Source: an uncultured Acidobacteriota bacterium (GTDB lineage Bacteria; Acidobacteriota; Terriglobia; Terriglobales; Acidobacteriaceae). From it: a stretch of DNA of 64,000 nucleotides. The DNA is taken from contig CAIQPK010000090.1 of the NCBI GenBank assembly GCA_903873705.1, forward strand, positions 1-64,000, written 5' to 3'. The first letter of the stretch is position 1. Each line of letters opens with the position of its first letter. The notes below the pieces were generated by a model, which saw only the letters and a list, made by a program, of their open reading frames with translations, made no database searches and was not told the DNA's origin. Of the stretch, positions 1-64,000 are shown in pieces. Made by a program: the position numbers and the translations under genes.

Positions 1-48
1 GGGAATAAGAGAACGAGCAGCAAAAGCCCTGCATCCTGCCAAGGCTCC

Positions 49-1611
49 TTATTCGGATGGGGGGATACCGCGGGGGAGGACGAGGCTGAAAACGGTGCCG
101 GCACGGGGCGGGCGATCGCAGCTGGCTACGTCGAGGTGGCCGTGGTGCTTGTCGATGATGCCGCGGGAGATCCAGAGGCCGAGGCCGGTTCCGTTGTCGC
201 CCTTGGTGGTGTAGAAGGCTTCGAAGATGCGGGCGCGGACTTCGGGGCTCATGCCGGAGCCGGTGTCGGCTACGGTGATGCGTATGCCGGGCTGGGCGGT
301 GCGCCAGGACGTGGCGTTGCGGGTGCGCAGGATGAGGCGGCCGCCCTGGCGCATGGAGTCGATGGCGTTGCCGACGAGGTTGTGTAGAACCTGGCGAATT
401 TCGCCTTCATAGCAGAGAACTGAGCCTGCGGGCTGGTGGTCGCGGTAGACGCGGATGTTGGAGTTGTGGAGGCGGCCCTGGTAGATGCCGACGACGGACT
501 CGATGAGGGCCTCCGGGGTGATGTCGCGGGGCCTGGTGGACTGGCGATGGAAGCGGAGGGTCTGCGAGACGATCTGCGAGACCCGAGCGAGTTCGCGCTC
601 CGCCATGGAAAGGTAGGTGCGCGATTGAGGGAGAAGCTCGCCGTTCTGCGCGATGAGGTAGAGCAGGTTGGTAATGGCCTCGAGGGGGTTGTTGATCTCG
701 TGGGAGATGGAGGCGGCCAGGCGGCCGACGGCGGCGAGTTTTTCGCTCTGGATGAGGGCGGACTCGGTTTTCTTCTGGCTGGAAAGGTCGGTGAGAAAGA
801 CGGCAACCTGGTTGCCCATGCCGTCGTTGGAGGCCGATGGAATGAGCGTGGCGCCCACCAGCATGGGGACGAGGTGGCCGTCGCGAGCACGGTAGGCCTT
901 CTGATAGGGGTCGCAGGTGCCGGTGGCGAGCAGCTGGGCGGTGGCGCGGCGGTCGGCTTCGGCGAACTCGGGTGGGGTGAGGTCATCCCAGCGAACCTGG
1001 CCGAGTGCGACTTCTTCAGCGGTGTAGCCGATGATGCGGAGCAGCGTGGGGTTGGCGTAGGAGATGTGGCCTTCGAGGTCGGAGATGTTGAAGCCGATGG
1101 TGGCGCTTTCGATGAGGCGGCGGAAACGCTCCTCGGAGGTGCGGAGGGTGTCGCGCTCGACGCGGAGTTCGTCGAGGACGCGGTCGCGCTCGTCGAGGAC
1201 ATCGCGAACCTCATACTGGCGGACGCGGGCGCGCAGAGCGGCGCGCACACTGCTGATCAGGGTCGAGGTGCGAATAGGGCGTTCGAGCAGAATCACGGAG
1301 CCGAGCGAGAGACGCTCCTGCTCAAGCTGACGGGTGCGCATGGTTTCGCGGCCACCGGTGGTGAGAACGAGGATGGGGAGGTCGGACCAGGTCGGCTGGA
1401 ACTTGACGGCGTGGCCAAGGCATTCAATGACCTGCGGGGAGAGGGACTCCTCGGAGATGAGCAGGGGCCCGATGGGCTCCGAGAGCGCCCCCTTGCAAAG
1501 GGCTACGGGGTCGGGGCAAAGCTCTGCGGCGATCTTCTCACGCTGAAGAACGGCGACAATCAGCTCAGCGTCGCGACCCGTGGGTGCGACTACCCTTACG
1601 ACTAAACTCAT
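49..1611 (-). CDS. PAS sensor histidine kinase with N-terminal pseudo-receiver domain
   Basis: 520 aa. Residues about 3-125 have the size and alternating hydrophobic pattern of a response-regulator receiver, but the usual phospho-acceptor Asp is absent (the strand end reads LLISEES, residues 50-56) and the usual Lys-Pro is RP at 111-112, so it is probably a pseudo-receiver. A charged coiled-coil linker (about 130-160) leads to a PAS domain (160-280). The HisKA domain has its phospho-His at H304 in SISHEINNP. The HATPase domain shows the N box near 411-418, DTGSGM at 449-454 and GTGLGLW at 474-480. No membrane segment is seen, so the protein should be cytoplasmic. The ATG follows GAGGAAG. It starts 26 bp after the KaiC-like gene and is probably cotranscribed with it. 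The signal sensed and the partner regulator are unknown. Confidence 0.93.
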   Translation of the reverse strand: MSLVVRVVAPTGRDAELIVAVLQREKIAAELCPDPVALCKGALSEPIGPLLISEESLSPQVIECLGHAVKFQPTWSDLPILVLTTGGRETMRTRQLEQERLSLGSVILLERPIRTSTLISSVRAALRARVRQYEVRDVLDERDRVLDELRVERDTLRTSEERFRRLIESATIGFNISDLEGHISYANPTLLRIIGYTAEEVALGQVRWDDLTPPEFAEADRRATAQLLATGTCDPYQKAYRARDGHLVPMLVGATLIPSASNDGMGNQVAVFLTDLSSQKKTESALIQSEKLAAVGRLAASISHEINNPLEAITNLLYLIAQNGELLPQSRTYLSMAERELARVSQIVSQTLRFHRQSTRPRDITPEALIESVVGIYQGRLHNSNIRVYRDHQPAGSVLCYEGEIRQVLHNLVGNAIDSMRQGGRLILRTRNATSWRTAQPGIRITVADTGSGMSPEVRARIFEAFYTTKGDNGTGLGLWISRGIIDKHHGHLDVASCDRPPRAGTVFSLVLPRGIPPSE

Positions 1612-1637
1612 GACTTCCTCGGGTCCCTGGCCCTCCG

Positions 1638-3119
1638 CTACTCAGAGTTGGATGCGGTTTTATCGTGGAGGTCGGGCACACCGGTGAGAACGCCCCTAAA
1701 CGTGGAGAGCGGCTCGCCGACGGTAATGCCTTCGGTGCCCATCTGTATCTCTCGCAGACTACGCTCATGGGCGCCGGTGCGCTGCTTGAGAACCGAGATA
1801 ACCTTGCGAATTTCACCCTGGGTTTCGAAGTAGCGCAGCAGGACGACCGTGTCGGCGAGGTAGCTGACGTCAATGTCGGCGTGCATGGTACCGACGAGGC
1901 CCTGCTGGGTGAGCACCAGCAGGGTGGTGACACCCTTCTGATTGAGGTAGGCGAGGAGCTCATGGAGGTGCAGGATGAGGTCGCGCTCCCCGGGCATGGA
2001 GTTGAGGAAACCATTGAGCGAGTCGATGACGACGACACGGGTATCGTTCTGCTCAACGTCGTCCACGATCTGCTGAATGAATTCGCCAGGGGAGAGCTCG
2101 GCGGGATCGATCTGGGTGATGGAGAGCGTGCCGCGATCGATCTCGGTCTGTAGATCCATACCCAGCGCTCGGGCGCGGTCTTTGGCGATGCGGGTGACTT
2201 CGTCAAAGCTGTAGATGATGGCGCGGTCGCCACGCCTGGCGGCGGCGTGGGCGTACTTGATTGCGATGGAGGATTTACCGACGCCGGTGGGGCCGGTAAA
2301 GAGGGTCGCCGAGCCTCGGGAGATGCCCTTGCCGAACATCGCGTCGAGCTCGGGAATGTCGCAGGTGATGCCTTCGGCAGTGAAGGGGTGGTCGTGGTCT
2401 GCGGCCACCAGGCGTGGGTAGGCGACGACGCCTCCGTAGCGGATGTTGTAGTCGTGGTAGCCCTCGCGGTAAGCCGATCCGCGGAGCTTGACGATCTCCA
2501 ACTGGCGGCGCGTGACGCCGAAAGAGCGCGGCATTTTGTCGAGCCGGATGACGCCGTGCGCGATGGAGCGGAGCTGGAAGTCGTTGGCGTCGGTGGTGCG
2601 GTCGTCGAGAAGAAGGACGGTGGTGGCGCGGCCGGCAAAGAACTGCTTGAACGCAAGCAGCTGACGACGGTAGCGCATGACGTCGTCGGCGAGGAGACGG
2701 AGTTCGGAAAGCGAGTCAATGACGAGGCGGTCGGGACGGACGCGATCGATTTCCCGCGTGAGTTTCTGCACGGTGCTAAGCAACTCGACCTCGCTGGGAT
2801 GGAAGACCGTGTACTGCTCCTGCGGGGAGAGGCTGGCCTCGGCGGGGGTGAACTCGGCGATTGGGACATCGTCGACGTTCCACCCATGAGACTTGATGGA
2901 GAGCTCGAGTTCGGTAAGAGGCTCAGAGAGCGTGATGTACAGGGCCTTTTCGCCCGCCGCCACACCGGCACGGATGAACTGCATCGCGAGGGTGGTTTTG
3001 CCCGTTCCGGGATCGCCCTCCACCAGGTACATCTGGCCGGGAGGGAGGCCGCCGTAGAGGATTTCGTTGAGACCGGGAATTCCGGTGTTCAGGCGGGGTA
3101 TCGGTGGTTGTTGTTGCAT
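1638..3119 (-). CDS. KaiC-like double RecA/RadA-type ATPase
   Basis: 493 aa from the ATG at 3119; the frame stays open to a TTG at 3185, and no candidate start has a strong ribosome site. Two KaiC domains in tandem: Walker A GDPGTGKT at 35-42 with Walker B around LVIDSL (132-137), and Walker A GPTGVGKS at 276-283 with VVVIDSLNG at 362-370. The catalytic Glu pairs of cyanobacterial KaiC correspond to S65-E66 in the first domain and D306-E307 in the second. The dual phosphorylation site aligns with S419-Y420, so Ser is kept and Thr is replaced by Tyr. KaiA and KaiB are not nearby. KaiC homologues outside cyanobacteria are generally signalling ATPases, and the flanking histidine kinases fit that role. 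Confidence 0.93.
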   Translation of the reverse strand: MQQQPPIPRLNTGIPGLNEILYGGLPPGQMYLVEGDPGTGKTTLAMQFIRAGVAAGEKALYITLSEPLTELELSIKSHGWNVDDVPIAEFTPAEASLSPQEQYTVFHPSEVELLSTVQKLTREIDRVRPDRLVIDSLSELRLLADDVMRYRRQLLAFKQFFAGRATTVLLLDDRTTDANDFQLRSIAHGVIRLDKMPRSFGVTRRQLEIVKLRGSAYREGYHDYNIRYGGVVAYPRLVAADHDHPFTAEGITCDIPELDAMFGKGISRGSATLFTGPTGVGKSSIAIKYAHAAARRGDRAIIYSFDEVTRIAKDRARALGMDLQTEIDRGTLSITQIDPAELSPGEFIQQIVDDVEQNDTRVVVIDSLNGFLNSMPGERDLILHLHELLAYLNQKGVTTLLVLTQQGLVGTMHADIDVSYLADTVVLLRYFETQGEIRKVISVLKQRTGAHERSLREIQMGTEGITVGEPLSTFRGVLTGVPDLHDKTASNSE

Positions 3120-3358
3120 GACTGCCAAGTTACCCCGTAGGCGAGAGGCTGAGTGTCGATTGTCTGACATCGGCGAACGGTCCAATCGTTGAATTTAGTG
3201 ACCCCGACGTGACGATGGACTGATGGCATCGCTACGTGCTTGCACGACCAAAATTAGGACGGCTATGAGGCGGATTGGGTTGTTTATTGCCGGGTACTGA
3301 GCAGGTGGGTGAGATGGCCAGGAGTTGTACGCCGCGACGGGAAAATTTGAGCGTAAGG

Positions 3359-4978
<1,620 letters not shown>

Positions 4979-4982
4979 GGTG

Positions 4983-5006
4983 TGTGACCGCCTTGCAGCG
5001 GTCACA
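4983..5006 (-). promoter_or_regulatory. Perfect 9-bp hairpin just upstream of the kinase start
   Basis: Arms tgtgaccgc (4983-4991) and gcggtcaca (4998-5006) with a 6-nt loop sit 4 nt upstream of the ATG at 4978, between the YeaQ-type gene and the kinase. On the mRNA the AAGG that could serve as ribosome site lies at the loop/stem edge. No T-run follows, so it looks more like a translation or processing element than a terminator. Confidence 0.5.
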
Positions 5007-5017
5007 CCGATGCTACA

Positions 5018-5263
5018 TCAGGCTCGCTTGATGACGCGGGTGATGGCGACGAGAATCACCGCACCGATGAACGCCACGATGATCGATCCGAGCAAACCGC
5101 CGCCCATCCCGATGCCGAGCAAGCCGAATAGCCAGCCGCCGAGAATGCCGCCCAGGATACCGAGGATGATGTCGACAAGGACGCCGTAACCGCCGCCCTT
5201 CATCACCTTGCCGGCAAGCCAGCCAGCGATGAGTCCGACGAGAATTTCATAGAGAATGCCCAT
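5018..5263 (-). CDS. GlsB/YeaQ/YmgE family small membrane protein
   Basis: 81 aa, nearly all hydrophobic and glycine-rich, with three predicted membrane helices (about 4-20, 27-50, 57-77) and a basic end RVIKRA. Repeated GxxGG patterns such as GILGGILGG are the hallmark of the transglycosylase-associated (GlsB/YeaQ/YmgE) family, linked to general envelope or acid stress. The name does not imply enzyme activity. ATG at 5263 follows AAGGA. It lies 40 bp upstream of the kinase gene on the same strand. Confidence 0.9.
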   Translation of the reverse strand: MGILYEILVGLIAGWLAGKVMKGGGYGVLVDIILGILGGILGGWLFGLLGIGMGGGLLGSIIVAFIGAVILVAITRVIKRA

Positions 5264-5507
5264 GGTTTGTCTCTTTCCTTAATGCAGGATGATGTGAGTT
5301 TCGTGGGCCGGGGTGCGTGTTGGTTTTATAGGATTTTGGGGTGGGCGTCAATCGTGGGCTGGCAAGGCGGTGACGACGGGCGGTTGAAAAAAGTTCTCCG
5401 GACACGGTGTAGTCTTCGCAATGACGATGCGCGTCCTTAGCGATGCGGTTTCAATATGCTTTCCAAGGGCCCCGATTCATCCATCTCACCTTCAGGTCGT
5501 TGCCCTC

Positions 5508-6608
5508 ATGGATATTCTTGCCCCCCACTCCTTGCCCGCACGCCTGTTGCCAGTGTGTTCTCTCTTCGCTGTAACACTGCTGAGCAGCTGTGGCGGTTCG
5601 GGCTCCGCTGCTTCCACGACGACGACCACCACCACCACCAATGCCTATGCCACCGTGTATAAAGCGATGACGTGGGCGACGGGCGTGACGGTGAGCTTTC
5701 CGAGCAGCTGCTCGATGACCGTGACGGCCAGTGGGACGCCGCCCTCGCACAACGCTTACTACCTGGCGCCGGCGACGGCGGGACAGACCGTGGTGGCGAC
5801 GACTCCGAGCGGAATTCAACTGGCCATGATCGCTTATGCGGGGACGGGGATTTCGACGGTGAAAGCCATATCCGGAACATTCAATATTTGCCCCACGAAG
5901 GCCAGCACGACTACGGCGGCGACGGGTGGGGCGATTGGCGTGATCGCATCGGGCGAGGCGCTGTTCGATGCGTACGAAGCGACGGGGACGGTGGCCGTAA
6001 GCGATAACGCCTCGTACACGTTTACCAGCGCCGGGACGAGCTATACGGCTTACTTTATCGACCAGTGCAACTCTCATGCTGCGGGTGGCATGGGCGGCGG
6101 GAGTACGTGGCACTACCATGGCAATCCGGTCTGCTATACCGCGACGGTGGATGGGGCTTCGGGGCCTTCACACATCATTGGCATCGCGCTGGATGGGTTT
6201 CCTATTTATGGCGGGCGCGATATCAGCGGGAATGCCATCGATCCTGCGACGCTCGATGCGTGCAACGGAATCACGAGCGTGACGCCGGAGTTTGCGACGG
6301 CGACGTACCACTACGTGCTGCCGATCGGAGTGACGACGAAGCAGTCGTCGATCAACTGCTATGCGGGGACAGTCGGCGCGACGCTATCGGCAGCGATGCA
6401 GAAGCTGGGTTGCATGACGCCGTTTCTGCTGGCGAATGGGAAGGCGAGACTGCCGGATGGGCGAGAGGTTTCGCGGGGCGAGGCGGCGGCCTGGGTGAGG
6501 CAGACCATGCCCGGCATGATGGCTCCGGACGCGATGCCGGGAATGCAGATGGCGGCGAAGCCTGATGCGCCCGCAGGAAAACAGCGAATGCGGATGTCAG
6601 GGATGTAG
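5508..6608 (+). CDS. YHYH domain lipoprotein
   Basis: 366 aa from the ATG at 5508, chosen because it directly precedes a lipoprotein signal (hydrophobic stretch then lipobox LLSSC); the frame is open back to 5421. A Ser/Thr-rich spacer follows the lipid-anchored Cys. The core shows the YHYH-family blocks STWHYHGNPVCYT, GIALDGFPIYGGRD and ATYHYVLP. The C-terminus is methionine-rich (MPGMMAPDAMPGM), of the kind that binds copper in other proteins. The family has no established biochemical role. An exported location is supported by the signal; metal binding is inference. Confidence 0.88.
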   Translation: MDILAPHSLPARLLPVCSLFAVTLLSSCGGSGSAASTTTTTTTTNAYATVYKAMTWATGVTVSFPSSCSMTVTASGTPPSHNAYYLAPATAGQTVVATTPSGIQLAMIAYAGTGISTVKAISGTFNICPTKASTTTAATGGAIGVIASGEALFDAYEATGTVAVSDNASYTFTSAGTSYTAYFIDQCNSHAAGGMGGGSTWHYHGNPVCYTATVDGASGPSHIIGIALDGFPIYGGRDISGNAIDPATLDACNGITSVTPEFATATYHYVLPIGVTTKQSSINCYAGTVGATLSAAMQKLGCMTPFLLANGKARLPDGREVSRGEAAAWVRQTMPGMMAPDAMPGMQMAAKPDAPAGKQRMRMSGM

Positions 6609-6624
6609 GCTGCTGCGTGAGATG

Positions 6625-6652
6625 GAAAGCCCCGGCTGCAGCCGGGGCTTTC
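6625..6652. terminator. Bidirectional terminator between YHYH gene and rtcB
   Basis: Perfect 13-bp inverted repeat gaaagccccggct (6625-6637) / agccggggctttc (6640-6652) with a 2-nt spacer. It lies between the convergent stops at 6608 and 6668. Stem-end A and T runs on both sides suit termination in both directions. Confidence 0.85.
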
Positions 6653-6667
6653 CTGTTGGTGGCGAGG

Positions 6668-7870
6668 TCAGTCCTTGTAGGGATCGAACTCGTTGGCTCC
6701 GGCCATCGCCACGCCCAGCGGCGTGAGCGTGTGCAGGATGCGGATGGTGTCGCCATGCGCGGCGAGCACTTCGGGCAGACGCTTGTAGCAGTGCGGGCTC
6801 TCGTCGAGACCGCCGCCACGCAGCACAACGCCCGACTGCTTCATCCAGTCGTTCATCATCTCCGGCTTGACCAGGCCTTCGCGCTTGCACGCGCCGGTCT
6901 TGCGATCGAAGACGCCGGCGGCCTGCTTACGACCCATCACACGGCCGGCGCCGTGCACGGTCGAAAACAGTGATGCCTTCTGCGCTTCGGCCGCGGCACT
7001 GCCCTGCTCTGCCGCAACGCCTTCGAGGATGACCGACTGCTCGCCCATGGTGCCGCCGACGAAGCCGCGCTGGCCGGGGAAGGCCGGTGTGGCGCCCTTG
7101 CGGCACACCCAGAGTTGCTTGCCGTCGTGCTCCTCGAGCCAGGCGAAGTTGTGGTGGTTGTGCACCTCGTCTTCGATGGTGGCTCCGAGCAGCCTGGCCA
7201 CACGCGCGCACACCCAGTCGCGACCGGCATACGCATACGTGCCGCCGAGCTGCATGGCGTCAATGTACTGCGCGCCGAGATCGCTGGTGACGTCGAAGTA
7301 GACGGGGTCAACCATCATGCCGTCCTTCGCGCCCGCGGCCTTGAGGAACCACGTGGCGATGCCGTGACCGAGGCCACGCGAGCCGAAGTGGACGCCGCAC
7401 CAGACACGGTCCTGCTCGTCGACGAAGAGGTCGACGTAGTGGTTGCCGCTGCCGATGGTGCCGAGCTGCGCGTTGGCCTTGTGACGCAGCGGCTTGGCGG
7501 CTTCGGTGAGCCAGCCGGGGTGCGTGTCGGTAACGAATGGCGAGTCATCGTTGCGTTCGCTGTTCTTGCGTCCGACGCCGAAGCTGAGGATGGCGGCGAT
7601 GTCATCCATGATGCGGTGGATGTTGGCACGCAGCTCGCTGCCGGGTATGTCGAGCCGCACGGCTTTGTTGCCGCAGGCGATATCGAAGCCGACGGCGGTG
7701 GGCGAGATGCGGTTTTCGGACGCGATGACGCCGCCGATGGGCACGCCGTAGCCCAGGTGGCCGTCGGCCATCAGCGCGAAGCGGTCGGCGGTGCGGGCGC
7801 AGGCGGTGGCCTGCTCAAGGGTGTTGGCTTCGTGGTTTCCGAAGACGGGGATGTTGTCGACGTATTGCAT
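6668..7870 (-). CDS. rtcB: RtcB family RNA-splicing ligase
   Basis: 400 aa from the ATG at 7870, set by the strong site AGAAAGGAAC; the frame extends to 7963 without other support. RtcB joins 2',3'-cyclic phosphate (or 3'-phosphate) and 5'-OH RNA ends using GTP and Mn. Conserved blocks are DGHLGYGVPIGGVIA, GFDIACGNKAVRLD with the metal Cys, GTIGSGNHYVDLF, GVHFGSRGLGHGIA, HNHHNFAW, and HGAGRVMGRKQA near the C-terminus, which carries the guanylylated His region. Length fits the short bacterial class. No rtcA, rtcR or archease gene is adjacent, so it probably acts alone in RNA repair. It ends at a shared terminator. Confidence 0.95.
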   Translation of the reverse strand: MQYVDNIPVFGNHEANTLEQATACARTADRFALMADGHLGYGVPIGGVIASENRISPTAVGFDIACGNKAVRLDIPGSELRANIHRIMDDIAAILSFGVGRKNSERNDDSPFVTDTHPGWLTEAAKPLRHKANAQLGTIGSGNHYVDLFVDEQDRVWCGVHFGSRGLGHGIATWFLKAAGAKDGMMVDPVYFDVTSDLGAQYIDAMQLGGTYAYAGRDWVCARVARLLGATIEDEVHNHHNFAWLEEHDGKQLWVCRKGATPAFPGQRGFVGGTMGEQSVILEGVAAEQGSAAAEAQKASLFSTVHGAGRVMGRKQAAGVFDRKTGACKREGLVKPEMMNDWMKQSGVVLRGGGLDESPHCYKRLPEVLAAHGDTIRILHTLTPLGVAMAGANEFDPYKD

Positions 7871-7969
7871 GGTCTGGTTGTTCCTTTCTGGCTCGGCGGC
7901 TGGTTGAAGCCGTGGCGAGTCAAGGTTGGGTTGTGCCCTCGGCGCGGATCGCGTGCTGCACAAAGTAAA

Positions 7970-7993
7970 AGCCCAGGCTTGTCAGCCCGGGCT
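7970..7993 (-). terminator. Minus-strand terminator upstream of rtcB
   Basis: On the minus strand a 10-bp stem (7993-7984 with 7979-7970, one mismatch) and a 4-nt loop are followed by TTTTACTTT. It would end transcripts coming from the toxin-antitoxin pair before rtcB. Confidence 0.7.
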
Positions 7994-8184
7994 CGGTGGA
8001 TACGTGGAGATCAGAGACGCTTGTCTATGATTCGCCTTCCGTAGAAGATCCAACCGAGCTGGACGCATCGCCGCGCCGGAACGCTTTTGGCGTTTCGAGG
8101 GAGCGTTGCGGGTTTGTGAGGTGTAGTGTCATGGCTCGGTTCTTTTCGGGTCGCTGTCGCGACCTTTGTGATTATGCCACAGAT
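7994..8184. other. Intergenic stretch between the toxin gene and the terminator
   Basis: About 190 bp with no convincing gene. A 35-codon minus-strand ORF (ATG near 8132) lacks a ribosome site. A short inverted repeat gtcgc/gcgac is present near 8150-8162. I see no tRNA fold. Confidence 0.4.
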
Positions 8185-8451
8185 TTATTCGTATACATCT
8201 TTGCGGTTTCGAATGCGCGTGATCGTGACGATCACTCTGAAGTCGTCGATCACGTAGACGATGCGGAAGTCGCCTACACGAACGCGATACTCGCCGTCTC
8301 CGCCTTTTAGTTTTTTACAGCCTGCGGGGCGTGGATCTACTTCGAGACTTTCGAGCTTGGCGACGATGCGAGCGATGATACCGCTGGGAAGGCGTTCAAG
8401 TTCCTTGCGAGCGCTTTGTTTGAGTTCGACCGCATAACGCTGTCTAGCCAC
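8185..8451 (-). CDS. RelE/ParE-superfamily toxin
   Basis: 88 aa, matching the family in size. It begins with the typical pattern RYAVELKQSARKELERLP. The helical region ends KLESLEVDPRPAGCKKLKG, and the sheet carries GEYRVRVGDFRIVYVIDD followed by ITRIRNRKDVY, the usual Arg-rich mRNase/gyrase-toxin fold. Whether it cuts mRNA (RelE-like) or poisons gyrase (ParE-like) cannot be told from sequence alone. It overlaps the antitoxin gene by 8 bp, as expected for a coupled type II module. The region is less GC-rich than its neighbours, consistent with horizontal acquisition. Confidence 0.88.
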   Translation of the reverse strand: MARQRYAVELKQSARKELERLPSGIIARIVAKLESLEVDPRPAGCKKLKGGDGEYRVRVGDFRIVYVIDDFRVIVTITRIRNRKDVYE

Positions 8452-8635
8452 GGAGCTTTCCGCTTGCTATCAGTCCGGCTTTCACTTTGGCGAGTGGAAC
8501 ACTTCGCTCGGAACGGCGTGAGCGTGAGACGAGAACATCCTGGATGTCTTCCCACAGGGCTTTGTGCACTTTGAGGTCAATGACCGCCGCCGTCTTGTTG
8601 CCTTTTTCATCGGTGAGGAACTGGATGCCGCCCAT
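8444..8635 (-). CDS. Type II antitoxin partner of the RelE/ParE toxin
   Basis: 63 aa from the ATG at 8635, set by the strong site GGAGA 6 nt upstream; the longer frame to 8749 has no such support. The N-terminus GIQFLTDEKGNKTAAVIDL resembles the Phd/RelB-like dimerisation strand pattern, followed by an Arg/Ser-rich helix and KLRG end that should bind the toxin. It precedes and overlaps the toxin gene. Such antitoxins usually bind their own promoter, but I find no clear operator palindrome upstream. Confidence 0.8.
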   Translation of the reverse strand: MGGIQFLTDEKGNKTAAVIDLKVHKALWEDIQDVLVSRSRRSERSVPLAKVKAGLIASGKLRG

Positions 8636-8679
8636 AGAAATCTCCGTTATTTTGAACGTATGCGCTAGCCGAATGGAAG

Positions 8680-9017
8680 TCAATCGGCGCGTGATGTCAT
8701 GCAGGCACCGCATAGCTTTGCCTTCGGAGTTCTTAGTGGTTTGTGACACTGCCTACACTGCGGTCCATACAAGGAGAGCCGGTGATGCATGACGGCGTTT
8801 GGATTTGTCTCTGCAAAGCCAGTCAGCTCTTCGTACTTTTTCAGTAATAGCTCGAAACGGTCTTGGAGGTTGACTTCCTTCAATGGCACGCCAAGCCTTC
8901 CCGAAATGCTTTTGTCGAGCGTATACCGACGGAATAAAGGCCCGACACGACGCTGAACTCAGCTTCGTCGAGCATCGGCATCTCGGCTTTGCAGCGCCAG
9001 CACCACATCGGTTTCAT
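8680..9017 (-). pseudogene. Frameshifted double-CxxC zinc-ribbon protein
   Basis: Two minus-strand fragments read as one protein. Fragment 1 (ATG at 9017, site AAAGG) begins MKPMWCWRCKAEMPMLDE and stops after 45 codons at TGA. Fragment 2, in another frame and overlapping, continues VPLKEVNLQDRFELLLKKY and ends TNPNAVMHHRLSLYGPQC, CHKPLRTPKAKLCGAC. I know the intact form as a conserved acidobacterial hypothetical protein of about 110 aa with N-terminal CxxC, the MHHRLSLYGP block and C-terminal CxxC pairs. Insertion of one base in the GGCTTGGC stretch (near 8892) would rejoin them. Either a recent one-base deletion or a sequencing error. Function unknown. Confidence 0.75.
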
Positions 9018-9057
9018 GGTTTCAACCTTTCACTCGACAGTGCTTCTGCACAGAAAA

Positions 9058-9079
9058 GCCCGAGGCTTTCGCCTCGGGC
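9058..9079 (-). terminator. Terminator after tsf
   Basis: Perfect 9-bp stem gcccgaggc (9058-9066) / gcctcgggc (9071-9079), 4-nt loop, followed by TTTT on the minus strand. It lies 27 bp past the tsf stop. Confidence 0.85.
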
Positions 9080-9105
9080 CTGGTCTTGTTCGGCTGAAAT
9101 CCTGC

Positions 9106-9765
<660 letters not shown>

Positions 9766-9803
9766 TTTGATTCCTTCTCCGCCTGGTAGAGGCGGCGTGA
9801 AAA

Positions 9804-9830
9804 GGGGCGCGGGCTGGATGCCCGCGCCCC
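9804..9830 (-). terminator. Hairpin between rpsB and tsf
   Basis: Perfect 11-bp GC stem (9804-9814 / 9820-9830), 5-nt loop, followed by TTTTCA on the minus strand. It may be a partial terminator or an mRNA-stabilising element setting the rpsB:tsf ratio. Confidence 0.65.
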
Positions 9831-9850
9831 CTGAAGTTGCTGGGGCTTGC

Positions 9851-10786
<936 letters not shown>

Positions 10787-10912
10787 GATTGGCTCCTGTT
10801 TATAGACCGCGCCGGAAGGCTCTTGTGGGCGGGATTCCGCCGGTCTGTGTTTATCCCGTGAGGGAGATTGAGTTCCATGCCGCAGGGGTTGAATCCTGCG
10901 GGTGAGGCGAGT

Positions 10913-10989
10913 GGTTCTCGGTTGTGGGTTCTCGGTTGTCGGTATAAGGCGCATAAGCACCGAAAACCGAGAACCAAGAACCCATAACC
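10913..10989. repeat. Heptad-repeat inverted array between rpsI and rpsB
   Basis: Left arm 10913-10943 is built of 7-bp units GGTTNTN. Right arm 10959-10989 is built of units ACCNANA. The 31-bp arms pair at 26 positions around a 15-bp loop, so the RNA would fold into a long hairpin. It starts 10 bp past the rpsI stop. Confidence 0.8.
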
Positions 10990-10998
10990 CCAAGCGGT

Positions 10999-11394
10999 TT
11001 ACCGCTTGCTGAACTGGAAGCGAGCGCGAGCGCCCTTCTGGCCGTACTTCTTGCGTTCCTTGCCGCGCGAATCGCGGGTGACCATGCCGCCAGCCTTGAG
11101 CGTCTTGCGGAGCTCAATGTTGAAGAGCATGAGGGCGCGAGCGATGCCGAGCTTGACGGCATCGGCCTGGCCCATGACGCCGCCGCCCTTGACCGTGGTC
11201 AGGACGTCGAAGGTCTCGTTGATGTCGGCGATGCCGAGCGGCTTTTTGGCCGCGGCGCGCTGCTGCTCGGTGACGAAGTACTCATCGAACTGCTTGCCGT
11301 TGACGGTGAACTTGCCGGAGCCGGGGCGCAGGAAGACGCGGGCGATTGCGCTCTTGCGGCGGCCGGTACCGTAGTACTGAATCAGGTCTGCCAT
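10999..11394 (-). CDS. rpsI: 30S ribosomal protein S9
   Basis: 131 aa, normal length. Conserved S9 features: [19 protein letters not shown] at the start, [14 protein letters not shown], and the C-terminal [17 protein letters not shown] whose KR end reaches the decoding centre. ATG at 11394 follows AAGAGGATTC. It is the second gene of the rplM-rpsI pair on the minus strand, with an intergenic heptad-repeat array of about 90 bp between them. Confidence 0.98.
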
Positions 11395-11408
11395 GTTGAA
11401 TCCTCTTA

Positions 11409-11500
11409 GGGGCCAGGGCTCAGGGGCCAGGGTCCAGAAAACTTTGGTGAAGCGAAACTGTTTGGCTCACTGGGCCCTGTAACCTGGGCCCTGAACCCTA
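11409..11500. repeat. Heptad-repeat inverted array between rplM and rpsI
   Basis: Left arm 11409-11435 repeats a 7-bp unit of the form GGNCAGG. Right arm 11470-11499 repeats CTGNNCC and runs into the rplM stop codon. A core of 17 bp pairs at 15 positions. Read on the mRNA strand, the units after the stop are TAGGGTT then CAGGGCC and CAGGTTA at an exact 7-nt period. Confidence 0.8.
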
Positions 11501-11989
11501 CGCTACTGCCGGCTTCTTACCGTGGAGTACGAGCGGCATGCCGGTGCGGTGCATTTCGAGAGCGACGGGCTGCTGGGCGTGGTGCGGATGCTCGGAACCC
11601 TTGTAGACCTTGAGCTTGGTAGCCATCTGGCGGCCGAGCTTGGACTTGGGCAGCATGCCTTTGATCGCTTCTTCGAGAATCTTTTCAGGACGGCGGACGA
11701 GGAGCTTGGAGTACTCCTCCTCGCGCAGGCCGCCGGGGAAACCGGTGTAGCGGCGATAGAGCTTCTGGCCAGCCTTCATGCCGGTGAGGTGGATCTTCTC
11801 GGCATTGATGATGACGACGTGGTCCCCCATATCGATGTAGGGCGTGTACAGGGGGTTGGTCTTGCCGGCGAGCACGCTGGCGGCGTGGGACGAGAGGCGG
11901 CCGAGCGTCTGTCCGGCGGCGTCGATGACGAACCACTTACGCTTGATGTCTTTGCCGCTGGGGATGGTGGTGGTCTGATTCAGGTTCAA
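11498..11989 (-). CDS. rplM: 50S ribosomal protein L13
   Basis: 163 aa starting at TTG (11989). The start is decided by AAGGAG 8 nt upstream and by alignment of the N-terminus. L13 is an early-assembly 23S rRNA binder. Conserved blocks: [71 protein letters not shown] and [15 protein letters not shown]. The C-terminus extends about 15 residues beyond the usual end. It leads the rplM-rpsI operon after a long leader. Confidence 0.97.
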
Positions 11990-12348
11990 CGGGGTTACTC
12001 CTTACATCTGCCGTCTTCGTGAGGCCTGCCCGGCTTGGTGCTCGAAGACTTTCTGGGCGAAGTGGTGGCGGCTGTTTCGCACAGGCACGATTGCCCGGAC
12101 GCGATGGAGCCGACGTTGCGGTGAAGCGCACAGAGCCCTGATGGTGCAGGAGGCTGGGGAGTGGGTGCTTTGGTCAGCGGGAGATGCTACCTTCCCTGCC
12201 CGACGGGTGGACTCACCACGATGTCCTGCCCCGCCAAACCGCAGATAAAACACACGGACAGGCAGACGCAGAACTGCGCGAGTCCTTAGGATAGGCGAGG
12301 TTCGGGGCGGCGTCAACAATTTTGGCGGGGTTTGGGGCGAAATGCGGG
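11990..12348. other. Leader/promoter region of rplM
   Basis: About 350 bp between the divergent rplM and TonB-C genes. No protein gene is supported in either direction. It must hold the rplM-rpsI promoter and a 5' leader, but I cannot point to convincing -35/-10 boxes or match a known L13 leader. Confidence 0.4.
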
Positions 12349-13203
12349 ATGATGGTGGGCATGATCAAGGCTTTTGGGGTTCTGGTGATGGCGGCGGCGG
12401 CGGTGGGTGCGTGCGGGCAGGATGCGGTGACGGCTGAGAAAGCGTTTCGGGATTCTATCGTAAACAGCAGGCAGTTTCTGCGTGGGTTGAACGGTGACAA
12501 TGTGGTGCGGTGGCGTTGGGATGGAAATGTGCTCGCTCAAGAGCCGCCGAAGCATCATTCGATGGCCATCTTCACGGTTCGCGGCATGAAGATAAAGGAC
12601 GGCAAGATGGAACTAACGGGCGAACGGCGCACCCTGCTGCGCAAACCCGACAAGAAGTTGATTTTGTCAGCTTCGGTGGACTCAGTGCGCGTCATCGTCG
12701 ATTTGGCCGGCGCGGATTCCAGCAGTCTCATTCCCAAACTGGCAGGATTGATCTTCTACTCGAACATTAAAGATGCGATCACCGACGTTCCTGCGGGTTA
12801 CCAATCGTTGCTTCCCGAGAAATCTGAACCATCGAAAAGCCCTATGCAAAATGTGAGTCAGTGCGATTGTTCTCACCCCAGAGCCGCGACCTGCGGTGCC
12901 GACACGGCCAACGGGAACATGGCGGGTGCAAAGCATCCGGAAATTGCATCATCTGTCGAGCCGGACTTTTCGGCACAGGCAGGCGCTCTGCATCAGCTTG
13001 GGAGAGCCAGTGCGCTGATCTCCCTAATAGTCACTGTCGAAGGCAAGCCGGATTTTCTTTGGATCGCACGCACCTCCGGCATTGAGGGATACGATGCCGT
13101 TGCACTCAAGACCGTGGAGCAATACACCTTCAAGCCAGCCACGTGTCACGGCGAGCCTGTACCAGTCGACCTCTATGTCGATGTGACCTTCGAAATTCGC
13201 TGA
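12349..13203 (+). CDS. Secreted protein with TonB C-terminal domain
   Basis: 284 aa from the ATG at 12349; ATGs at 12352 and 12361 are equally possible. An N-terminal signal sequence (KAFGVLVMAAAAVGACGQ) could be a lipoprotein or secretory signal. The middle (about 25-160) is not recognised. The C-terminal 75 residues match the TonB_C fold: ALISLIVTVEGKPDFLWI, SGIEGYDAVALKTVEQYTF, and VDLYVDVTFEIR. There is no proline-rich periplasm-spanning linker and no ExbB/ExbD gene nearby, so it is unlikely to be the energy transducer. Proteins of this kind are numerous in Acidobacteriaceae and their role is unknown. Lower GC3 than neighbours. Confidence 0.75.
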   Translation: MMVGMIKAFGVLVMAAAAVGACGQDAVTAEKAFRDSIVNSRQFLRGLNGDNVVRWRWDGNVLAQEPPKHHSMAIFTVRGMKIKDGKMELTGERRTLLRKPDKKLILSASVDSVRVIVDLAGADSSSLIPKLAGLIFYSNIKDAITDVPAGYQSLLPEKSEPSKSPMQNVSQCDCSHPRAATCGADTANGNMAGAKHPEIASSVEPDFSAQAGALHQLGRASALISLIVTVEGKPDFLWIARTSGIEGYDAVALKTVEQYTFKPATCHGEPVPVDLYVDVTFEIR

Positions 13204-13249
13204 GGCTTCGGTGCGCAAGCGGTTGGGTCAATTGATCGGCGCGGACAGA

Positions 13250-14989
13250 CTAGTGCTCGAGCTGCTGCGTCGTTGGCTGCTGGCCTAGCTTGGTGACGAG
13301 CGGCTTGGGAGTGCGGCGTTTGCGGGTGGTGGGGGGTGGGGTGGGTTCGCGGGGGTCGAGGCGGTAAAGGATCAGGAGGTTGCGGTCGGGGTCGTCCATG
13401 GCCGGGAAACTGGCTACGCGCTCGATGTCGTACTGCGAGGTGAGGGCGTCCATTTTGTCGTCGTCGAGCTCGTTCCAGGCGGCGTACCAACCGGGGTGGT
13501 AGGCCTTGACGCGGTCAGCGAGTTCCATAGTGCCGAAGTCGTCGTCGATGGAGGGGATGCCGGTCATCAGCGTCATATCTGAGCCGGAGATGGAGAGGAC
13601 GAGGTTGGGGTGGCTTTTGTCGGCGCGGACGATGCCGGCGATGCCTTCGGCGGCGGATTGCAGCGTGTAAGTGGGGTGCAGGGTGAAGTCGAGGGTCTGG
13701 AGGGCGTCGGGGATGATGATAGCCAGGGCGGTGACGGCGGCGAGCGCGGCGGCGATGATGCGCTTGGTGCGGGTGCGGGCTTCGCGAAAGCTGTCGAGGC
13801 CGAGCGCGACCAGCAGCGTGATGGGCAGCGCGACGACCAGGTAGTAACGCGGCTGCAGGTTGTTGTGATACGCGAGGAAGGCGAAGTAGCCGGCGGTCCA
13901 GAGCAGCAGCGCGGGGGTGAGGGGGTTGAGGAAGAGGCGCGGGCGGAGGAAGAGACCGGCGGCGATGATGGCGAAGAAGAGCGGGTAGAGGATGGGGCCC
14001 ATCCACATGCCGTCGGTGACGGTTTTGAGGATGACGGTGTAGAAGGGCTCGAGCTCAATGCCTGTGTAGGCGTTGGCTGAGAAGAGGTAGCGGTAGTCGG
14101 CGAGGAAGTGGGGGCGGACGATGAGGAAGAAGTAGCCGAGCCAGATGGCCGCGGCCATCGTAGCTGGGATGATAGCGAAGCGGATGGCGGTGCGGAAACG
14201 GTAGCCGGCGCGGGCGTAGAGCATCCAGGCGATGGCGGGGAAGAGGGCGACGCCGGTGGTCTTGGTGAGGACCATCGCGGGGAGGAGCAGGCCGAGGGCG
14301 AGGCTGGGGAAGAGGTTGTGGAGGTGACGGCGGAATGCGGGCTGGTGTGCCGGCAAACCTGCAGGTCTCTCCACTGCGCTGCGCTCCGGTCGAGATGACA
14401 GGGTTGGGGAGGGCTGGTGGCGATGCAGCGGGTGGAGGTAGGAGGCGGCGAGGAAGGCCAGTAGTGTGAGGCAAATCAGGAGGGGTTCGAGGATGGCCAT
14501 GCGCTCGAAGACGTAGAAAAAGGGGCTGACGGTGAGGAAGAGCACGGCAAGCGGGGCGGCCAGGGGGCGGGCGCTGGTGGCGGTGCGGGGGCGGGTGTGG
14601 CGGTCGAGCAGCCACCAGACGGCGACGAGCGTGATGGCGAAGATGACCAGCATGGCGGCGCGGGCGGAGGTCGTCGACACGCCGAAGAGGCGGAAGACGA
14701 TGACTTCCAGCAGGGGCCAGACCGGGAGTGCGGCGGCGGGGTTGAAGTCGCCGGGCCAGTACCAGTGACCGAAGAGGACCTGGCGGATGGCGGCGTCGCC
14801 GTACCAGCCTTCGTCGGTGTACTTGGACCAGTCGACCCAGGGGGAGTGGTTGGGGAAGTCGGCGGCGAGGTGGAGGAAGTGGAGCGCGAAGAAAATGGCC
14901 GCGATGGCGAGTAACGCCCAGCGCAGCGTCTTGGACAGCGCGAAGGCGCCGGAAGGAGCGTTGGCCGAATTGGGTGCGGAGTCGGGCAT
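13250..14989 (-). CDS. GT-C fold membrane glycosyltransferase (GT39/ArnT-like)
   Basis: 579 aa polytopic inner-membrane protein with about eleven hydrophobic helices up to residue 450, then a soluble C-terminal domain (about 455-560). The first periplasmic loop carries the acidic pair in YTDEGWYGDAAIR, the signature of lipid-phosphate-sugar-dependent GT-C enzymes that add sugars to lipids or proteins outside the membrane. The substrate cannot be predicted. It precedes no obvious partner but heads a 9-kb block of envelope-glycan genes. A run of about 20 residues rich in Arg/Ser/Glu near 200-220 is an unusual loop insertion. Start ATG at 14989 has only a weak ribosome site. Confidence 0.85.
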   Translation of the reverse strand: MPDSAPNSANAPSGAFALSKTLRWALLAIAAIFFALHFLHLAADFPNHSPWVDWSKYTDEGWYGDAAIRQVLFGHWYWPGDFNPAAALPVWPLLEVIVFRLFGVSTTSARAAMLVIFAITLVAVWWLLDRHTRPRTATSARPLAAPLAVLFLTVSPFFYVFERMAILEPLLICLTLLAFLAASYLHPLHRHQPSPTLSSRPERSAVERPAGLPAHQPAFRRHLHNLFPSLALGLLLPAMVLTKTTGVALFPAIAWMLYARAGYRFRTAIRFAIIPATMAAAIWLGYFFLIVRPHFLADYRYLFSANAYTGIELEPFYTVILKTVTDGMWMGPILYPLFFAIIAAGLFLRPRLFLNPLTPALLLWTAGYFAFLAYHNNLQPRYYLVVALPITLLVALGLDSFREARTRTKRIIAAALAAVTALAIIIPDALQTLDFTLHPTYTLQSAAEGIAGIVRADKSHPNLVLSISGSDMTLMTGIPSIDDDFGTMELADRVKAYHPGWYAAWNELDDDKMDALTSQYDIERVASFPAMDDPDRNLLILYRLDPREPTPPPTTRKRRTPKPLVTKLGQQPTTQQLEH

Positions 14990-15054
14990 CGGTTATAGGA
15001 CGATGTTCGGCTTGCGTTGTGGTGGCCGGAGCCAGGGTGTTGGGGGCTTAGGTC

Positions 15055-16107
15055 TTAGGATACGTTGCGCGGGGCGGATTGGTTCTCCACAGGCGCGATG
15101 CGGGCCATGGCGGCCTCTACCGTGAGGGGCGCGAGGGCGAACGCGAAGGGCAGGAAGATGCGGACTTCGTCGATCTTGCCGAGAACGCACCACAGCGCGG
15201 TAAAGATGGCTGCGCCGAGCAGCAGGCCCGTTTGCGGGCGGGTTGCGGCAAAGCGGCGCCGGATGATCTGCCAGGCGGCCCAGGCGCTGGGAATGATGAA
15301 GAGGAGGAAGGGCAGGATGCGGATGTGATCGGTGTAGTTGAGCAGGAGCTCGAAGACAGGGGAAGTACCGTAGGTGGCGTGGGGGTAGAGGACGTGCATG
15401 ACGTAGAGCTGGGTGAGACCGGCGGCGAGGGCAGCAGTGAGGCTCGCGATGAGTTGGGGCCAGCGGGAGAGGGTGGATTGAATTAAGTGGATCTCCGAGA
15501 TGGGCTTTTGAGAAATGAGGCAAGCGAGGGCAACGCCAAAGTTGAACGTCACCGCTACGTCCGCGCGAATAAAGCCCAGTGCGAGGGCGATGAGGATGAG
15601 GCTTAGAGCAGTGAGGATGGCTCCGATGGCGCCGCGGATGGGGAGGCGAAAGGTGCTGAGCCAGAGCGAGAGAGCAAGCAGCGCGGCGATGGTGAGGGTT
15701 TCGGGGCGCTGGTACCAGGTTAGCCAGGAGAGGGAGAGCTCGAGGAGGAGAACGAAAGCCGCCGCACCGAACCACTGTGCGGCGAGGCTGGCGTTGCGCC
15801 AGGTGCGCGAGCGAAGGAGCAGCGAGCGCAGTACGAAGGCGGCGGTGAGGAGGGCGACGAAGTCGATGACCGCGAGCGCGTGGCGCATGGCCAGCGGCGA
15901 GTGACGGGTGATCAGGTCTGCTACTTTGAGCACGCCGATGCGGTATTGCTCGGGGGCGGCAGTGCGGCCCTGCAGGGTGGCGTTCCAGATTTCGGGTTCG
16001 GCGTGGAACTCGCGGCTGTACTCCCAGTAGTCGAGGAAGACGGCAGCGATGGAGCCGAGGACGAGCAGGACCGAGAGTGGCCGGCGGGGCGAGGGTTCGG
16101 TTGTCAT
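15055..16107 (-). CDS. Polytopic membrane protein, unknown function
   Basis: 350 aa with about eight to nine hydrophobic helices. After a short basic N-terminus (TTEPSPRRPLS) comes the first helix, then a charged extracytoplasmic loop (YWEYSREFHAEPEIWN) and alternating helices to the end. I do not recognise a family; the topology resembles polymerases and GT-C-like proteins of surface polysaccharide pathways but no catalytic motif is visible. It lies 65 bp upstream of the GT-C gene on the same strand, so the two may be cotranscribed. Its TAA stop begins a short two-unit heptad repeat. Confidence 0.7.
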   Translation of the reverse strand: MTTEPSPRRPLSVLLVLGSIAAVFLDYWEYSREFHAEPEIWNATLQGRTAAPEQYRIGVLKVADLITRHSPLAMRHALAVIDFVALLTAAFVLRSLLLRSRTWRNASLAAQWFGAAAFVLLLELSLSWLTWYQRPETLTIAALLALSLWLSTFRLPIRGAIGAILTALSLILIALALGFIRADVAVTFNFGVALACLISQKPISEIHLIQSTLSRWPQLIASLTAALAAGLTQLYVMHVLYPHATYGTSPVFELLLNYTDHIRILPFLLFIIPSAWAAWQIIRRRFAATRPQTGLLLGAAIFTALWCVLGKIDEVRIFLPFAFALAPLTVEAAMARIAPVENQSAPRNVS

Positions 16108-16147
16108 GCGGTAAGGCAGCCTCCCGGTCGCGCGGTCTTGTTCGCGT

Positions 16148-17272
16148 TTATTCGTAGGAAAGAGCGTCGATGGGATCTTTGCGTGCGGCCTTAAGCGCGG
16201 GATAGAGGGCGCCGATCAGCGCGCCGACCATGGCGATGAGGACCGCGTTGATGACCCACTGTCCGGTGACCGCAAAGGCCATGGTGGGGAACTTGGAGTG
16301 GAGTATATGGCTGAGCAGAAACGTGGCGGCGACGCCCAGGACCGTGCCTACGATGGCGAGCAGGCCGGTTTCGCGCAGGACGACTGAGACGATGGCGAAG
16401 CGGGAAGCACCCATGGATTTGAGGATGCCGATTTCGCGGGTGCGCTCCATCACGGCCGTGTACATGGACTGGAAGATGACCAGGAAGCCGATGATGACGG
16501 CAATGCCGATGATGACGTTGAGCGCGATTTTGAAGCCGGGAAGGTGGTCTGGTGTGAGCCCGGCGAGGAACTCTTCCAGGGTTTCGACGTCGTACTGTTG
16601 CATGCCATCGGTGGAAAGAATGGCTTTGCGGACTGCCGACTGGATGGCGGACTTTTCCTCCGGCGTGGCTGCGTCGTCGGTGCGGAGATAGAAGGCACTG
16701 GCTTTTCCGGGTGTGCCGTCCATCTCGTCCATGGTTTCAAGCGGGATGAATTTGCGGGCGCCCTTGCCGTGCTCGAAGATGCCGGATATGCGGAACTCGC
16801 GGCCGAGGATCTTGATGTGGTCGCCGACCTGGTAGTGGGGGCCGGTGGCGGCCTGGAAGTCGTCGATGATGACGTCGTACGGGCCCTGGAAGGGGCCGCC
16901 GGCGACGAAGACGAAGGGGCGCAGAGCGTTGAAGCTGGCGAAGTCGATGCCGAAGATGTTTTCGACCGAGCTGCCTATGGTGAGCTTCACGTTGCCGGGA
17001 GCAGCGACCTGGACATGCGGGATGGTGCGCAGGACATCGGCTACCTTGACGCTGGCGCTGGCGGCGTTGCCTGTCATGAGTGCGCCAGAGGCGCCGGGGC
17101 GAACCAGGAGGTCCATGCCGATGCCGGAGTTCTGCGCTCGGCTGCCGCTGACCATGCCGAGCATGACCGCGGTGATCGAGAGGATCATAACGACTTCGAT
17201 GGCGACGGCAAAGGCACTGATGATGGAGCGCAGAGGACGATGGACAAGGTTGCCAAGGACGAGCTGATTCAT
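16148..17272 (-). CDS. ABC transporter permease, FtsX/MacB family
   Basis: 374 aa with the MacB/DevC layout: one N-terminal helix (about 18-40), a large periplasmic MacB_PCD domain (about 45-255), then three C-terminal helices of the FtsX domain. The cytoplasmic coupling sequence ERTREIGILKSMGASR is typical, and the end is LYPALKAARKDPIDALSYE. Such permeases power outer-membrane-directed export or lipoprotein release mechanically, with an ATPase of LolD/MacB type. No ATPase gene is adjacent; the nearest candidate is at 37430-38140. It overlaps the upstream polymerase-like gene by 4 bp (ATGA), so translation is probably coupled. Confidence 0.9.
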   Translation of the reverse strand: MNQLVLGNLVHRPLRSIISAFAVAIEVVMILSITAVMLGMVSGSRAQNSGIGMDLLVRPGASGALMTGNAASASVKVADVLRTIPHVQVAAPGNVKLTIGSSVENIFGIDFASFNALRPFVFVAGGPFQGPYDVIIDDFQAATGPHYQVGDHIKILGREFRISGIFEHGKGARKFIPLETMDEMDGTPGKASAFYLRTDDAATPEEKSAIQSAVRKAILSTDGMQQYDVETLEEFLAGLTPDHLPGFKIALNVIIGIAVIIGFLVIFQSMYTAVMERTREIGILKSMGASRFAIVSVVLRETGLLAIVGTVLGVAATFLLSHILHSKFPTMAFAVTGQWVINAVLIAMVGALIGALYPALKAARKDPIDALSYE

Positions 17273-18762
17273 GTGGTGGACACCGGGGAAACGAGGGACG
17301 GATCGGATGTGCCGAGCGCGAAGTTGCTCGGGCCGGTATGGAGGAATTGCTTGTTGAAGATGGAGCCAAGCATGGGCAGGGCGTAGGCGCAGACGTAGGC
17401 GGCCAGCACGTTCGTGAACAGGGCCTGACCGACAAGAGTCGGCGAGCCCCAGAGGGCGCCTTCGGCAGCGGCCCGGCTGATCAAAATGGTAGCAAGTACG
17501 CCGACCGGGTTCATGCGGACGTCGCCGATGACCGAATCGAGAATGATGAAGATGATCAGGAGCGTAACGGTTTCATAGACGAGGACGCCGTTGAAGAGGC
17601 CCTCACGATACGCGTCTGCGGAAGGGCTGAAGGAAACGCCGGTGGTGAAGTCGTCGTAGGGCAGGATGCCGATTTCATGACCGTAGGTATTGCCGTAATA
17701 AGGGACGGGCTTATTGGGATAAAAGACGTGCGGAATAATGTTGGTCCATCCCTCCTTGAGGGGACGTAAACCGTATGGGCCCTGGCGATCGGCGACGTCA
17801 ACGAGAGCGGAATCGAGGGAGATGAAGTCGAGGCGGTTGAGCAGGCTGAGACTCTTGTTGTAGTAGTGGACGTTGCCGAGAAGCTCCGCGTTACTTTCAT
17901 AGCTCTCGCGGACCTCATCCATGTGCGTCAGCATGTAGGCCGAAAGGGCGTAAGGCGATATGGCCGCCTGATAGCTGCGGCCGAACTGCGCGTAAGGCAC
18001 CAGAAATGTGACCAAAAAGAAGACGCCGAAGGCGAAAGAAGCGATATTGATCCAGTGCAGGCGGTATCCGAGCAGAGCAACCGTGATCCCCCATGCGAAG
18101 AAGGGGGAGATGAAGCCTTCCTTGGAGAAGTTGACCAGAGAGCCAGCGGCGAAGTAGAGCACCATAAGCAGCAATGGACCGGACATGCTGCGCCGTCCCT
18201 GGGTGCGGTGAAAGGTATACAGGACGCCGAGGATGAACGTCAGGATGGGAAAACGATTGGCCTGGACGAGAAACGAGTCGAAGGTGCCCTGGCCGCCGTA
18301 GTTGAAAAACGATAAATACAGCGTAATGATGACCGAAAGGGCCGCGCAGCCGATGTAAGCGCTGCGCATACTGTCGACGGGCATCATGTCAGAAATGAAA
18401 GCCCTGCGCGGACGGAAGCGGCGGCTGAAGATGGCGGCCGCGAGCATGGCGACCATGCCGAGAAGGTAGACTTCCGCAATGCGCGTGGGAGCGCGGAGGT
18501 TGGAGTCGGCGGGCTCACCGAGGATGGCCTTGACGGTCATGGGAAGAATGACGGTCAGAATGGCATTGAAACCGATGTAGGTGCCGGAGGGATACGGGAT
18601 GCCACCGGCAATATTGAAGCTGAATGCAGCTACCAGGATGAAGCAGAAGATGCAGCCGGCAAAGAAGGCATTGGTCCCTTCAAAGAGCTGAACGGCGAGC
18701 AGGACCGAAGCGAATATGAGCGCGTAGGAAAGGTTGACGCGCTCTGGAAACGGTATCCGCAT
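17269..18762 (-). CDS. O-antigen/oligosaccharide polymerase-like membrane protein
   Basis: 497 aa, about twelve hydrophobic helices with a large hydrophilic loop at about 285-400, the layout of Wzy-type and EpsG-like polymerases. The loop contains YYNKSLSLLNRLDFISLDSALVD and FYPNKPVPYYGNTYG; a similar ALLNR/LD pattern occurs in oligosaccharide-repeat polymerases of this topology. No definitive motif exists for Wzy, so the call rests on topology, length and neighbours (GT-C transferases, acyltransferase). It overlaps the ABC permease by 4 bp. Confidence 0.65.
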   Translation of the reverse strand: MRIPFPERVNLSYALIFASVLLAVQLFEGTNAFFAGCIFCFILVAAFSFNIAGGIPYPSGTYIGFNAILTVILPMTVKAILGEPADSNLRAPTRIAEVYLLGMVAMLAAAIFSRRFRPRRAFISDMMPVDSMRSAYIGCAALSVIITLYLSFFNYGGQGTFDSFLVQANRFPILTFILGVLYTFHRTQGRRSMSGPLLLMVLYFAAGSLVNFSKEGFISPFFAWGITVALLGYRLHWINIASFAFGVFFLVTFLVPYAQFGRSYQAAISPYALSAYMLTHMDEVRESYESNAELLGNVHYYNKSLSLLNRLDFISLDSALVDVADRQGPYGLRPLKEGWTNIIPHVFYPNKPVPYYGNTYGHEIGILPYDDFTTGVSFSPSADAYREGLFNGVLVYETVTLLIIFIILDSVIGDVRMNPVGVLATILISRAAAEGALWGSPTLVGQALFTNVLAAYVCAYALPMLGSIFNKQFLHTGPSNFALGTSDPSLVSPVSTT

Positions 18763-18883
18763 GGGAAGCCCAGTTTAGCAAAGAGCGGCCAGCGGGGCGG
18801 TTTTCGGCAGATGGCGCCCTGGTTCCGCGTAAGATGAAGGGAACGACATCTCTTACCGAACGCGACCACCAGGAGACGCAAAA

Positions 18884-20506
18884 GTGCCGATGGAAGCAGG
18901 AGCCGGCTCAAGGCGAGCGTGGCCGGCTGTGCAATGGTTGACGGCGGCGTGGGCGCTGGCGTTGGCGTATCTCTGCCTGGCGATGAACCACTTCTGGTTT
19001 TATGACGACGGCTTTATTACGCTGCGCTATGCGCGGCACCTGGTCGACGGTCTGGGTCCGCAGTGGAACCGCACGGGCGTTCCGGTGGAAGGCTTTTCGA
19101 GCCCGCTGCACCTGGTGCTGGTAGCAGCGCTGTTGAACATGGGTGCCGACCCGATCATGGCTGTGCGCGGGCTGAGCTTTGCTTTCCACGTGGTGCTGGT
19201 GATTTTTGTATGGAACTTTGTGCGGCGGAGCTCGGGTACCGAGGCCGGCGTGCTGGCCGCTGCGTTGATTGCCGCATCGTGGCCGCTTTTGCTGTGGGAC
19301 CTGGGCGGGCTTGAGACCGTGCCGTTCTGCGCCGTGGCGACGGTCGGGGTGATGGTGACATTGCGTTACCTGGAATCGGGCGCGCGTCGGGATATTGAGC
19401 TGGGCGGACTGCTGCTGGGCGTTGCGGTGTTCATGCGGCCGGATGGCGCGGTCTTTGCCGCCGTAGCGCTGGCGGCATGTTTGACGGCGGGCCGCAGGAG
19501 CATCCGGCGGCGGATTTTCGATGTGCTGATCGGCAGCGCGTTGTGCGGGATGATGGCCTTGCCCTGGGAGTTGTTCCGGATCCGGTACTATCATGCGCCG
19601 CTGCCGAATACCTACTACGCGAAGATTTACGGTGTGCCGCTGGGATGGCGGATCCACTCCGGGCTGGTGTACTGGCGGGTGTACCTGACCAAGGCGCCGT
19701 ATTTTGTGCTGGTTCTGGCGGTCGTTGTCGGGCTGATGGTGTGGAAGCAGAGAGTGAAGCGCTTCGACATGGCAGTGTGGGCGTGCATCGCAGCTTACGC
19801 GCTTTATGTGCTGGACTGCGGCGGCGACCATATGCTGGGGTTTCGGTTTATTGCGCCGGTGATTCCGCTGATGGCCGTGGCCCTGGTCCGCGGCGTCGCG
19901 CAGCTGGGATGGCTAAGGACGCCAGTGCGGGCGGCGGCTGTTTCCGCAGTGCTTCTGTTTATGACGGCGCGGCAGGCGGGGGTGTCGCTGCAGAACCCGA
20001 GGGTGCGCGATGGTGCGGGGATGTTTGCCGAAGAGGTGGGGCGCTACATCGATGCGCACTGGAAGCCGGGGTCAGTGGTGGCTTTGAATGTGGCGGGAGC
20101 GACGCCTTACTTTGCGGACAACCTGAACTACATCGACATGCTGGGCCTGAATGATGCCGCCATTGCGCAACGGCATCCGGTTCCCGTCAACGGGCCATGG
20201 GTAGACCTGGTGGGGCACGTGAAGGGTGATGGCGCAAGCGTGCTGGAACGGCGGCCGGAGTTCATCATCCTGGGCGGGCCCGTGGGATCGCTGGCCAACT
20301 ACGGGGGTCGGCGCTTCCTGGGCGATGACGAATTGATGCGTCTGCCGGGATTTGCGCTGCAGTACAAGCCCTGCGTGGTTCCACTGCGGCTGAGCGATTT
20401 CGCCTATCAGCAGCTTTCGCACTGGGTTCACGATCAGATGGTGACCTTCACTTACTATCAGCGGCGGGATCTGCGCGAGGCGTGTACGGCTCCAGCTACG
20501 CCTTAG
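18884..20506 (+). CDS. GT-C fold glycosyltransferase, AftB-like
   Basis: 540 aa starting at GTG 18884, chosen because AGGAG lies 8 nt upstream; the ATG at 18890 would be too far. Ten or so membrane helices are followed by a periplasmic C-terminal domain (about 350-540). The first loop has the acidic motif FYDDGFITLRYARHL and VEGFSSPLHLVL, shared with arabinofuranosyl/mannosyl transferases of the GT-C class such as AftB. The substrate is probably a polyprenyl-phosphate sugar; the acceptor is unknown. It is transcribed away from the polymerase-like gene and its end overlaps the convergent acyltransferase gene by 11 bp. Confidence 0.82.
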   Translation: MPMEAGAGSRRAWPAVQWLTAAWALALAYLCLAMNHFWFYDDGFITLRYARHLVDGLGPQWNRTGVPVEGFSSPLHLVLVAALLNMGADPIMAVRGLSFAFHVVLVIFVWNFVRRSSGTEAGVLAAALIAASWPLLLWDLGGLETVPFCAVATVGVMVTLRYLESGARRDIELGGLLLGVAVFMRPDGAVFAAVALAACLTAGRRSIRRRIFDVLIGSALCGMMALPWELFRIRYYHAPLPNTYYAKIYGVPLGWRIHSGLVYWRVYLTKAPYFVLVLAVVVGLMVWKQRVKRFDMAVWACIAAYALYVLDCGGDHMLGFRFIAPVIPLMAVALVRGVAQLGWLRTPVRAAAVSAVLLFMTARQAGVSLQNPRVRDGAGMFAEEVGRYIDAHWKPGSVVALNVAGATPYFADNLNYIDMLGLNDAAIAQRHPVPVNGPWVDLVGHVKGDGASVLERRPEFIILGGPVGSLANYGGRRFLGDDELMRLPGFALQYKPCVVPLRLSDFAYQQLSHWVHDQMVTFTYYQRRDLREACTAPATP

Positions 20507-21659
20507 CCGCCAGCGGACGATCATAGGCGAAGCGGCGCTTCAGGCGCAGGAAGGGCTGCTCGTACGCGTGATAACTGATGAGAGCAATAAGTACGGAGGC
20601 GGCGGTAGTCATGATGCCGGTAGCCACTACGACGCTTCCCTTGCCCATGCCATGCGACTGGAAAAAGCTGTGCAGGCGGCCAGCCAGGATAGCGTCTGCG
20701 CTGTAGTGGAAGACGTAGAGGCCGTAACTGTATTTGCCAAAGAAGCGGAGGACGGGGCCGCTGAAGAGGCTTCGGATCAGCGACCGGGGACGAAGTGATG
20801 CGGCAATAAGGCCGGCGGCGCCCAGGTTGACGATGGTGAGGCCGATGGTGGTGAGGTAGAAGCTGCTCTCCCAATCGAAGTTGGCGGAACGCAGGGCTGG
20901 AACGCCGATGAGCACCGCGGCCGCCGCGAAGAGGGGCAAGCCGAAGCGCAGCGCGGCATCATGATAGCGGCTGCGAACAAGCAGCGCGAGAGCAGCGCCG
21001 GCCAGCAGGGCGTCCATGCAGAACGGGGTGGCGTGGTTCTGGGGAAAGCCGTGCGCCAGGGCCAGCGCGGTGCGGAGTCCGAGAGCGATGGCGGCTCCGA
21101 CGATCGTCGCCAGCATGATGCGACGCGGGGCGCGAAGCCAGTAGAGGATTACTGGCCACACGAGATAGAACTGCTCTTCAACGGCGAGCGACCAGAAGTG
21201 ACTGAGGACCGCCCACGGGGCTGGGCCCTTGGGATTAATGATGAAGGGCAGGTTCTGGGTGTAGGTAAGGAAGAGATATTGGCTGCCGTTCCAGTGCATG
21301 GGGAAGAAAGGCGTGAGCACCAGCAGGACGATGAGGACGCCGTAATAGAGGGGGAAGATGCGCAACGCGCGACGGCCGAAAAAACTGCGGAAATAGTGTG
21401 GGTTGTGGAGCGTATCGACCAGAATGCCGGTAATGAGGAAGCCAGAAAGCGCGAAGAACAGGTTGACGCCGACCCAGGTGACGGCCCGCAGCGAGAGTAC
21501 GGCCTGGACAAAGGGGTTCGGTGAGTAGCTGCTTGAGGGGAAGAGATGGCCAAAAAGGACGAGAAGGATCGCGAGACCGCGAATGCCGTCGAGGCTGGGA
21601 ATATGGTGCGCGTAGGGACTGGCCTCGCGCGGTGCAGCCGGACCATCCGATTGGGGCAT
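20496..21659 (-). CDS. Acyltransferase 3 family membrane protein
   Basis: 387 aa from the ATG at 21659; the frame reaches 21731 but the family begins near HHIPSLDGIRGLAILLVLFGH. About ten membrane helices. Conserved AT3 features: the RGLAI..FGH block in helix 1 with its catalytic-type His, FFGRRALRIFPLYY, and SLAVEEQFYLVWPV. These enzymes O-acetylate or succinylate surface glycans or lipids. Its position beside GT-C and polymerase genes suggests modification of an exopolysaccharide or O-antigen. No SGNH domain is fused. The last 11 bp overlap the convergent GT-C gene. Confidence 0.9.
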   Translation of the reverse strand: MPQSDGPAAPREASPYAHHIPSLDGIRGLAILLVLFGHLFPSSSYSPNPFVQAVLSLRAVTWVGVNLFFALSGFLITGILVDTLHNPHYFRSFFGRRALRIFPLYYGVLIVLLVLTPFFPMHWNGSQYLFLTYTQNLPFIINPKGPAPWAVLSHFWSLAVEEQFYLVWPVILYWLRAPRRIMLATIVGAAIALGLRTALALAHGFPQNHATPFCMDALLAGAALALLVRSRYHDAALRFGLPLFAAAAVLIGVPALRSANFDWESSFYLTTIGLTIVNLGAAGLIAASLRPRSLIRSLFSGPVLRFFGKYSYGLYVFHYSADAILAGRLHSFFQSHGMGKGSVVVATGIMTTAASVLIALISYHAYEQPFLRLKRRFAYDRPLAAKA

Positions 21660-21874
21660 GGGCAATAGGTTCACGATAACAGGCCGTGGGTAGGAGGAGC
21701 GGTGTGTCGGCCAGGTGACAGGAAGGAACATCCGGCGGCACCCCTCTGATACATTGGAGTGAAAATCCCCTGGGACGTGTGATGATGGTGCCGGGCAAGC
21801 TCTGTGTTTAGAGCATGTTCCCCGGCCCGGCTTGAAGGCTCGTACGGACGTGGCGAGCCTGCGGAGAACGAAAC

Positions 21875-22348
21875 GTGTCGTTCGGAACTGAGCTTCGAGA
21901 GGAACGGGAAAGACGCGGCGTAGGGCTGTCGGCCATCGCGGAACATACCAAGGTTGCGGAGCGTTATCTGCGCGCCATGGAAGAAGATGCGCATGAAAAG
22001 CTGCCCGGCGGCATCTTCAACCGCGGGATTGTGCGCGGGTATTGCCAGCAACTGGCGCTCGACGAAAGCGAGTGGCTGCAGCGATTTTCAGCGGCGGTAG
22101 AATCCGGCGCTGAGCCGGACTGGAACGCATTCGCCGAAAGCGTGCGGCAAAACCGGGCGAGGGCGGGGGCGTGCCGGCGGAAGTGGTGGGGTGTAGCGGC
22201 GATGGCGGTGGTGCTGGTCGTGCTGGGATGGGCGGCGTGGCATTTCATGCTGAAAACGCGGTTGACCGCGCGGAAAACGATTGCACCGGTGGTGGGTGCG
22301 AAGGCCTGTGGGTTGCCCGCAATGGGTCCTGGGACAGCAAGGGTATAA
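21875..22348 (+). CDS. RodZ-like HTH protein with one membrane helix
   Basis: 157 aa from GTG 21875 (GGAG 9 nt upstream). Residues 1-75 form the Cro/CI-type HTH of RodZ (FGTELREERERRGVGLSAIAE, ERYLRAMEEDAHEKLPGGIFNRGIVRGYC). A single membrane helix lies at about 104-125, followed by only about 30 residues. Full RodZ links MreB to the cell wall and carries a periplasmic DUF4115 domain, which is absent here, so this is a short RodZ-like form. The cytoplasmic HTH plus anchor suggests cytoskeletal or regulatory function. It lies 225 bp before the TonB-dependent receptor gene. Confidence 0.8.
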   Translation: MSFGTELREERERRGVGLSAIAEHTKVAERYLRAMEEDAHEKLPGGIFNRGIVRGYCQQLALDESEWLQRFSAAVESGAEPDWNAFAESVRQNRARAGACRRKWWGVAAMAVVLVVLGWAAWHFMLKTRLTARKTIAPVVGAKACGLPAMGPGTARV

Positions 22349-22572
22349 GAAAACTGCCCCGGAGGGCCCCGGATTGGGGCATAATTAACCTTCTCTTTAC
22401 GGAATCTGTTTCTCCGCTACCGAGCGTGACTTATTACGTCGCCAGACGACGCTGAGCCGGCCGGGAGGGCGCGAACAGAGGTTGAGAAATCAGCCCGGAG
22501 ACCCGCAGCAAGCCGGGCCCGAGGCACTGAACTTCCACACATAACACCCATGCACTTTTTGGAGGCAACACC

Positions 22573-25500
22573 ATGACACGACGTTTAATCTGGATGAGGA
22601 TCGTGCTTTGTACGCTCTTGCTGGCGACGATGACTATCGCCAAGGCGCAGGATGCGAGCAGCGGCAGCATCAGCGGCACTATCACTGACTCCTCAGGGGC
22701 AGTTGTCCGCGGGGCGACCGTCACGGTTACCAACACCGACCGTAACCACGTGGAACGAACGACGACCACCAACGGTACAGGCTTCTACACGGCCACGGGT
22801 CTGCCGCTGGGTCACTACAGTGTGCAAATCACCAGCAATGGCTTTGCCGGCAGCACGGTGACCGACATTGAGCTCCACGTGAACGATTCCCTTACGCTGA
22901 ATCGCGCACTCGCAGCGGGCGGAGGCACGGAATCGGTGACGGTTACAGCCGACCAGCTTGGCGTCAATCTTCAGGACGCGACCTCGTCCGGCCTGATCAA
23001 CTCCGAACAGATTGACGAAATGCCGCTCGCCAGCCGCAACTACGAGAGCCTGATGAACCTGCAGCCCGGCGTTGCCTACGGTGGCGCCAGCGACGCGAAC
23101 CTGGTCCGCGGACCTTCGGGCATCGGTGGCGCTTCGAGTACGGTCAACTTCTCGGTCAACGGCGGCCGCAACACCTCCAACAACTGGACCATTGACGGCG
23201 CTGACAACGTAGACCGCGGCGCCAACTTGACGCTCTACGTTTACCCCAGCCCCGACGCCATTGCCGAGTTCAAGACACTGCGCGGACAGTACAGCGCCCA
23301 GTTCGGACGCAACGCCAGCGGTCAGATCGATGTCGTCACCAAATCCGGCACGGACAAACTTCACGGCAGCGCGTACGAGTACGTCCGCAACGACGCCTTC
23401 GACGCCAATGGCTTTGCCAATGACTTCCTTGGCGCCAAAAAGACCCCGTATCGCTATAACGTCTTCGGTTTCTCGGTCGGCGGCCCGGTGTGGATCCCAA
23501 AGGTCTATAACGGCAAGGACAAGACGTTTTTCTTTGTCTCCGAAGAGTGGCAGCGTGAAATTGTTTACGCCGCCCAGACTGCCGCCCTGGTTCCGCAAGC
23601 TTCGGAGCGGGCAGGCGACTTCACGCAGTCTGGTCAGAAGATCGGCGGCGTATGGCAACTCGCTCCGGTAACCGTCTGCACCGCTTACACCACCAACCCA
23701 GCGACGCAGGTGAACACCTGTACGGCGACGGGCACAAAGGTGACCAACCTCTCTGCCACGGCCCAGCAGTATCTCAAGGACCTCTACGCCAATGTCCCGG
23801 TGCCCGATACCGCGTATGACATCGCGCACAATCTCGATCCACACACCATCCTGTCCAACTTCAAGAACACCTTCAACAATAACGATACGGTTGTGCGCAT
23901 CGACCAGAACCTTGGGCAGAGGGTGAACATCTTCTATCGGTACGTACACGACACGTTCCCGGAAGTACTGCAGCAGGGTCAATTCACGACCGTGCCGATT
24001 CCGGGCGCGAATACCGCCACCGTCGTCAACCCGGGCACGCAACATCTGGCCAAGGGTACCGTCACCATCAATCCGACGCTCCAGCTGACTGCCGGCTACG
24101 CGTTTTCCAACGGCAACATCGTATCCACGCCCTCTGGCTTCCTGGGATCGGCGCAGTCGCCGGACATCAAGCCGAGCCTGGTGTTCCCCAACACCGTCGG
24201 CGTGATCCCGACCGTCACGGTAGCCGGCATGACCAATCTCGCCGGGTCTATCGCCTACGTCGACCATGGCACCAACCACCAGGGCTTTGGCGACGTGACC
24301 AAGGTCTTCCGCAACCACACGTTCCATGTCGGCTTCAGCTACAACCACTATCAGAAGCTGGAGAACAACACGACGGGAACGCAGGGTGCGTTCTCTTTCG
24401 CGGCGGACACCGGTTTCGCGAACGTCCCCGTCAACTCCAACGCCGGCGCAAACGAAGCGCAGGGCTTCGCCAACTTCCTGACCGGCAATGCGAACGGTGG
24501 CTTCAGCCAGCTTTCGCGTGACCCGATCACCGACATCAAGATGGCGCTGTACGAAGGCTACGCACAGGACGACTGGAAGTTGAACCCCCGCCTTACGTTG
24601 AACCTGGGTGTGCGCTACGCCTACTACGGTCAACCCTGGGATGCGAATCTCCTGCTCAGCAACTTCGATCCGGGCAAGTATGACGCCACCAAGGCACCGA
24701 CCATCTCCACCACCGGCCTGATCTGCCTGACCGGAACCTGCTCGCAGGCCGGCAGCAATGTGGGCCTTGCCACCACGCCCAACGCTAACGCGGATTACGC
24801 CGGCATCAACTACATCAACGGCCTCATCTACAACGGTCCTTCGGCAGCTAACAACAACCAGGCGTCACAGTTCGGCAACAAGGTTGGCGCCTCTCAAAAG
24901 GGCAATTTTGCTCCCCGCTTCGGATTTGCCTTCGATGTCTTCGGCAATGGCAAGACCGCGCTTCGTGGTGGTTATGGCTGGGCCTATGACAGCATGCCCG
25001 TCAGCTTCTACGAGACGACGGTTTTCAACAATCCGCCGGCCGTAGCCACCTACTCGGTTGGTCAAACGTCGTTCGACAGCCCCGCAGGCGGCGCGACTAC
25101 CGGCGTCTCCACCACCCCGGGTCGCGTGCAGGCCATTCCGCTCAACTTCCAGCAGCCTTACGTGCAGCAGTATTCGCTCGACCTGCAACAGCAGATCTCC
25201 CCGAAGACCATGCTGGATATTGGTTTCTTCGGCGATCACGGCACGCACCTGATGGGCGCGCTCAACCTGAACCAGCCTGCACCTGGCGCCTGGGTCGGCA
25301 AGATCAACCCGAACAACTCGGGCGGCTCCTGCAACGACCCCGACACCGGCGCGCAGTCCTGGCTAAGCACCACGTGCGACCGTGCGCTGAACCAGATCAA
25401 GCCTTACCTTGGCTACTTCTCGGTGGATTCGCTGCGGCCGATCTTCAGCTCCAACTACAACTCGCTGCAGGTGAAGTTCACAAAGAAGTTCTCGGGCAAA

Positions 25501-26262
25501 ACCTACATCGACGCCAACTACACGTGGTCGCGTGACCTGACCAACGCTCAGGCCGATTACTCCGGCTTTGCGCAGGACATTTACCACCTGAACAACGAGT
25601 ACGGCCGCGCGGCCGACGATCGCAACAATGTACTGACCATGGACGCTGTGTACGAACTGCCCTGGTACAAGGACCAGAAGAACCTGCTGGGCCGCGTCGT
25701 TGGCGGATGGGAAGTCTCGGGCATTTTCGCGGTCAACTCCGGTCTTCCGCTGACGGTTTCCGCCAGCCAGGCGACCACCACAAACTACAACCTGCCCGCC
25801 GGCACGACCAGCGTCTTCAATGGCCGTACCAACACCGGCTACGTCACCGACAACGCGGGTCTCAGCGTCTTCGGCAACACCAGCGCCGGTCTCCGCCTGA
25901 ACCAACTCGGTGACCCCAACAACGGCTACGGAACGCCGATCCACAACAAGGGATACAACGCCCTGTGGTTCTACACCGGCGCCTTCGCAGCAGCGCCGCC
26001 GAGCCAGACCAGCCAGGCTCCGACGGCGAAACGCGGTACGATTCAGGGACCCGGCTTCAACCGCCTGGACCTGGCCATCCACCGCAACTTCCGCATCTAC
26101 GATCGGCTGAACTTCCAGTTGCGCATGGAAGCCTTCAACGCACTAAACCACACCAACGTTCAGACCATCGCAGTGGCTTCCGGTGGCGGCAGCACGTTCG
26201 GTGAAGTTACCGGCTATCGCGATGCCCGCATTGTGCAGTTCGCTGGCCGTCTCACCTTCTAA
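22573..26262 (+). CDS. TonB-dependent outer-membrane receptor, Oar/SusC-like
   Basis: 1229 aa. A Sec signal ends near IAKAQ (residue 26). A carboxypeptidase-regulatory-like beta-sandwich (about 30-115: GSISGTITDSSGAVVRGATV) precedes the plug (about 120-250, with the block INSEQIDEMPLASRNYESLM and NNWTIDGADNVDRG). A very large barrel follows and ends RIVQFAGRLTF, with the aromatic final residue needed for outer-membrane assembly. This is the Oar-like group expanded in Acidobacteria, thought to import oligosaccharides or peptides. No SusD-like lipoprotein or sugar-hydrolase gene is adjacent, so the substrate is unknown. ATG follows TTTTTGGAGGC. A strong terminator follows. Confidence 0.95.
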   Translation: MTRRLIWMRIVLCTLLLATMTIAKAQDASSGSISGTITDSSGAVVRGATVTVTNTDRNHVERTTTTNGTGFYTATGLPLGHYSVQITSNGFAGSTVTDIELHVNDSLTLNRALAAGGGTESVTVTADQLGVNLQDATSSGLINSEQIDEMPLASRNYESLMNLQPGVAYGGASDANLVRGPSGIGGASSTVNFSVNGGRNTSNNWTIDGADNVDRGANLTLYVYPSPDAIAEFKTLRGQYSAQFGRNASGQIDVVTKSGTDKLHGSAYEYVRNDAFDANGFANDFLGAKKTPYRYNVFGFSVGGPVWIPKVYNGKDKTFFFVSEEWQREIVYAAQTAALVPQASERAGDFTQSGQKIGGVWQLAPVTVCTAYTTNPATQVNTCTATGTKVTNLSATAQQYLKDLYANVPVPDTAYDIAHNLDPHTILSNFKNTFNNNDTVVRIDQNLGQRVNIFYRYVHDTFPEVLQQGQFTTVPIPGANTATVVNPGTQHLAKGTVTINPTLQLTAGYAFSNGNIVSTPSGFLGSAQSPDIKPSLVFPNTVGVIPTVTVAGMTNLAGSIAYVDHGTNHQGFGDVTKVFRNHTFHVGFSYNHYQKLENNTTGTQGAFSFAADTGFANVPVNSNAGANEAQGFANFLTGNANGGFSQLSRDPITDIKMALYEGYAQDDWKLNPRLTLNLGVRYAYYGQPWDANLLLSNFDPGKYDATKAPTISTTGLICLTGTCSQAGSNVGLATTPNANADYAGINYINGLIYNGPSAANNNQASQFGNKVGASQKGNFAPRFGFAFDVFGNGKTALRGGYGWAYDSMPVSFYETTVFNNPPAVATYSVGQTSFDSPAGGATTGVSTTPGRVQAIPLNFQQPYVQQYSLDLQQQISPKTMLDIGFFGDHGTHLMGALNLNQPAPGAWVGKINPNNSGGSCNDPDTGAQSWLSTTCDRALNQIKPYLGYFSVDSLRPIFSSNYNSLQVKFTKKFSGKTYIDANYTWSRDLTNAQADYSGFAQDIYHLNNEYGRAADDRNNVLTMDAVYELPWYKDQKNLLGRVVGGWEVSGIFAVNSGLPLTVSASQATTTNYNLPAGTTSVFNGRTNTGYVTDNAGLSVFGNTSAGLRLNQLGDPNNGYGTPIHNKGYNALWFYTGAFAAAPPSQTSQAPTAKRGTIQGPGFNRLDLAIHRNFRIYDRLNFQLRMEAFNALNHTNVQTIAVASGGGSTFGEVTGYRDARIVQFAGRLTF

Positions 26263-26277
26263 CGCATTACTAACCAG

Positions 26278-26305
26278 AACGGCGTCCGCTTCGGCGGGCG
26301 CCGTT
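26278..26305 (+). terminator. Terminator after the TonB-dependent receptor
   Basis: 12-bp stem (26278-26289 / 26294-26305, one mismatch) closed by a TTCG tetraloop and ending in a T run. It lies 16 bp after the stop. Confidence 0.88.
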
Positions 26306-26603
26306 TTGCGTTTGGCTGTGCCGTTCAGTGCGGTGGGTTACCGTTCGGCGTGGGATTGTGGCGGCTGGGTGTGGACTCGATATCCGCAGACGGGGTGAGG
26401 GGTAGAATAAAGAGGTTCCGCAAATCCGATTCCCATCGGCTGTGGAGCGACCGGAGCTGGCCAAATCTGCTCGCCTGATTGTGAGGCTTGCGTGTGCGGC
26501 GGCAGGGCCGGTCGTCGGGTCCTTTGGGCTGGCTTACGATGGGCATTTCGCCTGTCCGCTTGCCAGCGAGGATGTCCGGCTATCTCATTCAGGAGTTTCA
26601 GCA
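26306..26603 (+). promoter_or_regulatory. metK promoter and long structured leader
   Basis: A TAGAAT at 26403-26408 is a possible -10 box. The 190 bp after it are GC-rich and contain short hairpins: ccgat/atcgg around 26428-26441 and a longer gctggc/gccagc helix around 26530-26570. The SAM-I box consensus is not visible. The frame stays open from 26442 into metK, but no alternative start is supported. Confidence 0.45.
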
Positions 26604-27797
26604 TTGTCTACCACCGACCGTTTCCTCTTTACCAGTGAGTCCGTGACCGAGGGTCATCCCGACAAGATCGCCGACCAGATTTCCGATGCCATTCTCGATG
26701 CCTGCCTGGCGCAGGACCCGACCAGCCGCGTGGCGTGCGAGACGCTGACCTGCACCGGCCTCGTCGTGGTAGCCGGTGAGATTACGACCAAGGCGTATGT
26801 CGACTTTCAGACCGTGGTGCGCGAGACGGTTCGCGCGATCGGGTATGACGACGCGAAGAAGGGTTTTGACTGCGATACGTGCGGCGTGATCTCGACGATC
26901 AACCGGCAGTCGCCTGACATTGCGCAGGGCGTGGACACCGGCGGCGCCGGCGACCAGGGCATGATGTTCGGCTATGCCACCAACGAGACGCCGGAGTATA
27001 TGCCGACGCCGATCTCGCTGGCCCACAAGCTGGCGTTCAAGCTGAGCGAGGTCCGCAAGAGCGGCCTCATGGATTATCTGCGGCCCGATGGCAAGAGCCA
27101 GGTGACGGTGGAGTATGACGCCAACCACAAACCGGTGCGGGTGGATGCGGTGGTCATTTCGACGCAGCATGCCGAGTTCAGCGACCGCGACAAGAACAGC
27201 ACGCTGACCAACGAGAAGCTGCATGCCGACATCATGGAGAACGTGATCCAGGCCGTGATTCCCGCGGAACTGTTGGATGCGGACACGAAGTATCACATCA
27301 ATCCGACCGGGCGCTTCGTTATCGGCGGGCCGATGGGTGACTCCGGCCTGACCGGGCGCAAGATCATCGTCGACACGTATGGCGGCATGGGCCGGCATGG
27401 TGGCGGCGCGTTCTCGGGTAAGGACTCGACCAAGGTGGACCGCTCGGCTGCTTACGTAGCGCGGTACATTGCGAAGAACATCGTCGCTGCGGGCCTGGCG
27501 GATCGCGTGGAAGTGCAGCTGGCTTACGCGATCGGCGTGGCCGATCCGGTGAGCGTTCGCATTGATACGTTCGGGACCGGCAAGGTGAGCGAGGCTCGGC
27601 TGATCGAGCTGGTGCGCGAGAACTTCAAGCTGACGCCCAAGGGCATCATCGAAAGCCTCGATCTGCGCCGTCCGGTGTTCAAGCAGACCGCCGCTTACGG
27701 GCACTTCGGGCGGACGGGCGACGCGTTTACGTGGGAGAAGACGGACAAGGCTGAAGCGCTGAAGGCAGGCGCAGCGGCGGAGTTGGCCGCGAAGTAG
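26604..27797 (+). CDS. metK: S-adenosylmethionine synthetase
   Basis: 397 aa starting at TTG 26604, fixed by AGGAG 8 nt upstream and by the conserved N-terminus [20 protein letters not shown]. MetK makes SAM from methionine and ATP. Conserved motifs: [17 protein letters not shown] (ATP/Mg), the [11 protein letters not shown] hexapeptide region (GAGDQG), and the P-loop-like [19 protein letters not shown]. Length is normal. With ahcY at 33504 the window covers two steps of the SAM cycle, but in separate transcription units. It converges with osmC at a shared terminator. Confidence 0.97.
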
Positions 27798-27813
27798 ATC
27801 GGATGGAAGCATG

Positions 27814-27851
27814 AACAGCGCGGGCGAGCCAGACGGCTCGCCCGCGCTGTT
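27814..27851. terminator. Bidirectional terminator between metK and osmC
   Basis: Perfect 17-bp inverted repeat (27814-27830 / 27835-27851) with loop agac. It lies between the metK stop and the convergent OsmC stop at 27853, with T residues on the plus side. Confidence 0.92.
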
Positions 27852-27852
27852 T

Positions 27853-28272
27853 TCAGGCAGCCACGAGTTCGGGCGAAGGCTGCGACACGATCTCCGTCGT
27901 TATAACAGGAGGATGCGTGAGGGTGTTGTGCAGGATGCACCGGGCTACGCTCTGCCCCAGGCTCAGTTGTTGGGTTTCGTTCAATGCGGCGGGTGACGCG
28001 ACGCGCAGGACAATCTCGCCCAGGCGCGCTGGACTCTTCAGCTTTTCGGCGAGGGCTTCCACCGTGGTTCCGTCAAAGGGCAGGTTATGGCGCTTGAGAT
28101 GCGCGACCGCGTAGAAGGCGGCGCAGGCTCCAAGTGCACCGAGAAAAATCTCCGGCGGTGTCATGGCCTCGTCGTACCCGCCGGAATCCTGCGGCTGATC
28201 GCAGTAAAGGGTGTGGCCGCGCGATTCGATGGAAAACTGCACGTCGCCCAGGTGTTTCACTTTGATGTTCAT
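27853..28272 (-). CDS. OsmC family peroxiredoxin
   Basis: 139 aa. OsmC/Ohr proteins reduce organic hydroperoxides with two Cys residues. The peroxidatic Cys is in GALGACAAFYAVAHLKR and the second in SVARCILHNTLTHPPV. The N-terminal strand region includes SIESRGHTLYCDQPQDSGGYDEAMTPPEIFLGAL, family-typical. It is the last gene of a three-gene operon: its ATG overlaps the stop of the sigma factor gene by 4 bp. OsmC-type rather than Ohr, since the Ohr-specific N-terminal motif is missing. Confidence 0.9.
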   Translation of the reverse strand: MNIKVKHLGDVQFSIESRGHTLYCDQPQDSGGYDEAMTPPEIFLGALGACAAFYAVAHLKRHNLPFDGTTVEALAEKLKSPARLGEIVLRVASPAALNETQQLSLGQSVARCILHNTLTHPPVITTEIVSQPSPELVAA

Positions 28273-28820
28273 CGCTGCTTCCTTTCGAGAACGACAGCTG
28301 ATCCGAAGACGCCATCGAGTTGCGTGCGGAGTTGCTTCCGCGCGCGGTGGAGGCGAGACTTCATCGCCGCCACGGTGATGCCGAGCGTGGCCGCGACCTC
28401 GTCGCCGCTCTGCTCGTCGAGGTCGCGGAGGGTGTAAACGTCGCGCAAGTCAGCTGGCAGCGCGTCGATCGCGCTGCGCACCGCTGCGCGCATTTCATTG
28501 GCGAGGAGTTGATCCTCCGGGCTTTCAGCGTCGGCGCGCTCAGGCTCGAAGCCCTCCGCCTGGAGCTGGTCCAGTGACAGCGCTTCGTGGATGCGTTGCT
28601 GAGAGCGGAGATGGAAGCATAACCGGCGTGCGATTTGAGCCAGCCAGGCACCGAATGCAGCGCGCTCCCGCAGCGTGTCCATGCCGCGATAGGCGGCCAG
28701 GAGGGCGTCGGTAAGCACGTCTTCCGCGTCCTCGCGGTTACCGCACAGGCGCAGCATTTGGCGATAAACGTGATCGCGGCTCTCCGTAGCCAGGCCTTCG
28801 AACTCGGACGGGGTCGTCAT
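28269..28820 (-). CDS. ECF-type RNA polymerase sigma factor
   Basis: 183 aa from the ATG at 28820 (the longer frame is the rhodanese gene in another frame). Sigma region 2 covers about 10-75 (MLRLCGNREDAEDVLTDALLAAYRG, LRERAAFGAWLAQIARRLC) and region 4 about 125-175 (AIDALPADLRDVYTLRDLD, GDEVAATLGITVAAMKSRLHR). It has no SnoaL-like tail. Start and stop overlap both neighbours by 4 bp (ATGA), so all three are translationally coupled. No anti-sigma factor lies in the operon, so activity may be set by expression level or by an unlinked partner. Confidence 0.92.
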   Translation of the reverse strand: MTTPSEFEGLATESRDHVYRQMLRLCGNREDAEDVLTDALLAAYRGMDTLRERAAFGAWLAQIARRLCFHLRSQQRIHEALSLDQLQAEGFEPERADAESPEDQLLANEMRAAVRSAIDALPADLRDVYTLRDLDEQSGDEVAATLGITVAAMKSRLHRARKQLRTQLDGVFGSAVVLERKQR

Positions 28821-29359
28821 TGTCCGGCAAACGCCTCGACGGCACTCTGGGTCCGATTCCACGGCATTCTGGCCATGAGCCGGCCCATCATGCAGATGTC
28901 CGTAGCTCCGGCAAAGGTAAGGCCGGCGCCGACGAAACCTGTCAACCCCAGCCACCCGCGACCCCACACTGCCACAGCGATGGTGCCCGTTAGAACCAGC
29001 AGCCCTGCGCCAAAACGCACCTGGCGCTCCAGCGACCACGACGTCGCGGTCGTGCGCGAGACCGGCAAACCTTCGCGACGCCACTGGGCCAGTCCGCCGG
29101 TAAGTACGCTGGCCTTTACGCCGTGGCGAGCCAGGCGCTCATGAGCCAGCGCGGCGCGGGTGCCGCTCTGGCATAGCAGCGCGATTGGCTTCACGGTCCC
29201 CCTCAGCATCGGAGCCGCTGACTCGATCTGCTCCAGAGGCAGGTGCACCGATCCGGGAAGGGTACCGGCTGCGTGCTCGGAGGCAGATCGCACGTCAATG
29301 ACCATCCAGTCGCCCTGCAGCACCTGCCGGGGTAATACGTCTGCTTCGACTCGATTCAT
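28817..29359 (-). CDS. Rhodanese domain protein with DUF2892 membrane tail
   Basis: 180 aa. Residues 1-105 are a rhodanese domain with the active-site Cys in LLCQSGTRAALAHERL and the end GGLAQWRREGLPV. Residues 110-175 form the DUF2892 membrane hairpin (SLERQVRFGAGLLVLTG, GATDICMMGRLMARMPWN), as in YgaP of E. coli, an inner-membrane sulfurtransferase. It heads the operon with a sigma factor and OsmC. Together these suggest handling of reactive sulfur species or hydroperoxides. An upstream GGAATCC (29406-29400 on the minus strand) resembles an ECF -35 element, but no matching -10 is clear. Confidence 0.92.
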   Translation of the reverse strand: MNRVEADVLPRQVLQGDWMVIDVRSASEHAAGTLPGSVHLPLEQIESAAPMLRGTVKPIALLCQSGTRAALAHERLARHGVKASVLTGGLAQWRREGLPVSRTTATSWSLERQVRFGAGLLVLTGTIAVAVWGRGWLGLTGFVGAGLTFAGATDICMMGRLMARMPWNRTQSAVEAFAGQ

Positions 29360-29761
29360 CTTTGCCCTCTAACTACCAAGAGGATGGTTCGGCGCAAAAG
29401 GATTCCGGTGAAGGCAATTAATACCGTTCACCGCGAAGTTTGAAGCCATGAACTCCCGGGAGCTGCTTCCAGTATCCGCCTAACTCAAGCGATCAGCGGC
29501 CCTGTTGCCTTGTCGGGAAAGGGCTATTTGGGTTGACGGCGGTGACGAGAGCAAGGGCAATGCACGTTCGCCGGCCGCGAAACCAGCGTTACTTCCACGG
29601 ACGTGAAACTATGGAGTAGAGATTGCGCGGACTCTTGAGTTCACGCTGTTGCTTTAGAAGTGGTGCAGGATACAGCCAAGGTCTTGATTTACGCATCTTT
29701 TTACAGGTGCGGCGAATGTTCGCAGACACAAAATAGCGGCGTTCCGCTGAGGTGGTTTTCT
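29360..29761. other. 400-bp intergenic region
   Basis: Between the divergent rhodanese operon and the transglutaminase-like gene. No gene is supported. It holds both promoters. The plus-strand frame from 29660 is open into the next gene but its N-terminus does not look like the family. Confidence 0.45.
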
Positions 29762-30664
29762 GTGCTGATCAAGTCCGAGTTCGATATCCAATTTCAACTT
29801 CCCCTGCCGACGGCGATGGTGGGCCTGCTGCACGTCCATTCCTCCGTGGAGCCGCTGCTGAAGACCGGCGATGCGCTGCGCGTGCAGCACGTTCCGCTGG
29901 GAACAGCATGGGAGACGGCCACCGAGATTCCGGTGGAGGAGTACATCGACAGTTTTGGCAATCGCTGCTCGCGGTTTTTTGCGCCCGCGGGGTCGCTGCG
30001 GCTGAGCGGGGAGAACGTGATCGAAACGGATGCGCCGTTCGATCCGCAGGGTTATGGCGCGCAGCAGGCCCCGGTGGAGAAGCTGCCGCCGGAGGTGCTG
30101 CAGTTCCTGCTGCCCAGCCGGTACTGCCAGGTCGACCAGTTCGGGGGGATCGCGCAGGACCTGTTTGGGCATATCGCGGCGGGGTGGGAGCGCGCGGCGG
30201 CGATTCGCGACTGGGTGCACTGGAAGGTGCAGTTCGACTACAAGTCGGCGCGGTCGACCAAGACGGCCATGGATGTCTTCACCGAACGCATCGGCGTGTG
30301 CCGTGACTTTCAACACCTGGCGGTGACGATGACGCGGTGCATGAACATTCCGGCTCGGTATGTGACGGGGCAGCTGGGGGACATACGTCATGCGTACTCC
30401 GGCGCCGGCGATTTCAGTGCGTGGTACCAGGTATGGCTCGACGGCAAGTGGTGGACGATGGATGCGCGGCACAATGAGCCGCGACAGGGCCGCATACTGA
30501 TGGCGACCGGACGCGATGCTGCCGATGTGGCGATTACGACCAGCTTTGGGCGCGCGGATTTGACGAACTTTTATGTGGAGTCGAACGAAGTGGATGCGAA
30601 CGGGGTGGAGGCGCCGGTGGTGGGGAAGATAGACAAAGGGCACGGGCAGATGCGGGTCGCGTAG
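29762..30664 (+). CDS. Transglutaminase-like protein with altered catalytic triad
   Basis: 300 aa from GTG 29762, chosen because GAGGTGG lies 6 nt upstream and the N-terminal beta domain begins there. An N-terminal transglutaminase_N-type beta domain (about 1-130) precedes the cysteine-protease-like core. The nucleophile Cys is present in TERIGVCRDFQHLAVTMTR. The block that in close relatives reads DFHAWFE reads DFSAWYQ here (codon AGT), so the catalytic His is Ser. The Asp region WTMDARHNEPRQGRIL is intact. It may be inactive or use another residue. Family members cleave or crosslink peptides; the substrate is unknown. It lies 23 bp before an MFS permease gene, probably cotranscribed. Confidence 0.85.
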   Translation: MLIKSEFDIQFQLPLPTAMVGLLHVHSSVEPLLKTGDALRVQHVPLGTAWETATEIPVEEYIDSFGNRCSRFFAPAGSLRLSGENVIETDAPFDPQGYGAQQAPVEKLPPEVLQFLLPSRYCQVDQFGGIAQDLFGHIAAGWERAAAIRDWVHWKVQFDYKSARSTKTAMDVFTERIGVCRDFQHLAVTMTRCMNIPARYVTGQLGDIRHAYSGAGDFSAWYQVWLDGKWWTMDARHNEPRQGRILMATGRDAADVAITTSFGRADLTNFYVESNEVDANGVEAPVVGKIDKGHGQMRVA

Positions 30665-30687
30665 CGTCGCTGCGATAGAGTAAGCGG

Positions 30688-31914
30688 ATGCAACATGTGG
30701 AAGTGCGCAGGCTGCCGGTGTGGGCGCTGGGGCTGGCCAACTGCCCTACGGGGTTCGTTTACGGCTTTATCAGCACGGCAATGGGGATCCTGCTGGTGTC
30801 GCGCGGGGTGTCGATTGCGAAGGTGGGGGCGATCTCGGCGATTGCGTTTTCGCCGTCGTTCTGGGCATGGCTGTTTGCGCCGGTGCTGGATGTGAAATTC
30901 ACCAAGCGGACGTATGCTTTCCTCTTTGCGGGACTGGCGGCCGTGCTGCTGTTTGTGGCGGTGCTTTCGCTGGCGAACTTGACGGTGTTTACGGTGGCGC
31001 TGACCGCGAGTTGCGCTGCCGCGGTGCTGTATTCCAATTCGGTGAGCAGCTGGGCCCCGGACATCATCGACGAAGCCGACTACAACACGATGGGCGCGTG
31101 GTCTAACGTGGCCAACCTGGGGGCGGCCGGCGTTTTTGGGGCGGTTGCCGTGACGCTCGTAAGGGCTCTGCCGCTGACTGCGGCGGCGGGCTGCCTGGCG
31201 CTGCTGGTGTTTGCGCCGACGCTCCTGCTATGGCACTTCCCTGTTGCCCGCCATCCCGAAGGACGGCTGCGGGATAACTTTGCGGCGATGCGGAGGGACC
31301 TGGTGCGGGTGTTTGGCGAAGGGCGCGTGTGGGTGGGGCTTCTGATGTTCCTGACGCCGACCGGGGTGTTCGCGCTGACGAATTTATTCTCGTCACTGGG
31401 CGCGGATTTTGGAGCCAGCGAGCATACGGCGACGCTGCTGAACGGGCCCGGTGTGGCGGCGGTATGCTCGGCGGGGTGTTTGCTTTCAATACCGCTTTGC
31501 CGGCGATTTCGGCGCCGGTCGGTTTACCTGCTGGCAGGCGTGGGAGCGGCGGTGGTTGCGATCACCATGGGGCTGCTCCCGCATACGGTGGCGATCTACG
31601 TGGCGGGTGTGCTGGCTTACAACCTGATGCAGGGGTTCAACTACACGGCGTTTGGCGCGCTGGTGCTGGAGGTGGTTGGCCCGGGTAACGCGCTCGCCGG
31701 GACGATGGTGGCCATGCTCACGGCTTCGATCAATCTTCCCATCAGCACGATGACCGTGATCGATGGGCGAGCGCACGATGCCCATGGGCTGCGCGCGATG
31801 ATGTTCGTCGACGGCGGGTCGAGCGTGGTGACGGCGGTGGTGCTGATCGCGATCGCGTTGCCGTTGCTGGACCGATGGGTGGGTCGGAAGAGAGCCGTGA
31901 CTGCGTACCTGTAG
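30688..31914 (+). CDS. MFS permease, AmpG/PAT-like
   Basis: 408 aa with about twelve membrane helices. The first helix pair carries LGLANCPTGFVYGFISTAMG, and the helix 2-3 loop is short with SPSFWAWLFAPVLDVKFTKR, close to the RxxxPxxD pattern of PAT/AmpG-type permeases. AmpG imports anhydro-muropeptides, but the close relatives in Acidobacteria are unstudied, so the substrate is open. It follows the transglutaminase-like gene by 23 bp, which would fit a peptide-related cargo. No signal for another function is seen. Confidence 0.8.
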   Translation: MQHVEVRRLPVWALGLANCPTGFVYGFISTAMGILLVSRGVSIAKVGAISAIAFSPSFWAWLFAPVLDVKFTKRTYAFLFAGLAAVLLFVAVLSLANLTVFTVALTASCAAAVLYSNSVSSWAPDIIDEADYNTMGAWSNVANLGAAGVFGAVAVTLVRALPLTAAAGCLALLVFAPTLLLWHFPVARHPEGRLRDNFAAMRRDLVRVFGEGRVWVGLLMFLTPTGVFALTNLFSSLGADFGASEHTATLLNGPGVAAVCSAGCLLSIPLCRRFRRRSVYLLAGVGAAVVAITMGLLPHTVAIYVAGVLAYNLMQGFNYTAFGALVLEVVGPGNALAGTMVAMLTASINLPISTMTVIDGRAHDAHGLRAMMFVDGGSSVVTAVVLIAIALPLLDRWVGRKRAVTAYL

Positions 31915-31982
31915 GCCTCGGCACGGCGCTGCGAAATGACAGTTTGCCTGCAATCGGCGGAGTGTGGCTACGGTCAGGCGCA

Positions 31983-33137
31983 ATGCACGATACTGGTATG
32001 GCGACTCTAAGTGTGGTGCACGACGTACAGGTGATAGCAGCGATGGCGAAGGACAAGGCGGCGAAGAGCGGAGTTCCTTCCGTGTTTGCGGGCAAGGCGT
32101 GGCAGCAGGTGCTGATGCGCGATGCCAGCGCAGACGGGCAGTTTTTCTACGGCGTGAAGTCGACGGGCATTTATTGCAAGCCGAGCTGCCCGAGCCGGCG
32201 TCCGGAGCGGAAGAACGTCAGCTTCTTTCCGACGCAGGCAGCGGCGGAGGCGGCGGGCTTTCGGGCGTGCCTTCGCTGTGAGCCGTTGCGCGTGGTGCCA
32301 AAGGCCGATCCGCAGGCTGAGGCGATTGCCAGGGCGGCCGAGTATATGACCGAACATGCAGGCGAGCGGACCTCGCTCGATGCCGTCGCCGAGGCGGCAG
32401 GAGTGGGCAAGTTTGCGGTGCTGCGCGGGTTCAAGCGCGTGCTGGGTGTAACGCCCGGCGAGTATGCACGGGCGCAGCGGAAGGAGCGGTTCCGCGATAA
32501 AGTGCGGACGCCAAAGATTTCGCGCGCGCCCATTACGGAGGCCGTATACGAGGCGGGGTTTGGGTCGAGTAGCCGGTTGTATGAGGATGCCGCTGGCACG
32601 CTGGGGATGTCTCCGACGGCAATGAAGGATGGCGGGGCGGGCGAGACGATCCGCTACGCCGTGGTCGCGTCGCCGCTGGGATGGATGCTGGTGGGGACGA
32701 CGGAGCGCGGGTTGTGCTCGGTGTTATTCGCGGACCATGAGGCTGAGGCCGCGGTGGAGCTGCGCGAGCAGTTTCCGCAGGCCGTCTTGCGGCGCGACGA
32801 TACCGCGTTGGCGGAAGCGATGCGTTTTGTGATGGCGTCGCTGAAGGAGAATGCGAACGCCAGGGCGCTGCCCTTCCACGTGCGGGCGACGGCGTTCCAG
32901 GAGCGCGTTTGGCGAGCGTTGCGCGCGATTCCGCGGGGCGAGACGCGGACCTATGCGCAGATCGCCGAGGCGATCGGCGCGCCAAAGGCCGTTCGTGCCG
33001 TCGGCACGGCGTGCGGCGCCAATAAGGTGGCCGTGGTGGTCCCCTGCCATCGCGCCGTGGGGACGGATGGGAAGCTGCATGGGTTTCGGTGGGGGCTGGA
33101 GCGGAAGAAGAAGCTGCTGGAGATGGAGCGCGGCTAA
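31983..33137 (+). CDS. ada: Ada: methylphosphotriester/O6-methylguanine-DNA methyltransferase regulator
   Basis: 384 aa from the ATG at 31983; ATGs at 31998 and 32043 are alternatives. The N-terminal Ada zinc domain has its Cys ligands in GIYCKPSCPSRRP and FRACLRCEP; the first Cys accepts a methyl group from DNA phosphotriesters and turns the protein into an activator. An AraC-type HTH follows (about 105-210). The C-terminal O6-alkylguanine transferase ends with the active site VVVPCHRAVG and KLHGFRWGLERKKKLL. All domains of E. coli Ada are present. No alkB or alkA gene is adjacent. It converges with the small gene at 33134. Confidence 0.95.
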   Translation: MHDTGMATLSVVHDVQVIAAMAKDKAAKSGVPSVFAGKAWQQVLMRDASADGQFFYGVKSTGIYCKPSCPSRRPERKNVSFFPTQAAAEAAGFRACLRCEPLRVVPKADPQAEAIARAAEYMTEHAGERTSLDAVAEAAGVGKFAVLRGFKRVLGVTPGEYARAQRKERFRDKVRTPKISRAPITEAVYEAGFGSSSRLYEDAAGTLGMSPTAMKDGGAGETIRYAVVASPLGWMLVGTTERGLCSVLFADHEAEAAVELREQFPQAVLRRDDTALAEAMRFVMASLKENANARALPFHVRATAFQERVWRALRAIPRGETRTYAQIAEAIGAPKAVRAVGTACGANKVAVVVPCHRAVGTDGKLHGFRWGLERKKKLLEMERG

Positions 33138-33391
33138 GGCTCGATAAATTCCTTCACGATGTCACGGAGGAGCTCTTGTTCAACAGAGTAGGGGTCCACG
33201 ATCACGCGTTCGAGCATGCTGGGTGGATGCAGCAGAGGGGCTGGCATGTTGTCGGTGAAACCAAAGGAACGTGCCTTCCTCTCGTGTTCGATGGCGCCAG
33301 GGGAACTGGTTCGTGCGCGATCGGTGTCCTGGCATCCAGCACAGTCCACCGTGAAGAGGAAGTGTTCATAGCAATGGGCGCGGCCTGACAT
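33134..33391 (-). CDS. Hypothetical small protein
   Basis: 85 aa from a possible ATG at 33391 with no good ribosome site; the frame reaches 33511. I do not recognise it. The N-terminal part has a CAGC pair. The C-terminal part (MLERVIVDPYSVEQELL, RDIVKEFIEP) is amphipathic and uses GC3-rich codons like a real gene. Its stop overlaps the end of ada by 4 bp on the opposite strand. It could be a genuine small gene or an accidental ORF. Confidence 0.4.
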   Translation of the reverse strand: MSGRAHCYEHFLFTVDCAGCQDTDRARTSSPGAIEHERKARSFGFTDNMPAPLLHPPSMLERVIVDPYSVEQELLRDIVKEFIEP

Positions 33392-33503
33392 TGATGAGAA
33401 TTGTATGCCTCTAGTCGCGGGAAATGAGCTGGTTTTGAGGAGTTGAAAGTGGATAAAGGACGTTGACTGTTTGGTATCCTTAAGGGGTTCATAAGGAGAC
33501 AAC

Positions 33504-34931
33504 ATGTCCACAGCGACACTCGAACAACTCGACTACAAAGTAGCGGATATCAGCCTTGCCGATTGGGGACGCAAAGAGATCACGATCGCCGAGCAGGAGA
33601 TGCCGGGGTTGATGTCGATCCGGCGGAAGTATGCCGCGGGCAAACCGCTGAAAGGCGTTCGTGTGACGGGATCGCTGCACATGACGATCCAGACCGCTGT
33701 GCTGATCGAGACGCTGGTGGAACTGGGCGCGATCGTGCGCTGGGCCAGCTGCAACATCTTCTCCACCCAGAACCATGCGGCTGCGGCGATTGCGGCTTCC
33801 GGCGTGCCGGTGTTTGCGTGGAAGGGCGAGACGCTTGAAGAGTACTGGTGGTGCACCGACCAGGCGCTGCGTCATGAAGGCGGCAAGGGACCGCAGCTCG
33901 TCGTCGACGATGGAGGCGATGTGACGCTGCTGATCCACAAGGGCTATGAGCTGGAAAAGGGTGAGCGCGAGTGGGTTGATTCGGAAGCGCATTCGGCTGA
34001 AGAGGCGATCATCAAGGCGCTGCTGAAGCAGGTTCACGCCGAGAACGCGACGCGCTGGACGGAAGTGGCAAAGGAGTGGCGCGGGGTGTCGGAAGAGACG
34101 ACCACCGGCGTTCACCGCCTCTACAAGATGCTGGAAGCGGGCAAGCTGCTGGTGCCGGCGATCAATGTGAACGACTCGGTGACGAAGTCGAAGTTTGATA
34201 ACCTGTACGGCTGCCGCGAGTCGCTGGTGGACGGCATCAAGCGCGCGACCGATGTGATGGTGGCGGGCAAGGTCGCCGTGGTTTGCGGCTACGGTGACGT
34301 GGGCAAGGGTTCAGCGGCGAGCCTGCGCGGCCTGGGTGCACGCGTGATCGTGACCGAGGTTGATCCCATCAATGCGCTGCAGGCGGCGATGGAAGGCTAC
34401 GAAGTTACGACCATTGAAGAGACCCTGGGACGCGGCGATATCTATGTCACGTGCACCGGCAATCTCGACATCATTACCTTCGAACACATGCAGCAGATGA
34501 AGGACCAGGCGATCGTGTGCAACATTGGCCACTTCGACAACGAGATCCAGATGGCGGAGCTCGATGCGGCTAAGGGCGTTGTGAAGCTGAACATCAAGCC
34601 GCAGGTGGACCAGTACACGTTCCCCAGCGGCAACAGCATCTTCATTCTCGCTGAAGGCCGCCTGGTGAACCTGGGTTGCGCAACGGGGCACCCGAGCTTT
34701 GTGATGTCGAACAGCTTTGCCAACCAGACGCTGGCGCAGCTTGACCTGTGGGCCAACAAGGACAAGTACGAGGTTGGCGTTTACATTCTGCCGAAGAAGC
34801 TGGATGAGGAAGTCGCACGGCTGCACCTGGAGAAGATCGGTGTGAAGCTGACGACGCTATCCAAGAAGCAGGCGGATTATTTGGGCGTGTCGGTTGATGG
34901 GCCGTACAAGGCGGACCATTACCGGTACTAG
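33504..34931 (+). CDS. ahcY: Adenosylhomocysteinase
   Basis: 475 aa. It hydrolyses S-adenosylhomocysteine to adenosine and homocysteine, removing product inhibition of methyltransferases. Conserved blocks: [50 protein letters not shown] and the NAD motif [13 protein letters not shown], with the C-terminal KADHYRY. Length and C-terminus match the bacterial long form with the extra insertion. ATG at 33504 follows AAGGAGAC. No SAH riboswitch is seen. The stop codon is the first unit of a heptad array, followed by a terminator. Confidence 0.98.
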
Positions 34932-34959
34932 TTGTTAGTTCTTAGTTGTTAGTGAATAA
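34929..34959 (+). repeat. Heptad array beginning at the ahcY stop codon
   Basis: Four TAG triplets at 34929, 34936, 34943 and 34950 and a TAA at 34957 lie exactly 7 bp apart, in units of the form TAGTTNT. The first TAG is the ahcY stop. Because 7 leaves remainder 1 modulo 3, stops occur in all three frames. Confidence 0.88.
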
Positions 34960-34964
34960 AGATG

Positions 34965-34990
34965 AAGGCCACCGGCTGATCGGTGGCCTT
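34965..34990. terminator. Terminator after ahcY
   Basis: Perfect 10-bp stem aaggccaccg (34965-34974) / cggtggcctt (34981-34990), 6-nt loop. The T-run is better on the minus strand (for the gene at 35014) but weak on plus. Confidence 0.75.
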
Positions 34991-35013
34991 CGCTGTTGGT
35001 GGTTGCTTATGGC

Positions 35014-35349
35014 TTAGCGGTATTGGCCGTCGTGCTTCTGGTTGTAGATGCGGTGGGATTCGCGGTTCTGTTGGCGGGCAAGGATGTGGCGGTCCTGGGC
35101 GGTGAGGCGGCCGTCGTCGTGGGCGCGCATGTTGCGCTCTTCGTGGTTCAGCCCGGCTTCCTGGTGTTCAATCCGGCCGGCTTCACGGGGCGTCAGTTCG
35201 CCGCTGCGCACGCCCTGCGCAATGCGGTCCTGCTGATAGCTCTTGCGCGCGGCGATGTGGTGACGCTCACCGTAGGTGGTTTGAGCGAAGGCTGACGAGG
35301 CGGGAATAGCCATCAGTGCGGCTGCGAGAGCGAGGTGTTTGATGTTCAT
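35014..35349 (-). CDS. Small periplasmic protein, unknown function
   Basis: 111 aa from the ATG at 35349. A clear Sec signal (NIKHLALAAALMAIPASSAFA) ends near residue 22. The mature part is charged and helical, with repeated-looking stretches: RIAQGVRSGELTPREAGRIEHQE and RMRAHDDGRLTAQDRHILARQQ-type segments, then SHRIYNQKHD. Two similar halves suggest an internal duplication. Such proteins are common in Acidobacteria and some Proteobacteria and have no assigned function. Confidence 0.82.
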   Translation of the reverse strand: MNIKHLALAAALMAIPASSAFAQTTYGERHHIAARKSYQQDRIAQGVRSGELTPREAGRIEHQEAGLNHEERNMRAHDDGRLTAQDRHILARQQNRESHRIYNQKHDGQYR

Positions 35350-35512
35350 GGCCGGTGTCCTTTTCCGTGATGCAGATGGCGATGACTTGGGTCGGGCTGC
35401 CATCGCATACGGTTGTCTAGACACGGCCCCGGCACGCGTGTTGCGGCATTCTGCTGAAGTATATTTTTGTGGATTGGCGCGACTTTGTGCGTCGGCGCGG
35501 GTCGCTGCCTCG

Positions 35513-36280
35513 CTAGCTGGTAGCGCTGGGCGAGTCGTAGTCGTCGGCGATGATGGCCTGCACGGCGGGGGTGGTGAGGATTTGCGAGTCGATCAGCACG
35601 ACGGTGCGAACGGCGCCGGCGGAGTACGTCTGCTGCGGGCCGGTGAGCAGGGTGACCGTTGTGGCAATGGGAACGGTGCCGGTGGGGACGACCGCAATGG
35701 CGTAAGTGCCGGTGGCGACATTGATATAGCCGGTGTTGCCGGTGAAGACGATGTTAGTCGCGACGGGAGCGGCGGTGGTGAGCTTGCCCGTAGAGGGCAC
35801 TAGGTAGATGTCGACGGCACCGACCTTGGTGGCCTGGTCGATGAACCGGAACGAGACCTGGCCGGTTGGTGCGGGCGCGGTCTGGTCGGTGAAGATGTTT
35901 TCCTGCAGGCTGGCCTGGATGTTGCCGATGATGGCGGTGTAATGATGCTCTCCGGCGAGCGTCTGCTTGTTGGCAATGAGGACCTGCCGGGTTCCGGCAG
36001 CGTCGGCGGAGAAGGTGTAGGTGCCCGGCGTGACGGGGATGTACGAGGTGATGGTGCCGAAGCCGAGGTTGTAAGCGATGGCGGTGGTGTTCTCGTAGAT
36101 GTCGAGGCCCGGGGCGTCGGGTGAGGCGTCGATAAAACGGATGGTCGCCGAGGTGTCGGTGGTCATCATGACGCTCTGGCAGCCGGGCAGCAGCGCGAGC
36201 AGCAGGCTCAGGCCTGCGAATCGGCCCAGCGCGGCGGCCGAAACCTGGGACTTCGCGGGTTGGGTGAGGAGGGTCGCCAT
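35513..36280 (-). CDS. DUF4397 lipoprotein
   Basis: 255 aa. N-terminal hydrophobic segment with lipobox LALLPGC predicts a lipid-anchored protein. The mature part has two DUF4397 beta-sandwich repeats: the first starts ATIRFIDASPDAPGLDIY, the second VSFRFIDQATKVGAVDIYL. Each contains the typical turn of short strands ending in tyrosine-rich edges (EHHYTAIIG). The domain is found in cell-surface adhesive or anchoring proteins; function unproven. Monocistronic in appearance. Confidence 0.85.
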   Translation of the reverse strand: MATLLTQPAKSQVSAAALGRFAGLSLLLALLPGCQSVMMTTDTSATIRFIDASPDAPGLDIYENTTAIAYNLGFGTITSYIPVTPGTYTFSADAAGTRQVLIANKQTLAGEHHYTAIIGNIQASLQENIFTDQTAPAPTGQVSFRFIDQATKVGAVDIYLVPSTGKLTTAAPVATNIVFTGNTGYINVATGTYAIAVVPTGTVPIATTVTLLTGPQQTYSAGAVRTVVLIDSQILTTPAVQAIIADDYDSPSATS

Positions 36281-36452
36281 CGGCTACTGGTCAGTCTGCG
36301 GCAAGGAGCTAGGCTTCCCGTGCGGCAGAGGAGACATGACTCAGCTTACCCGATTTTGGTGTGGGCGTGAGGTAGCGAAGGTTGTAGAGGAAGATGCCGC
36401 GAGGGTGGAAGAGTGTATCGGCTTGCGATGCAAGCTAGCGGGATAGACAACG

Positions 36453-36480
36453 TACGGGCGCCGGAGGATCGGCGCCCATA
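36453..36480. terminator. Terminator after the ComEA-like gene
   Basis: 10-bp stem tacgggcgcc (36453-36462) / ggcgcccata (36471-36480) with one mismatch and an 8-nt loop, 8 bp past the minus-strand stop. A second small hairpin gcttgc/gcaagc lies at 36421-36435. T-tail is poor. Confidence 0.55.
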
Positions 36481-36488
36481 CTTGAGCT

Positions 36489-36872
36489 TTACTTCTGCTT
36501 GGCGATAACGAGGTCTTTGATCTTGGCGTACGTGGCCGCAGGGACGATGCCCTTGGAGGTGAGCTGGGTCTTGTTGGCGTAGGGACGGCCCTTGATGATC
36601 TTGGCGGAGTAGGCGTCGCCGATTCCGGGGAGCGAGGAGAGCTCGGCGGCGGAGGCTGAGTTGATATCGACCAGTGCGCCCGACTTGGCGGCGGGTGCGG
36701 GCTTGGCAGCAGCGGCAGCCGGAGCAGGCTTGGCAGCAGGGGCGGCGGCGGCAGCAGGAGCCGGCTTGGCTGCGGTTGCGGCAGGTTTGGCAGGCTTGGC
36801 GGCCTGGGCGAAGGAGAACGTGGTTGCCGTGGCGAGAAGGGCCACGGTAGCAAGACGGCGGAAGGCGTTCAT
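36489..36872 (-). CDS. ComEA-like helix-hairpin-helix DNA-binding protein
   Basis: 127 aa. A Sec signal (about 1-22) precedes a low-complexity Ala/Pro/Lys linker (about 23-66). The C-terminal ComEA HhH domain (67-127) shows [20 protein letters not shown] and the second hairpin [17 protein letters not shown], which bind double-stranded DNA through its backbone. ComEA is the periplasmic DNA receptor in natural transformation. No pilin or comEC gene is nearby, so a role in DNA uptake is plausible but not shown. The Lys-rich linker should also favour nucleic acid or cell-wall contact. Confidence 0.88.
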
Positions 36873-37025
36873 GGGAGATTCCTCAGGAGGTTAGGTATGG
36901 TGCGCTGCCCAGCTTACACGCAAACAACCATGGCAGTGTTGCGGTGCTGGAATTTAAATGCAGGCTGATCGGATATAGTAGCGGGCAATGCGCGGCGGAG
37001 TCGTTCGGTGGCACGGAGGCGGAGT

Positions 37026-37424
37026 ATGCGGCAGGTCAGGATGTTGGTAATCGGTGCGGCGTTCGCGGTCTCGGCTGGGCAGGCACAGGCACCAGCGGCT
37101 GAGACCCCTCAAACGTCGGCTCCAGCAACGAACTCGGCGGCGGTGAGTCCACGCGCTCGGATTTCGAGCGGCGTGATGCAGGGGCTGCTGGTGAAGAAGG
37201 TCGATCCTAAGTGTCCACGTGGTTTCAACCAGCATGCGATGGTTGTGCTGCGCGTTATTGTCGGCAGCGACGGTCACGTCGTGAGCGCAGAGATGATGCA
37301 GGGGCCGCCAGAAGTAAAGGATTCCGCTCAGGATGTGGTGCGCCAATGGGTTTATAAACGCTACCTGCTCAATGGCGCGCCGGTCGAAGTCGACACGACC
37401 GTCATCCTCGAGTACCGCTGCTAG
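37026..37424 (+). CDS. Small secreted protein with TonB C-terminal domain
   Basis: 132 aa from the ATG at 37026 (a GTG at 37008 is in frame). A Sec signal (RMLVIGAAFAVSAGQAQA) is followed by a Pro/Ala/Thr spacer and a TonB_C-type domain (about 45-132): VVLRVIVGSDGHVVSAEMM, DSAQDVVRQWVYKRYLLNG, and the strand end VDTTVILEYRC. The Cys at the end and KVDPKCP could pair. It lacks the cytoplasmic anchor and long Pro linker of a true energy transducer. It resembles the C-terminal domain of the protein at 12349. Function unknown. Confidence 0.78.
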   Translation: MRQVRMLVIGAAFAVSAGQAQAPAAETPQTSAPATNSAAVSPRARISSGVMQGLLVKKVDPKCPRGFNQHAMVVLRVIVGSDGHVVSAEMMQGPPEVKDSAQDVVRQWVYKRYLLNGAPVEVDTTVILEYRC

Positions 37425-37429
37425 TTTAG

Positions 37430-38140
37430 CTAAACGCTGGTGACGACGCGGCCTTTGCCTTGCTCAACGCTGACGATCTGGCCGTCGCGCATGTGCAGGA
37501 TGCGGTCGGCGATCTGGGCGGCTTCGGGGTTGTGGGTGATCATCAGGACGGTCTGGTTGAGCTCGCGGCTGGACTCGCGGAGCATGGACAGGACGGCGTC
37601 CGAGTTCTTGGTGTCGAGATTGCCGGTGGGTTCGTCGGCCAGGACAATCGCGGGGCGAGTGATGAGCGCGCGGGCGATCGCGATGCGCTGCTGCTCGCCG
37701 CCGGAGAGTTCGTTCGGCCGGTGATGCAGGCGCCCGCCGATGCCGAGCAGGTCGGAAAGGTGCTTGAGGAGCGCGTCGTCGAAGGGCTTGCCGGTAGCGG
37801 CAATCTCATGGGCCAGCCGGATGTTCTGCTCGGCGGAGATGGTGGGGAGCAGGTTGAAGCGCTGGAAGATGAAGCCGATGTGGGCCCGGCGGAGCTTGGT
37901 GCGTTCGGCGTCGGTGAGGCCGGTCAGCTCGACGTCTTGAATGCGGAGCGTGCCGGTAGTCGGCGAAGTGAGGCCGCCGAGGACGTAGAAGAGGGTCGAC
38001 TTGCCGGAGCCGGAGGGGCCGACGATGGCGACGAACTCGCCGGGCTCGACCGAGAAGGTCACGTCGCGGAGTGCGGGGACCTGGAGCTTGCCGGAACGAT
38101 AGGTTTTGCCGAGGTGGGAGGCTTCGATGATGGGCTTCAT
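37430..38140 (-). CDS. ABC transporter ATP-binding protein, LolD/MacB type
   Basis: 236 aa from the ATG at 38140. Conserved motifs: Walker A GPSGSGKST, Q-loop FIFQRFNLLPT, signature LSGGEQQRIAIARAL, Walker B IVLADEPTGNLD, and switch His in LMITHNPEAA. The sequence belongs to the LolD/MacB/DevA class that works with FtsX-type permeases for lipoprotein release or tripartite efflux. No permease is adjacent. The nearest in the window is at 16148-17272. Only 5 bp separate its stop from the convergent TonB-C gene. Confidence 0.93.
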   Translation of the reverse strand: MKPIIEASHLGKTYRSGKLQVPALRDVTFSVEPGEFVAIVGPSGSGKSTLFYVLGGLTSPTTGTLRIQDVELTGLTDAERTKLRRAHIGFIFQRFNLLPTISAEQNIRLAHEIAATGKPFDDALLKHLSDLLGIGGRLHHRPNELSGGEQQRIAIARALITRPAIVLADEPTGNLDTKNSDAVLSMLRESSRELNQTVLMITHNPEAAQIADRILHMRDGQIVSVEQGKGRVVTSV

Positions 38141-38234
38141 TGCTGTGGTTAGTCTACCGGAGTGCGGCTTGGCCATGGGTGCGGCTCCGCCCCTGTCGGA
38201 GAATCCGGACAGGGCATACTTCGGCCAGGGGGCG

Positions 38235-38651
38235 TTACGAATGCGTCACAGCGTGGGTGGTTGGGGCCACCGAACCTTCTTCCAGGAACGTGACTTCGAG
38301 GCGGACAGTGGCGATGCCCGGGAGGCTACTGGGGTAGTTGCTGTGCTGACGGAGCAGGCAGAGCAGGGTTAGGTCGTCGTGGCTGGAGCGGGAGAGTTCG
38401 AGTCCGGCTGCCAGCAGCGCGGCGTAGAGCTCGACCGAGGCGCGGATGGGGAGCTCGAAGTAGAACTCGATCTGGGTGAAGGAGATGGGGCGGCGGTCGA
38501 GCAGCCAGCAGCCGCAGATATCGAGCGCATGGGTGATGGCCGGGAAGACGCTGCGGCGCTCGTCATAGCTATAGGTCTGGATGTCGAGCGTGGGCGCGCC
38601 GGGGGCGGGATCGGCGAAGAGGCTCGGCAGCGGGATGGTTTCGGCGGGCAT
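38235..38651 (-). CDS. Hypothetical cytoplasmic protein
   Basis: 138 aa from the ATG at 38651; the frame is open further upstream without support. No signal or membrane segment. The middle has ALDICGCWLLDRRPISFTQ and ELPIRASVELYAALLAAG, and SRSSHDDLTLLCLLRQ; the mix of an acidic loop and short strands suggests a compact alpha/beta protein. I recognise it only as a conserved acidobacterial hypothetical. It is divergent from acpS with about 90 bp between starts. Confidence 0.7.
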   Translation of the reverse strand: MPAETIPLPSLFADPAPGAPTLDIQTYSYDERRSVFPAITHALDICGCWLLDRRPISFTQIEFYFELPIRASVELYAALLAAGLELSRSSHDDLTLLCLLRQHSNYPSSLPGIATVRLEVTFLEEGSVAPTTHAVTHS

Positions 38652-38742
38652 GATGCGGCTTATTGGGTTATCGGAGAGGCAGCGGCGGGCGTGACGGGTG
38701 TTGCGAATGGTGGCAGCGCGGCGTTGCCGGTAAACTGTGGCC

Positions 38743-39120
38743 ATGGTGATAGGGCTGGGGACGGACCTGATCGAAATCGAGCGGATTGAGCAGAGCGTCG
38801 CGCGGTTTGGCGAGCGTTTTCTGCAGCGGGTGTTCACGCCCGGCGAGATCGCCTACTGCCAGGCGAAGAAGACCTCCGCAGAGAGCCTGGCGGCGCGGTT
38901 TGCGGCCAAGGAGGCCGGAGCCAAGGCCCTGGGGACCGGCATCAGCCGGGGGGTGAGTTGGAAAGAGTTCGAGGTAAAACGCCGGCCCGGACAGCGTCCG
39001 GAGCTGCACCTGAGCGGCCGGGCGGCAGAGGTTGCGGCGGCGCTCGGGGTGCGGAAAGTGTCGCTCAGCCTGACCCACTCGCGGCAGATGTCGATGGCCG
39101 TGGTGGTGGCCGAGGATTGA
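38743..39120 (+). CDS. acpS: Holo-ACP synthase
   Basis: 125 aa from the ATG at 38743; an in-frame GTG at 38737 would add two residues. It transfers 4'-phosphopantetheine from CoA to a Ser of acyl carrier protein. Conserved motifs: VIGLGTDLIEIERI (Mg-binding Asp), RFAAKEAGAKALGTG (catalytic Glu/Lys) and the C-terminal VSLSLTHSRQMSMAVVVAE. Length is typical of the AcpS group. It sits alone, 120 bp before the MCE gene. Confidence 0.95.
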   Translation: MVIGLGTDLIEIERIEQSVARFGERFLQRVFTPGEIAYCQAKKTSAESLAARFAAKEAGAKALGTGISRGVSWKEFEVKRRPGQRPELHLSGRAAEVAAALGVRKVSLSLTHSRQMSMAVVVAED

Positions 39121-39241
39121 AGCAGCATCGTTGAGGGGTCGGATTGCATCCAAAAAGGGACTACGACGCTGATACGATAACCCCAAGCGTAAGACTCCGG
39201 ATCGCGATGCCCGGCTGTAACCGGCCGAAGAAGGACGTGCC

Positions 39242-40327
39242 ATGCCAAGTCAACAGGAAGTAAAGTGGTCGCAGCTGAAGGTCGGCGTGATCGTGCTGAT
39301 ATCGATGGCACTGCTGACGACGTTGCTGTTCCTGATGACCAAAGCCTCGGGAATGAGCGTCTTCAGCAAGAAGCTCGTTGTCCACGTGTTCTTTGAGAAC
39401 TCCGCCGGGCTGAAAAAGGGCGGCGAAGTGCAGCTGCAGGGCGTGACCATCGGCGAGGTGAAGGACGTAGTGGTTTCGACTGACCCGTCGCGCAAACTAA
39501 CGCCGGTGGAAGCGATCCTGAAGCTCGATCCAAAGTTCCTGGCCAGCCTGCATAAGGATTCGAAGGCGTCGCTGGGGACGATCGGCGTGCTGGGCGACAC
39601 GATTGTGAACATCAACAGCCAGACCGCGACCGGGCCGCAGCTGGAAGACGGCGATGAGCTGCATACGCTCGAGACGCCAAATATTACGGACGTGGTGAAG
39701 GCCAGCCAGGGGACGATCGAGAGCCTGAACGTGATCCTGGCGAAGATGGACAAGATCGTCGACAAGCTGCAGAACGGCGAAGGGTCTGTGGGGCAGTTGA
39801 TCAACAACCCGGATCTTTACGTGAAGGCTTCGCAGACCGTGGATGAAGTCCACAAGCTCACCCTGCAGCTGAACAGCGGCAAGGGGACGATCGGTAAGCT
39901 GATGAACGACGACCAGCTTTACGACCACCTGAACGACACAGCAGCCAAGCTGGACAACATTGCTACGGCGCTGAGCGACGGCAAGGGGTCGGCCGGCAAA
40001 CTGTTGCATGACGACAAGTTGTACGACAACCTGAATGCGACGATGGCTCATGCGAACTCGCTGCTAGCCGAGGCTGACGCGGGCAAGGGAGGACTGGGCA
40101 TCCTGGTGAAGGACCCGGCCTTTGCAACCAAGCTGAGCGACACGGTGAACAAGCTCGACCTGCTGCTGACCAACGTGAACGACGGCAAGGGCACGCTCGG
40201 CAAGCTGGCGAACGACGACCAGGCTTATACGAACCTGAATAAGCTGCTGACCGAGAGCACCACCCTCGTGTCGACAATACGGTCTGACCCGAAGAAGTAC
40301 CTGACGATCCACATGAAGATCTTCTAG
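39242..40327 (+). CDS. MCE/MlaD-family membrane-anchored lipid-binding protein
   Basis: 361 aa. One N-terminal membrane helix (about 11-34) precedes a single MCE domain (about 42-120: VHVFFENSAGLKKGGEVQLQ and TIGEVKDVVVS). Beyond it lies a helical tail with five repeats whose GxG motifs begin at residues 179, 213, 247, 281 and 315, an exact period of 34; each unit resembles GKGTxGKLxxDDxLYxxL. MCE proteins form hexameric rings that ferry phospholipids between membranes with an MlaE/MlaF ABC transporter. No such permease or ATPase is adjacent. The repeats may form a long periplasmic needle. ATG follows AAGGACG. Confidence 0.9.
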   Translation: MPSQQEVKWSQLKVGVIVLISMALLTTLLFLMTKASGMSVFSKKLVVHVFFENSAGLKKGGEVQLQGVTIGEVKDVVVSTDPSRKLTPVEAILKLDPKFLASLHKDSKASLGTIGVLGDTIVNINSQTATGPQLEDGDELHTLETPNITDVVKASQGTIESLNVILAKMDKIVDKLQNGEGSVGQLINNPDLYVKASQTVDEVHKLTLQLNSGKGTIGKLMNDDQLYDHLNDTAAKLDNIATALSDGKGSAGKLLHDDKLYDNLNATMAHANSLLAEADAGKGGLGILVKDPAFATKLSDTVNKLDLLLTNVNDGKGTLGKLANDDQAYTNLNKLLTESTTLVSTIRSDPKKYLTIHMKIF

Positions 40328-40462
40328 TTTCCGCCTGCTGCTCAGGCGTCCGTAGAAGTACTTACAAGCTGAAGCGACTCATCACTGACCGCTTTCGCGG
40401 CTGGCAGGACCGGCGTATCCTGTCGGAAGAGCCTACCCTGTTGCGCTTCCTCAAGGAGATTT

Positions 40463-42535
40463 ATGCGTCCACTTTTGCTGTCTGCCCTGCTGTTTTCCGC
40501 CAGTGTCTGTTGTGCCCAGTCGATTGCTATCGGCGATGCGCCTCCGGGGCCGACGTCGGTGCCATCGAAGCCGATCATTTTCGATCTGAAGGCCATCGAC
40601 AAGACGGTTGACCCCTGCAACGACTTCTATCAGTACGCCTGCGGCAACTGGAAGACGGCGCATCCGTTGCCCTCCGACCAGGTGCGGTGGGGGCGGTTCA
40701 ATGAGTTGGCGGACTATAACAACTACTCGCTTTACAGCGAGCTGAAGGCGGCCGCAGAAGCGCCCAAGAGCCCTCTGCAGAAGCAATACGGCGACTACTT
40801 CGCCGCCTGCATGGACACCGACCTCATCGACAAGCAGGGTGCGAAGCCCCTGCAGCCCCAGCTGGACGCCATTGCCGCACTGCGGAACATCCACGACCTG
40901 GCCGCGTTCAACGCCAAGCAGGAGCGGCGCGGCGGTGGCGCGTTCTTTGGGATTGGGATTACACAGGACCAGAAGGACAGCTCGCAGCAGATCGCCTCCA
41001 CCGGGCAGGGCGGCCTCTCGCTGCCGGACCGGGATTACTACCTCGATCCGAGCCCACGCTTTCAGCAGATTCGGAAGCAGTACCAGGAGCACATGATCAA
41101 GATGTTCGTGCTGCTGGGGGACACGCCTGCGGAGGCCGCGGTCGAGGCTGCCAACACGATCTGGATCGAGACGGAGCTGGCCGCAGGGTCGATGAGCCGA
41201 GTGGAGCTGCGCGATCCTGCCAAGCGTTACCACATCATGACGGTGGCGGAATTACAGAAGCTGAGCCCGGACTTCGACTGGGCGGGCTATCTGAAGGGCA
41301 TCGATGTGCCCGCTGCAACGGTGAATGTGAGTTCGCCGCAGTACGTGACGACCGTGGAGTATGAGCTGTCTCACGGGCGCCTCTTCGCGATCAAGAGCTA
41401 CCTGCGCTGGCACGCCGTGCATGGAGCGGCTGCACTGATGGCCAAGCCTTTCTCGGATGAGAACTTCAGGTTCTTCAACCAGACCCTGAACGGACAGAAG
41501 GAAGAGCAGCCCCGCTGGAAGCGCTGCACCCGCATGACCGACCAGGCGCTGGGCGAGGCCGTGGGTCAGGACTGGGTGCGGGAGAATTTTCCTGGCAGCT
41601 CGAAGGCCAACATGGAGAAGCTGATCAAGGCGCTCGAAGCCGCGATGGCCGAGGACTTGAAGACGCTGCCGTGGATGAGCGACGACACCAAGGTTGAAGC
41701 GCGCAAGAAGCTGGACGCCATTACCGACAAGATCGGCTACCCGGACCACTGGAGAGACTACTCGAGCGTGGAAGTGAAACGCGACGACCTGGTAGGCAAC
41801 GTGACCCGCGCTGGAGGCTTTGAGCGCAAGCGGAACCTGGCGAAGTTTGGCAAGCCGGTCGACCCCTCGGAGTGGGGAATGACGCCGCCGACGGTCAACG
41901 CTTATTACAATCCGCCGCAAAACAACATCAACTTCCCTGCCGGCATTCTGCAGCCGCCGTTCTTTGACAACAACCTGGACGCGGCGGTGAACTATGGCGG
42001 CATCGGCGTGGTGATCGGGCACGAGATGACGCACGGCTTCGACGACCAGGGATCGAAGTACGACCTGAAGGGCAACGTGAAGCAGTGGTGGACCGATGAG
42101 GACATGAAGAAGTTTCAGGAACGTACCGAGTGCACCGCCAAGGAGTACGACGGTTTCTCCGTGGCGCCGGGGCAGAACCTGAACGGACACCTGACGCTGG
42201 GCGAGAACACGGCCGACAACGGCGGCATCCGCATTGCGTACCAGGCGTTGATGGAGACCCTTTCCAAGCCCGGCGACGCTTCCGAGCCGCTGTACATGGA
42301 CGGCAAGCGCGATGGCTACACGCCCTCGCAGCGCTTCTTCCTGAGCTTTGCGCAGATCTGGTGCGAGAATACGACCGAGCAAAGCGCGCGCGTCCTGGCC
42401 AGGACGGACCCGCACAGCTCCGGCGAGTGGCGCGTGAAAGGCACCGTGCAGAACTTCGACGAGTTCGGCAAGGCGTTCGGCTGCAAGGTAGGCGCGCCGA
42501 TGATGCCAGCAAGCGGCGGCTGCCGGACCTGGTAG
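40463..42535 (+). CDS. M13 (neprilysin-like) zinc metallopeptidase
   Basis: 690 aa. A Sec signal ends near CCAQS (residue 20), so it is exported, unlike membrane-anchored human neprilysin. The catalytic zinc motif is IGHEMTHGFDDQG around residue 520, with the second ligand in GENTADNGG around residue 581 and the substrate-binding Arg region near the end. N-terminal DNFYQYACGNW-type block and the terminal GCRTW are family-typical. It would cleave small peptides outside the cytoplasm. ATG at 40463 follows AAGGAGATTT. A terminator follows the stop. Confidence 0.95.
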   Translation: MRPLLLSALLFSASVCCAQSIAIGDAPPGPTSVPSKPIIFDLKAIDKTVDPCNDFYQYACGNWKTAHPLPSDQVRWGRFNELADYNNYSLYSELKAAAEAPKSPLQKQYGDYFAACMDTDLIDKQGAKPLQPQLDAIAALRNIHDLAAFNAKQERRGGGAFFGIGITQDQKDSSQQIASTGQGGLSLPDRDYYLDPSPRFQQIRKQYQEHMIKMFVLLGDTPAEAAVEAANTIWIETELAAGSMSRVELRDPAKRYHIMTVAELQKLSPDFDWAGYLKGIDVPAATVNVSSPQYVTTVEYELSHGRLFAIKSYLRWHAVHGAAALMAKPFSDENFRFFNQTLNGQKEEQPRWKRCTRMTDQALGEAVGQDWVRENFPGSSKANMEKLIKALEAAMAEDLKTLPWMSDDTKVEARKKLDAITDKIGYPDHWRDYSSVEVKRDDLVGNVTRAGGFERKRNLAKFGKPVDPSEWGMTPPTVNAYYNPPQNNINFPAGILQPPFFDNNLDAAVNYGGIGVVIGHEMTHGFDDQGSKYDLKGNVKQWWTDEDMKKFQERTECTAKEYDGFSVAPGQNLNGHLTLGENTADNGGIRIAYQALMETLSKPGDASEPLYMDGKRDGYTPSQRFFLSFAQIWCENTTEQSARVLARTDPHSSGEWRVKGTVQNFDEFGKAFGCKVGAPMMPASGGCRTW

Positions 42536-42550
42536 CTAGGTGAAAAGAGT

Positions 42551-42583
42551 GAGAAGGCCCGGGCTGCGGCTCGGGCTTTTTCA
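42551..42583 (+). terminator. Terminator after the M13 peptidase gene
   Basis: GC stem around gcccg (42557-42561) / cgggc (42572-42576) with further pairing inside, followed by TTTTTCAC. Flanking gtgaaaa and ttttcac extend the stem. Confidence 0.75.
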
Positions 42584-42585
42584 CT

Positions 42586-42631
42586 TAAGATTCCATATGA
42601 TAAGATTCCATACGAAATGGCGAACCATTTC
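42586..42631 (+). repeat. Tandem 15-bp repeat and hairpin upstream of the methyltransferase
   Basis: taagattccatatga (42586-42600) is followed directly by taagattccatacga (42601-42615), one mismatch. A perfect 7-bp inverted repeat gaaatgg (42614-42620) / ccatttc (42625-42631) with loop cgaa overlaps its end. The unit may be an operator for the downstream gene. Confidence 0.6.
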
Positions 42632-42680
42632 TTCGGGCCCTGAGTAGCAACAAGAAACCCGATGCGTATGGAGAAGGAAA

Positions 42681-43694
42681 ATGAGTGAGCAGGTTTCGCC
42701 GGAACAGATCATGCAGGTCGGGTTGGGATTCTGGCCATCGAAGGTCTTGCTGAGCGCGGTTGAAATGGAGTTGTTTACCGACCTGGCCAAGGGGCCGCAG
42801 AGCCTGGAAACCCTGCAGCAGAGCAAGGCGCTGCATCCGCGGGGGGCGCGGGATTTTCTGGATACGCTGGTGGCTCTGGGATTTCTGCAGCGCAATGATG
42901 GTCGGTACGCGAATACTCCCTCGACCGATGCGTTCCTCGACAAGAACAAACCGGCCTACCTCGGCGGCATTCTGGAGATGGCAAACGCGCGGCTGTTCGG
43001 ATTCTGGAACCATCTGACCGAAGCGCTGCGCACCGGCCTGCCGCAGAATGAAGCCCGCACGTGTGGGCAGGCCTTCTTTGAAGCGCTGTACTCCGACCCC
43101 GCGCGGTTGAAGAATTTCCTTGAGGCCATGACTGGGTTGAGCCACCCGGCCAACATGACGATCGCGAAACAGTTTCCGTGGGCTCAGTACAAAACGTTTG
43201 CCGATGCCGGCGCCGCGCAGGGCGACCTGGCCGTGCAGATTGCGCTGGCCAATCCGCACCTGTCGGGCATCGGCTTTGACCTGCCGATGGTGGAGCCGAT
43301 CTTTGCGGAGTACGTGCAGAAAAACGACGTAGCCCACCGCGTGCGCTTTCAGGCAGGAAGCTTTCTGGAACGGCCGCTGCCGAAGGCGGACGTGATCCTG
43401 ATGGGCCACATCCTGCATGACTGGGGGCTGGACGATAAGAAAATGCTGATCGCCAAGGCTTACGCTGCCCTGCCGGAGGGCGGAGCGCTGATCGTCTATG
43501 AGGGGCTTATCGATGACGACCGCTCGCAAAACGCCTTCGGCCTGATGATGAGCCTGAACATGCTGATCGAAACCCCCGCCGGGTTCGACTACAGCGGCGC
43601 CGACTGCCAGCGTTGGATGAAGGAAGCCGGCTTCCGCGAGACGCGGGTGGAGCATTTGGTGGGCCCCGACGCGATGGTCGTAGGGATCAAGTAA
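42681..43694 (+). CDS. Class I SAM-dependent methyltransferase (O-methyltransferase family 2)
   Basis: 337 aa. An N-terminal winged-helix dimerisation domain (about 10-100: [40 protein letters not shown]) precedes the Rossmann methyltransferase domain. The SAM motif reads [14 protein letters not shown], a weaker form of the usual DxGxGxG. The later blocks [18 protein letters not shown] and [23 protein letters not shown] are family-typical, with the catalytic His in HDW. The fold is that of plant-type and antibiotic O-methyltransferases; substrate unknown. ATG follows GGAGAAGG. A tandem repeat upstream may regulate it. Confidence 0.88.
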
Positions 43695-43865
43695 CGGGAC
43701 GGTGAATTTGGCCCGCGAGGGACCGCGAAAGAGCGGTAACGACGCTTCTCCGCCCCGATGTGCCCCGGGGTGCGGTAAACTGAAAGGGACGCGTTTTTCG
43801 CTGATTTTTCCCACCGGCAACCAGCGCCCACATCCAGCTATTCCAGATAGGAAACCCCCTCCGCA

Positions 43866-45704
<1,839 letters not shown>

Positions 45705-45727
45705 CTTGACCTAAAAACGCAAATAAG

Positions 45728-45749
45728 GCGCCCTCCAAGTGGAGGGCGC
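45728..45749. terminator. Terminator between typA and the efflux operon
   Basis: Perfect 9-bp stem gcgccctcc (45728-45736) / ggagggcgc (45741-45749) with loop aagt, followed by TTTTG on the plus strand and flanked by A runs, so it can serve both directions. Confidence 0.9.
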
Positions 45750-45766
45750 TTTTGTTTGCCGGATGC

Positions 45767-47959
45767 CTACCGGAGCTTGCCGTCGATGGCATCGTCGAGC
45801 GAAATGTTGTTCTTTTCAAGCAGGTCGCCGAGGGCGCGGTCGAGTTCGATGTGGGCCTTCATCCAGTTGCTGCGCGCTGCGATTTCAGTGGAACGGGCCT
45901 GGGCGAGATAGGCTTCGTTTTGCAGGATCAGCAAGTCCGTGGACTGGCCCACCGACAGCTTGTCGCGCTCCGCATCGAGTAGCTGCTGCTGGTAATCGCG
46001 GCTGCGTGTGGCTGCGCGATAGGCCGCTTCGGCGGTCTGCAGCGCGACCACAGCTGACTCGATCTCCTCGCGGGCCTGGGCGGCCAGTTTTTCGGTGCGG
46101 GCTTCCACCTGTCGCAGTTGCACGGTGTCGCGCGCGGCATCGGCGGAGGCGACGCGGTTGCGAATGGGCAGCGTCAGCTGAACGCCGGCCTGATAAATCG
46201 TGGAGGTGCGCAGCCCACCGAGCGCCAGGTTCTGCGGGATCGCCGGCAGCCCCGTGCCCGTGGAGCCGAGCGTGTCGTAGGCCTGCTCGCTGGTGCCCCG
46301 GGTTTCGATGTTGGCATAGACGTTCAGCTGCGGCAGCGCGGCGTTGCGGCTGGCGCGGGCGCTGATGCGGCCGGCCTGGATCTGCAGCCCGGCCTGCGCG
46401 ATGTCAGGACGACGGGCGAGGCCTTGCGCGATCAGCGAGGGAACGTCGATCGGTTCGAACTGGTCGGGGACGATGATGCGATCGGTCGGGACGATCTCAG
46501 AAAACTGCGCGGAGAAGATCGGCGAAGCCGTGCGCAGGATCTGCGTTTTCAGGATGACTTCCTGCTGGCGATACAGGCCCTGCGCCTGAATGAGGTCGAA
46601 CTCGCTGGAGCTGGCGAGGGCCGCGGCGCGGGTAAGCTCGATCGGGGCGAGCGTGCCCTGCTCCACCTGATCTCGGTCGTCGTCACGCAGCTTAGTGGCC
46701 GCGCGCAAGGCCTCCTGCTTCACGCGCACGTTCTCGCCCAGCGAGACGAGGTCGAAGTAAAGGCGCGATGTGCCATAAACCGTGCCGAGCACCTGCTGCT
46801 CGAAGATGAGGCGCGAAACTTTGTCGTTGAGGCGCGCAATGTGCAGGAAGCGCAGGTTGACGTCGCGGCCGGCGCCTCGCAACAGCGGCTGAGTGAAGGT
46901 GACCGACGTACTGGGCTGCGAGAACGGATCGAGCGTGGAGCGGGAACCGTTGGTGACCTGCGAGTCGTTGTTGACGGTGGCCTCAAGCTGCGCGCCGCTC
47001 GAAAAGCCTTCGAGATAGGCGACGTTGGTCTCGATAAAGTGCAACGAATCGGGCTGGGCGGTAGCAGGCGTGCCCGCCCCGGCAAACGTCACAGTGTTGG
47101 AGCGGCGCAGCCAGCCAAACTCGCCGATCAGCTGCGGGTCGAAGAGCGGAATGTTGGGACCGGCGGCGTAGGTAAAGCCGGTGCCGTTCTCAGAGAGGCT
47201 CTGCTGCACGGCGTTCGTCGCGTTGAGTGACGTCAGATCGGTGACCGTGGGCGTGGTGGGGTTGGGATTAGTCGTCGCAGCATTGAGCAGGGGCGAGCCT
47301 GGGCCGCCGACGCCGTTAGGCGGCTGCTGGACGCCGTAGTCGATGCCGCGCAGGTTGCCGCCGCCGGAGGCTCGCGTGATGTCGGTCTGTGCCAGCACCA
47401 GGTTGTAGCGCTGGAGCTCAACGTCGAGATTATTTTCGAGTGCGAGCGCGATGGCATCGTTAAGCGTGAGGAAGAGTTTGCCGTCGTGGATAAGGGCGTT
47501 CAGGCGTGTCGCATCGCCGCCGAAGAGCGGCGAAACATTCGGGCGATGAAAGGGACCCAGCAGGCCGTGGAAGATCGGCGTGAGGCCAGTCGGGGATTCG
47601 CGCGTGGGCTCGCGATGGCTGGCTTCGGCGGCGGAAATTTGCGGAGCATCGGGCGGTGTCGGAACGAAGGGTGCGATGGGCGGAACGCTCGGTGCGTCGG
47701 GCGTTGTGGCTGTGCCGCGCGGCTGCTCGGAGCGGTTGGCGGTCTCCTGCTTCTGCCCCGCGCGGAGGTGGGTGGTGTCAGCAGCGGGAGTTGGGGGAGC
47801 GACAGTCTGCGGCAGTTGGGCATAGGCGCTGAAGGTAACAGCGAGACAGAGTGCGGCAGCGAGTAGAGTACCGTCGATGGCTACCGCAATCGATACCCCA
47901 CCCTTTCGCAAGATACGCGAAAGGATCGGCCACCCGGATTGATGGAAAGCGCGCCTCAT
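45767..47959 (-). CDS. TolC family outer-membrane efflux protein
   Basis: 730 aa, longer than TolC itself. A long N-terminal basic region and Sec signal (about 20-47, ending FSAYAQ) precede a Pro-rich linker (about 48-130), then two OEP repeats forming the beta-barrel and periplasmic helical tunnel: LNDAIALALENNLDVELQRYN marks the first and RRPDIAQAGLQIQAGRISAR the second. It ends NISLDDAIDGKLR. The start overlaps the adaptor stop (TAATG), so translation is coupled. It is the third gene of a complete tripartite RND system. Confidence 0.95.
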   Translation of the reverse strand: MRRAFHQSGWPILSRILRKGGVSIAVAIDGTLLAAALCLAVTFSAYAQLPQTVAPPTPAADTTHLRAGQKQETANRSEQPRGTATTPDAPSVPPIAPFVPTPPDAPQISAAEASHREPTRESPTGLTPIFHGLLGPFHRPNVSPLFGGDATRLNALIHDGKLFLTLNDAIALALENNLDVELQRYNLVLAQTDITRASGGGNLRGIDYGVQQPPNGVGGPGSPLLNAATTNPNPTTPTVTDLTSLNATNAVQQSLSENGTGFTYAAGPNIPLFDPQLIGEFGWLRRSNTVTFAGAGTPATAQPDSLHFIETNVAYLEGFSSGAQLEATVNNDSQVTNGSRSTLDPFSQPSTSVTFTQPLLRGAGRDVNLRFLHIARLNDKVSRLIFEQQVLGTVYGTSRLYFDLVSLGENVRVKQEALRAATKLRDDDRDQVEQGTLAPIELTRAAALASSSEFDLIQAQGLYRQQEVILKTQILRTASPIFSAQFSEIVPTDRIIVPDQFEPIDVPSLIAQGLARRPDIAQAGLQIQAGRISARASRNAALPQLNVYANIETRGTSEQAYDTLGSTGTGLPAIPQNLALGGLRTSTIYQAGVQLTLPIRNRVASADAARDTVQLRQVEARTEKLAAQAREEIESAVVALQTAEAAYRAATRSRDYQQQLLDAERDKLSVGQSTDLLILQNEAYLAQARSTEIAARSNWMKAHIELDRALGDLLEKNNISLDDAIDGKLR

Positions 47960-49689
47960 TATGGTTTGCTCTCCGAGCTCGACTGCTGCTTCGCGTTGGG
48001 CTTCTGTCCCGTGCTCTTCTGGTTCTGCTGCTGCTGCTTGTTCTGCATGTTCTCGTCGGTGATGCCGGTGTTACCGTACTGCGACCGCCCGCCCGGAGGC
48101 ACCGCCTGGTTGGGCGCAGGAGCGGGCTGCCGCGAGCTGGCCGGAGCTTCCTTCACCTGAACCTCTGCGCCGTCGGCCACGTCATCGGTCACATCGTTGA
48201 TGACCAGGTCGCCGAGCTTGAGCCCGGAGAGAATTTCCACTTCAGAACCGAAGTCGCGTCCGATGATGACCGGCACGTAGCGAATCCTGCTGCCGACGAC
48301 GGTGGCCACGACGGGCTTGTCGCGGCGAATAACAATGGCGTCGCCATTGACGAGGATCGGAGGCGTTTCGCCGGCCGCGGGCGGAAACGTGACGACGACG
48401 TACATGCCCGGCATGAATTTACCGGCGTGGTTGTCGAGCTGAACTTCCGTGAGCAGCGTGCGGGTGTTGGGGTCGATCGCGTTGGCGGTGCGCGTGATCT
48501 GGCCGGAGAAGGTCGCGCCGGTGTACTCCTGGAATGCAAGCTGCGCCGTCGCGCCCGGGTGGATCGCGGTGGCGAAGCCTTCGGGAACAGAGACGAGGAT
48601 ACGCAGGCGCTCGTTCTGCGCAATGCCGTACAGCGGGCCGCCCTGGCCAGCGGATTGCGCGTTGGTGGCAGCGGTTCCTACACTACCGGAAGTGCCCGCG
48701 TTATTGCTCTGCCCGGCTTGCTGCGTGCCGCCGGTAGAAGACGTCTGGCCCTGTGGCGCGGGACCGTTTTGCGCGCCCGAGCTGGTGCCGCCAGCGGAAA
48801 TCAGCGCGCCAACATCAACGTTGCGCTGCGTAATGACGCCCGCAAACGGAGCGCGCACGTACTCGTACTTCTGCAACGCCATTTGACGATCGAGATTCGC
48901 CTGGAACGCCTGCACATTACGCTCAGCCGCGGCCACATTGGCCACCTGGGAACGGAAGTTGGCCTCCTGTTGGTCGCCGTCCTGGCGCGAGAGCACACCC
49001 TTCGCAACCAGCACGCGGTAGCGCTCGACAGTAACGGTGTTGAGCGCGAGTTGCGACTTCTGCTGTTCGAGCTGCTGTTGCGACTGGCGCAGCTGCTGGC
49101 GCGCCTGGTCCACCTGCGCGTCAAGATCGGGAGCGTCGATGACGGCGAGCAACTGGTCTTTCTTCACCCTGTCGCCGATGTCGACGAGTCGTGTCTTCAG
49201 GTAGCCGTTGGCGCGGCCGTAGATGTACGCCTCGGTGAGCGGAATGGTGGTGCCGGGGATGGTCAGACCGGCCTGGTCGCGCGATGGGCCAACCTTGACG
49301 ACCTGCACGACGGGCTTGGCAGTGCGCTGGCGGTCGGCGTCGCGTTTGGCGTCGTTGCTATCGCCGCGGCGCATCAGCCAGCCGACAAGGACGACCAGCG
49401 CGAAGAGGCTGACCAGCACGCTGACGATGATGAAGATCGGCCGGCGGTTTTTCGGTTTGTGAATACGCTCGGTGACCGGCGGCTTCTTCTTTTTGCGTGA
49501 CGAGTTGGTCTCTTCAAAGCTCTTGCCGATAATCGCGTCGTCGAGGGAGTTAGGGTCAGCAAAGGCGTTGCCAAGCTGCTCGCGTTCGGCCTGCGTGGGG
49601 TCGGCGAAAGCGCCACCGAGGCGCGAGGGGTCGCTCTCCTCGGGCCAGGGGAGCTTGCGGGGATCATGCGGATTGCGGTCGTCGGCCAT
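47959..49689 (-). CDS. RND efflux periplasmic adaptor (HlyD/AcrA family)
   Basis: 576 aa. An unusually long cytoplasmic N-terminus (84 residues) contains a doubled motif, GGAFADPTQ (25-33) and GNAFADPNS (40-48). One membrane helix follows (about 85-106), then the lipoyl, hairpin (QARQQLRQSQQQLEQQKSQL) and beta-barrel domains. A low-complexity Gly/Gln/Ser insertion of about 50 residues interrupts the region near residue 300-350. The end is again Gln/Pro-rich. AcrA proteins are usually lipid-anchored; this one is held by a helix. Coupled to neighbours by TAATG overlaps at both ends. Confidence 0.95.
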   Translation of the reverse strand: MADDRNPHDPRKLPWPEESDPSRLGGAFADPTQAEREQLGNAFADPNSLDDAIIGKSFEETNSSRKKKKPPVTERIHKPKNRRPIFIIVSVLVSLFALVVLVGWLMRRGDSNDAKRDADRQRTAKPVVQVVKVGPSRDQAGLTIPGTTIPLTEAYIYGRANGYLKTRLVDIGDRVKKDQLLAVIDAPDLDAQVDQARQQLRQSQQQLEQQKSQLALNTVTVERYRVLVAKGVLSRQDGDQQEANFRSQVANVAAAERNVQAFQANLDRQMALQKYEYVRAPFAGVITQRNVDVGALISAGGTSSGAQNGPAPQGQTSSTGGTQQAGQSNNAGTSGSVGTAATNAQSAGQGGPLYGIAQNERLRILVSVPEGFATAIHPGATAQLAFQEYTGATFSGQITRTANAIDPNTRTLLTEVQLDNHAGKFMPGMYVVVTFPPAAGETPPILVNGDAIVIRRDKPVVATVVGSRIRYVPVIIGRDFGSEVEILSGLKLGDLVINDVTDDVADGAEVQVKEAPASSRQPAPAPNQAVPPGGRSQYGNTGITDENMQNKQQQQNQKSTGQKPNAKQQSSSESKP

Positions 49690-52600
49690 TACGCAGGCTG
49701 CTCCTGTGGATTGCGGTGGGGATCTTCGCCTTCGTGATACTCCTCTTCAATCTCCTTGGTGTAGTCGATGGGAGGATGCTTTTTGAGCAGCGAATAAATA
49801 GTGGGCACGAGGAAGAGCGTACCGGCAGTCGCGAACAACAGACCGCCAATTACGGCTCGGCCGAGCGGCGCGTTCTGTTCGCCGCCTTCGCCAAACGCCA
49901 GCGCCATGGGCAGCATGCCGATGATCATCGCCAGCGCGGTCATCAGCACTGGCCGCAGTCGGGTGTGCCCGGCATTGAGCGCGGCGATACGGCGGTCCTT
50001 GCCCGCGAGGCGCTCGTCATTCGCAAAGACGACCATCAGGATGGAGTTGGCCGTCGCCACGCCGATGGTCATGATGGCGCCCATCAGCGAAGGCACGTTG
50101 AACGTGGTCTGCGTGATGAAGAGCATCCACAAAATGCCGCAGAACGCGCACGGGATGGCCATCAGGATGATCAGCGGGTCGAGCCAGCTCTGGAAGTTGA
50201 CGGCCATCAACATGTAGACCAGCATGATGGCGAAGATGATGCCGATGCCGAGCCGGACGAAGGAGTCGTTCATCGTTTTCACTTCGCCGCGGATTTCAAT
50301 CTGCGTGGTGGGAGGCAATTCCTTGCGCGCTTTCGCGACGATCTTTTCGATCTCGCTCGAGACGCCACCAAGGTCGCGGCGGTCGACGTCGGCATAGATA
50401 TCGAAGACGCCCTGAATGTTGTAGTGGTTGATGATGATGGGCGACTGGTCGCGGCGGAACGTAGCAAGGTTGCCCAGCAGCTGCGACGCATTGGCCTGCG
50501 GCGACGTGATCGGCGTGCGCGCCAGGGTCTGCAGCGAATCGATGCGATACGTCGGCGTCTGCGTGACGACCGCGTAGTTGACGCCGTTGCGCGGGTCGAG
50601 CCACTGGTTCGGCGAAGTCTGACTGTTGCCCGAGAGCGAGATGAGCGTGGACTGTGCAACGTCCTGCTGGGTGAGGCCGATCTGCCGTGCCTTCGAGCGG
50701 TCAACGTTGATCTGCATCGTCGGGTAGTCGACGATCTGGTGGATGTGTACGTCGACTGCGCCCGGAATGGCCGCAATCTCCTTCTGCAGCTTCTGCGCAA
50801 GCTGGTAGTTGTTGGCGCCCCGGCCCACGATCTGCACATCGATCGGCGCAGGCAGGCCGAAGTCGAGGATCTGGTTGGTCATGTTGGCCGGCGTGAAGAA
50901 GAACGTAGCCTCGGGGAACTTCTCACGCAAGTCGGCGCGCAGCCGGCGCATGTACTTTTGCGTGTCCTTCTTGCCAGGTTTGAGCGAGACCTGTATGTCT
51001 CCGTCGGCGTCGGAAACGGTCGAAGAGGTGCCAAAGGCGAGACTGATGCCGGTGTTGGGCAGGCCGATGTTATCGAGCATGAGCTCAATCTCGTCCGCCG
51101 GAACGACATTGCGAATCTCGCGCTCGACGTTGCCGAAGTATTGCTCCGCATCTTCCAGCCTCATGCCGGTAGGCGGGCGGACGTGCAGGTTCATCTGCCC
51201 CGAGTCGACGTAGGGAAAGAAATCCTTGCCGATGAAAAACGTCAGCGGCAGCGAGAGCACCAGCAGCAATCCGAAAAGGCCGAGGGTGATGCCGGCGTTG
51301 TCCAGGCACCAGTCCAGCGCCTGCGTGTAATGGTGCTGCATGCGTTCGAACTTGCGGTCGAAAGCCATGTGCCAGCGCCAGACGAAGTTGCGCTTCTCTT
51401 CACGGTCGCTCTCGTGTGGGTTCTGGTAGAGCGCAATCTCGGAGCTGAGCATGAAGTGCATCATCGTCGGCACCAGCGTGCGCGAGAGGAAGTAGCTGGC
51501 CATCATGGCGAAAGCGACGGCCTCCGCCAGCGGCGTAAACAGGAACTTCGCTGCGCCGGTAAGGAGTATGACAGGAACGAAGACGATGCAGATGGAAAGC
51601 GTGGAAACAAACGCAGGCGCCGCCACCTGCTGCGCGGAATCGAGAATGGCGCGCGTAAGCGGCTTCTTCTCCGCCATGTTGCGGTGCGTGTTTTCGATTT
51701 CGACCGTGGCGTCGTCGACCAGGATGCCCACCGCGAGCGCCAGGCCGCCCAGCGTCATCACATTGATCGTTTCACCCAGCAGCGCGAGGATGATCATCGA
51801 GGTTGCGATCGACAACGGGATCGATATGCAAACGATCAGCGTCGAGCGCCACGAGCCGAGGAACAGCAGGATCATCAGCCCGGTAAGTATGGCGGCGATC
51901 GACGCCTCGCGCACGACTTCGTTGATCGAGTCACGCACGAAAATGGACTGGTCAAACAGCGGCGTGATCTTGAGCGTACCCAGCCCGGCGGTCAGGCGTG
52001 GAATCATTCCGCGCGTCTGCGAGACGATGTCGAGCGTCGACGTGTCGCCGTTCTTTAGCACCGTGAGCAGCGCTGAACGTTTGCCGTTCTGACGGACGAT
52101 GTTGGTCTGCACCGCATAGCCCATGTGCACCTGCGCCACGTCCTTGACGTACACGATGGCGCCGTTGGCAGCGCGGATCGGCAGATCGTTCAGCGCCGAT
52201 AGCGTGTCCGGACTGGAGTTCGTCTTGACGACGTACTCCTTGTCTCCCATGCGCGCGGTGCCCGCTGGCAGAATAATGTTCTGCGTGCCGATGGCGGTCG
52301 AAACGTCCGCGCCCGAAAGATGGTGCGCGTACAGCAGGTTGGGGTCGATATCGACCATCACCTGGCGCACCTTGCCACCGAAGGGCGGCGGTACGCTGGC
52401 GCCTTTGACGTTGGCCAGGCGCGGTCGCACGAACTGCAGGCCGTCGTCGAAGAGGTCCGACTCGCTCATACCCTCGCCGCTAAGCGCGAGTTGAAGGATC
52501 GGTACCGACGAAGCGTCGTACTTGATGACCAGTGGCGGATAAGAACCAGGAGGCAGCAGTCGCAGCACGGTTTGCACCACCGACGTCACCTGCGAAAGCG

Positions 52601-52913
52601 CAAGTTCCACCTTCACCGACGGCTGGAAGTAAACCTTGATGAGCGAGACGCCCTGGTAGCTCTGGCTTTCGGTGTGCTCCATGTCATTGACGGTGGTGGT
52701 GAGCGCGCGCTCGCACACCGTCACGACGCGGCTTTCCATCTCCGGCGGCGTCAGGCCGTTGTAGCTCCACACAATGGTGATGACGGGGATGTTGATGTAA
52801 GGAAAGATGTCCTTGGGCGTCTGGATGGCGGAGCCAATGCCCAGGACGAGGATCAGCATCGACAGCACGACGAAGGTGTAGGGGCGGCGCAGGGCCAGCC
52901 GGACAATCCACAT
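49689..52913 (-). CDS. RND efflux transporter permease (AcrB/MdtB-like)
   Basis: 1074 aa, full length, with twelve membrane helices and two large periplasmic loops. It exports hydrophobic compounds or drugs using the proton gradient. The proton-relay Asp pair of helix 4 is present in GILVDDATVEIENTH, near residue 400. The N-terminus RLALRRPYTFVVLSMLILVLG is typical of HAE1/HAE2 pumps, and the C-terminal LGRAVIGGLLFATAGTLFLVP block is conserved. A hydrophilic C-terminal tail is short. It is the first gene of the operon; the adaptor ATG overlaps its TAA. Confidence 0.97.
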   Translation of the reverse strand: MWIVRLALRRPYTFVVLSMLILVLGIGSAIQTPKDIFPYINIPVITIVWSYNGLTPPEMESRVVTVCERALTTTVNDMEHTESQSYQGVSLIKVYFQPSVKVELALSQVTSVVQTVLRLLPPGSYPPLVIKYDASSVPILQLALSGEGMSESDLFDDGLQFVRPRLANVKGASVPPPFGGKVRQVMVDIDPNLLYAHHLSGADVSTAIGTQNIILPAGTARMGDKEYVVKTNSSPDTLSALNDLPIRAANGAIVYVKDVAQVHMGYAVQTNIVRQNGKRSALLTVLKNGDTSTLDIVSQTRGMIPRLTAGLGTLKITPLFDQSIFVRDSINEVVREASIAAILTGLMILLFLGSWRSTLIVCISIPLSIATSMIILALLGETINVMTLGGLALAVGILVDDATVEIENTHRNMAEKKPLTRAILDSAQQVAAPAFVSTLSICIVFVPVILLTGAAKFLFTPLAEAVAFAMMASYFLSRTLVPTMMHFMLSSEIALYQNPHESDREEKRNFVWRWHMAFDRKFERMQHHYTQALDWCLDNAGITLGLFGLLLVLSLPLTFFIGKDFFPYVDSGQMNLHVRPPTGMRLEDAEQYFGNVEREIRNVVPADEIELMLDNIGLPNTGISLAFGTSSTVSDADGDIQVSLKPGKKDTQKYMRRLRADLREKFPEATFFFTPANMTNQILDFGLPAPIDVQIVGRGANNYQLAQKLQKEIAAIPGAVDVHIHQIVDYPTMQINVDRSKARQIGLTQQDVAQSTLISLSGNSQTSPNQWLDPRNGVNYAVVTQTPTYRIDSLQTLARTPITSPQANASQLLGNLATFRRDQSPIIINHYNIQGVFDIYADVDRRDLGGVSSEIEKIVAKARKELPPTTQIEIRGEVKTMNDSFVRLGIGIIFAIMLVYMLMAVNFQSWLDPLIILMAIPCAFCGILWMLFITQTTFNVPSLMGAIMTIGVATANSILMVVFANDERLAGKDRRIAALNAGHTRLRPVLMTALAMIIGMLPMALAFGEGGEQNAPLGRAVIGGLLFATAGTLFLVPTIYSLLKKHPPIDYTKEIEEEYHEGEDPHRNPQEQPA

Positions 52914-53229
52914 GGTCGCCTCAAGGGTTGCAGTTGCGGGGAAGTTCTAGATCTTCAGACTACCAACTGTCTTGTAGATGAGACGCAGGGCAGTGGTGCT
53001 AGGACGCTTCATCCGGGCGAAGATCGGACAGGATGTGCGTATAGCGGCTGGCACCGGTTTTCCGCACCCGGTCACGTTACTGGAGGCGGAAATGCAACTT
53101 TCGAGTCGTTAAGGAACGCCGCCGGTGGTCGTTAGGCTTGGACCATGCAGCAAACGCCCGAGGGTGCAGCCTTATCGCACTGCACTGGCGAAGAGCATGG
53201 CAAGCGGAATGTGAGCCAGCGGAGAACGT
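52914..53229. other. Divergent intergenic region upstream of the efflux operon
   Basis: About 316 bp between the RND permease start and the membrane protein at 53230. No gene is supported on either strand and no TetR/MarR-type regulator gene is adjacent. It should hold the efflux operon promoter; I see no clear operator palindrome. Confidence 0.4.
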
Positions 53230-54423
53230 GTGAGCAGCTTGCAGGTCCATCCCGACAACGTGGCAAATGCTGCGCCTAAGCGTGGACGCTGGGATCGTGC
53301 GGTGGTGGAACGTCTGACGGTCTTCGCCGTCGGCCTGCTGGCGACGGCCCAGATTGTCTGGTTTTACGTCAACAAGCTGCCTTCGTATCTGGATCTTGGC
53401 TTGTACGAGAACGGGCTGGAACGAATGCCGTTCCAGGCGCGGCTGCTGATGGAGTTGCCGTTGCGCTGGGCACATGGGTCTGCCTTCTTGCAGGGCGCGG
53501 CGGCCTGGCTTACGGCGCAGAAGATGTGGCTCCCCCAACCGGTGCGGCCGGAAGACCTGGTGGAGTTTGCGATTGGTTTTGTCGCGGTCGCCGTCGCGGG
53601 GATGGTGGCGCGGGACATGTATCGCGCGCACTCCCGGACCGGGCGGCTGCTGCCCTATGTTTATCCGCTGTACCTGGTGATGGTGGTGGGCAGCTACTGC
53701 GTGCTGACCACGCACTTTTTCCGCTACGTTTACGACCTGCCGAGCCTGGGACTTTTTGCAAGTGGGCTGTACCTGGTCTATCGCAAGCGGAGCCCGCTGC
53801 TGTTTGCGCTGGTGTTCGTGGCAGCCACGCTGAACCGCGAGACATCACTGTTTCTGCTGGCGTTTTACGTGCTGTCGGCTTGCGTGGTGGAGGACAGCAT
53901 CGACTGGCACCGCGCACACAGCTGGCGGGTGGTGGCGGTGGTCGTACCGCTGGCGATGTTCTGGGTGGGCTTTCATGTGTGGGCTGCGCGGCATTTTGCA
54001 GGGCTTCCGAGCGAGTCCGTGCCCCGCCTGCGCGATAACGTCGTGTTCCTGCTGTCGCCATACCTGCGTGCGCAGATTTTCGGCATCGCTGCCTACACGG
54101 TTCCCGTGCTGCTGATCTTCAAGAGCAGGACGCGCAACCTGGAGATGCGGCTGTGGACGTGGGTGGTGCCGGTGTGGGCGGTGCTGATGCTCTTCTACGG
54201 CATGATGGTGGAGATACGGCTCTTCGGCGAACTGATACCGCTCTTTGTCTGTCTGAGCGCGCTGCTGGCGGAAGAACGCATCGCACTGAGCGAGGCGCCG
54301 AAAATGGTGCCGCCCAAACAGGACGCTCCGCTTTATCGCGGCGAAGATCGCCGCCGCGCGGAGCGTCGGTTGACCCATCCCGACTTCGTAGTCCAGGTGA
54401 AGACCACGACCGTTCAGGATTGA
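53230..54423 (+). CDS. Polytopic membrane protein, unknown function
   Basis: 397 aa from GTG 53230 (GGAGA upstream). About nine membrane helices with a basic N-terminal tail (PKRGRWDRAVVERL) and a charged C-terminal tail (EDRRRAERRLTHPDF). Loop sequences such as SYLDLGLYENGLERMPFQARLLMELPL and FFRYVYDLPSLGLFASGLYL are distinctive but match no family I know. The layout is reminiscent of EpsG-like or GT-C-like proteins without acidic catalytic motifs. It converges with the MBL gene, 4 bp between stops. Confidence 0.65.
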   Translation: MSSLQVHPDNVANAAPKRGRWDRAVVERLTVFAVGLLATAQIVWFYVNKLPSYLDLGLYENGLERMPFQARLLMELPLRWAHGSAFLQGAAAWLTAQKMWLPQPVRPEDLVEFAIGFVAVAVAGMVARDMYRAHSRTGRLLPYVYPLYLVMVVGSYCVLTTHFFRYVYDLPSLGLFASGLYLVYRKRSPLLFALVFVAATLNRETSLFLLAFYVLSACVVEDSIDWHRAHSWRVVAVVVPLAMFWVGFHVWAARHFAGLPSESVPRLRDNVVFLLSPYLRAQIFGIAAYTVPVLLIFKSRTRNLEMRLWTWVVPVWAVLMLFYGMMVEIRLFGELIPLFVCLSALLAEERIALSEAPKMVPPKQDAPLYRGEDRRRAERRLTHPDFVVQVKTTTVQD

Positions 54424-54427
54424 TCGC

Positions 54428-55306
54428 TTACTTTTTCGCGAACTCGTTGTAAACGATCTCCGTAAAGCTGGCGTTGGGCATGCGTCCATTAGCGCCAGCT
54501 ACGGGTGCCGGCTCATTGAAAGCCGCGCGCACCTCGTTGAGCGACTTGCCCTGCGCGACAAGCTCCTTGATTTTGGCGCGCTTGGCTTCCAGGCGGGTGA
54601 GCTTTTCCTGCACGAAGGCCTTGTTCTGCGGATCGCCGTGGCCCAGGATGAATACATCAGCGTCCAGCGCGGCGATGCCCTTGGCATTGGCGATCCAGCC
54701 TTCGGACGTACCGCTTTTGGCATCGTGGATGGTGGTGTCAGGACCCTGCGTGGTGAACAGGTCGCCGGTGGCGACGATCTTTTCCTTGGGCAGATACATC
54801 ACCAGGTCGCCATTGGTGTGGCCCGGTCCCCAGTGGTACGTCTCGATGGTTTCGCCGTCAATGGTGAAGACCTGCTTCTGCTTCGTCACCACCTCGTTGG
54901 GCAGGCGGTCCGCGGCAGGAATGTTGTTGCCGCCCTGGGCGATAGCCTGCTCCTGCTCCTTCTTGTTGCCTTCGTGAGCGATGATCCTGACGCCTGCCGG
55001 AAACGCGACGAGGCCATTGATGTGGTCCTGGTCACTGTGCGTAATAAAAACGGCTTCAATGGGCTTGGGCGTAATTTGCGCGATATCGGCGATGAGCTCT
55101 GCGCCGTTGGCGCGGCTGATCTTGGCGTCAATGACGATGACGCCCTTGTTTCCGACAATCACCGTGCTGTTTCCACCGCCACCCTCAACCCAGTAAACGT
55201 TGGGCTTGAGCTGGTGAACGGCCAGCGGAGGAGCGACCGGGGCCTGAGCAGCGGCTGATCCGGCGATAAAGGCGAAAGCGGCTGAAGCGATCATCGTTGA
55301 GCGCAT
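54428..55306 (-). CDS. Secreted MBL-fold metallohydrolase
   Basis: 292 aa. Sec signal about 1-20 (IASAAFAFIAGSAAAQA). The metal-binding motif is THSDQDHINGL, where the second His of HxHxDH is Asp, a variant seen in this subfamily. Further ligands: HWGPGHTNGDLVMYLP and ILGHGDPQNKAFVQ. The C-terminal helical region (KLTRLEAKRAKIKELVAQGKSLNEVRAAF) is typical of this periplasmic group related to quinoprotein relay and beta-lactamase-like proteins. The substrate is unknown. It is a single gene. Confidence 0.9.
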   Translation of the reverse strand: MRSTMIASAAFAFIAGSAAAQAPVAPPLAVHQLKPNVYWVEGGGGNSTVIVGNKGVIVIDAKISRANGAELIADIAQITPKPIEAVFITHSDQDHINGLVAFPAGVRIIAHEGNKKEQEQAIAQGGNNIPAADRLPNEVVTKQKQVFTIDGETIETYHWGPGHTNGDLVMYLPKEKIVATGDLFTTQGPDTTIHDAKSGTSEGWIANAKGIAALDADVFILGHGDPQNKAFVQEKLTRLEAKRAKIKELVAQGKSLNEVRAAFNEPAPVAGANGRMPNASFTEIVYNEFAKK

Positions 55307-55385
55307 GTAGAGTCCTCGCGGGTGGGGCGTGGATCAGGGTACTCGATTTGGTACGGCTGTTGAAAGGGTTTGATGAGGAAAGAAA

Positions 55386-55413
55386 ACGGCCGCACCGTTG
55401 TGGGTGCGACCGT
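55386..55413 (-). terminator. Terminator after the superoxide dismutase gene
   Basis: 11-bp stem (55386-55396 / 55403-55413, one wobble pair), loop of 6 nt, followed on the minus strand by TTTTCTTTCC. Confidence 0.82.
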
Positions 55414-55434
55414 TGGTCTGGCTCTTGATCCGGC

Positions 55435-56046
55435 TTACTTCTGTGCCGTTTCGAAGCGCTTGTTGATCTCGTCCCAGTTGACGACGCTCCACCATGCCGC
55501 CAGGTAGTCAGGCCGCTTGTTCTGGTACTTCAGGTAGTAGGCATGCTCCCAGACGTCGTTGCCGAGGATGGGATACAGACCATCCGAAAGCGGCGAATCC
55601 TGGTTGGGTTTGGTGACGATTTCGAGCTTGCCGCCCTTGAAAACCAGGAAACCCCAGCCGGCGCCGAACTGCTTCGCGGTGGTTTCGTTGAACGTCTTCT
55701 TGAAGGTTTCGAAGTCGCCGAAGTCGGCCTTGATCTGCTCGGCCATCTTGCCGGTCGGCTCGCCGCCGCCGCCGGGCTGCATGATGGTCCAGAACATGGT
55801 GTGGTTCACGTGACCACCGCCGTTATTCTGCACCACTTTGCGCACGTCTTCAGGAATGCTGGCAAGGTCGGCGACAAGCTCCTCGGGCGTCTTGTTGCCC
55901 AGTTCGGGATGCTTTTCCACGGCGCCGTTCAGATTGGTGACGTAGGTCTGGTGGTGCTTGTCATGGTGCAGCTTCATGGTCGCCTCGTCGATGGTGGGTT
56001 CGAGGGCGGCGTAGTCGTAGGGGAGGGGGGGAAGTTCAAAAGCCAC
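55435..56046 (-). CDS. sodA: Fe/Mn superoxide dismutase
   Basis: 203 aa from GTG 56046, fixed by AAGGAG 7 nt upstream and the conserved start [16 protein letters not shown]. It converts superoxide to peroxide and oxygen. Metal ligands are visible: His in [13 protein letters not shown], His in [11 protein letters not shown], and Asp/His in [15 protein letters not shown]. The NQDSPL and GAGWGFL blocks favour a Mn-type or cambialistic enzyme, but the metal cannot be settled by sequence. No signal peptide, so it is cytoplasmic. It is divergent from the GH15 gene. Confidence 0.95.
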
Positions 56047-56216
56047 GGGAGTTCTCCTTGATTGTGCGTTGGCAGAAGGATTTCTGCGGTTCGTGGGCCG
56101 GGTTCTTGCGGATCGCAAAATTTATCCGCGCGCTTTATTGGATGCACGCCAAGGATAACGGATGACGGGAAAGTTGGCTTGGCAGCGAAGCCGCGATTTG
56201 GGTTCTAATAGCAGCC

Positions 56217-58685
56217 ATGAGTTCTTTGACTGGATCGTACCGCTGGCTCGACGACGACGGGCCGGCGTTCGGAGGCCCGGGGCTCGAGCCGCGCTGGACT
56301 TCAAGCAAGAAGGACGCCGTCGCCACGGCTTACGCGGCCAGCAGCCGGATCTGGTTTACGGTGTCGCATGGCACGTTGAACGAGATTTACTACCCCACCA
56401 TCGACCGCCCGCAGACCCGCGACATGGAGCTGCTGTTCACCGACGGTGAAACCTTTTTCCACGAAGAAAAGCGCGACTTCGAGTACGACTTTCACTACGT
56501 CGACCCCGACGCGCTGGCGGTCCGCGTTGTCGCCAGCGACCTGAATGGCCGCTATACCGTCATCAAGGAGTTCATCACCGACCCTCACCATCCGGTAGTG
56601 CTGATGAACGTAAAAATCAGCGGCGAGGAAGAGCTGCTCTCCAAGCTAAAGTGCTACGCCCTGCTGGCGCCGCACCTGGACGGCGGCGGCGAAGGAAACT
56701 CGGCGCGCTCGGTGAACGTGGCCGGCAAGCGCTCCATACTGGCGTGGAAGAACAACGTGTCGCTGGCCTTTGGCGCAGACTGCGGCTTCACGCGGTCAAG
56801 CTGCGGCTACGTCGGCTCGAGCGACGGCTACCAGGACATCTCCACCAACGGCAAGATGATGTGGAACTTCGGCCAGGCGTTGAACGGGAACCTTGCCGTG
56901 ATGGGCGAGATTGACGTCGCGAAGACGCGCGAGTTCACGATTGCGATTGCGCTCGGCGACGGCCACCACTCCGCGCTCGCCGGCATGATGCAAACGCTTT
57001 CGACGCCCTACGAGCTGCATCGTAAACGCTACATCGAGCAGTGGCACCGCGCGGCCTCGCCGGAGCGGCTGGCTTCAGCCGCAACCGATGGCGGCACGCT
57101 GCTGCGCGTGAGCCACAACACGATCCTGGCGCATGAAGACAAGACGTACTCCGGCGCCTTTATTGCCTCCGCATCGATCCCCTGGGGCGCGTCGAAGTCC
57201 GACGACGACCTGGGTGGTTATCACCTGGTATGGACGCGCGACATGGTGCAGTCCGCCACCTCGCTACTGGCTTGCGGGCGCATCGACACGGCCCGCCGCG
57301 CGCTGGTATACCTCGCCTGCACGCAGCGCCCGGATGGCGGCTTCGCACAGAATTTCTGGATCGACGGAACGCCCTACTGGACGGGCATTCAGCTCGACGA
57401 AGTCGCGTTCCCCATCATGCTGGCGTGGCGCTTGTGGAAGGTAGATGGGCTGGGCAGCTTCGACGTCGTGCCGTTCGTCACGATGGCCGCGGCGTTCCTC
57501 GTACGCTACGCGCCCGTCACACAGCAGGAGCGCTGGGAAGAAAATGCGGGCTACTCGCCGTCGACGCTCGCGGCCGTCATCTCCGGACTGTTATGCGCTG
57601 CGGACATCGTGAAAGCCAGCGGCAACACGACGCTGGGCGAGTTCTATAACGACTACGCCGACTGGATTGAAGCGCACCTGGATGAGTGGACCACGACAAC
57701 CGAAGGCGTGCTGCATCCCGACGTGAAGTGCCACTACATGCGCATTCGTCCGCCCGCCGTAGGCGAGCCGTTCCACATCGATGAGATCCCGGCCGGCTGC
57801 ATTCGCATCGCGAACCGCGAGCCCGGCGAGAAGAACGTCTTTGAAGCGCGCGAGGTGATCGACGGCGGCTTCCTCGAACTCGTCCGCTACGGCGTACGCC
57901 GCGCCGACGATCCGCTGATCATCGACTCACTCAAAGTCGTCGATCGCGTGCTCAAAATCGTCACGCCTTATGGCCCCTGCTGGCGGCGCTACAACCATGA
58001 CGGCTACGGCCAGCGGAAGGACGGCGGACCGTATCTCGGCTACGGACAGGGCCGCGCCTGGCCCATCATGACTGGCGAGCGAGCGCACTACGAGCTCGCA
58101 GCGGGGCAGAATGTGGCGCCCTACATCAAGGCGATCGAGCAGTTCAGCTCCATCGGCGGTATGCTGCCGGAACAAATCTGGGATTACGCCGACATGCCCT
58201 CGGAAGGCCTGTACTTCGGCCGCTCGGCGGGCTCCGCACAGCCGCTGGTGTGGGCGCACGCGGAGTACGTCAAGCTGCTGCGCTCGGTCGCTGACGGCCA
58301 CGTCTTCGACCGCATTTCGGTCGTCGAAGAACGCTACGCCGTGCCCAAGGACCAGCGGCAATTTATGAGCCGCATGGAAATCTTTCACCTGGAGCGGCCG
58401 ATCTCCGAAATGATGCAGGGCGGCACGCTGCGCATCGTCGATACGCAGCCCTTCGAGGTAACGTGGACCGTCGACGGTTGGGCGACGACGATCCACACAG
58501 CGTCCGTTGTCGTGGGGCCGCCGGGATCGTTTGCCGATCTTTGCGTCACGCCGCAGACCGAAGGCAAACTCACCTTCACGCTTTACTGGCCCGCGCAAAA
58601 TCGGTGGCTGGGACGGAACGTTGACGTGAGTATTCGCGCGCAGGCTGCTCCGACGATGCCTGCAGGCGTGAAGCCAAAAACCTAG
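56217..58685 (+). CDS. Glycoside hydrolase family 15 (glucoamylase/glucodextranase-like)
   Basis: 822 aa, normal for bacterial GH15 with an N-terminal beta-sandwich domain (about 1-270) and an (alpha/alpha)6 catalytic barrel (about 290-690). No signal peptide: it begins with a short GPGLEPRWTSSKKDAV stretch, so it is probably cytoplasmic and acts on glycogen or maltodextrin. The barrel shows YHLVWTRDMVQSATSLLACG and RPDGGFAQNFWIDGTPYWTGIQLDE, and the catalytic base region LPEQIWDYADMPSEGLYFG. The C-terminal beta domain ends WLGRNVDVSI. Its stop codon opens a heptad-repeat array. Confidence 0.95.
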   Translation: MSSLTGSYRWLDDDGPAFGGPGLEPRWTSSKKDAVATAYAASSRIWFTVSHGTLNEIYYPTIDRPQTRDMELLFTDGETFFHEEKRDFEYDFHYVDPDALAVRVVASDLNGRYTVIKEFITDPHHPVVLMNVKISGEEELLSKLKCYALLAPHLDGGGEGNSARSVNVAGKRSILAWKNNVSLAFGADCGFTRSSCGYVGSSDGYQDISTNGKMMWNFGQALNGNLAVMGEIDVAKTREFTIAIALGDGHHSALAGMMQTLSTPYELHRKRYIEQWHRAASPERLASAATDGGTLLRVSHNTILAHEDKTYSGAFIASASIPWGASKSDDDLGGYHLVWTRDMVQSATSLLACGRIDTARRALVYLACTQRPDGGFAQNFWIDGTPYWTGIQLDEVAFPIMLAWRLWKVDGLGSFDVVPFVTMAAAFLVRYAPVTQQERWEENAGYSPSTLAAVISGLLCAADIVKASGNTTLGEFYNDYADWIEAHLDEWTTTTEGVLHPDVKCHYMRIRPPAVGEPFHIDEIPAGCIRIANREPGEKNVFEAREVIDGGFLELVRYGVRRADDPLIIDSLKVVDRVLKIVTPYGPCWRRYNHDGYGQRKDGGPYLGYGQGRAWPIMTGERAHYELAAGQNVAPYIKAIEQFSSIGGMLPEQIWDYADMPSEGLYFGRSAGSAQPLVWAHAEYVKLLRSVADGHVFDRISVVEERYAVPKDQRQFMSRMEIFHLERPISEMMQGGTLRIVDTQPFEVTWTVDGWATTIHTASVVVGPPGSFADLCVTPQTEGKLTFTLYWPAQNRWLGRNVDVSIRAQAAPTMPAGVKPKT

Positions 58686-58761
58686 AGCGTAGACGGTAGA
58701 GGGTAGAGCGTAGAGAAGGATTTCACTACGATCTACACTCTACGATCTACCCTCTGTACTA
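58683..58761. repeat. Two facing TAG-heptad arrays between convergent genes
   Basis: On plus, TAG occurs at 58683 (the GH15 stop), 58690, 58697, 58704 and 58711, exactly 7 bp apart. On minus, TAG starts at 58761 (the VOC gene stop), then 58749, 58742, 58735 and 58728. About 27 bp of the two arms pair at 22 positions, forming a hairpin. Each array runs downstream of its own stop codon. Confidence 0.9.
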
Positions 58762-59169
58762 CTGATTCATCGGCTTTTCGCAGTTCACCATCCACGGGAT
58801 GCCGAAGCGGTCGGTGCACATGCCGAAGCCCTTGGCCCAGAACGTTTCCGCGAACGCCATCTGGATGCTGCCGCCTTCTGAGAGAGCCTTGAAAACGCTC
58901 TCGGCCTTGGCGAGGTCGCTGATGGAGATGGATTCCACGATCCCCTGAGCTTTCAAATGGCGCCCGGTCGGTGAGTCAGCGCCCATGATGCTGGTCTGGC
59001 CGACCGTGACGCTCATGTGCATGATCTTGTCCTTGTCTTCCGGAGCAGAGGGCATCGGCGCTTCGCCCCACGTCATCTTGAATTGCACTTTGCCTTCAAA
59101 CAGATTGGCATAGAAGGTCATGGCTTCATCGCAGGTGCCGTCGAAGGCGAGGTGTGAGCTGAGATACAT
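58759..59169 (-). CDS. VOC family (PhnB-like glyoxalase-fold) protein
   Basis: 136 aa from the ATG at 59169 (AAGGAGAACACC upstream). Glyoxalase/PhnB fold: SSHLAFDGTCDEAMTFYANLF, VGQTSIMGADSPTGRH and the C-terminal GMCTDRFGIPWMVNCEKP. PhnB-like proteins often bind metal or small ligands and are found beside AHSA1 proteins; function unproven. It is the last gene of the ArsR/SRPBCC operon. The preceding AHSA1 gene runs 44 bp into it. Confidence 0.85.
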   Translation of the reverse strand: MYLSSHLAFDGTCDEAMTFYANLFEGKVQFKMTWGEAPMPSAPEDKDKIMHMSVTVGQTSIMGADSPTGRHLKAQGIVESISISDLAKAESVFKALSEGGSIQMAFAETFWAKGFGMCTDRFGIPWMVNCEKPMNQ

Positions 59170-59695
59170 GGTGTTCTCCTTGGTGGTGCGGGTTAGGGCC
59201 GTACTGTCTCGGGGAAGCGAGGAAGGCGGCAAGTTGATCGAAGGTTCCACCGAAGCCCTGCTGCATATTGCTGAAGCTGGACTCGAAGGTATTGCGCTCG
59301 GCTTCGGTCGCGTTGAACGGCCGCCCGCGCAGGGAGAGTGTGGTGACGCCGCCCGATTCTTCCAGCGTCCAGATGTTGTAAATTTCGGTCGGCCAGCCCG
59401 GAAACGGCGGAGGCATCGTCTCTCCCGCAGCGTTGGCGAATGAGCTGATGAAAACGAGCTTTGAAGGCGCGGCGACTTCTTCGTAGACGAACTTGCCCCA
59501 CATTTCCGGGCCGTCGTTCGGCGCTTTCATGCCGTAGACGAACGCGCCGCCGGGTCGAAGCTCAAGCGTGCCTTTCAGCCATGTGAAGCCGGCCGGACCC
59601 CACCACTGAGCGAGCTCGGCGGGATCGGTGATGGCCTTCCAGACGCGGTCAAGCGGCGCGCTGAACGAGCGCGAGAGGACGAAGTCAGTGGACAT
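59126..59695 (-). CDS. AHSA1/SRPBCC domain protein
   Basis: 189 aa from the ATG at 59695. One Bet v1-like/SRPBCC domain (about 1-155): VLSRSFSAPLDRVWKAITDPAELAQWWGP at the start and NMQQGFGGTFDQLAAFLAS at the usual end. The last 28 residues are encoded by the ribosome site and start of the next gene, so the original stop has probably been lost. The SRPBCC fold is a helix-grip with a hydrophobic cavity. Part of the ArsR-led operon. Confidence 0.85.
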   Translation of the reverse strand: MSTDFVLSRSFSAPLDRVWKAITDPAELAQWWGPAGFTWLKGTLELRPGGAFVYGMKAPNDGPEMWGKFVYEEVAAPSKLVFISSFANAAGETMPPPFPGWPTEIYNIWTLEESGGVTTLSLRGRPFNATEAERNTFESSFSNMQQGFGGTFDQLAAFLASPRQYGPNPHHQGEHHVSQLTPRLRRHLR

Positions 59696-59708
59696 GAGGA
59701 TGTTCCTT

Positions 59709-60248
59709 TCAGGCCTGCGGGCCGGCTTCCGAGACGACCTTGAGTTTGGCAAGGCCGCGGTTGAAGTCGTTGCCGAGCATCTTGTCCATGTTCATCAGCA
59801 TGTGTACCGCCTTGAACATGAAGTTCTTCTTGCCCAGCATCGCCCATGTGACGAGCGTCTGGTCGCCCTGGCGTTTGAAGATGAACTCGGCGGTATTGGT
59901 AGCGCGGAACGGCTTGAAGAAGTCGAGTTTGATCAGTACCAGCTCATACTCGCGTGCGTCGGTAACGATCATTGCGCCTTCGCCAGCCTTCTTGTTCCCC
60001 TTCCAGGCGGTCGCAGAGCCGACACCGGATGCCGGTCCGCTGTACGTGTGTTCCATCTGCGGGTCCAGTGCCTCAAACGGCGACCACTGCTGCCACGCGC
60101 GCATGTTGCTCACCAGCTCAAACGGCACCGAGGCCGGCGCGTCAATGATGATTGAGCGCTCGATGCGCATGGTTTCCGACTGGCTGGCAACGACGATGAC
60201 AAAAATAACGACGATGGCTGCAACGGCGATCAGGATGTAAAGAAGCAT
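59709..60248 (-). CDS. Membrane-anchored SRPBCC (polyketide-cyclase-like) protein
   Basis: 179 aa from the ATG at 60248; a TTG at 60287 is in frame but weak. An N-terminal hydrophobic segment (about 3-22, LLYILIAVAAIVVIFVIVV) anchors the protein. The SRPBCC domain follows: IERSIIIDAPASVPFELVSNMRAWQQWSPFEALDP and SATAWKGNKKAGEGAM. The C-terminal helix DKMLGNDFNRGLAKLK is family-typical. A lipid- or hydrophobic-ligand-binding role is plausible; none is proven. Confidence 0.85.
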   Translation of the reverse strand: MLLYILIAVAAIVVIFVIVVASQSETMRIERSIIIDAPASVPFELVSNMRAWQQWSPFEALDPQMEHTYSGPASGVGSATAWKGNKKAGEGAMIVTDAREYELVLIKLDFFKPFRATNTAEFIFKRQGDQTLVTWAMLGKKNFMFKAVHMLMNMDKMLGNDFNRGLAKLKVVSEAGPQA

Positions 60249-60267
60249 CGGATTTCGGTGCGCACTT

Positions 60268-60732
60268 TCAGTAAGATTTTTCGACAAGGGCCTGGAGGCG
60301 GTCGAGGCTCTGGCTCCAGCCTTCGCGCATGCCCTGCAAATGCTGAGGCGCCATGGGCGTGGTGGCTGTCACCTTTACTTCGAGCCGCATCACGGTGGTG
60401 CTGCCTACCGCTTGGAACGTGACGGTGTTGATCATTTCAAACATGTACCGGCCATGCGCATCGAGCGCACCGGACATGAACACAAGCCGCTCCGGCGGCG
60501 CCAGTGCCAGGTACTCGCCGGCCATGGGGTACACCGTACCATCGGGCGCTTTCATTTCGATATAGATTTTGCCACCTTCACGCACGTTTGCCTGTAGCAC
60601 CGGGTTGGTGAAGTTCTTCGGCCCCCACCACTGTGTGAGCATCTCGCTATCGGTCCATGCCTTCCACACCAACTCGCGCGGAGCATCGAAGCTGCGTTCC
60701 AGAACCATGTCGTACACATTCGGCGTAGCCAT
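60268..60732 (-). CDS. AHSA1 domain protein
   Basis: 154 aa. One AHSA1/SRPBCC domain: MVLERSFDAPRELVWKAWTD, WWGPKNFTNPVLQANVREGG, and the end GMREGWSQSLDRLQALVE. Its ATG directly follows the stop of the upstream gene (TAAATG), so the two are translationally coupled. The family is named after Aha1, but in bacteria these stand-alone proteins are ligand-binding and their role is unknown. Confidence 0.88.
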   Translation of the reverse strand: MATPNVYDMVLERSFDAPRELVWKAWTDSEMLTQWWGPKNFTNPVLQANVREGGKIYIEMKAPDGTVYPMAGEYLALAPPERLVFMSGALDAHGRYMFEMINTVTFQAVGSTTVMRLEVKVTATTPMAPQHLQGMREGWSQSLDRLQALVEKSY

Positions 60733-61785
60733 TTATGCCTGCGCTTTCTGGGCCGCAAGCAGCTCGTCGAACTTATCGAAGACGCTGGACCAGCCGCCGT
60801 TGTGCCCATCACGCTCGGCCGTGGTGATGAAGAATTCCTGGCAGAAAGTCATACCGGTCTTGTTACCCGGAAGCTCGCGAAAGCGGACGGTGATGAGCGT
60901 GTCGTGTGGCGGAAGATCGAGGCCAATGTCGGCAGGGTTGTCCCACGCAAACGTGTACACCAGCCGCTCCGGTGGAATGATTTCGCGGAAGACACCGTCC
61001 TTCCACAGGTTGCGCTCACGCTTCACGCCATCGCCGGCATCGAAGCCTTCCGAGTGCAGGCAGATTCTCCACTTGCCGCCGATGCGGAAGTCGTACTCGG
61101 AGTGCCTGCCGGTGAAGCCGCGCGGCCCCGCCCATTCGGCGGAGAGCGCCGGGTCGGTCCACACCTTCCACACCAGGTCGCGCGGCGCATCGAACGTGCG
61201 CTCGATGACAAGGTCGGCCGAAGCCTTCGCAGGCGCTGACGGCGCAAGAATGAACTCGGCGAAGCGGTCAAAGGCGCTCGACCAGCCGACGTTGTGGCCG
61301 TCGCGATTCTCTTCTGAAGCGAAGTTGCCCTGCCTGAAGTCCATCACGGTCTTTCCCTCCAGTTCGCGAAACGTTACGGTGCAGGTCGTTTCTTCCGCCG
61401 GGATGTCCGTACGGTTTTCCCACCCGAAGGTGAACACCAGGCGCTCGGGCGGAGCGACCTCAAGATACTTTCCACTCATCCACAGGTCGGAGGCATCGCC
61501 GGCATCGCACGCCACATCCGCGCTGGTACGGTGCAAACGCTGCCGCCACTGCCCGCCGGGCCGGACGTCGTACACAATATCCATGGCCGTGAAGCCGACC
61601 GGGCCCATCCACTGCGCCAGCATCGCCGGATCGGTGAACGCTTTGAAGACGAGCTCGCGCGGCGCATTGAACATGCGGCTGATGTGCAGCTCGTAGCCGG
61701 GCGCGACGGCTCCGTGTGGCGTGACTTCGCGGTCGCTTGCCTCGCTTGCGGGCACAGTGGGATCAAGTGTGGAGGTGGCGTTCAT
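60733..61785 (-). CDS. Tandem AHSA1 domain protein
   Basis: 350 aa with two AHSA1 domains: the first (about 30-180) starts ISRMFNAPRELVFKAFTDPAM and ends NVGWSSAFDRFAEFI; the second (about 190-345) starts IERTFDAPRDLVWKVWTDPAL and ends NGGWSSVFDKFDELLA. The two halves are clearly homologous, giving an internal gene duplication. It is the largest member of the cluster. It is 33 bp downstream of the GyrI-like gene. Confidence 0.9.
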   Translation of the reverse strand: MNATSTLDPTVPASEASDREVTPHGAVAPGYELHISRMFNAPRELVFKAFTDPAMLAQWMGPVGFTAMDIVYDVRPGGQWRQRLHRTSADVACDAGDASDLWMSGKYLEVAPPERLVFTFGWENRTDIPAEETTCTVTFRELEGKTVMDFRQGNFASEENRDGHNVGWSSAFDRFAEFILAPSAPAKASADLVIERTFDAPRDLVWKVWTDPALSAEWAGPRGFTGRHSEYDFRIGGKWRICLHSEGFDAGDGVKRERNLWKDGVFREIIPPERLVYTFAWDNPADIGLDLPPHDTLITVRFRELPGNKTGMTFCQEFFITTAERDGHNGGWSSVFDKFDELLAAQKAQA

Positions 61786-61818
61786 GCGGCAGTTCCTTTC
61801 AAGGGCTCGGTAAGGGCT

Positions 61819-62280
61819 TTACAGCAGCGGGCGATTCATCTCGGTGATCCACTTGTCGGGGTCGTTTTCGCTGCTCGGGTTCACCAGGTAGCGCTCCCAT
61901 ATCTCCGGCGATAGCTGCAGGCCTTCCTTGTCCGTCCACTGCAGGAACTCACCCCACGCCGCAGGCAGGCCCGAGTAATTCCCGCGATAGAACGTGCGCA
62001 CAACCTTCATCGCCGGCCACTCGCCCGGCTGCACGCGGTCAGCCGCCGAGATAGGCGTGGCGACCGGCATGCAGACCTCGAAGTCAAAGAACTCGTCCGG
62101 GCGCTTGAAGTGGTGCGTAAACCATGGGCCGGTGATGGCAATGCCCTGCTTCTGCACTTCGCCAATTACCTCCTGAACCAGCTTGCCCATCTCTACCTGA
62201 ATCTGGCTGGTGGGTACCTTGGCGTAGAGCTTGGCCATCGTGATGGCTTCGGTGTGGACGATCTGCGGGGTGTCAATCAT
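61819..62280 (-). CDS. GyrI-like small-molecule-binding domain protein
   Basis: 153 aa. Fold of the GyrI/AraC effector-binding (SHS2) family: KLYAKVPTSQIQVEMGKLVQEVIGEV, TGPWFTHHFKRPDEFFDFEVCMPVA, and VVRTFYRGNYSGLPAAWGEFLQWTD. The conserved Glu in the C-terminal strand is present. Such domains bind cationic or aromatic small molecules. Here it stands alone without a DNA-binding domain, in the ArsR-led operon. Confidence 0.85.
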   Translation of the reverse strand: MIDTPQIVHTEAITMAKLYAKVPTSQIQVEMGKLVQEVIGEVQKQGIAITGPWFTHHFKRPDEFFDFEVCMPVATPISAADRVQPGEWPAMKVVRTFYRGNYSGLPAAWGEFLQWTDKEGLQLSPEIWERYLVNPSSENDPDKWITEMNRPLL

Positions 62281-62312
62281 GGTGATTCTCCTAAGATGAG
62301 CTGGCGCACTGA

Positions 62313-62693
62313 CTACTTACGGCTGCGCGGTTTGGGCTTGTCGTTGGACGTAGGTTCCGATGTGGGGGTGTTGGCCTGCAGGCGCTTGAGGTATTCGTCC
62401 AGACGGTCGAAGCTCTGCTCCCAGAAACGGCGATAGTCGTCCAGCCAGTCGAAGGCATTTTTCAGCTGCGCTGCTTCCAGGCGTGCCGGGCGCCACTGCG
62501 CGTCGCGGCCGCGTGCAATCAATCCCGCTTTCTCCAGCACCTTCAAGTGCTTGGAGATCGCGGGCTGGCTCATATTGAAGGGTTCAGACAGCGCCTTGAC
62601 CGAAGTTTCACCCGTGGCCAGCCGAGCCAGGATGGCGCGCCGAGTAGGGTCGGCGAGAGCGGCAAAGGTCGAGCTAAGCTGATCGGTCGTCAT
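62313..62693 (-). CDS. ArsR family transcriptional repressor
   Basis: 126 aa. Winged helix-turn-helix: TFAALADPTRRAILARLATGE, VKALSEPFNMSQPAISKHLKVLEKAGLI, RGRDAQWRPARLEAAQL. There is no CxC metal motif in helix alpha3, so it is not an arsenic/cadmium sensor; the group with a C-terminal FWEQSFDRLDEYL tail is usually paired with AHSA1 genes. The tail is extended by about 25 Pro/Lys/Ser-rich residues. It heads the operon and a palindrome overlaps its promoter, so autorepression is likely. Confidence 0.93.
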   Translation of the reverse strand: MTTDQLSSTFAALADPTRRAILARLATGETSVKALSEPFNMSQPAISKHLKVLEKAGLIARGRDAQWRPARLEAAQLKNAFDWLDDYRRFWEQSFDRLDEYLKRLQANTPTSEPTSNDKPKPRSRK

Positions 62694-62705
62694 GCTATAA
62701 ACCTT

Positions 62706-62721
62706 TTGGTTATATAACCAA
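62706..62721 (-). promoter_or_regulatory. Palindromic operator of the ArsR operon
   Basis: Perfect 16-bp palindrome ttggttatataaccaa, 13 bp upstream of the arsR start codon and at the likely transcription start. AT-rich and dyadic, as ArsR-family operators are. Confidence 0.8.
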
Positions 62722-62726
62722 TTTGG

Positions 62727-62755
62727 AAACTACGCTCATCACTCGAAACTGTCAA
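62727..62755 (-). promoter_or_regulatory. Sigma-70 promoter of the ArsR operon
   Basis: Perfect -35 TTGACA (minus strand, 62755-62750), 17-bp spacer, -10 TAGTTT (62732-62727). The operator lies about 6 bp beyond the -10. Confidence 0.75.
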
Positions 62756-62925
62756 GCGATTTTGCGCGAATGCATCAAAAATCGACAAAGGCACGCCCGC
62801 ACGGCGCGGTGACCAAGGGTCGGGGACCCTGCACGTTTACACTGAAGACGCTAAGTTTTGCGACGGGCCGCGACAGAACAGCTCATACAGAGCGCCAACG
62901 AAACACGAACAGAAGAGGATGGTTG

Positions 62926-64000
62926 ATGAGCGATCAGCAGAGTGGTTTGGACCAGCAGCAGCAGGATGCGCTGGATCAGTTGAGTATCAATACGCTGCGT
63001 TTTCTGGCGGTAGACCAGGTGGAGAAGGCCAACAGCGGCCACCCCGGAGCGCCGCTGGGCTGCGCGCCCATCGCCTACCTGCTGTACCACAAGTTCATGA
63101 AGTACAACCCGAAGGACCCGTTGTGGTCTGACCGGGATCGTTTTGTCCTCTCCAACGGACACGCCTCCGCGCTGCTCTACGGCGTGCTGCACCTGACCGG
63201 CTACGACCTGCCGATGGAACAGTTGATGCAGTTCCGCCAATGGGGCTCCCACACCCCCGGGCACCCCGAGTACGGCGAAGCGCCGGGCGTGGAAGTGACG
63301 ACCGGACCGCTGGGGCAGGGTTTCGGCATGGCCGTCGGGCTGGCGATCGCCGAGAAGCATCTCGCCGCCGTCTACAATCACGAAAACCACACCCCGGTCG
63401 ACCACCACACCTACGTCCTGTGCGGCGACGGCGACCTGATGGAAGGCATCTCCCACGAGTCGGCATCGCTGGCGGGAACGCTCGCGCTCGGCAAGCTGAT
63501 CGTGCTGTACGACGACAATCTCATCTCGCTCGATGGCCCGACCGACCTGAGCTATACGGAGGACGTGACCAGGCGCTTCGAGGCGTACCACTGGCATGTG
63601 CAGATGGTCGACGACGGCAACGATCTCGTCGCTATCGAGAAGGCCATCAACGCCGCCAAAGCCGAAACGACCAAGCCCTCACTCATCCGTGTACGCACCG
63701 TCATCGGCTACGGCTCGCCCAAGGCCGGGACGAGCAAGGTGCATGGCGAAGCGCTCGGGCCGGAAGCGACCAAGGCGACGAAGAAGAATCTCGGATTCCC
63801 TGAGGACAAGAGCTTTTACGTTCCCGATGAAGCGGGCGCGAACTGGCTAGAGGCCGTCGACAAGGGCGCAAAAGCCCAGGCTGAGTGGCAGTCAAAATTC
63901 GAGGCCTTCAACAAGGCCTATCCCGAGCTGGGCGCGCAGTACACGCGCACCACGTCAGCGAAGCTGGCCGAAGGCTGGGAGAAGGCCATTCCCACCTTCC
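62926..64000 (+). CDS. tkt: Transketolase, 5' part
   Basis: Runs off the window end; 358 residues are visible from the ATG at 62926 (GAGG 7 nt upstream). An overlapping ATG at 62919 is in another frame and is not the start. Transketolase moves two-carbon units between sugar phosphates in the pentose phosphate pathway with thiamine diphosphate. Visible blocks: KANSGHPGAPLGCAPIAYLL, FVLSNGHASALLYG, TPGHPEYG, VEVTTGPLGQGFGMAVGLA, and the thiamine motif CGDGDLMEGISHESASLAG ending with LIVLYDDNLISLDG. It is divergent from the ArsR operon. Only the N-terminal TPP domain is in view. Confidence 0.96.
   Translation, partial: MSDQQSGLDQQQQDALDQLSINTLRFLAVDQVEKANSGHPGAPLGCAPIAYLLYHKFMKYNPKDPLWSDRDRFVLSNGHASALLYGVLHLTGYDLPMEQLMQFRQWGSHTPGHPEYGEAPGVEVTTGPLGQGFGMAVGLAIAEKHLAAVYNHENHTPVDHHTYVLCGDGDLMEGISHESASLAGTLALGKLIVLYDDNLISLDGPTDLSYTEDVTRRFEAYHWHVQMVDDGNDLVAIEKAINAAKAETTKPSLIRVRTVIGYGSPKAGTSKVHGEALGPEATKATKKNLGFPEDKSFYVPDEAGANWLEAVDKGAKAQAEWQSKFEAFNKAYPELGAQYTRTTSAKLAEGWEKAIPTF

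Follow-up and report, generated by a model that had tools for sequence, protein, structure and literature searches.

A TAG heptad array at the ahcY stop codon of an acidobacterium as a probable copy of a genome-wide heptameric repeat

The array of TAG heptads that begins at the stop codon of ahcY in an uncultured acidobacterium is probably a single member of a class of degenerate seven-base repeats that is dispersed over the genome, turns over rapidly, and is sorted by selection. Arrays of this period recur throughout the genome, favor particular positions relative to genes, and form inverted pairs. They also lie within the gene for MnmG, at sites that are filled in some species and empty in others, and their units differ between relatives. 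The stops in every frame appear to follow from the seven-base unit and not to be its purpose; what looks like a stop signal at the end of a gene can result from repeat arithmetic combined with selection.

The ahcY Array and Its Surroundings

The window, a stretch of 64,000 nucleotides, harbors the features of Table 1. The ahcY product has Granulicella rosea (83%) as its nearest named relative among the matches listed, and the stop codon of its open reading frame (ORF) is the first TAG, and first unit, of the array. Direct reading of the window gives TAG at 34929, 34936, 34943, and 34950, then TAA at 34957, exactly as described in an initial annotation of this DNA. The letters of 34929–34959 are TAGTTGT TAGTTCT TAGTTGT TAGTGAA TAA, and 16 of 18 lag-7 comparisons are identical. 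Stops occur in every frame after ahcY because the 7-nt unit contains TAG. This point, also made in the initial annotation, holds by arithmetic for any such unit; we conclude that all-frame stops are arithmetic and not evidence of design.

A hairpin that the initial annotation did not include begins 31–32 nt past the ahcY stop, the gap between stop and stem being filled by the array. It scores as a terminator-like element for the convergent ORF 35014–35349, on the minus strand, while its plus-strand tail is too T-poor for the terminator rule. A search of the window against Rfam at the gathering threshold returned no match to a known RNA family.

Table 1. Heptad arrays of the window with their partner arms, and the gene and hairpin flanking the ahcY array
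Feature	Position	Strand	Basis or remark
ahcY, S-adenosylhomocysteine hydrolase	33504–34931	+	ORF; Pfam PF05221, E 1.8e-152
Heptad array TAGTTGT TAGTTCT TAGTTGT TAGTGA(A); TAA at 34957	34929–34955	+	16/18 lag-7 matches
GC-rich hairpin between ahcY and convergent ORF 35014–35349	34964–34991	.	Hairpin/terminator scan
Array GGTTCTC GGTTGTG..., one arm of an inverted pair between rpsB and rpsI	10913–10944	+	Gene names from Pfam
Inverted partner arm of 10913–10944; begins 7 bp from the rpsI ORF	10956–10991	-	Partner score 37
Stop-free dialect array AGGGGCC AGGGCTC AGGGGCC AGGGTCC between rpsI and rplM	11408–11438	+	Gene names from Pfam
Inverted partner region of 11408–11438, adjoining the rplM ORF end	11470–11497	-	Tandem-repeat listing; partner score 26
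Array TAGAGCG TAGACGG TAGAGGG TAGAGCG TAGAG	58681–58717	+	Period-7 scan; gene by Pfam
Inverted partner arm of 58681–58717, at the 3′ end of convergent ORF 58759–59169	58726–58755	-	Partner search

Three further array sites are present in the window (10913–10991, 11408–11497, and 58681–58755). At the last of these, the first TAG is the stop of a GH15 glucodextranase-like gene (56217–58685), and the convergent ORF 58759–59169 has Pfam matches to the 3-dmu-9_3-mt and glyoxalase models. Both gaps of the rplM–rpsI–rpsB ribosomal gene group hold heptad inverted pairs (10913–11497).

Genome-Wide Census and Period

The census covers 770,542 bp of the same genome, about 18% of 4.18 Mb, with genes called by a simple custom codon-model caller and an array scored at 14 or more of 18 lag-7 matches. 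It contains 74 period-7 arrays, 55 intergenic and 19 within ORFs by these gene calls. Several unit dialects coexist in the one genome (among them TAGTTNT, GTAGAGN, GTGAATA, GGGATTA, and CAGGGNC). In the first 451,636 bp, lag 7 yields 33 sites as opposed to 1–2 at lags 8, 10, 11, and 13. Lags 6, 12, and 14 yield 65, 44, and 24 sites, respectively, with the high counts at multiples of three arising because coding DNA yields them. Over the whole genome, a pattern of four TAG heptads has 109 matches and the reversed pattern has 6.

The initial annotation called for a check on 7-bp periodicity after stop codons, and this periodicity is present. Among 600 windows of the sampled genome running from the stop codon to +60, a lag-7 array (score of at least 14) is found in 32 and, after shuffling, in one. 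Lags 5, 8, 9, 10, 11, and 13 give 0–2 such windows, lag 6 gives 5, and lag 14 gives 23; the signal is therefore above chance and has a period of 7 (and its multiple 14). Arrays are not equally common away from stops: they occur in 2/584 mid-gene windows, in 1/603 windows over the last 60 bases of genes, and in 15/593 windows before starts, fewer than after stops (P = 0.016). Thus, of the stop-anchored form proposed there, the enrichment after stops stands, while the anchoring is not exclusive, since arrays also precede starts and 19/74 lie inside ORFs.

Placement, Polarity, and Inverted Partners

Polarity is defined here by the array strand with more G than C (the G strand). In 38 of 54 intergenic arrays, no more than 20 bp separate its 5′ edge from a gene boundary (27 sense at stops, 11 antisense at starts), compared with only 7/54 for its 3′ edge. 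In 31/54, the 5′ edge lies within 7 bp of the boundary, where random placement predicts 3.2%. Gaps between convergent genes contain arrays in 17/75 cases versus 5/107 for divergent gaps. Array and stop codon share a register in 11 of the 26 post-stop cases scored (3.7 expected), as they do at ahcY, although this agreement is automatic where an array overlaps an ORF end, as 13 do. Several arrays start a few bases from a stop (TAA, TAG, or TGA), and their head contains GCAG.

A third of the arrays (25/73) have a convergent inverted partner within 160 bp downstream, compared with 0.3% in shuffles and 7% with swapped flanks; upstream, a partner was found for none of 74. When arms were compared with their own and with other partners, the own partner ranked best in 4/25 arms; no conclusion is drawn from this ranking, because its competitors included the arm's own sequence where both arms were listed and the CAGGGNC arms are all alike.

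The consistent strand polarity, together with the GGG of the GGGATTA and CAGGGNC units, could point to a Rho insulator, in which the C-rich antisense strand serves as a Rho site, or to a G-quadruplex of the G-rich strand. However, a Rho search rule given in the available text of PMC6407284 wants cytosines every 11–13 nt over 78 nt, a spacing that heptads do not fit. Heptads of the same polarity are also described for Nostoc (in the available text of PMC4692102), although cyanobacteria are without Rho according to an excerpt of PMC13289151. The G-quadruplex is rejected because the ahcY unit TAGTTNT and two other dialects, GTAGAGN and GTGAATA, contain no GGG. Both forms of this explanation are highly improbable.

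ahcY Ends in the Genus

ahcY is found in 27 of 28 genomes of the genus, own included, and 25 gene ends are readable. A period-7 excess in the 75 bases from the stop characterizes 11 of these 25, while other lags from 4 to 16 are seen in at most one each, except lag 14 (7/25). Nine of the 11 reach the array cut-off between stop and stem; L154 and L160 fall short. Different units occupy the same place after ahcY in relatives, and the own unit, TAGTTNT, is present in only 2 of the 28 genomes.

The best rival explanation assigns the array a role as a stop-to-terminator spacer or terminator extension. The array would keep the terminating ribosome off the hairpin and, where both arms exist, these would lengthen the stem for both convergent genes. 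The stop-to-stem distance is 27–50 nt in the nine orthologs with an array and 15–22 nt in nine of 11 without (69 and 85 nt in the remaining two), a contrast that is partly circular because scoring an array itself takes about 25 nt. No stem was found in five further orthologs without an array. The available text of Li 2015 (PMC4824070) places full termination at tR2 only beyond about 27–30 nt from the stop codon, which agrees with the longer distances. In the sampled genome, 12/27 post-stop arrays have a stem of at least eight pairs in the following 65 nt (9.8% in shuffles), and 42/249 stops that lack an array have such a stem in a +30 to +100 window. In the predicted folds of L149–L153, heptad arms pair around the hairpin core. 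Against this explanation, orthologs of the same genus manage with gaps of 15–22 nt, and the arrays before starts and inside ORFs are left unexplained. A spacer or extension role is considered unlikely. The near-perfect arms predicted around the hairpin in L150 and L151 fit hairpin-templated copying, a process invoked below for the favored heptameric repeat class.

The initial annotation suggested, as one possibility, that the array could act as a frame-proof block to readthrough or frameshifted ribosomes; on this view, it would be a selected stop cassette. Arrays do bring stops at ahcY ends: within the next 45 nt, all-frame stops occur in six of nine array-bearing orthologs and in one of 16 without an array. 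The enrichment of arrays after stops, and the all-frame stops on the G strand of 20/27 post-stop arrays, likewise speak for a cassette. However, 9/12 arrays lying antisense before starts are equally stop-bearing (Fisher P = 1; small numbers), and there the stops cannot end translation of the adjacent gene. Stop content is thus not specific to post-stop placement. Moreover, three of the nine ahcY ortholog arrays have no all-frame stops, namely, those of L145 (CAGGGCC-type), L152, and L153 (ACAGGAA). In several genomes of the phylum, the reversed GAT pattern, whose units do not have to contain a stop, is far commoner than TAG heptads (237 versus 5 in G230, 275 versus 20 in G315, and 104 versus 0 in G318). 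A selected cassette is very unlikely, and it is rejected as the main reading on three grounds: the equal stop content of arrays antisense before starts, the ortholog arrays that lack stops in every frame, and the counts of the reversed pattern.

Arrays Inside Coding Sequences

By the custom gene calls, the 19 in-ORF arrays lie in 10 ORFs. Ten of the 19 have an inverted partner, and 15 carry no stop on the G strand. MnmG, identified by Pfam PF01134, is the one ORF in which insertion is supported by orthologs, and it shows a stop-free dialect lying in frame inside a gene. From inspection by eye, we take some of the other array-bearing ORFs to resemble TsaD, RNase R, PolA, GlmM, and AspS.

The own MnmG (G000:C35:63673-66075; L179:3673-6075, L220) is 800 amino acids long and has several in-frame heptad inserts. 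A housekeeping protein can thus contain translated repeat DNA. The same protein carries the peptide CHPERSEGPA, which resembles the translation of another dispersed repeat; similar peptides are found in G205, G208, and G202.

In the listed parts of the genus alignment, MnmG varies at several loops, which are short in some species and hold heptad or other inserts in others. One loop was compared in 22 of 25 ORFs (G205, G064, and G203, without a searched motif, were left out). It holds CAGGGCC/CAGGGTT arms in the own genome, GGGATTA arms in G200, and a CTACGCT-type arm in G202. The loop is short in nine genomes (G140, G219, G207, G174, G216, G201, G158, G204, and G206) and contains other or unclassified sequence in the remaining rows. 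In the left arm of G200, one unit has CAG in place of the TAG that would be in frame there, which is consistent with selection against stops within genes.

Filled and empty MnmG sites are also what a mobile element would leave, with a transposase, for example a REP-associated Y1 transposase (RAYT), acting in trans to move arrays or array pairs. TAG arrays occur in 141/179 family genomes with a Y1_Tnp match and in 9/21 without (P = 0.0009), an association tallied by eye (one of the 21 taken as G189 by elimination) and one that genome size and completeness may confound. The available text of PMC3733652 adds that acidobacterial RAYTs form their own group. However, the content at one site differs between species, and the two Y1_Tnp matches in the own genome have arrays about 0.25 kb (score 13, below the usual cut-off) and 0.5 kb away that do not flank them. 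G139 has 115 TAG-array matches (2 for the control) and no Y1_Tnp match, whereas a GTAG REP/RAYT system would be expected to place Y1_Tnp in every array-bearing genome. RAYT mobilization is accordingly associated with arrays but not required, and movement as a mobile element is improbable. Beside one of the two Y1 matches, on contig C34 of the own genome, two CAGGGCC arrays lie about 0.5 kb away (L271:2254-2445).

For the favored class of fast-turning heptameric repeats, we infer a two-step origin from these patterns. Arrays would spread and turn over by replication slippage and hairpin-templated copying between arms, and selection would then sort them by unit. TAG dialects would survive between genes and over a gene's last codons, with the array providing the stop there, and would be kept out of gene interiors because they would truncate the gene. 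Stop-free dialects (CAGGGCC and CAGGGTT) may persist in ORFs as in-frame peptide inserts. The accumulation of arrays at stop codons would then be due in part to stops that the arrays themselves can provide. Selection alone does not explain the arrays that start a few bases from stops with a GCAG-containing head, nor does selection against in-ORF stops alone explain why the G strand faces away from starts.

Relation to Known Repeats

The short tandemly repeated repetitive (STRR) heptamers of cyanobacteria and the heptanucleotide hairpins of tRNA-Leu introns are degenerate heptads with complementary arms forming a hairpin, as are the arrays described here. They are not known to occur at stop codons of protein genes. 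Rickettsia palindromic elements are palindromic repeats inserted in frame in protein-coding genes and in this respect resemble the in-ORF arrays, although they are not known to have heptad arms and form larger, homogeneous families.

The closest known kind are the heptameric GGGAATC and GGGGA(C/T)T repeats of Xanthomonas and Nostoc (Rehm et al. 2015, PMC4692102), which follow the same positional rules with a different unit; the initial annotation was right to point to heptameric repeats. As far as the available text of that paper goes, the two share degenerate 7-nt units dispersed over the genome, with period 7 standing out over other periods. In both, the G-rich strand lies downstream of stops in sense orientation or upstream of starts in antisense orientation, at a distance of no more than 50 bp, arrays overlap stop codons and form convergent inverted pairs, few lie between divergent genes, and some are intragenic. 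From this match, the phenomenon is known in kind. In contrast to those repeats, however, several dialects coexist in one genome here, some without G-tracts, and different units occupy the same site in congeners. In-ORF copies also seem more frequent, at 19/74 with 55/74 intergenic by the custom gene calls, whereas the same source gives 89–93% intergenic in Xanthomonas. The G-tract unit GGGNATC, described there as able to form a G-quadruplex, has no counterpart in the ahcY array, which contains no GGG.

The TAACTGA direct repeats of Beggiatoaceae, cyanobacteria, and Bacteroidetes (MacGregor 2015, PMC4679880, available text) are likewise intergenic, stop-bearing heptamers able to overlap ORF ends; that paper notes their recurring stops and that only the end of an ORF can be overlapped, which comes close to the arithmetic argument made here for TAG units. 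They differ in having one fixed unit, mostly sense and just upstream of start codons, and only one inverted repeat in the genome described. GTAG REPs and their RAYTs, as presented in the available text of PMC3733652, are short palindromic repeats, many of which lie outside genes and in inverted dimers. Each is a single short stem-loop with a GTAG tag, for which that text describes no period-7 arms, and Acidobacteria are not among the phyla it names for GTAG repeats.

A literature search, with most subscription journals outside its coverage, found no report of heptad arrays in Acidobacteria. Different from the Rehm repeats are the many dialects, some without G-tracts, the replacement of units at fixed places between species, and an apparently larger share of in-ORF copies. 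On the preference of bacteria for seven-base repeats, the discussion of Rehm et al. (PMC4692102), in its available text, cites only a polymerase-footprint conjecture. The genus offers a natural experiment, in which the place stays and the unit is replaced.

Distribution in the Family, the Phylum, and Beyond

At least one TAG array is present in 150 of 200 family genomes, with the reversed control also matched in many, and at the places listed, the units differ between species. Random 20-kb stretches from 20 family genomes (400 kb) contain a single array, and the array density of the own genome is unusual for that reason. Four more family genomes contain seven arrays in 400 kb (5, 1, 1, and 0 per 100 kb in G206, G140, G174, and G066, respectively). 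No claim is made that relatives are alike in array density, which falls sharply in other family members. Across the phylum, TAG heptads are found in 63 of 149 genomes, own family included.

Among 80 ahcY loci whose records carry public titles (many groups, 1.24 Mb in total), 57 period-7 arrays are found, compared with 7–20 at each of periods 5, 8, 10, 11, and 13. An inverted partner accompanies 14 of the 57. Inverted pairing is not unique to period 7, since 4 of the 20 period-8 arrays in these loci also have a partner (0.4 expected).

Arrays are seen in the own genome, in its genus, and in loci labeled Verrucomicrobia, PVC, and Bacteroidales. Heptad hairpin arrays might even constitute one widespread bacterial class, in which the sites are of the same kinds throughout (the gap between stop and terminator, antisense before starts, and permissive protein loops) but each species has a 7-nt dialect of its own, although this broader view is improbable. 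If true, it would imply an unrecognized activity that makes or homogenizes 7-nt units genome-wide, of which a templated polymerase and hairpin-directed copying would be two examples.

Period-7 arrays with an inverted partner lie near ahcY in L026, L029, L037, L051, L063, L075, and L089, which are titled Proteobacteria, PVC group, Methylacidimicrobium, Bacteroidia, Azobacteroides, Bacteroides, and Marinimicrobia, respectively. In the phylum sample of 149, the most TAG-heptad matches are found in G267 (1640, with 282 for the control). A long, perfect TAGGTTT array is present at G028:C10:1486831-1486959, a heptamer similar to plant-type telomere repeats.
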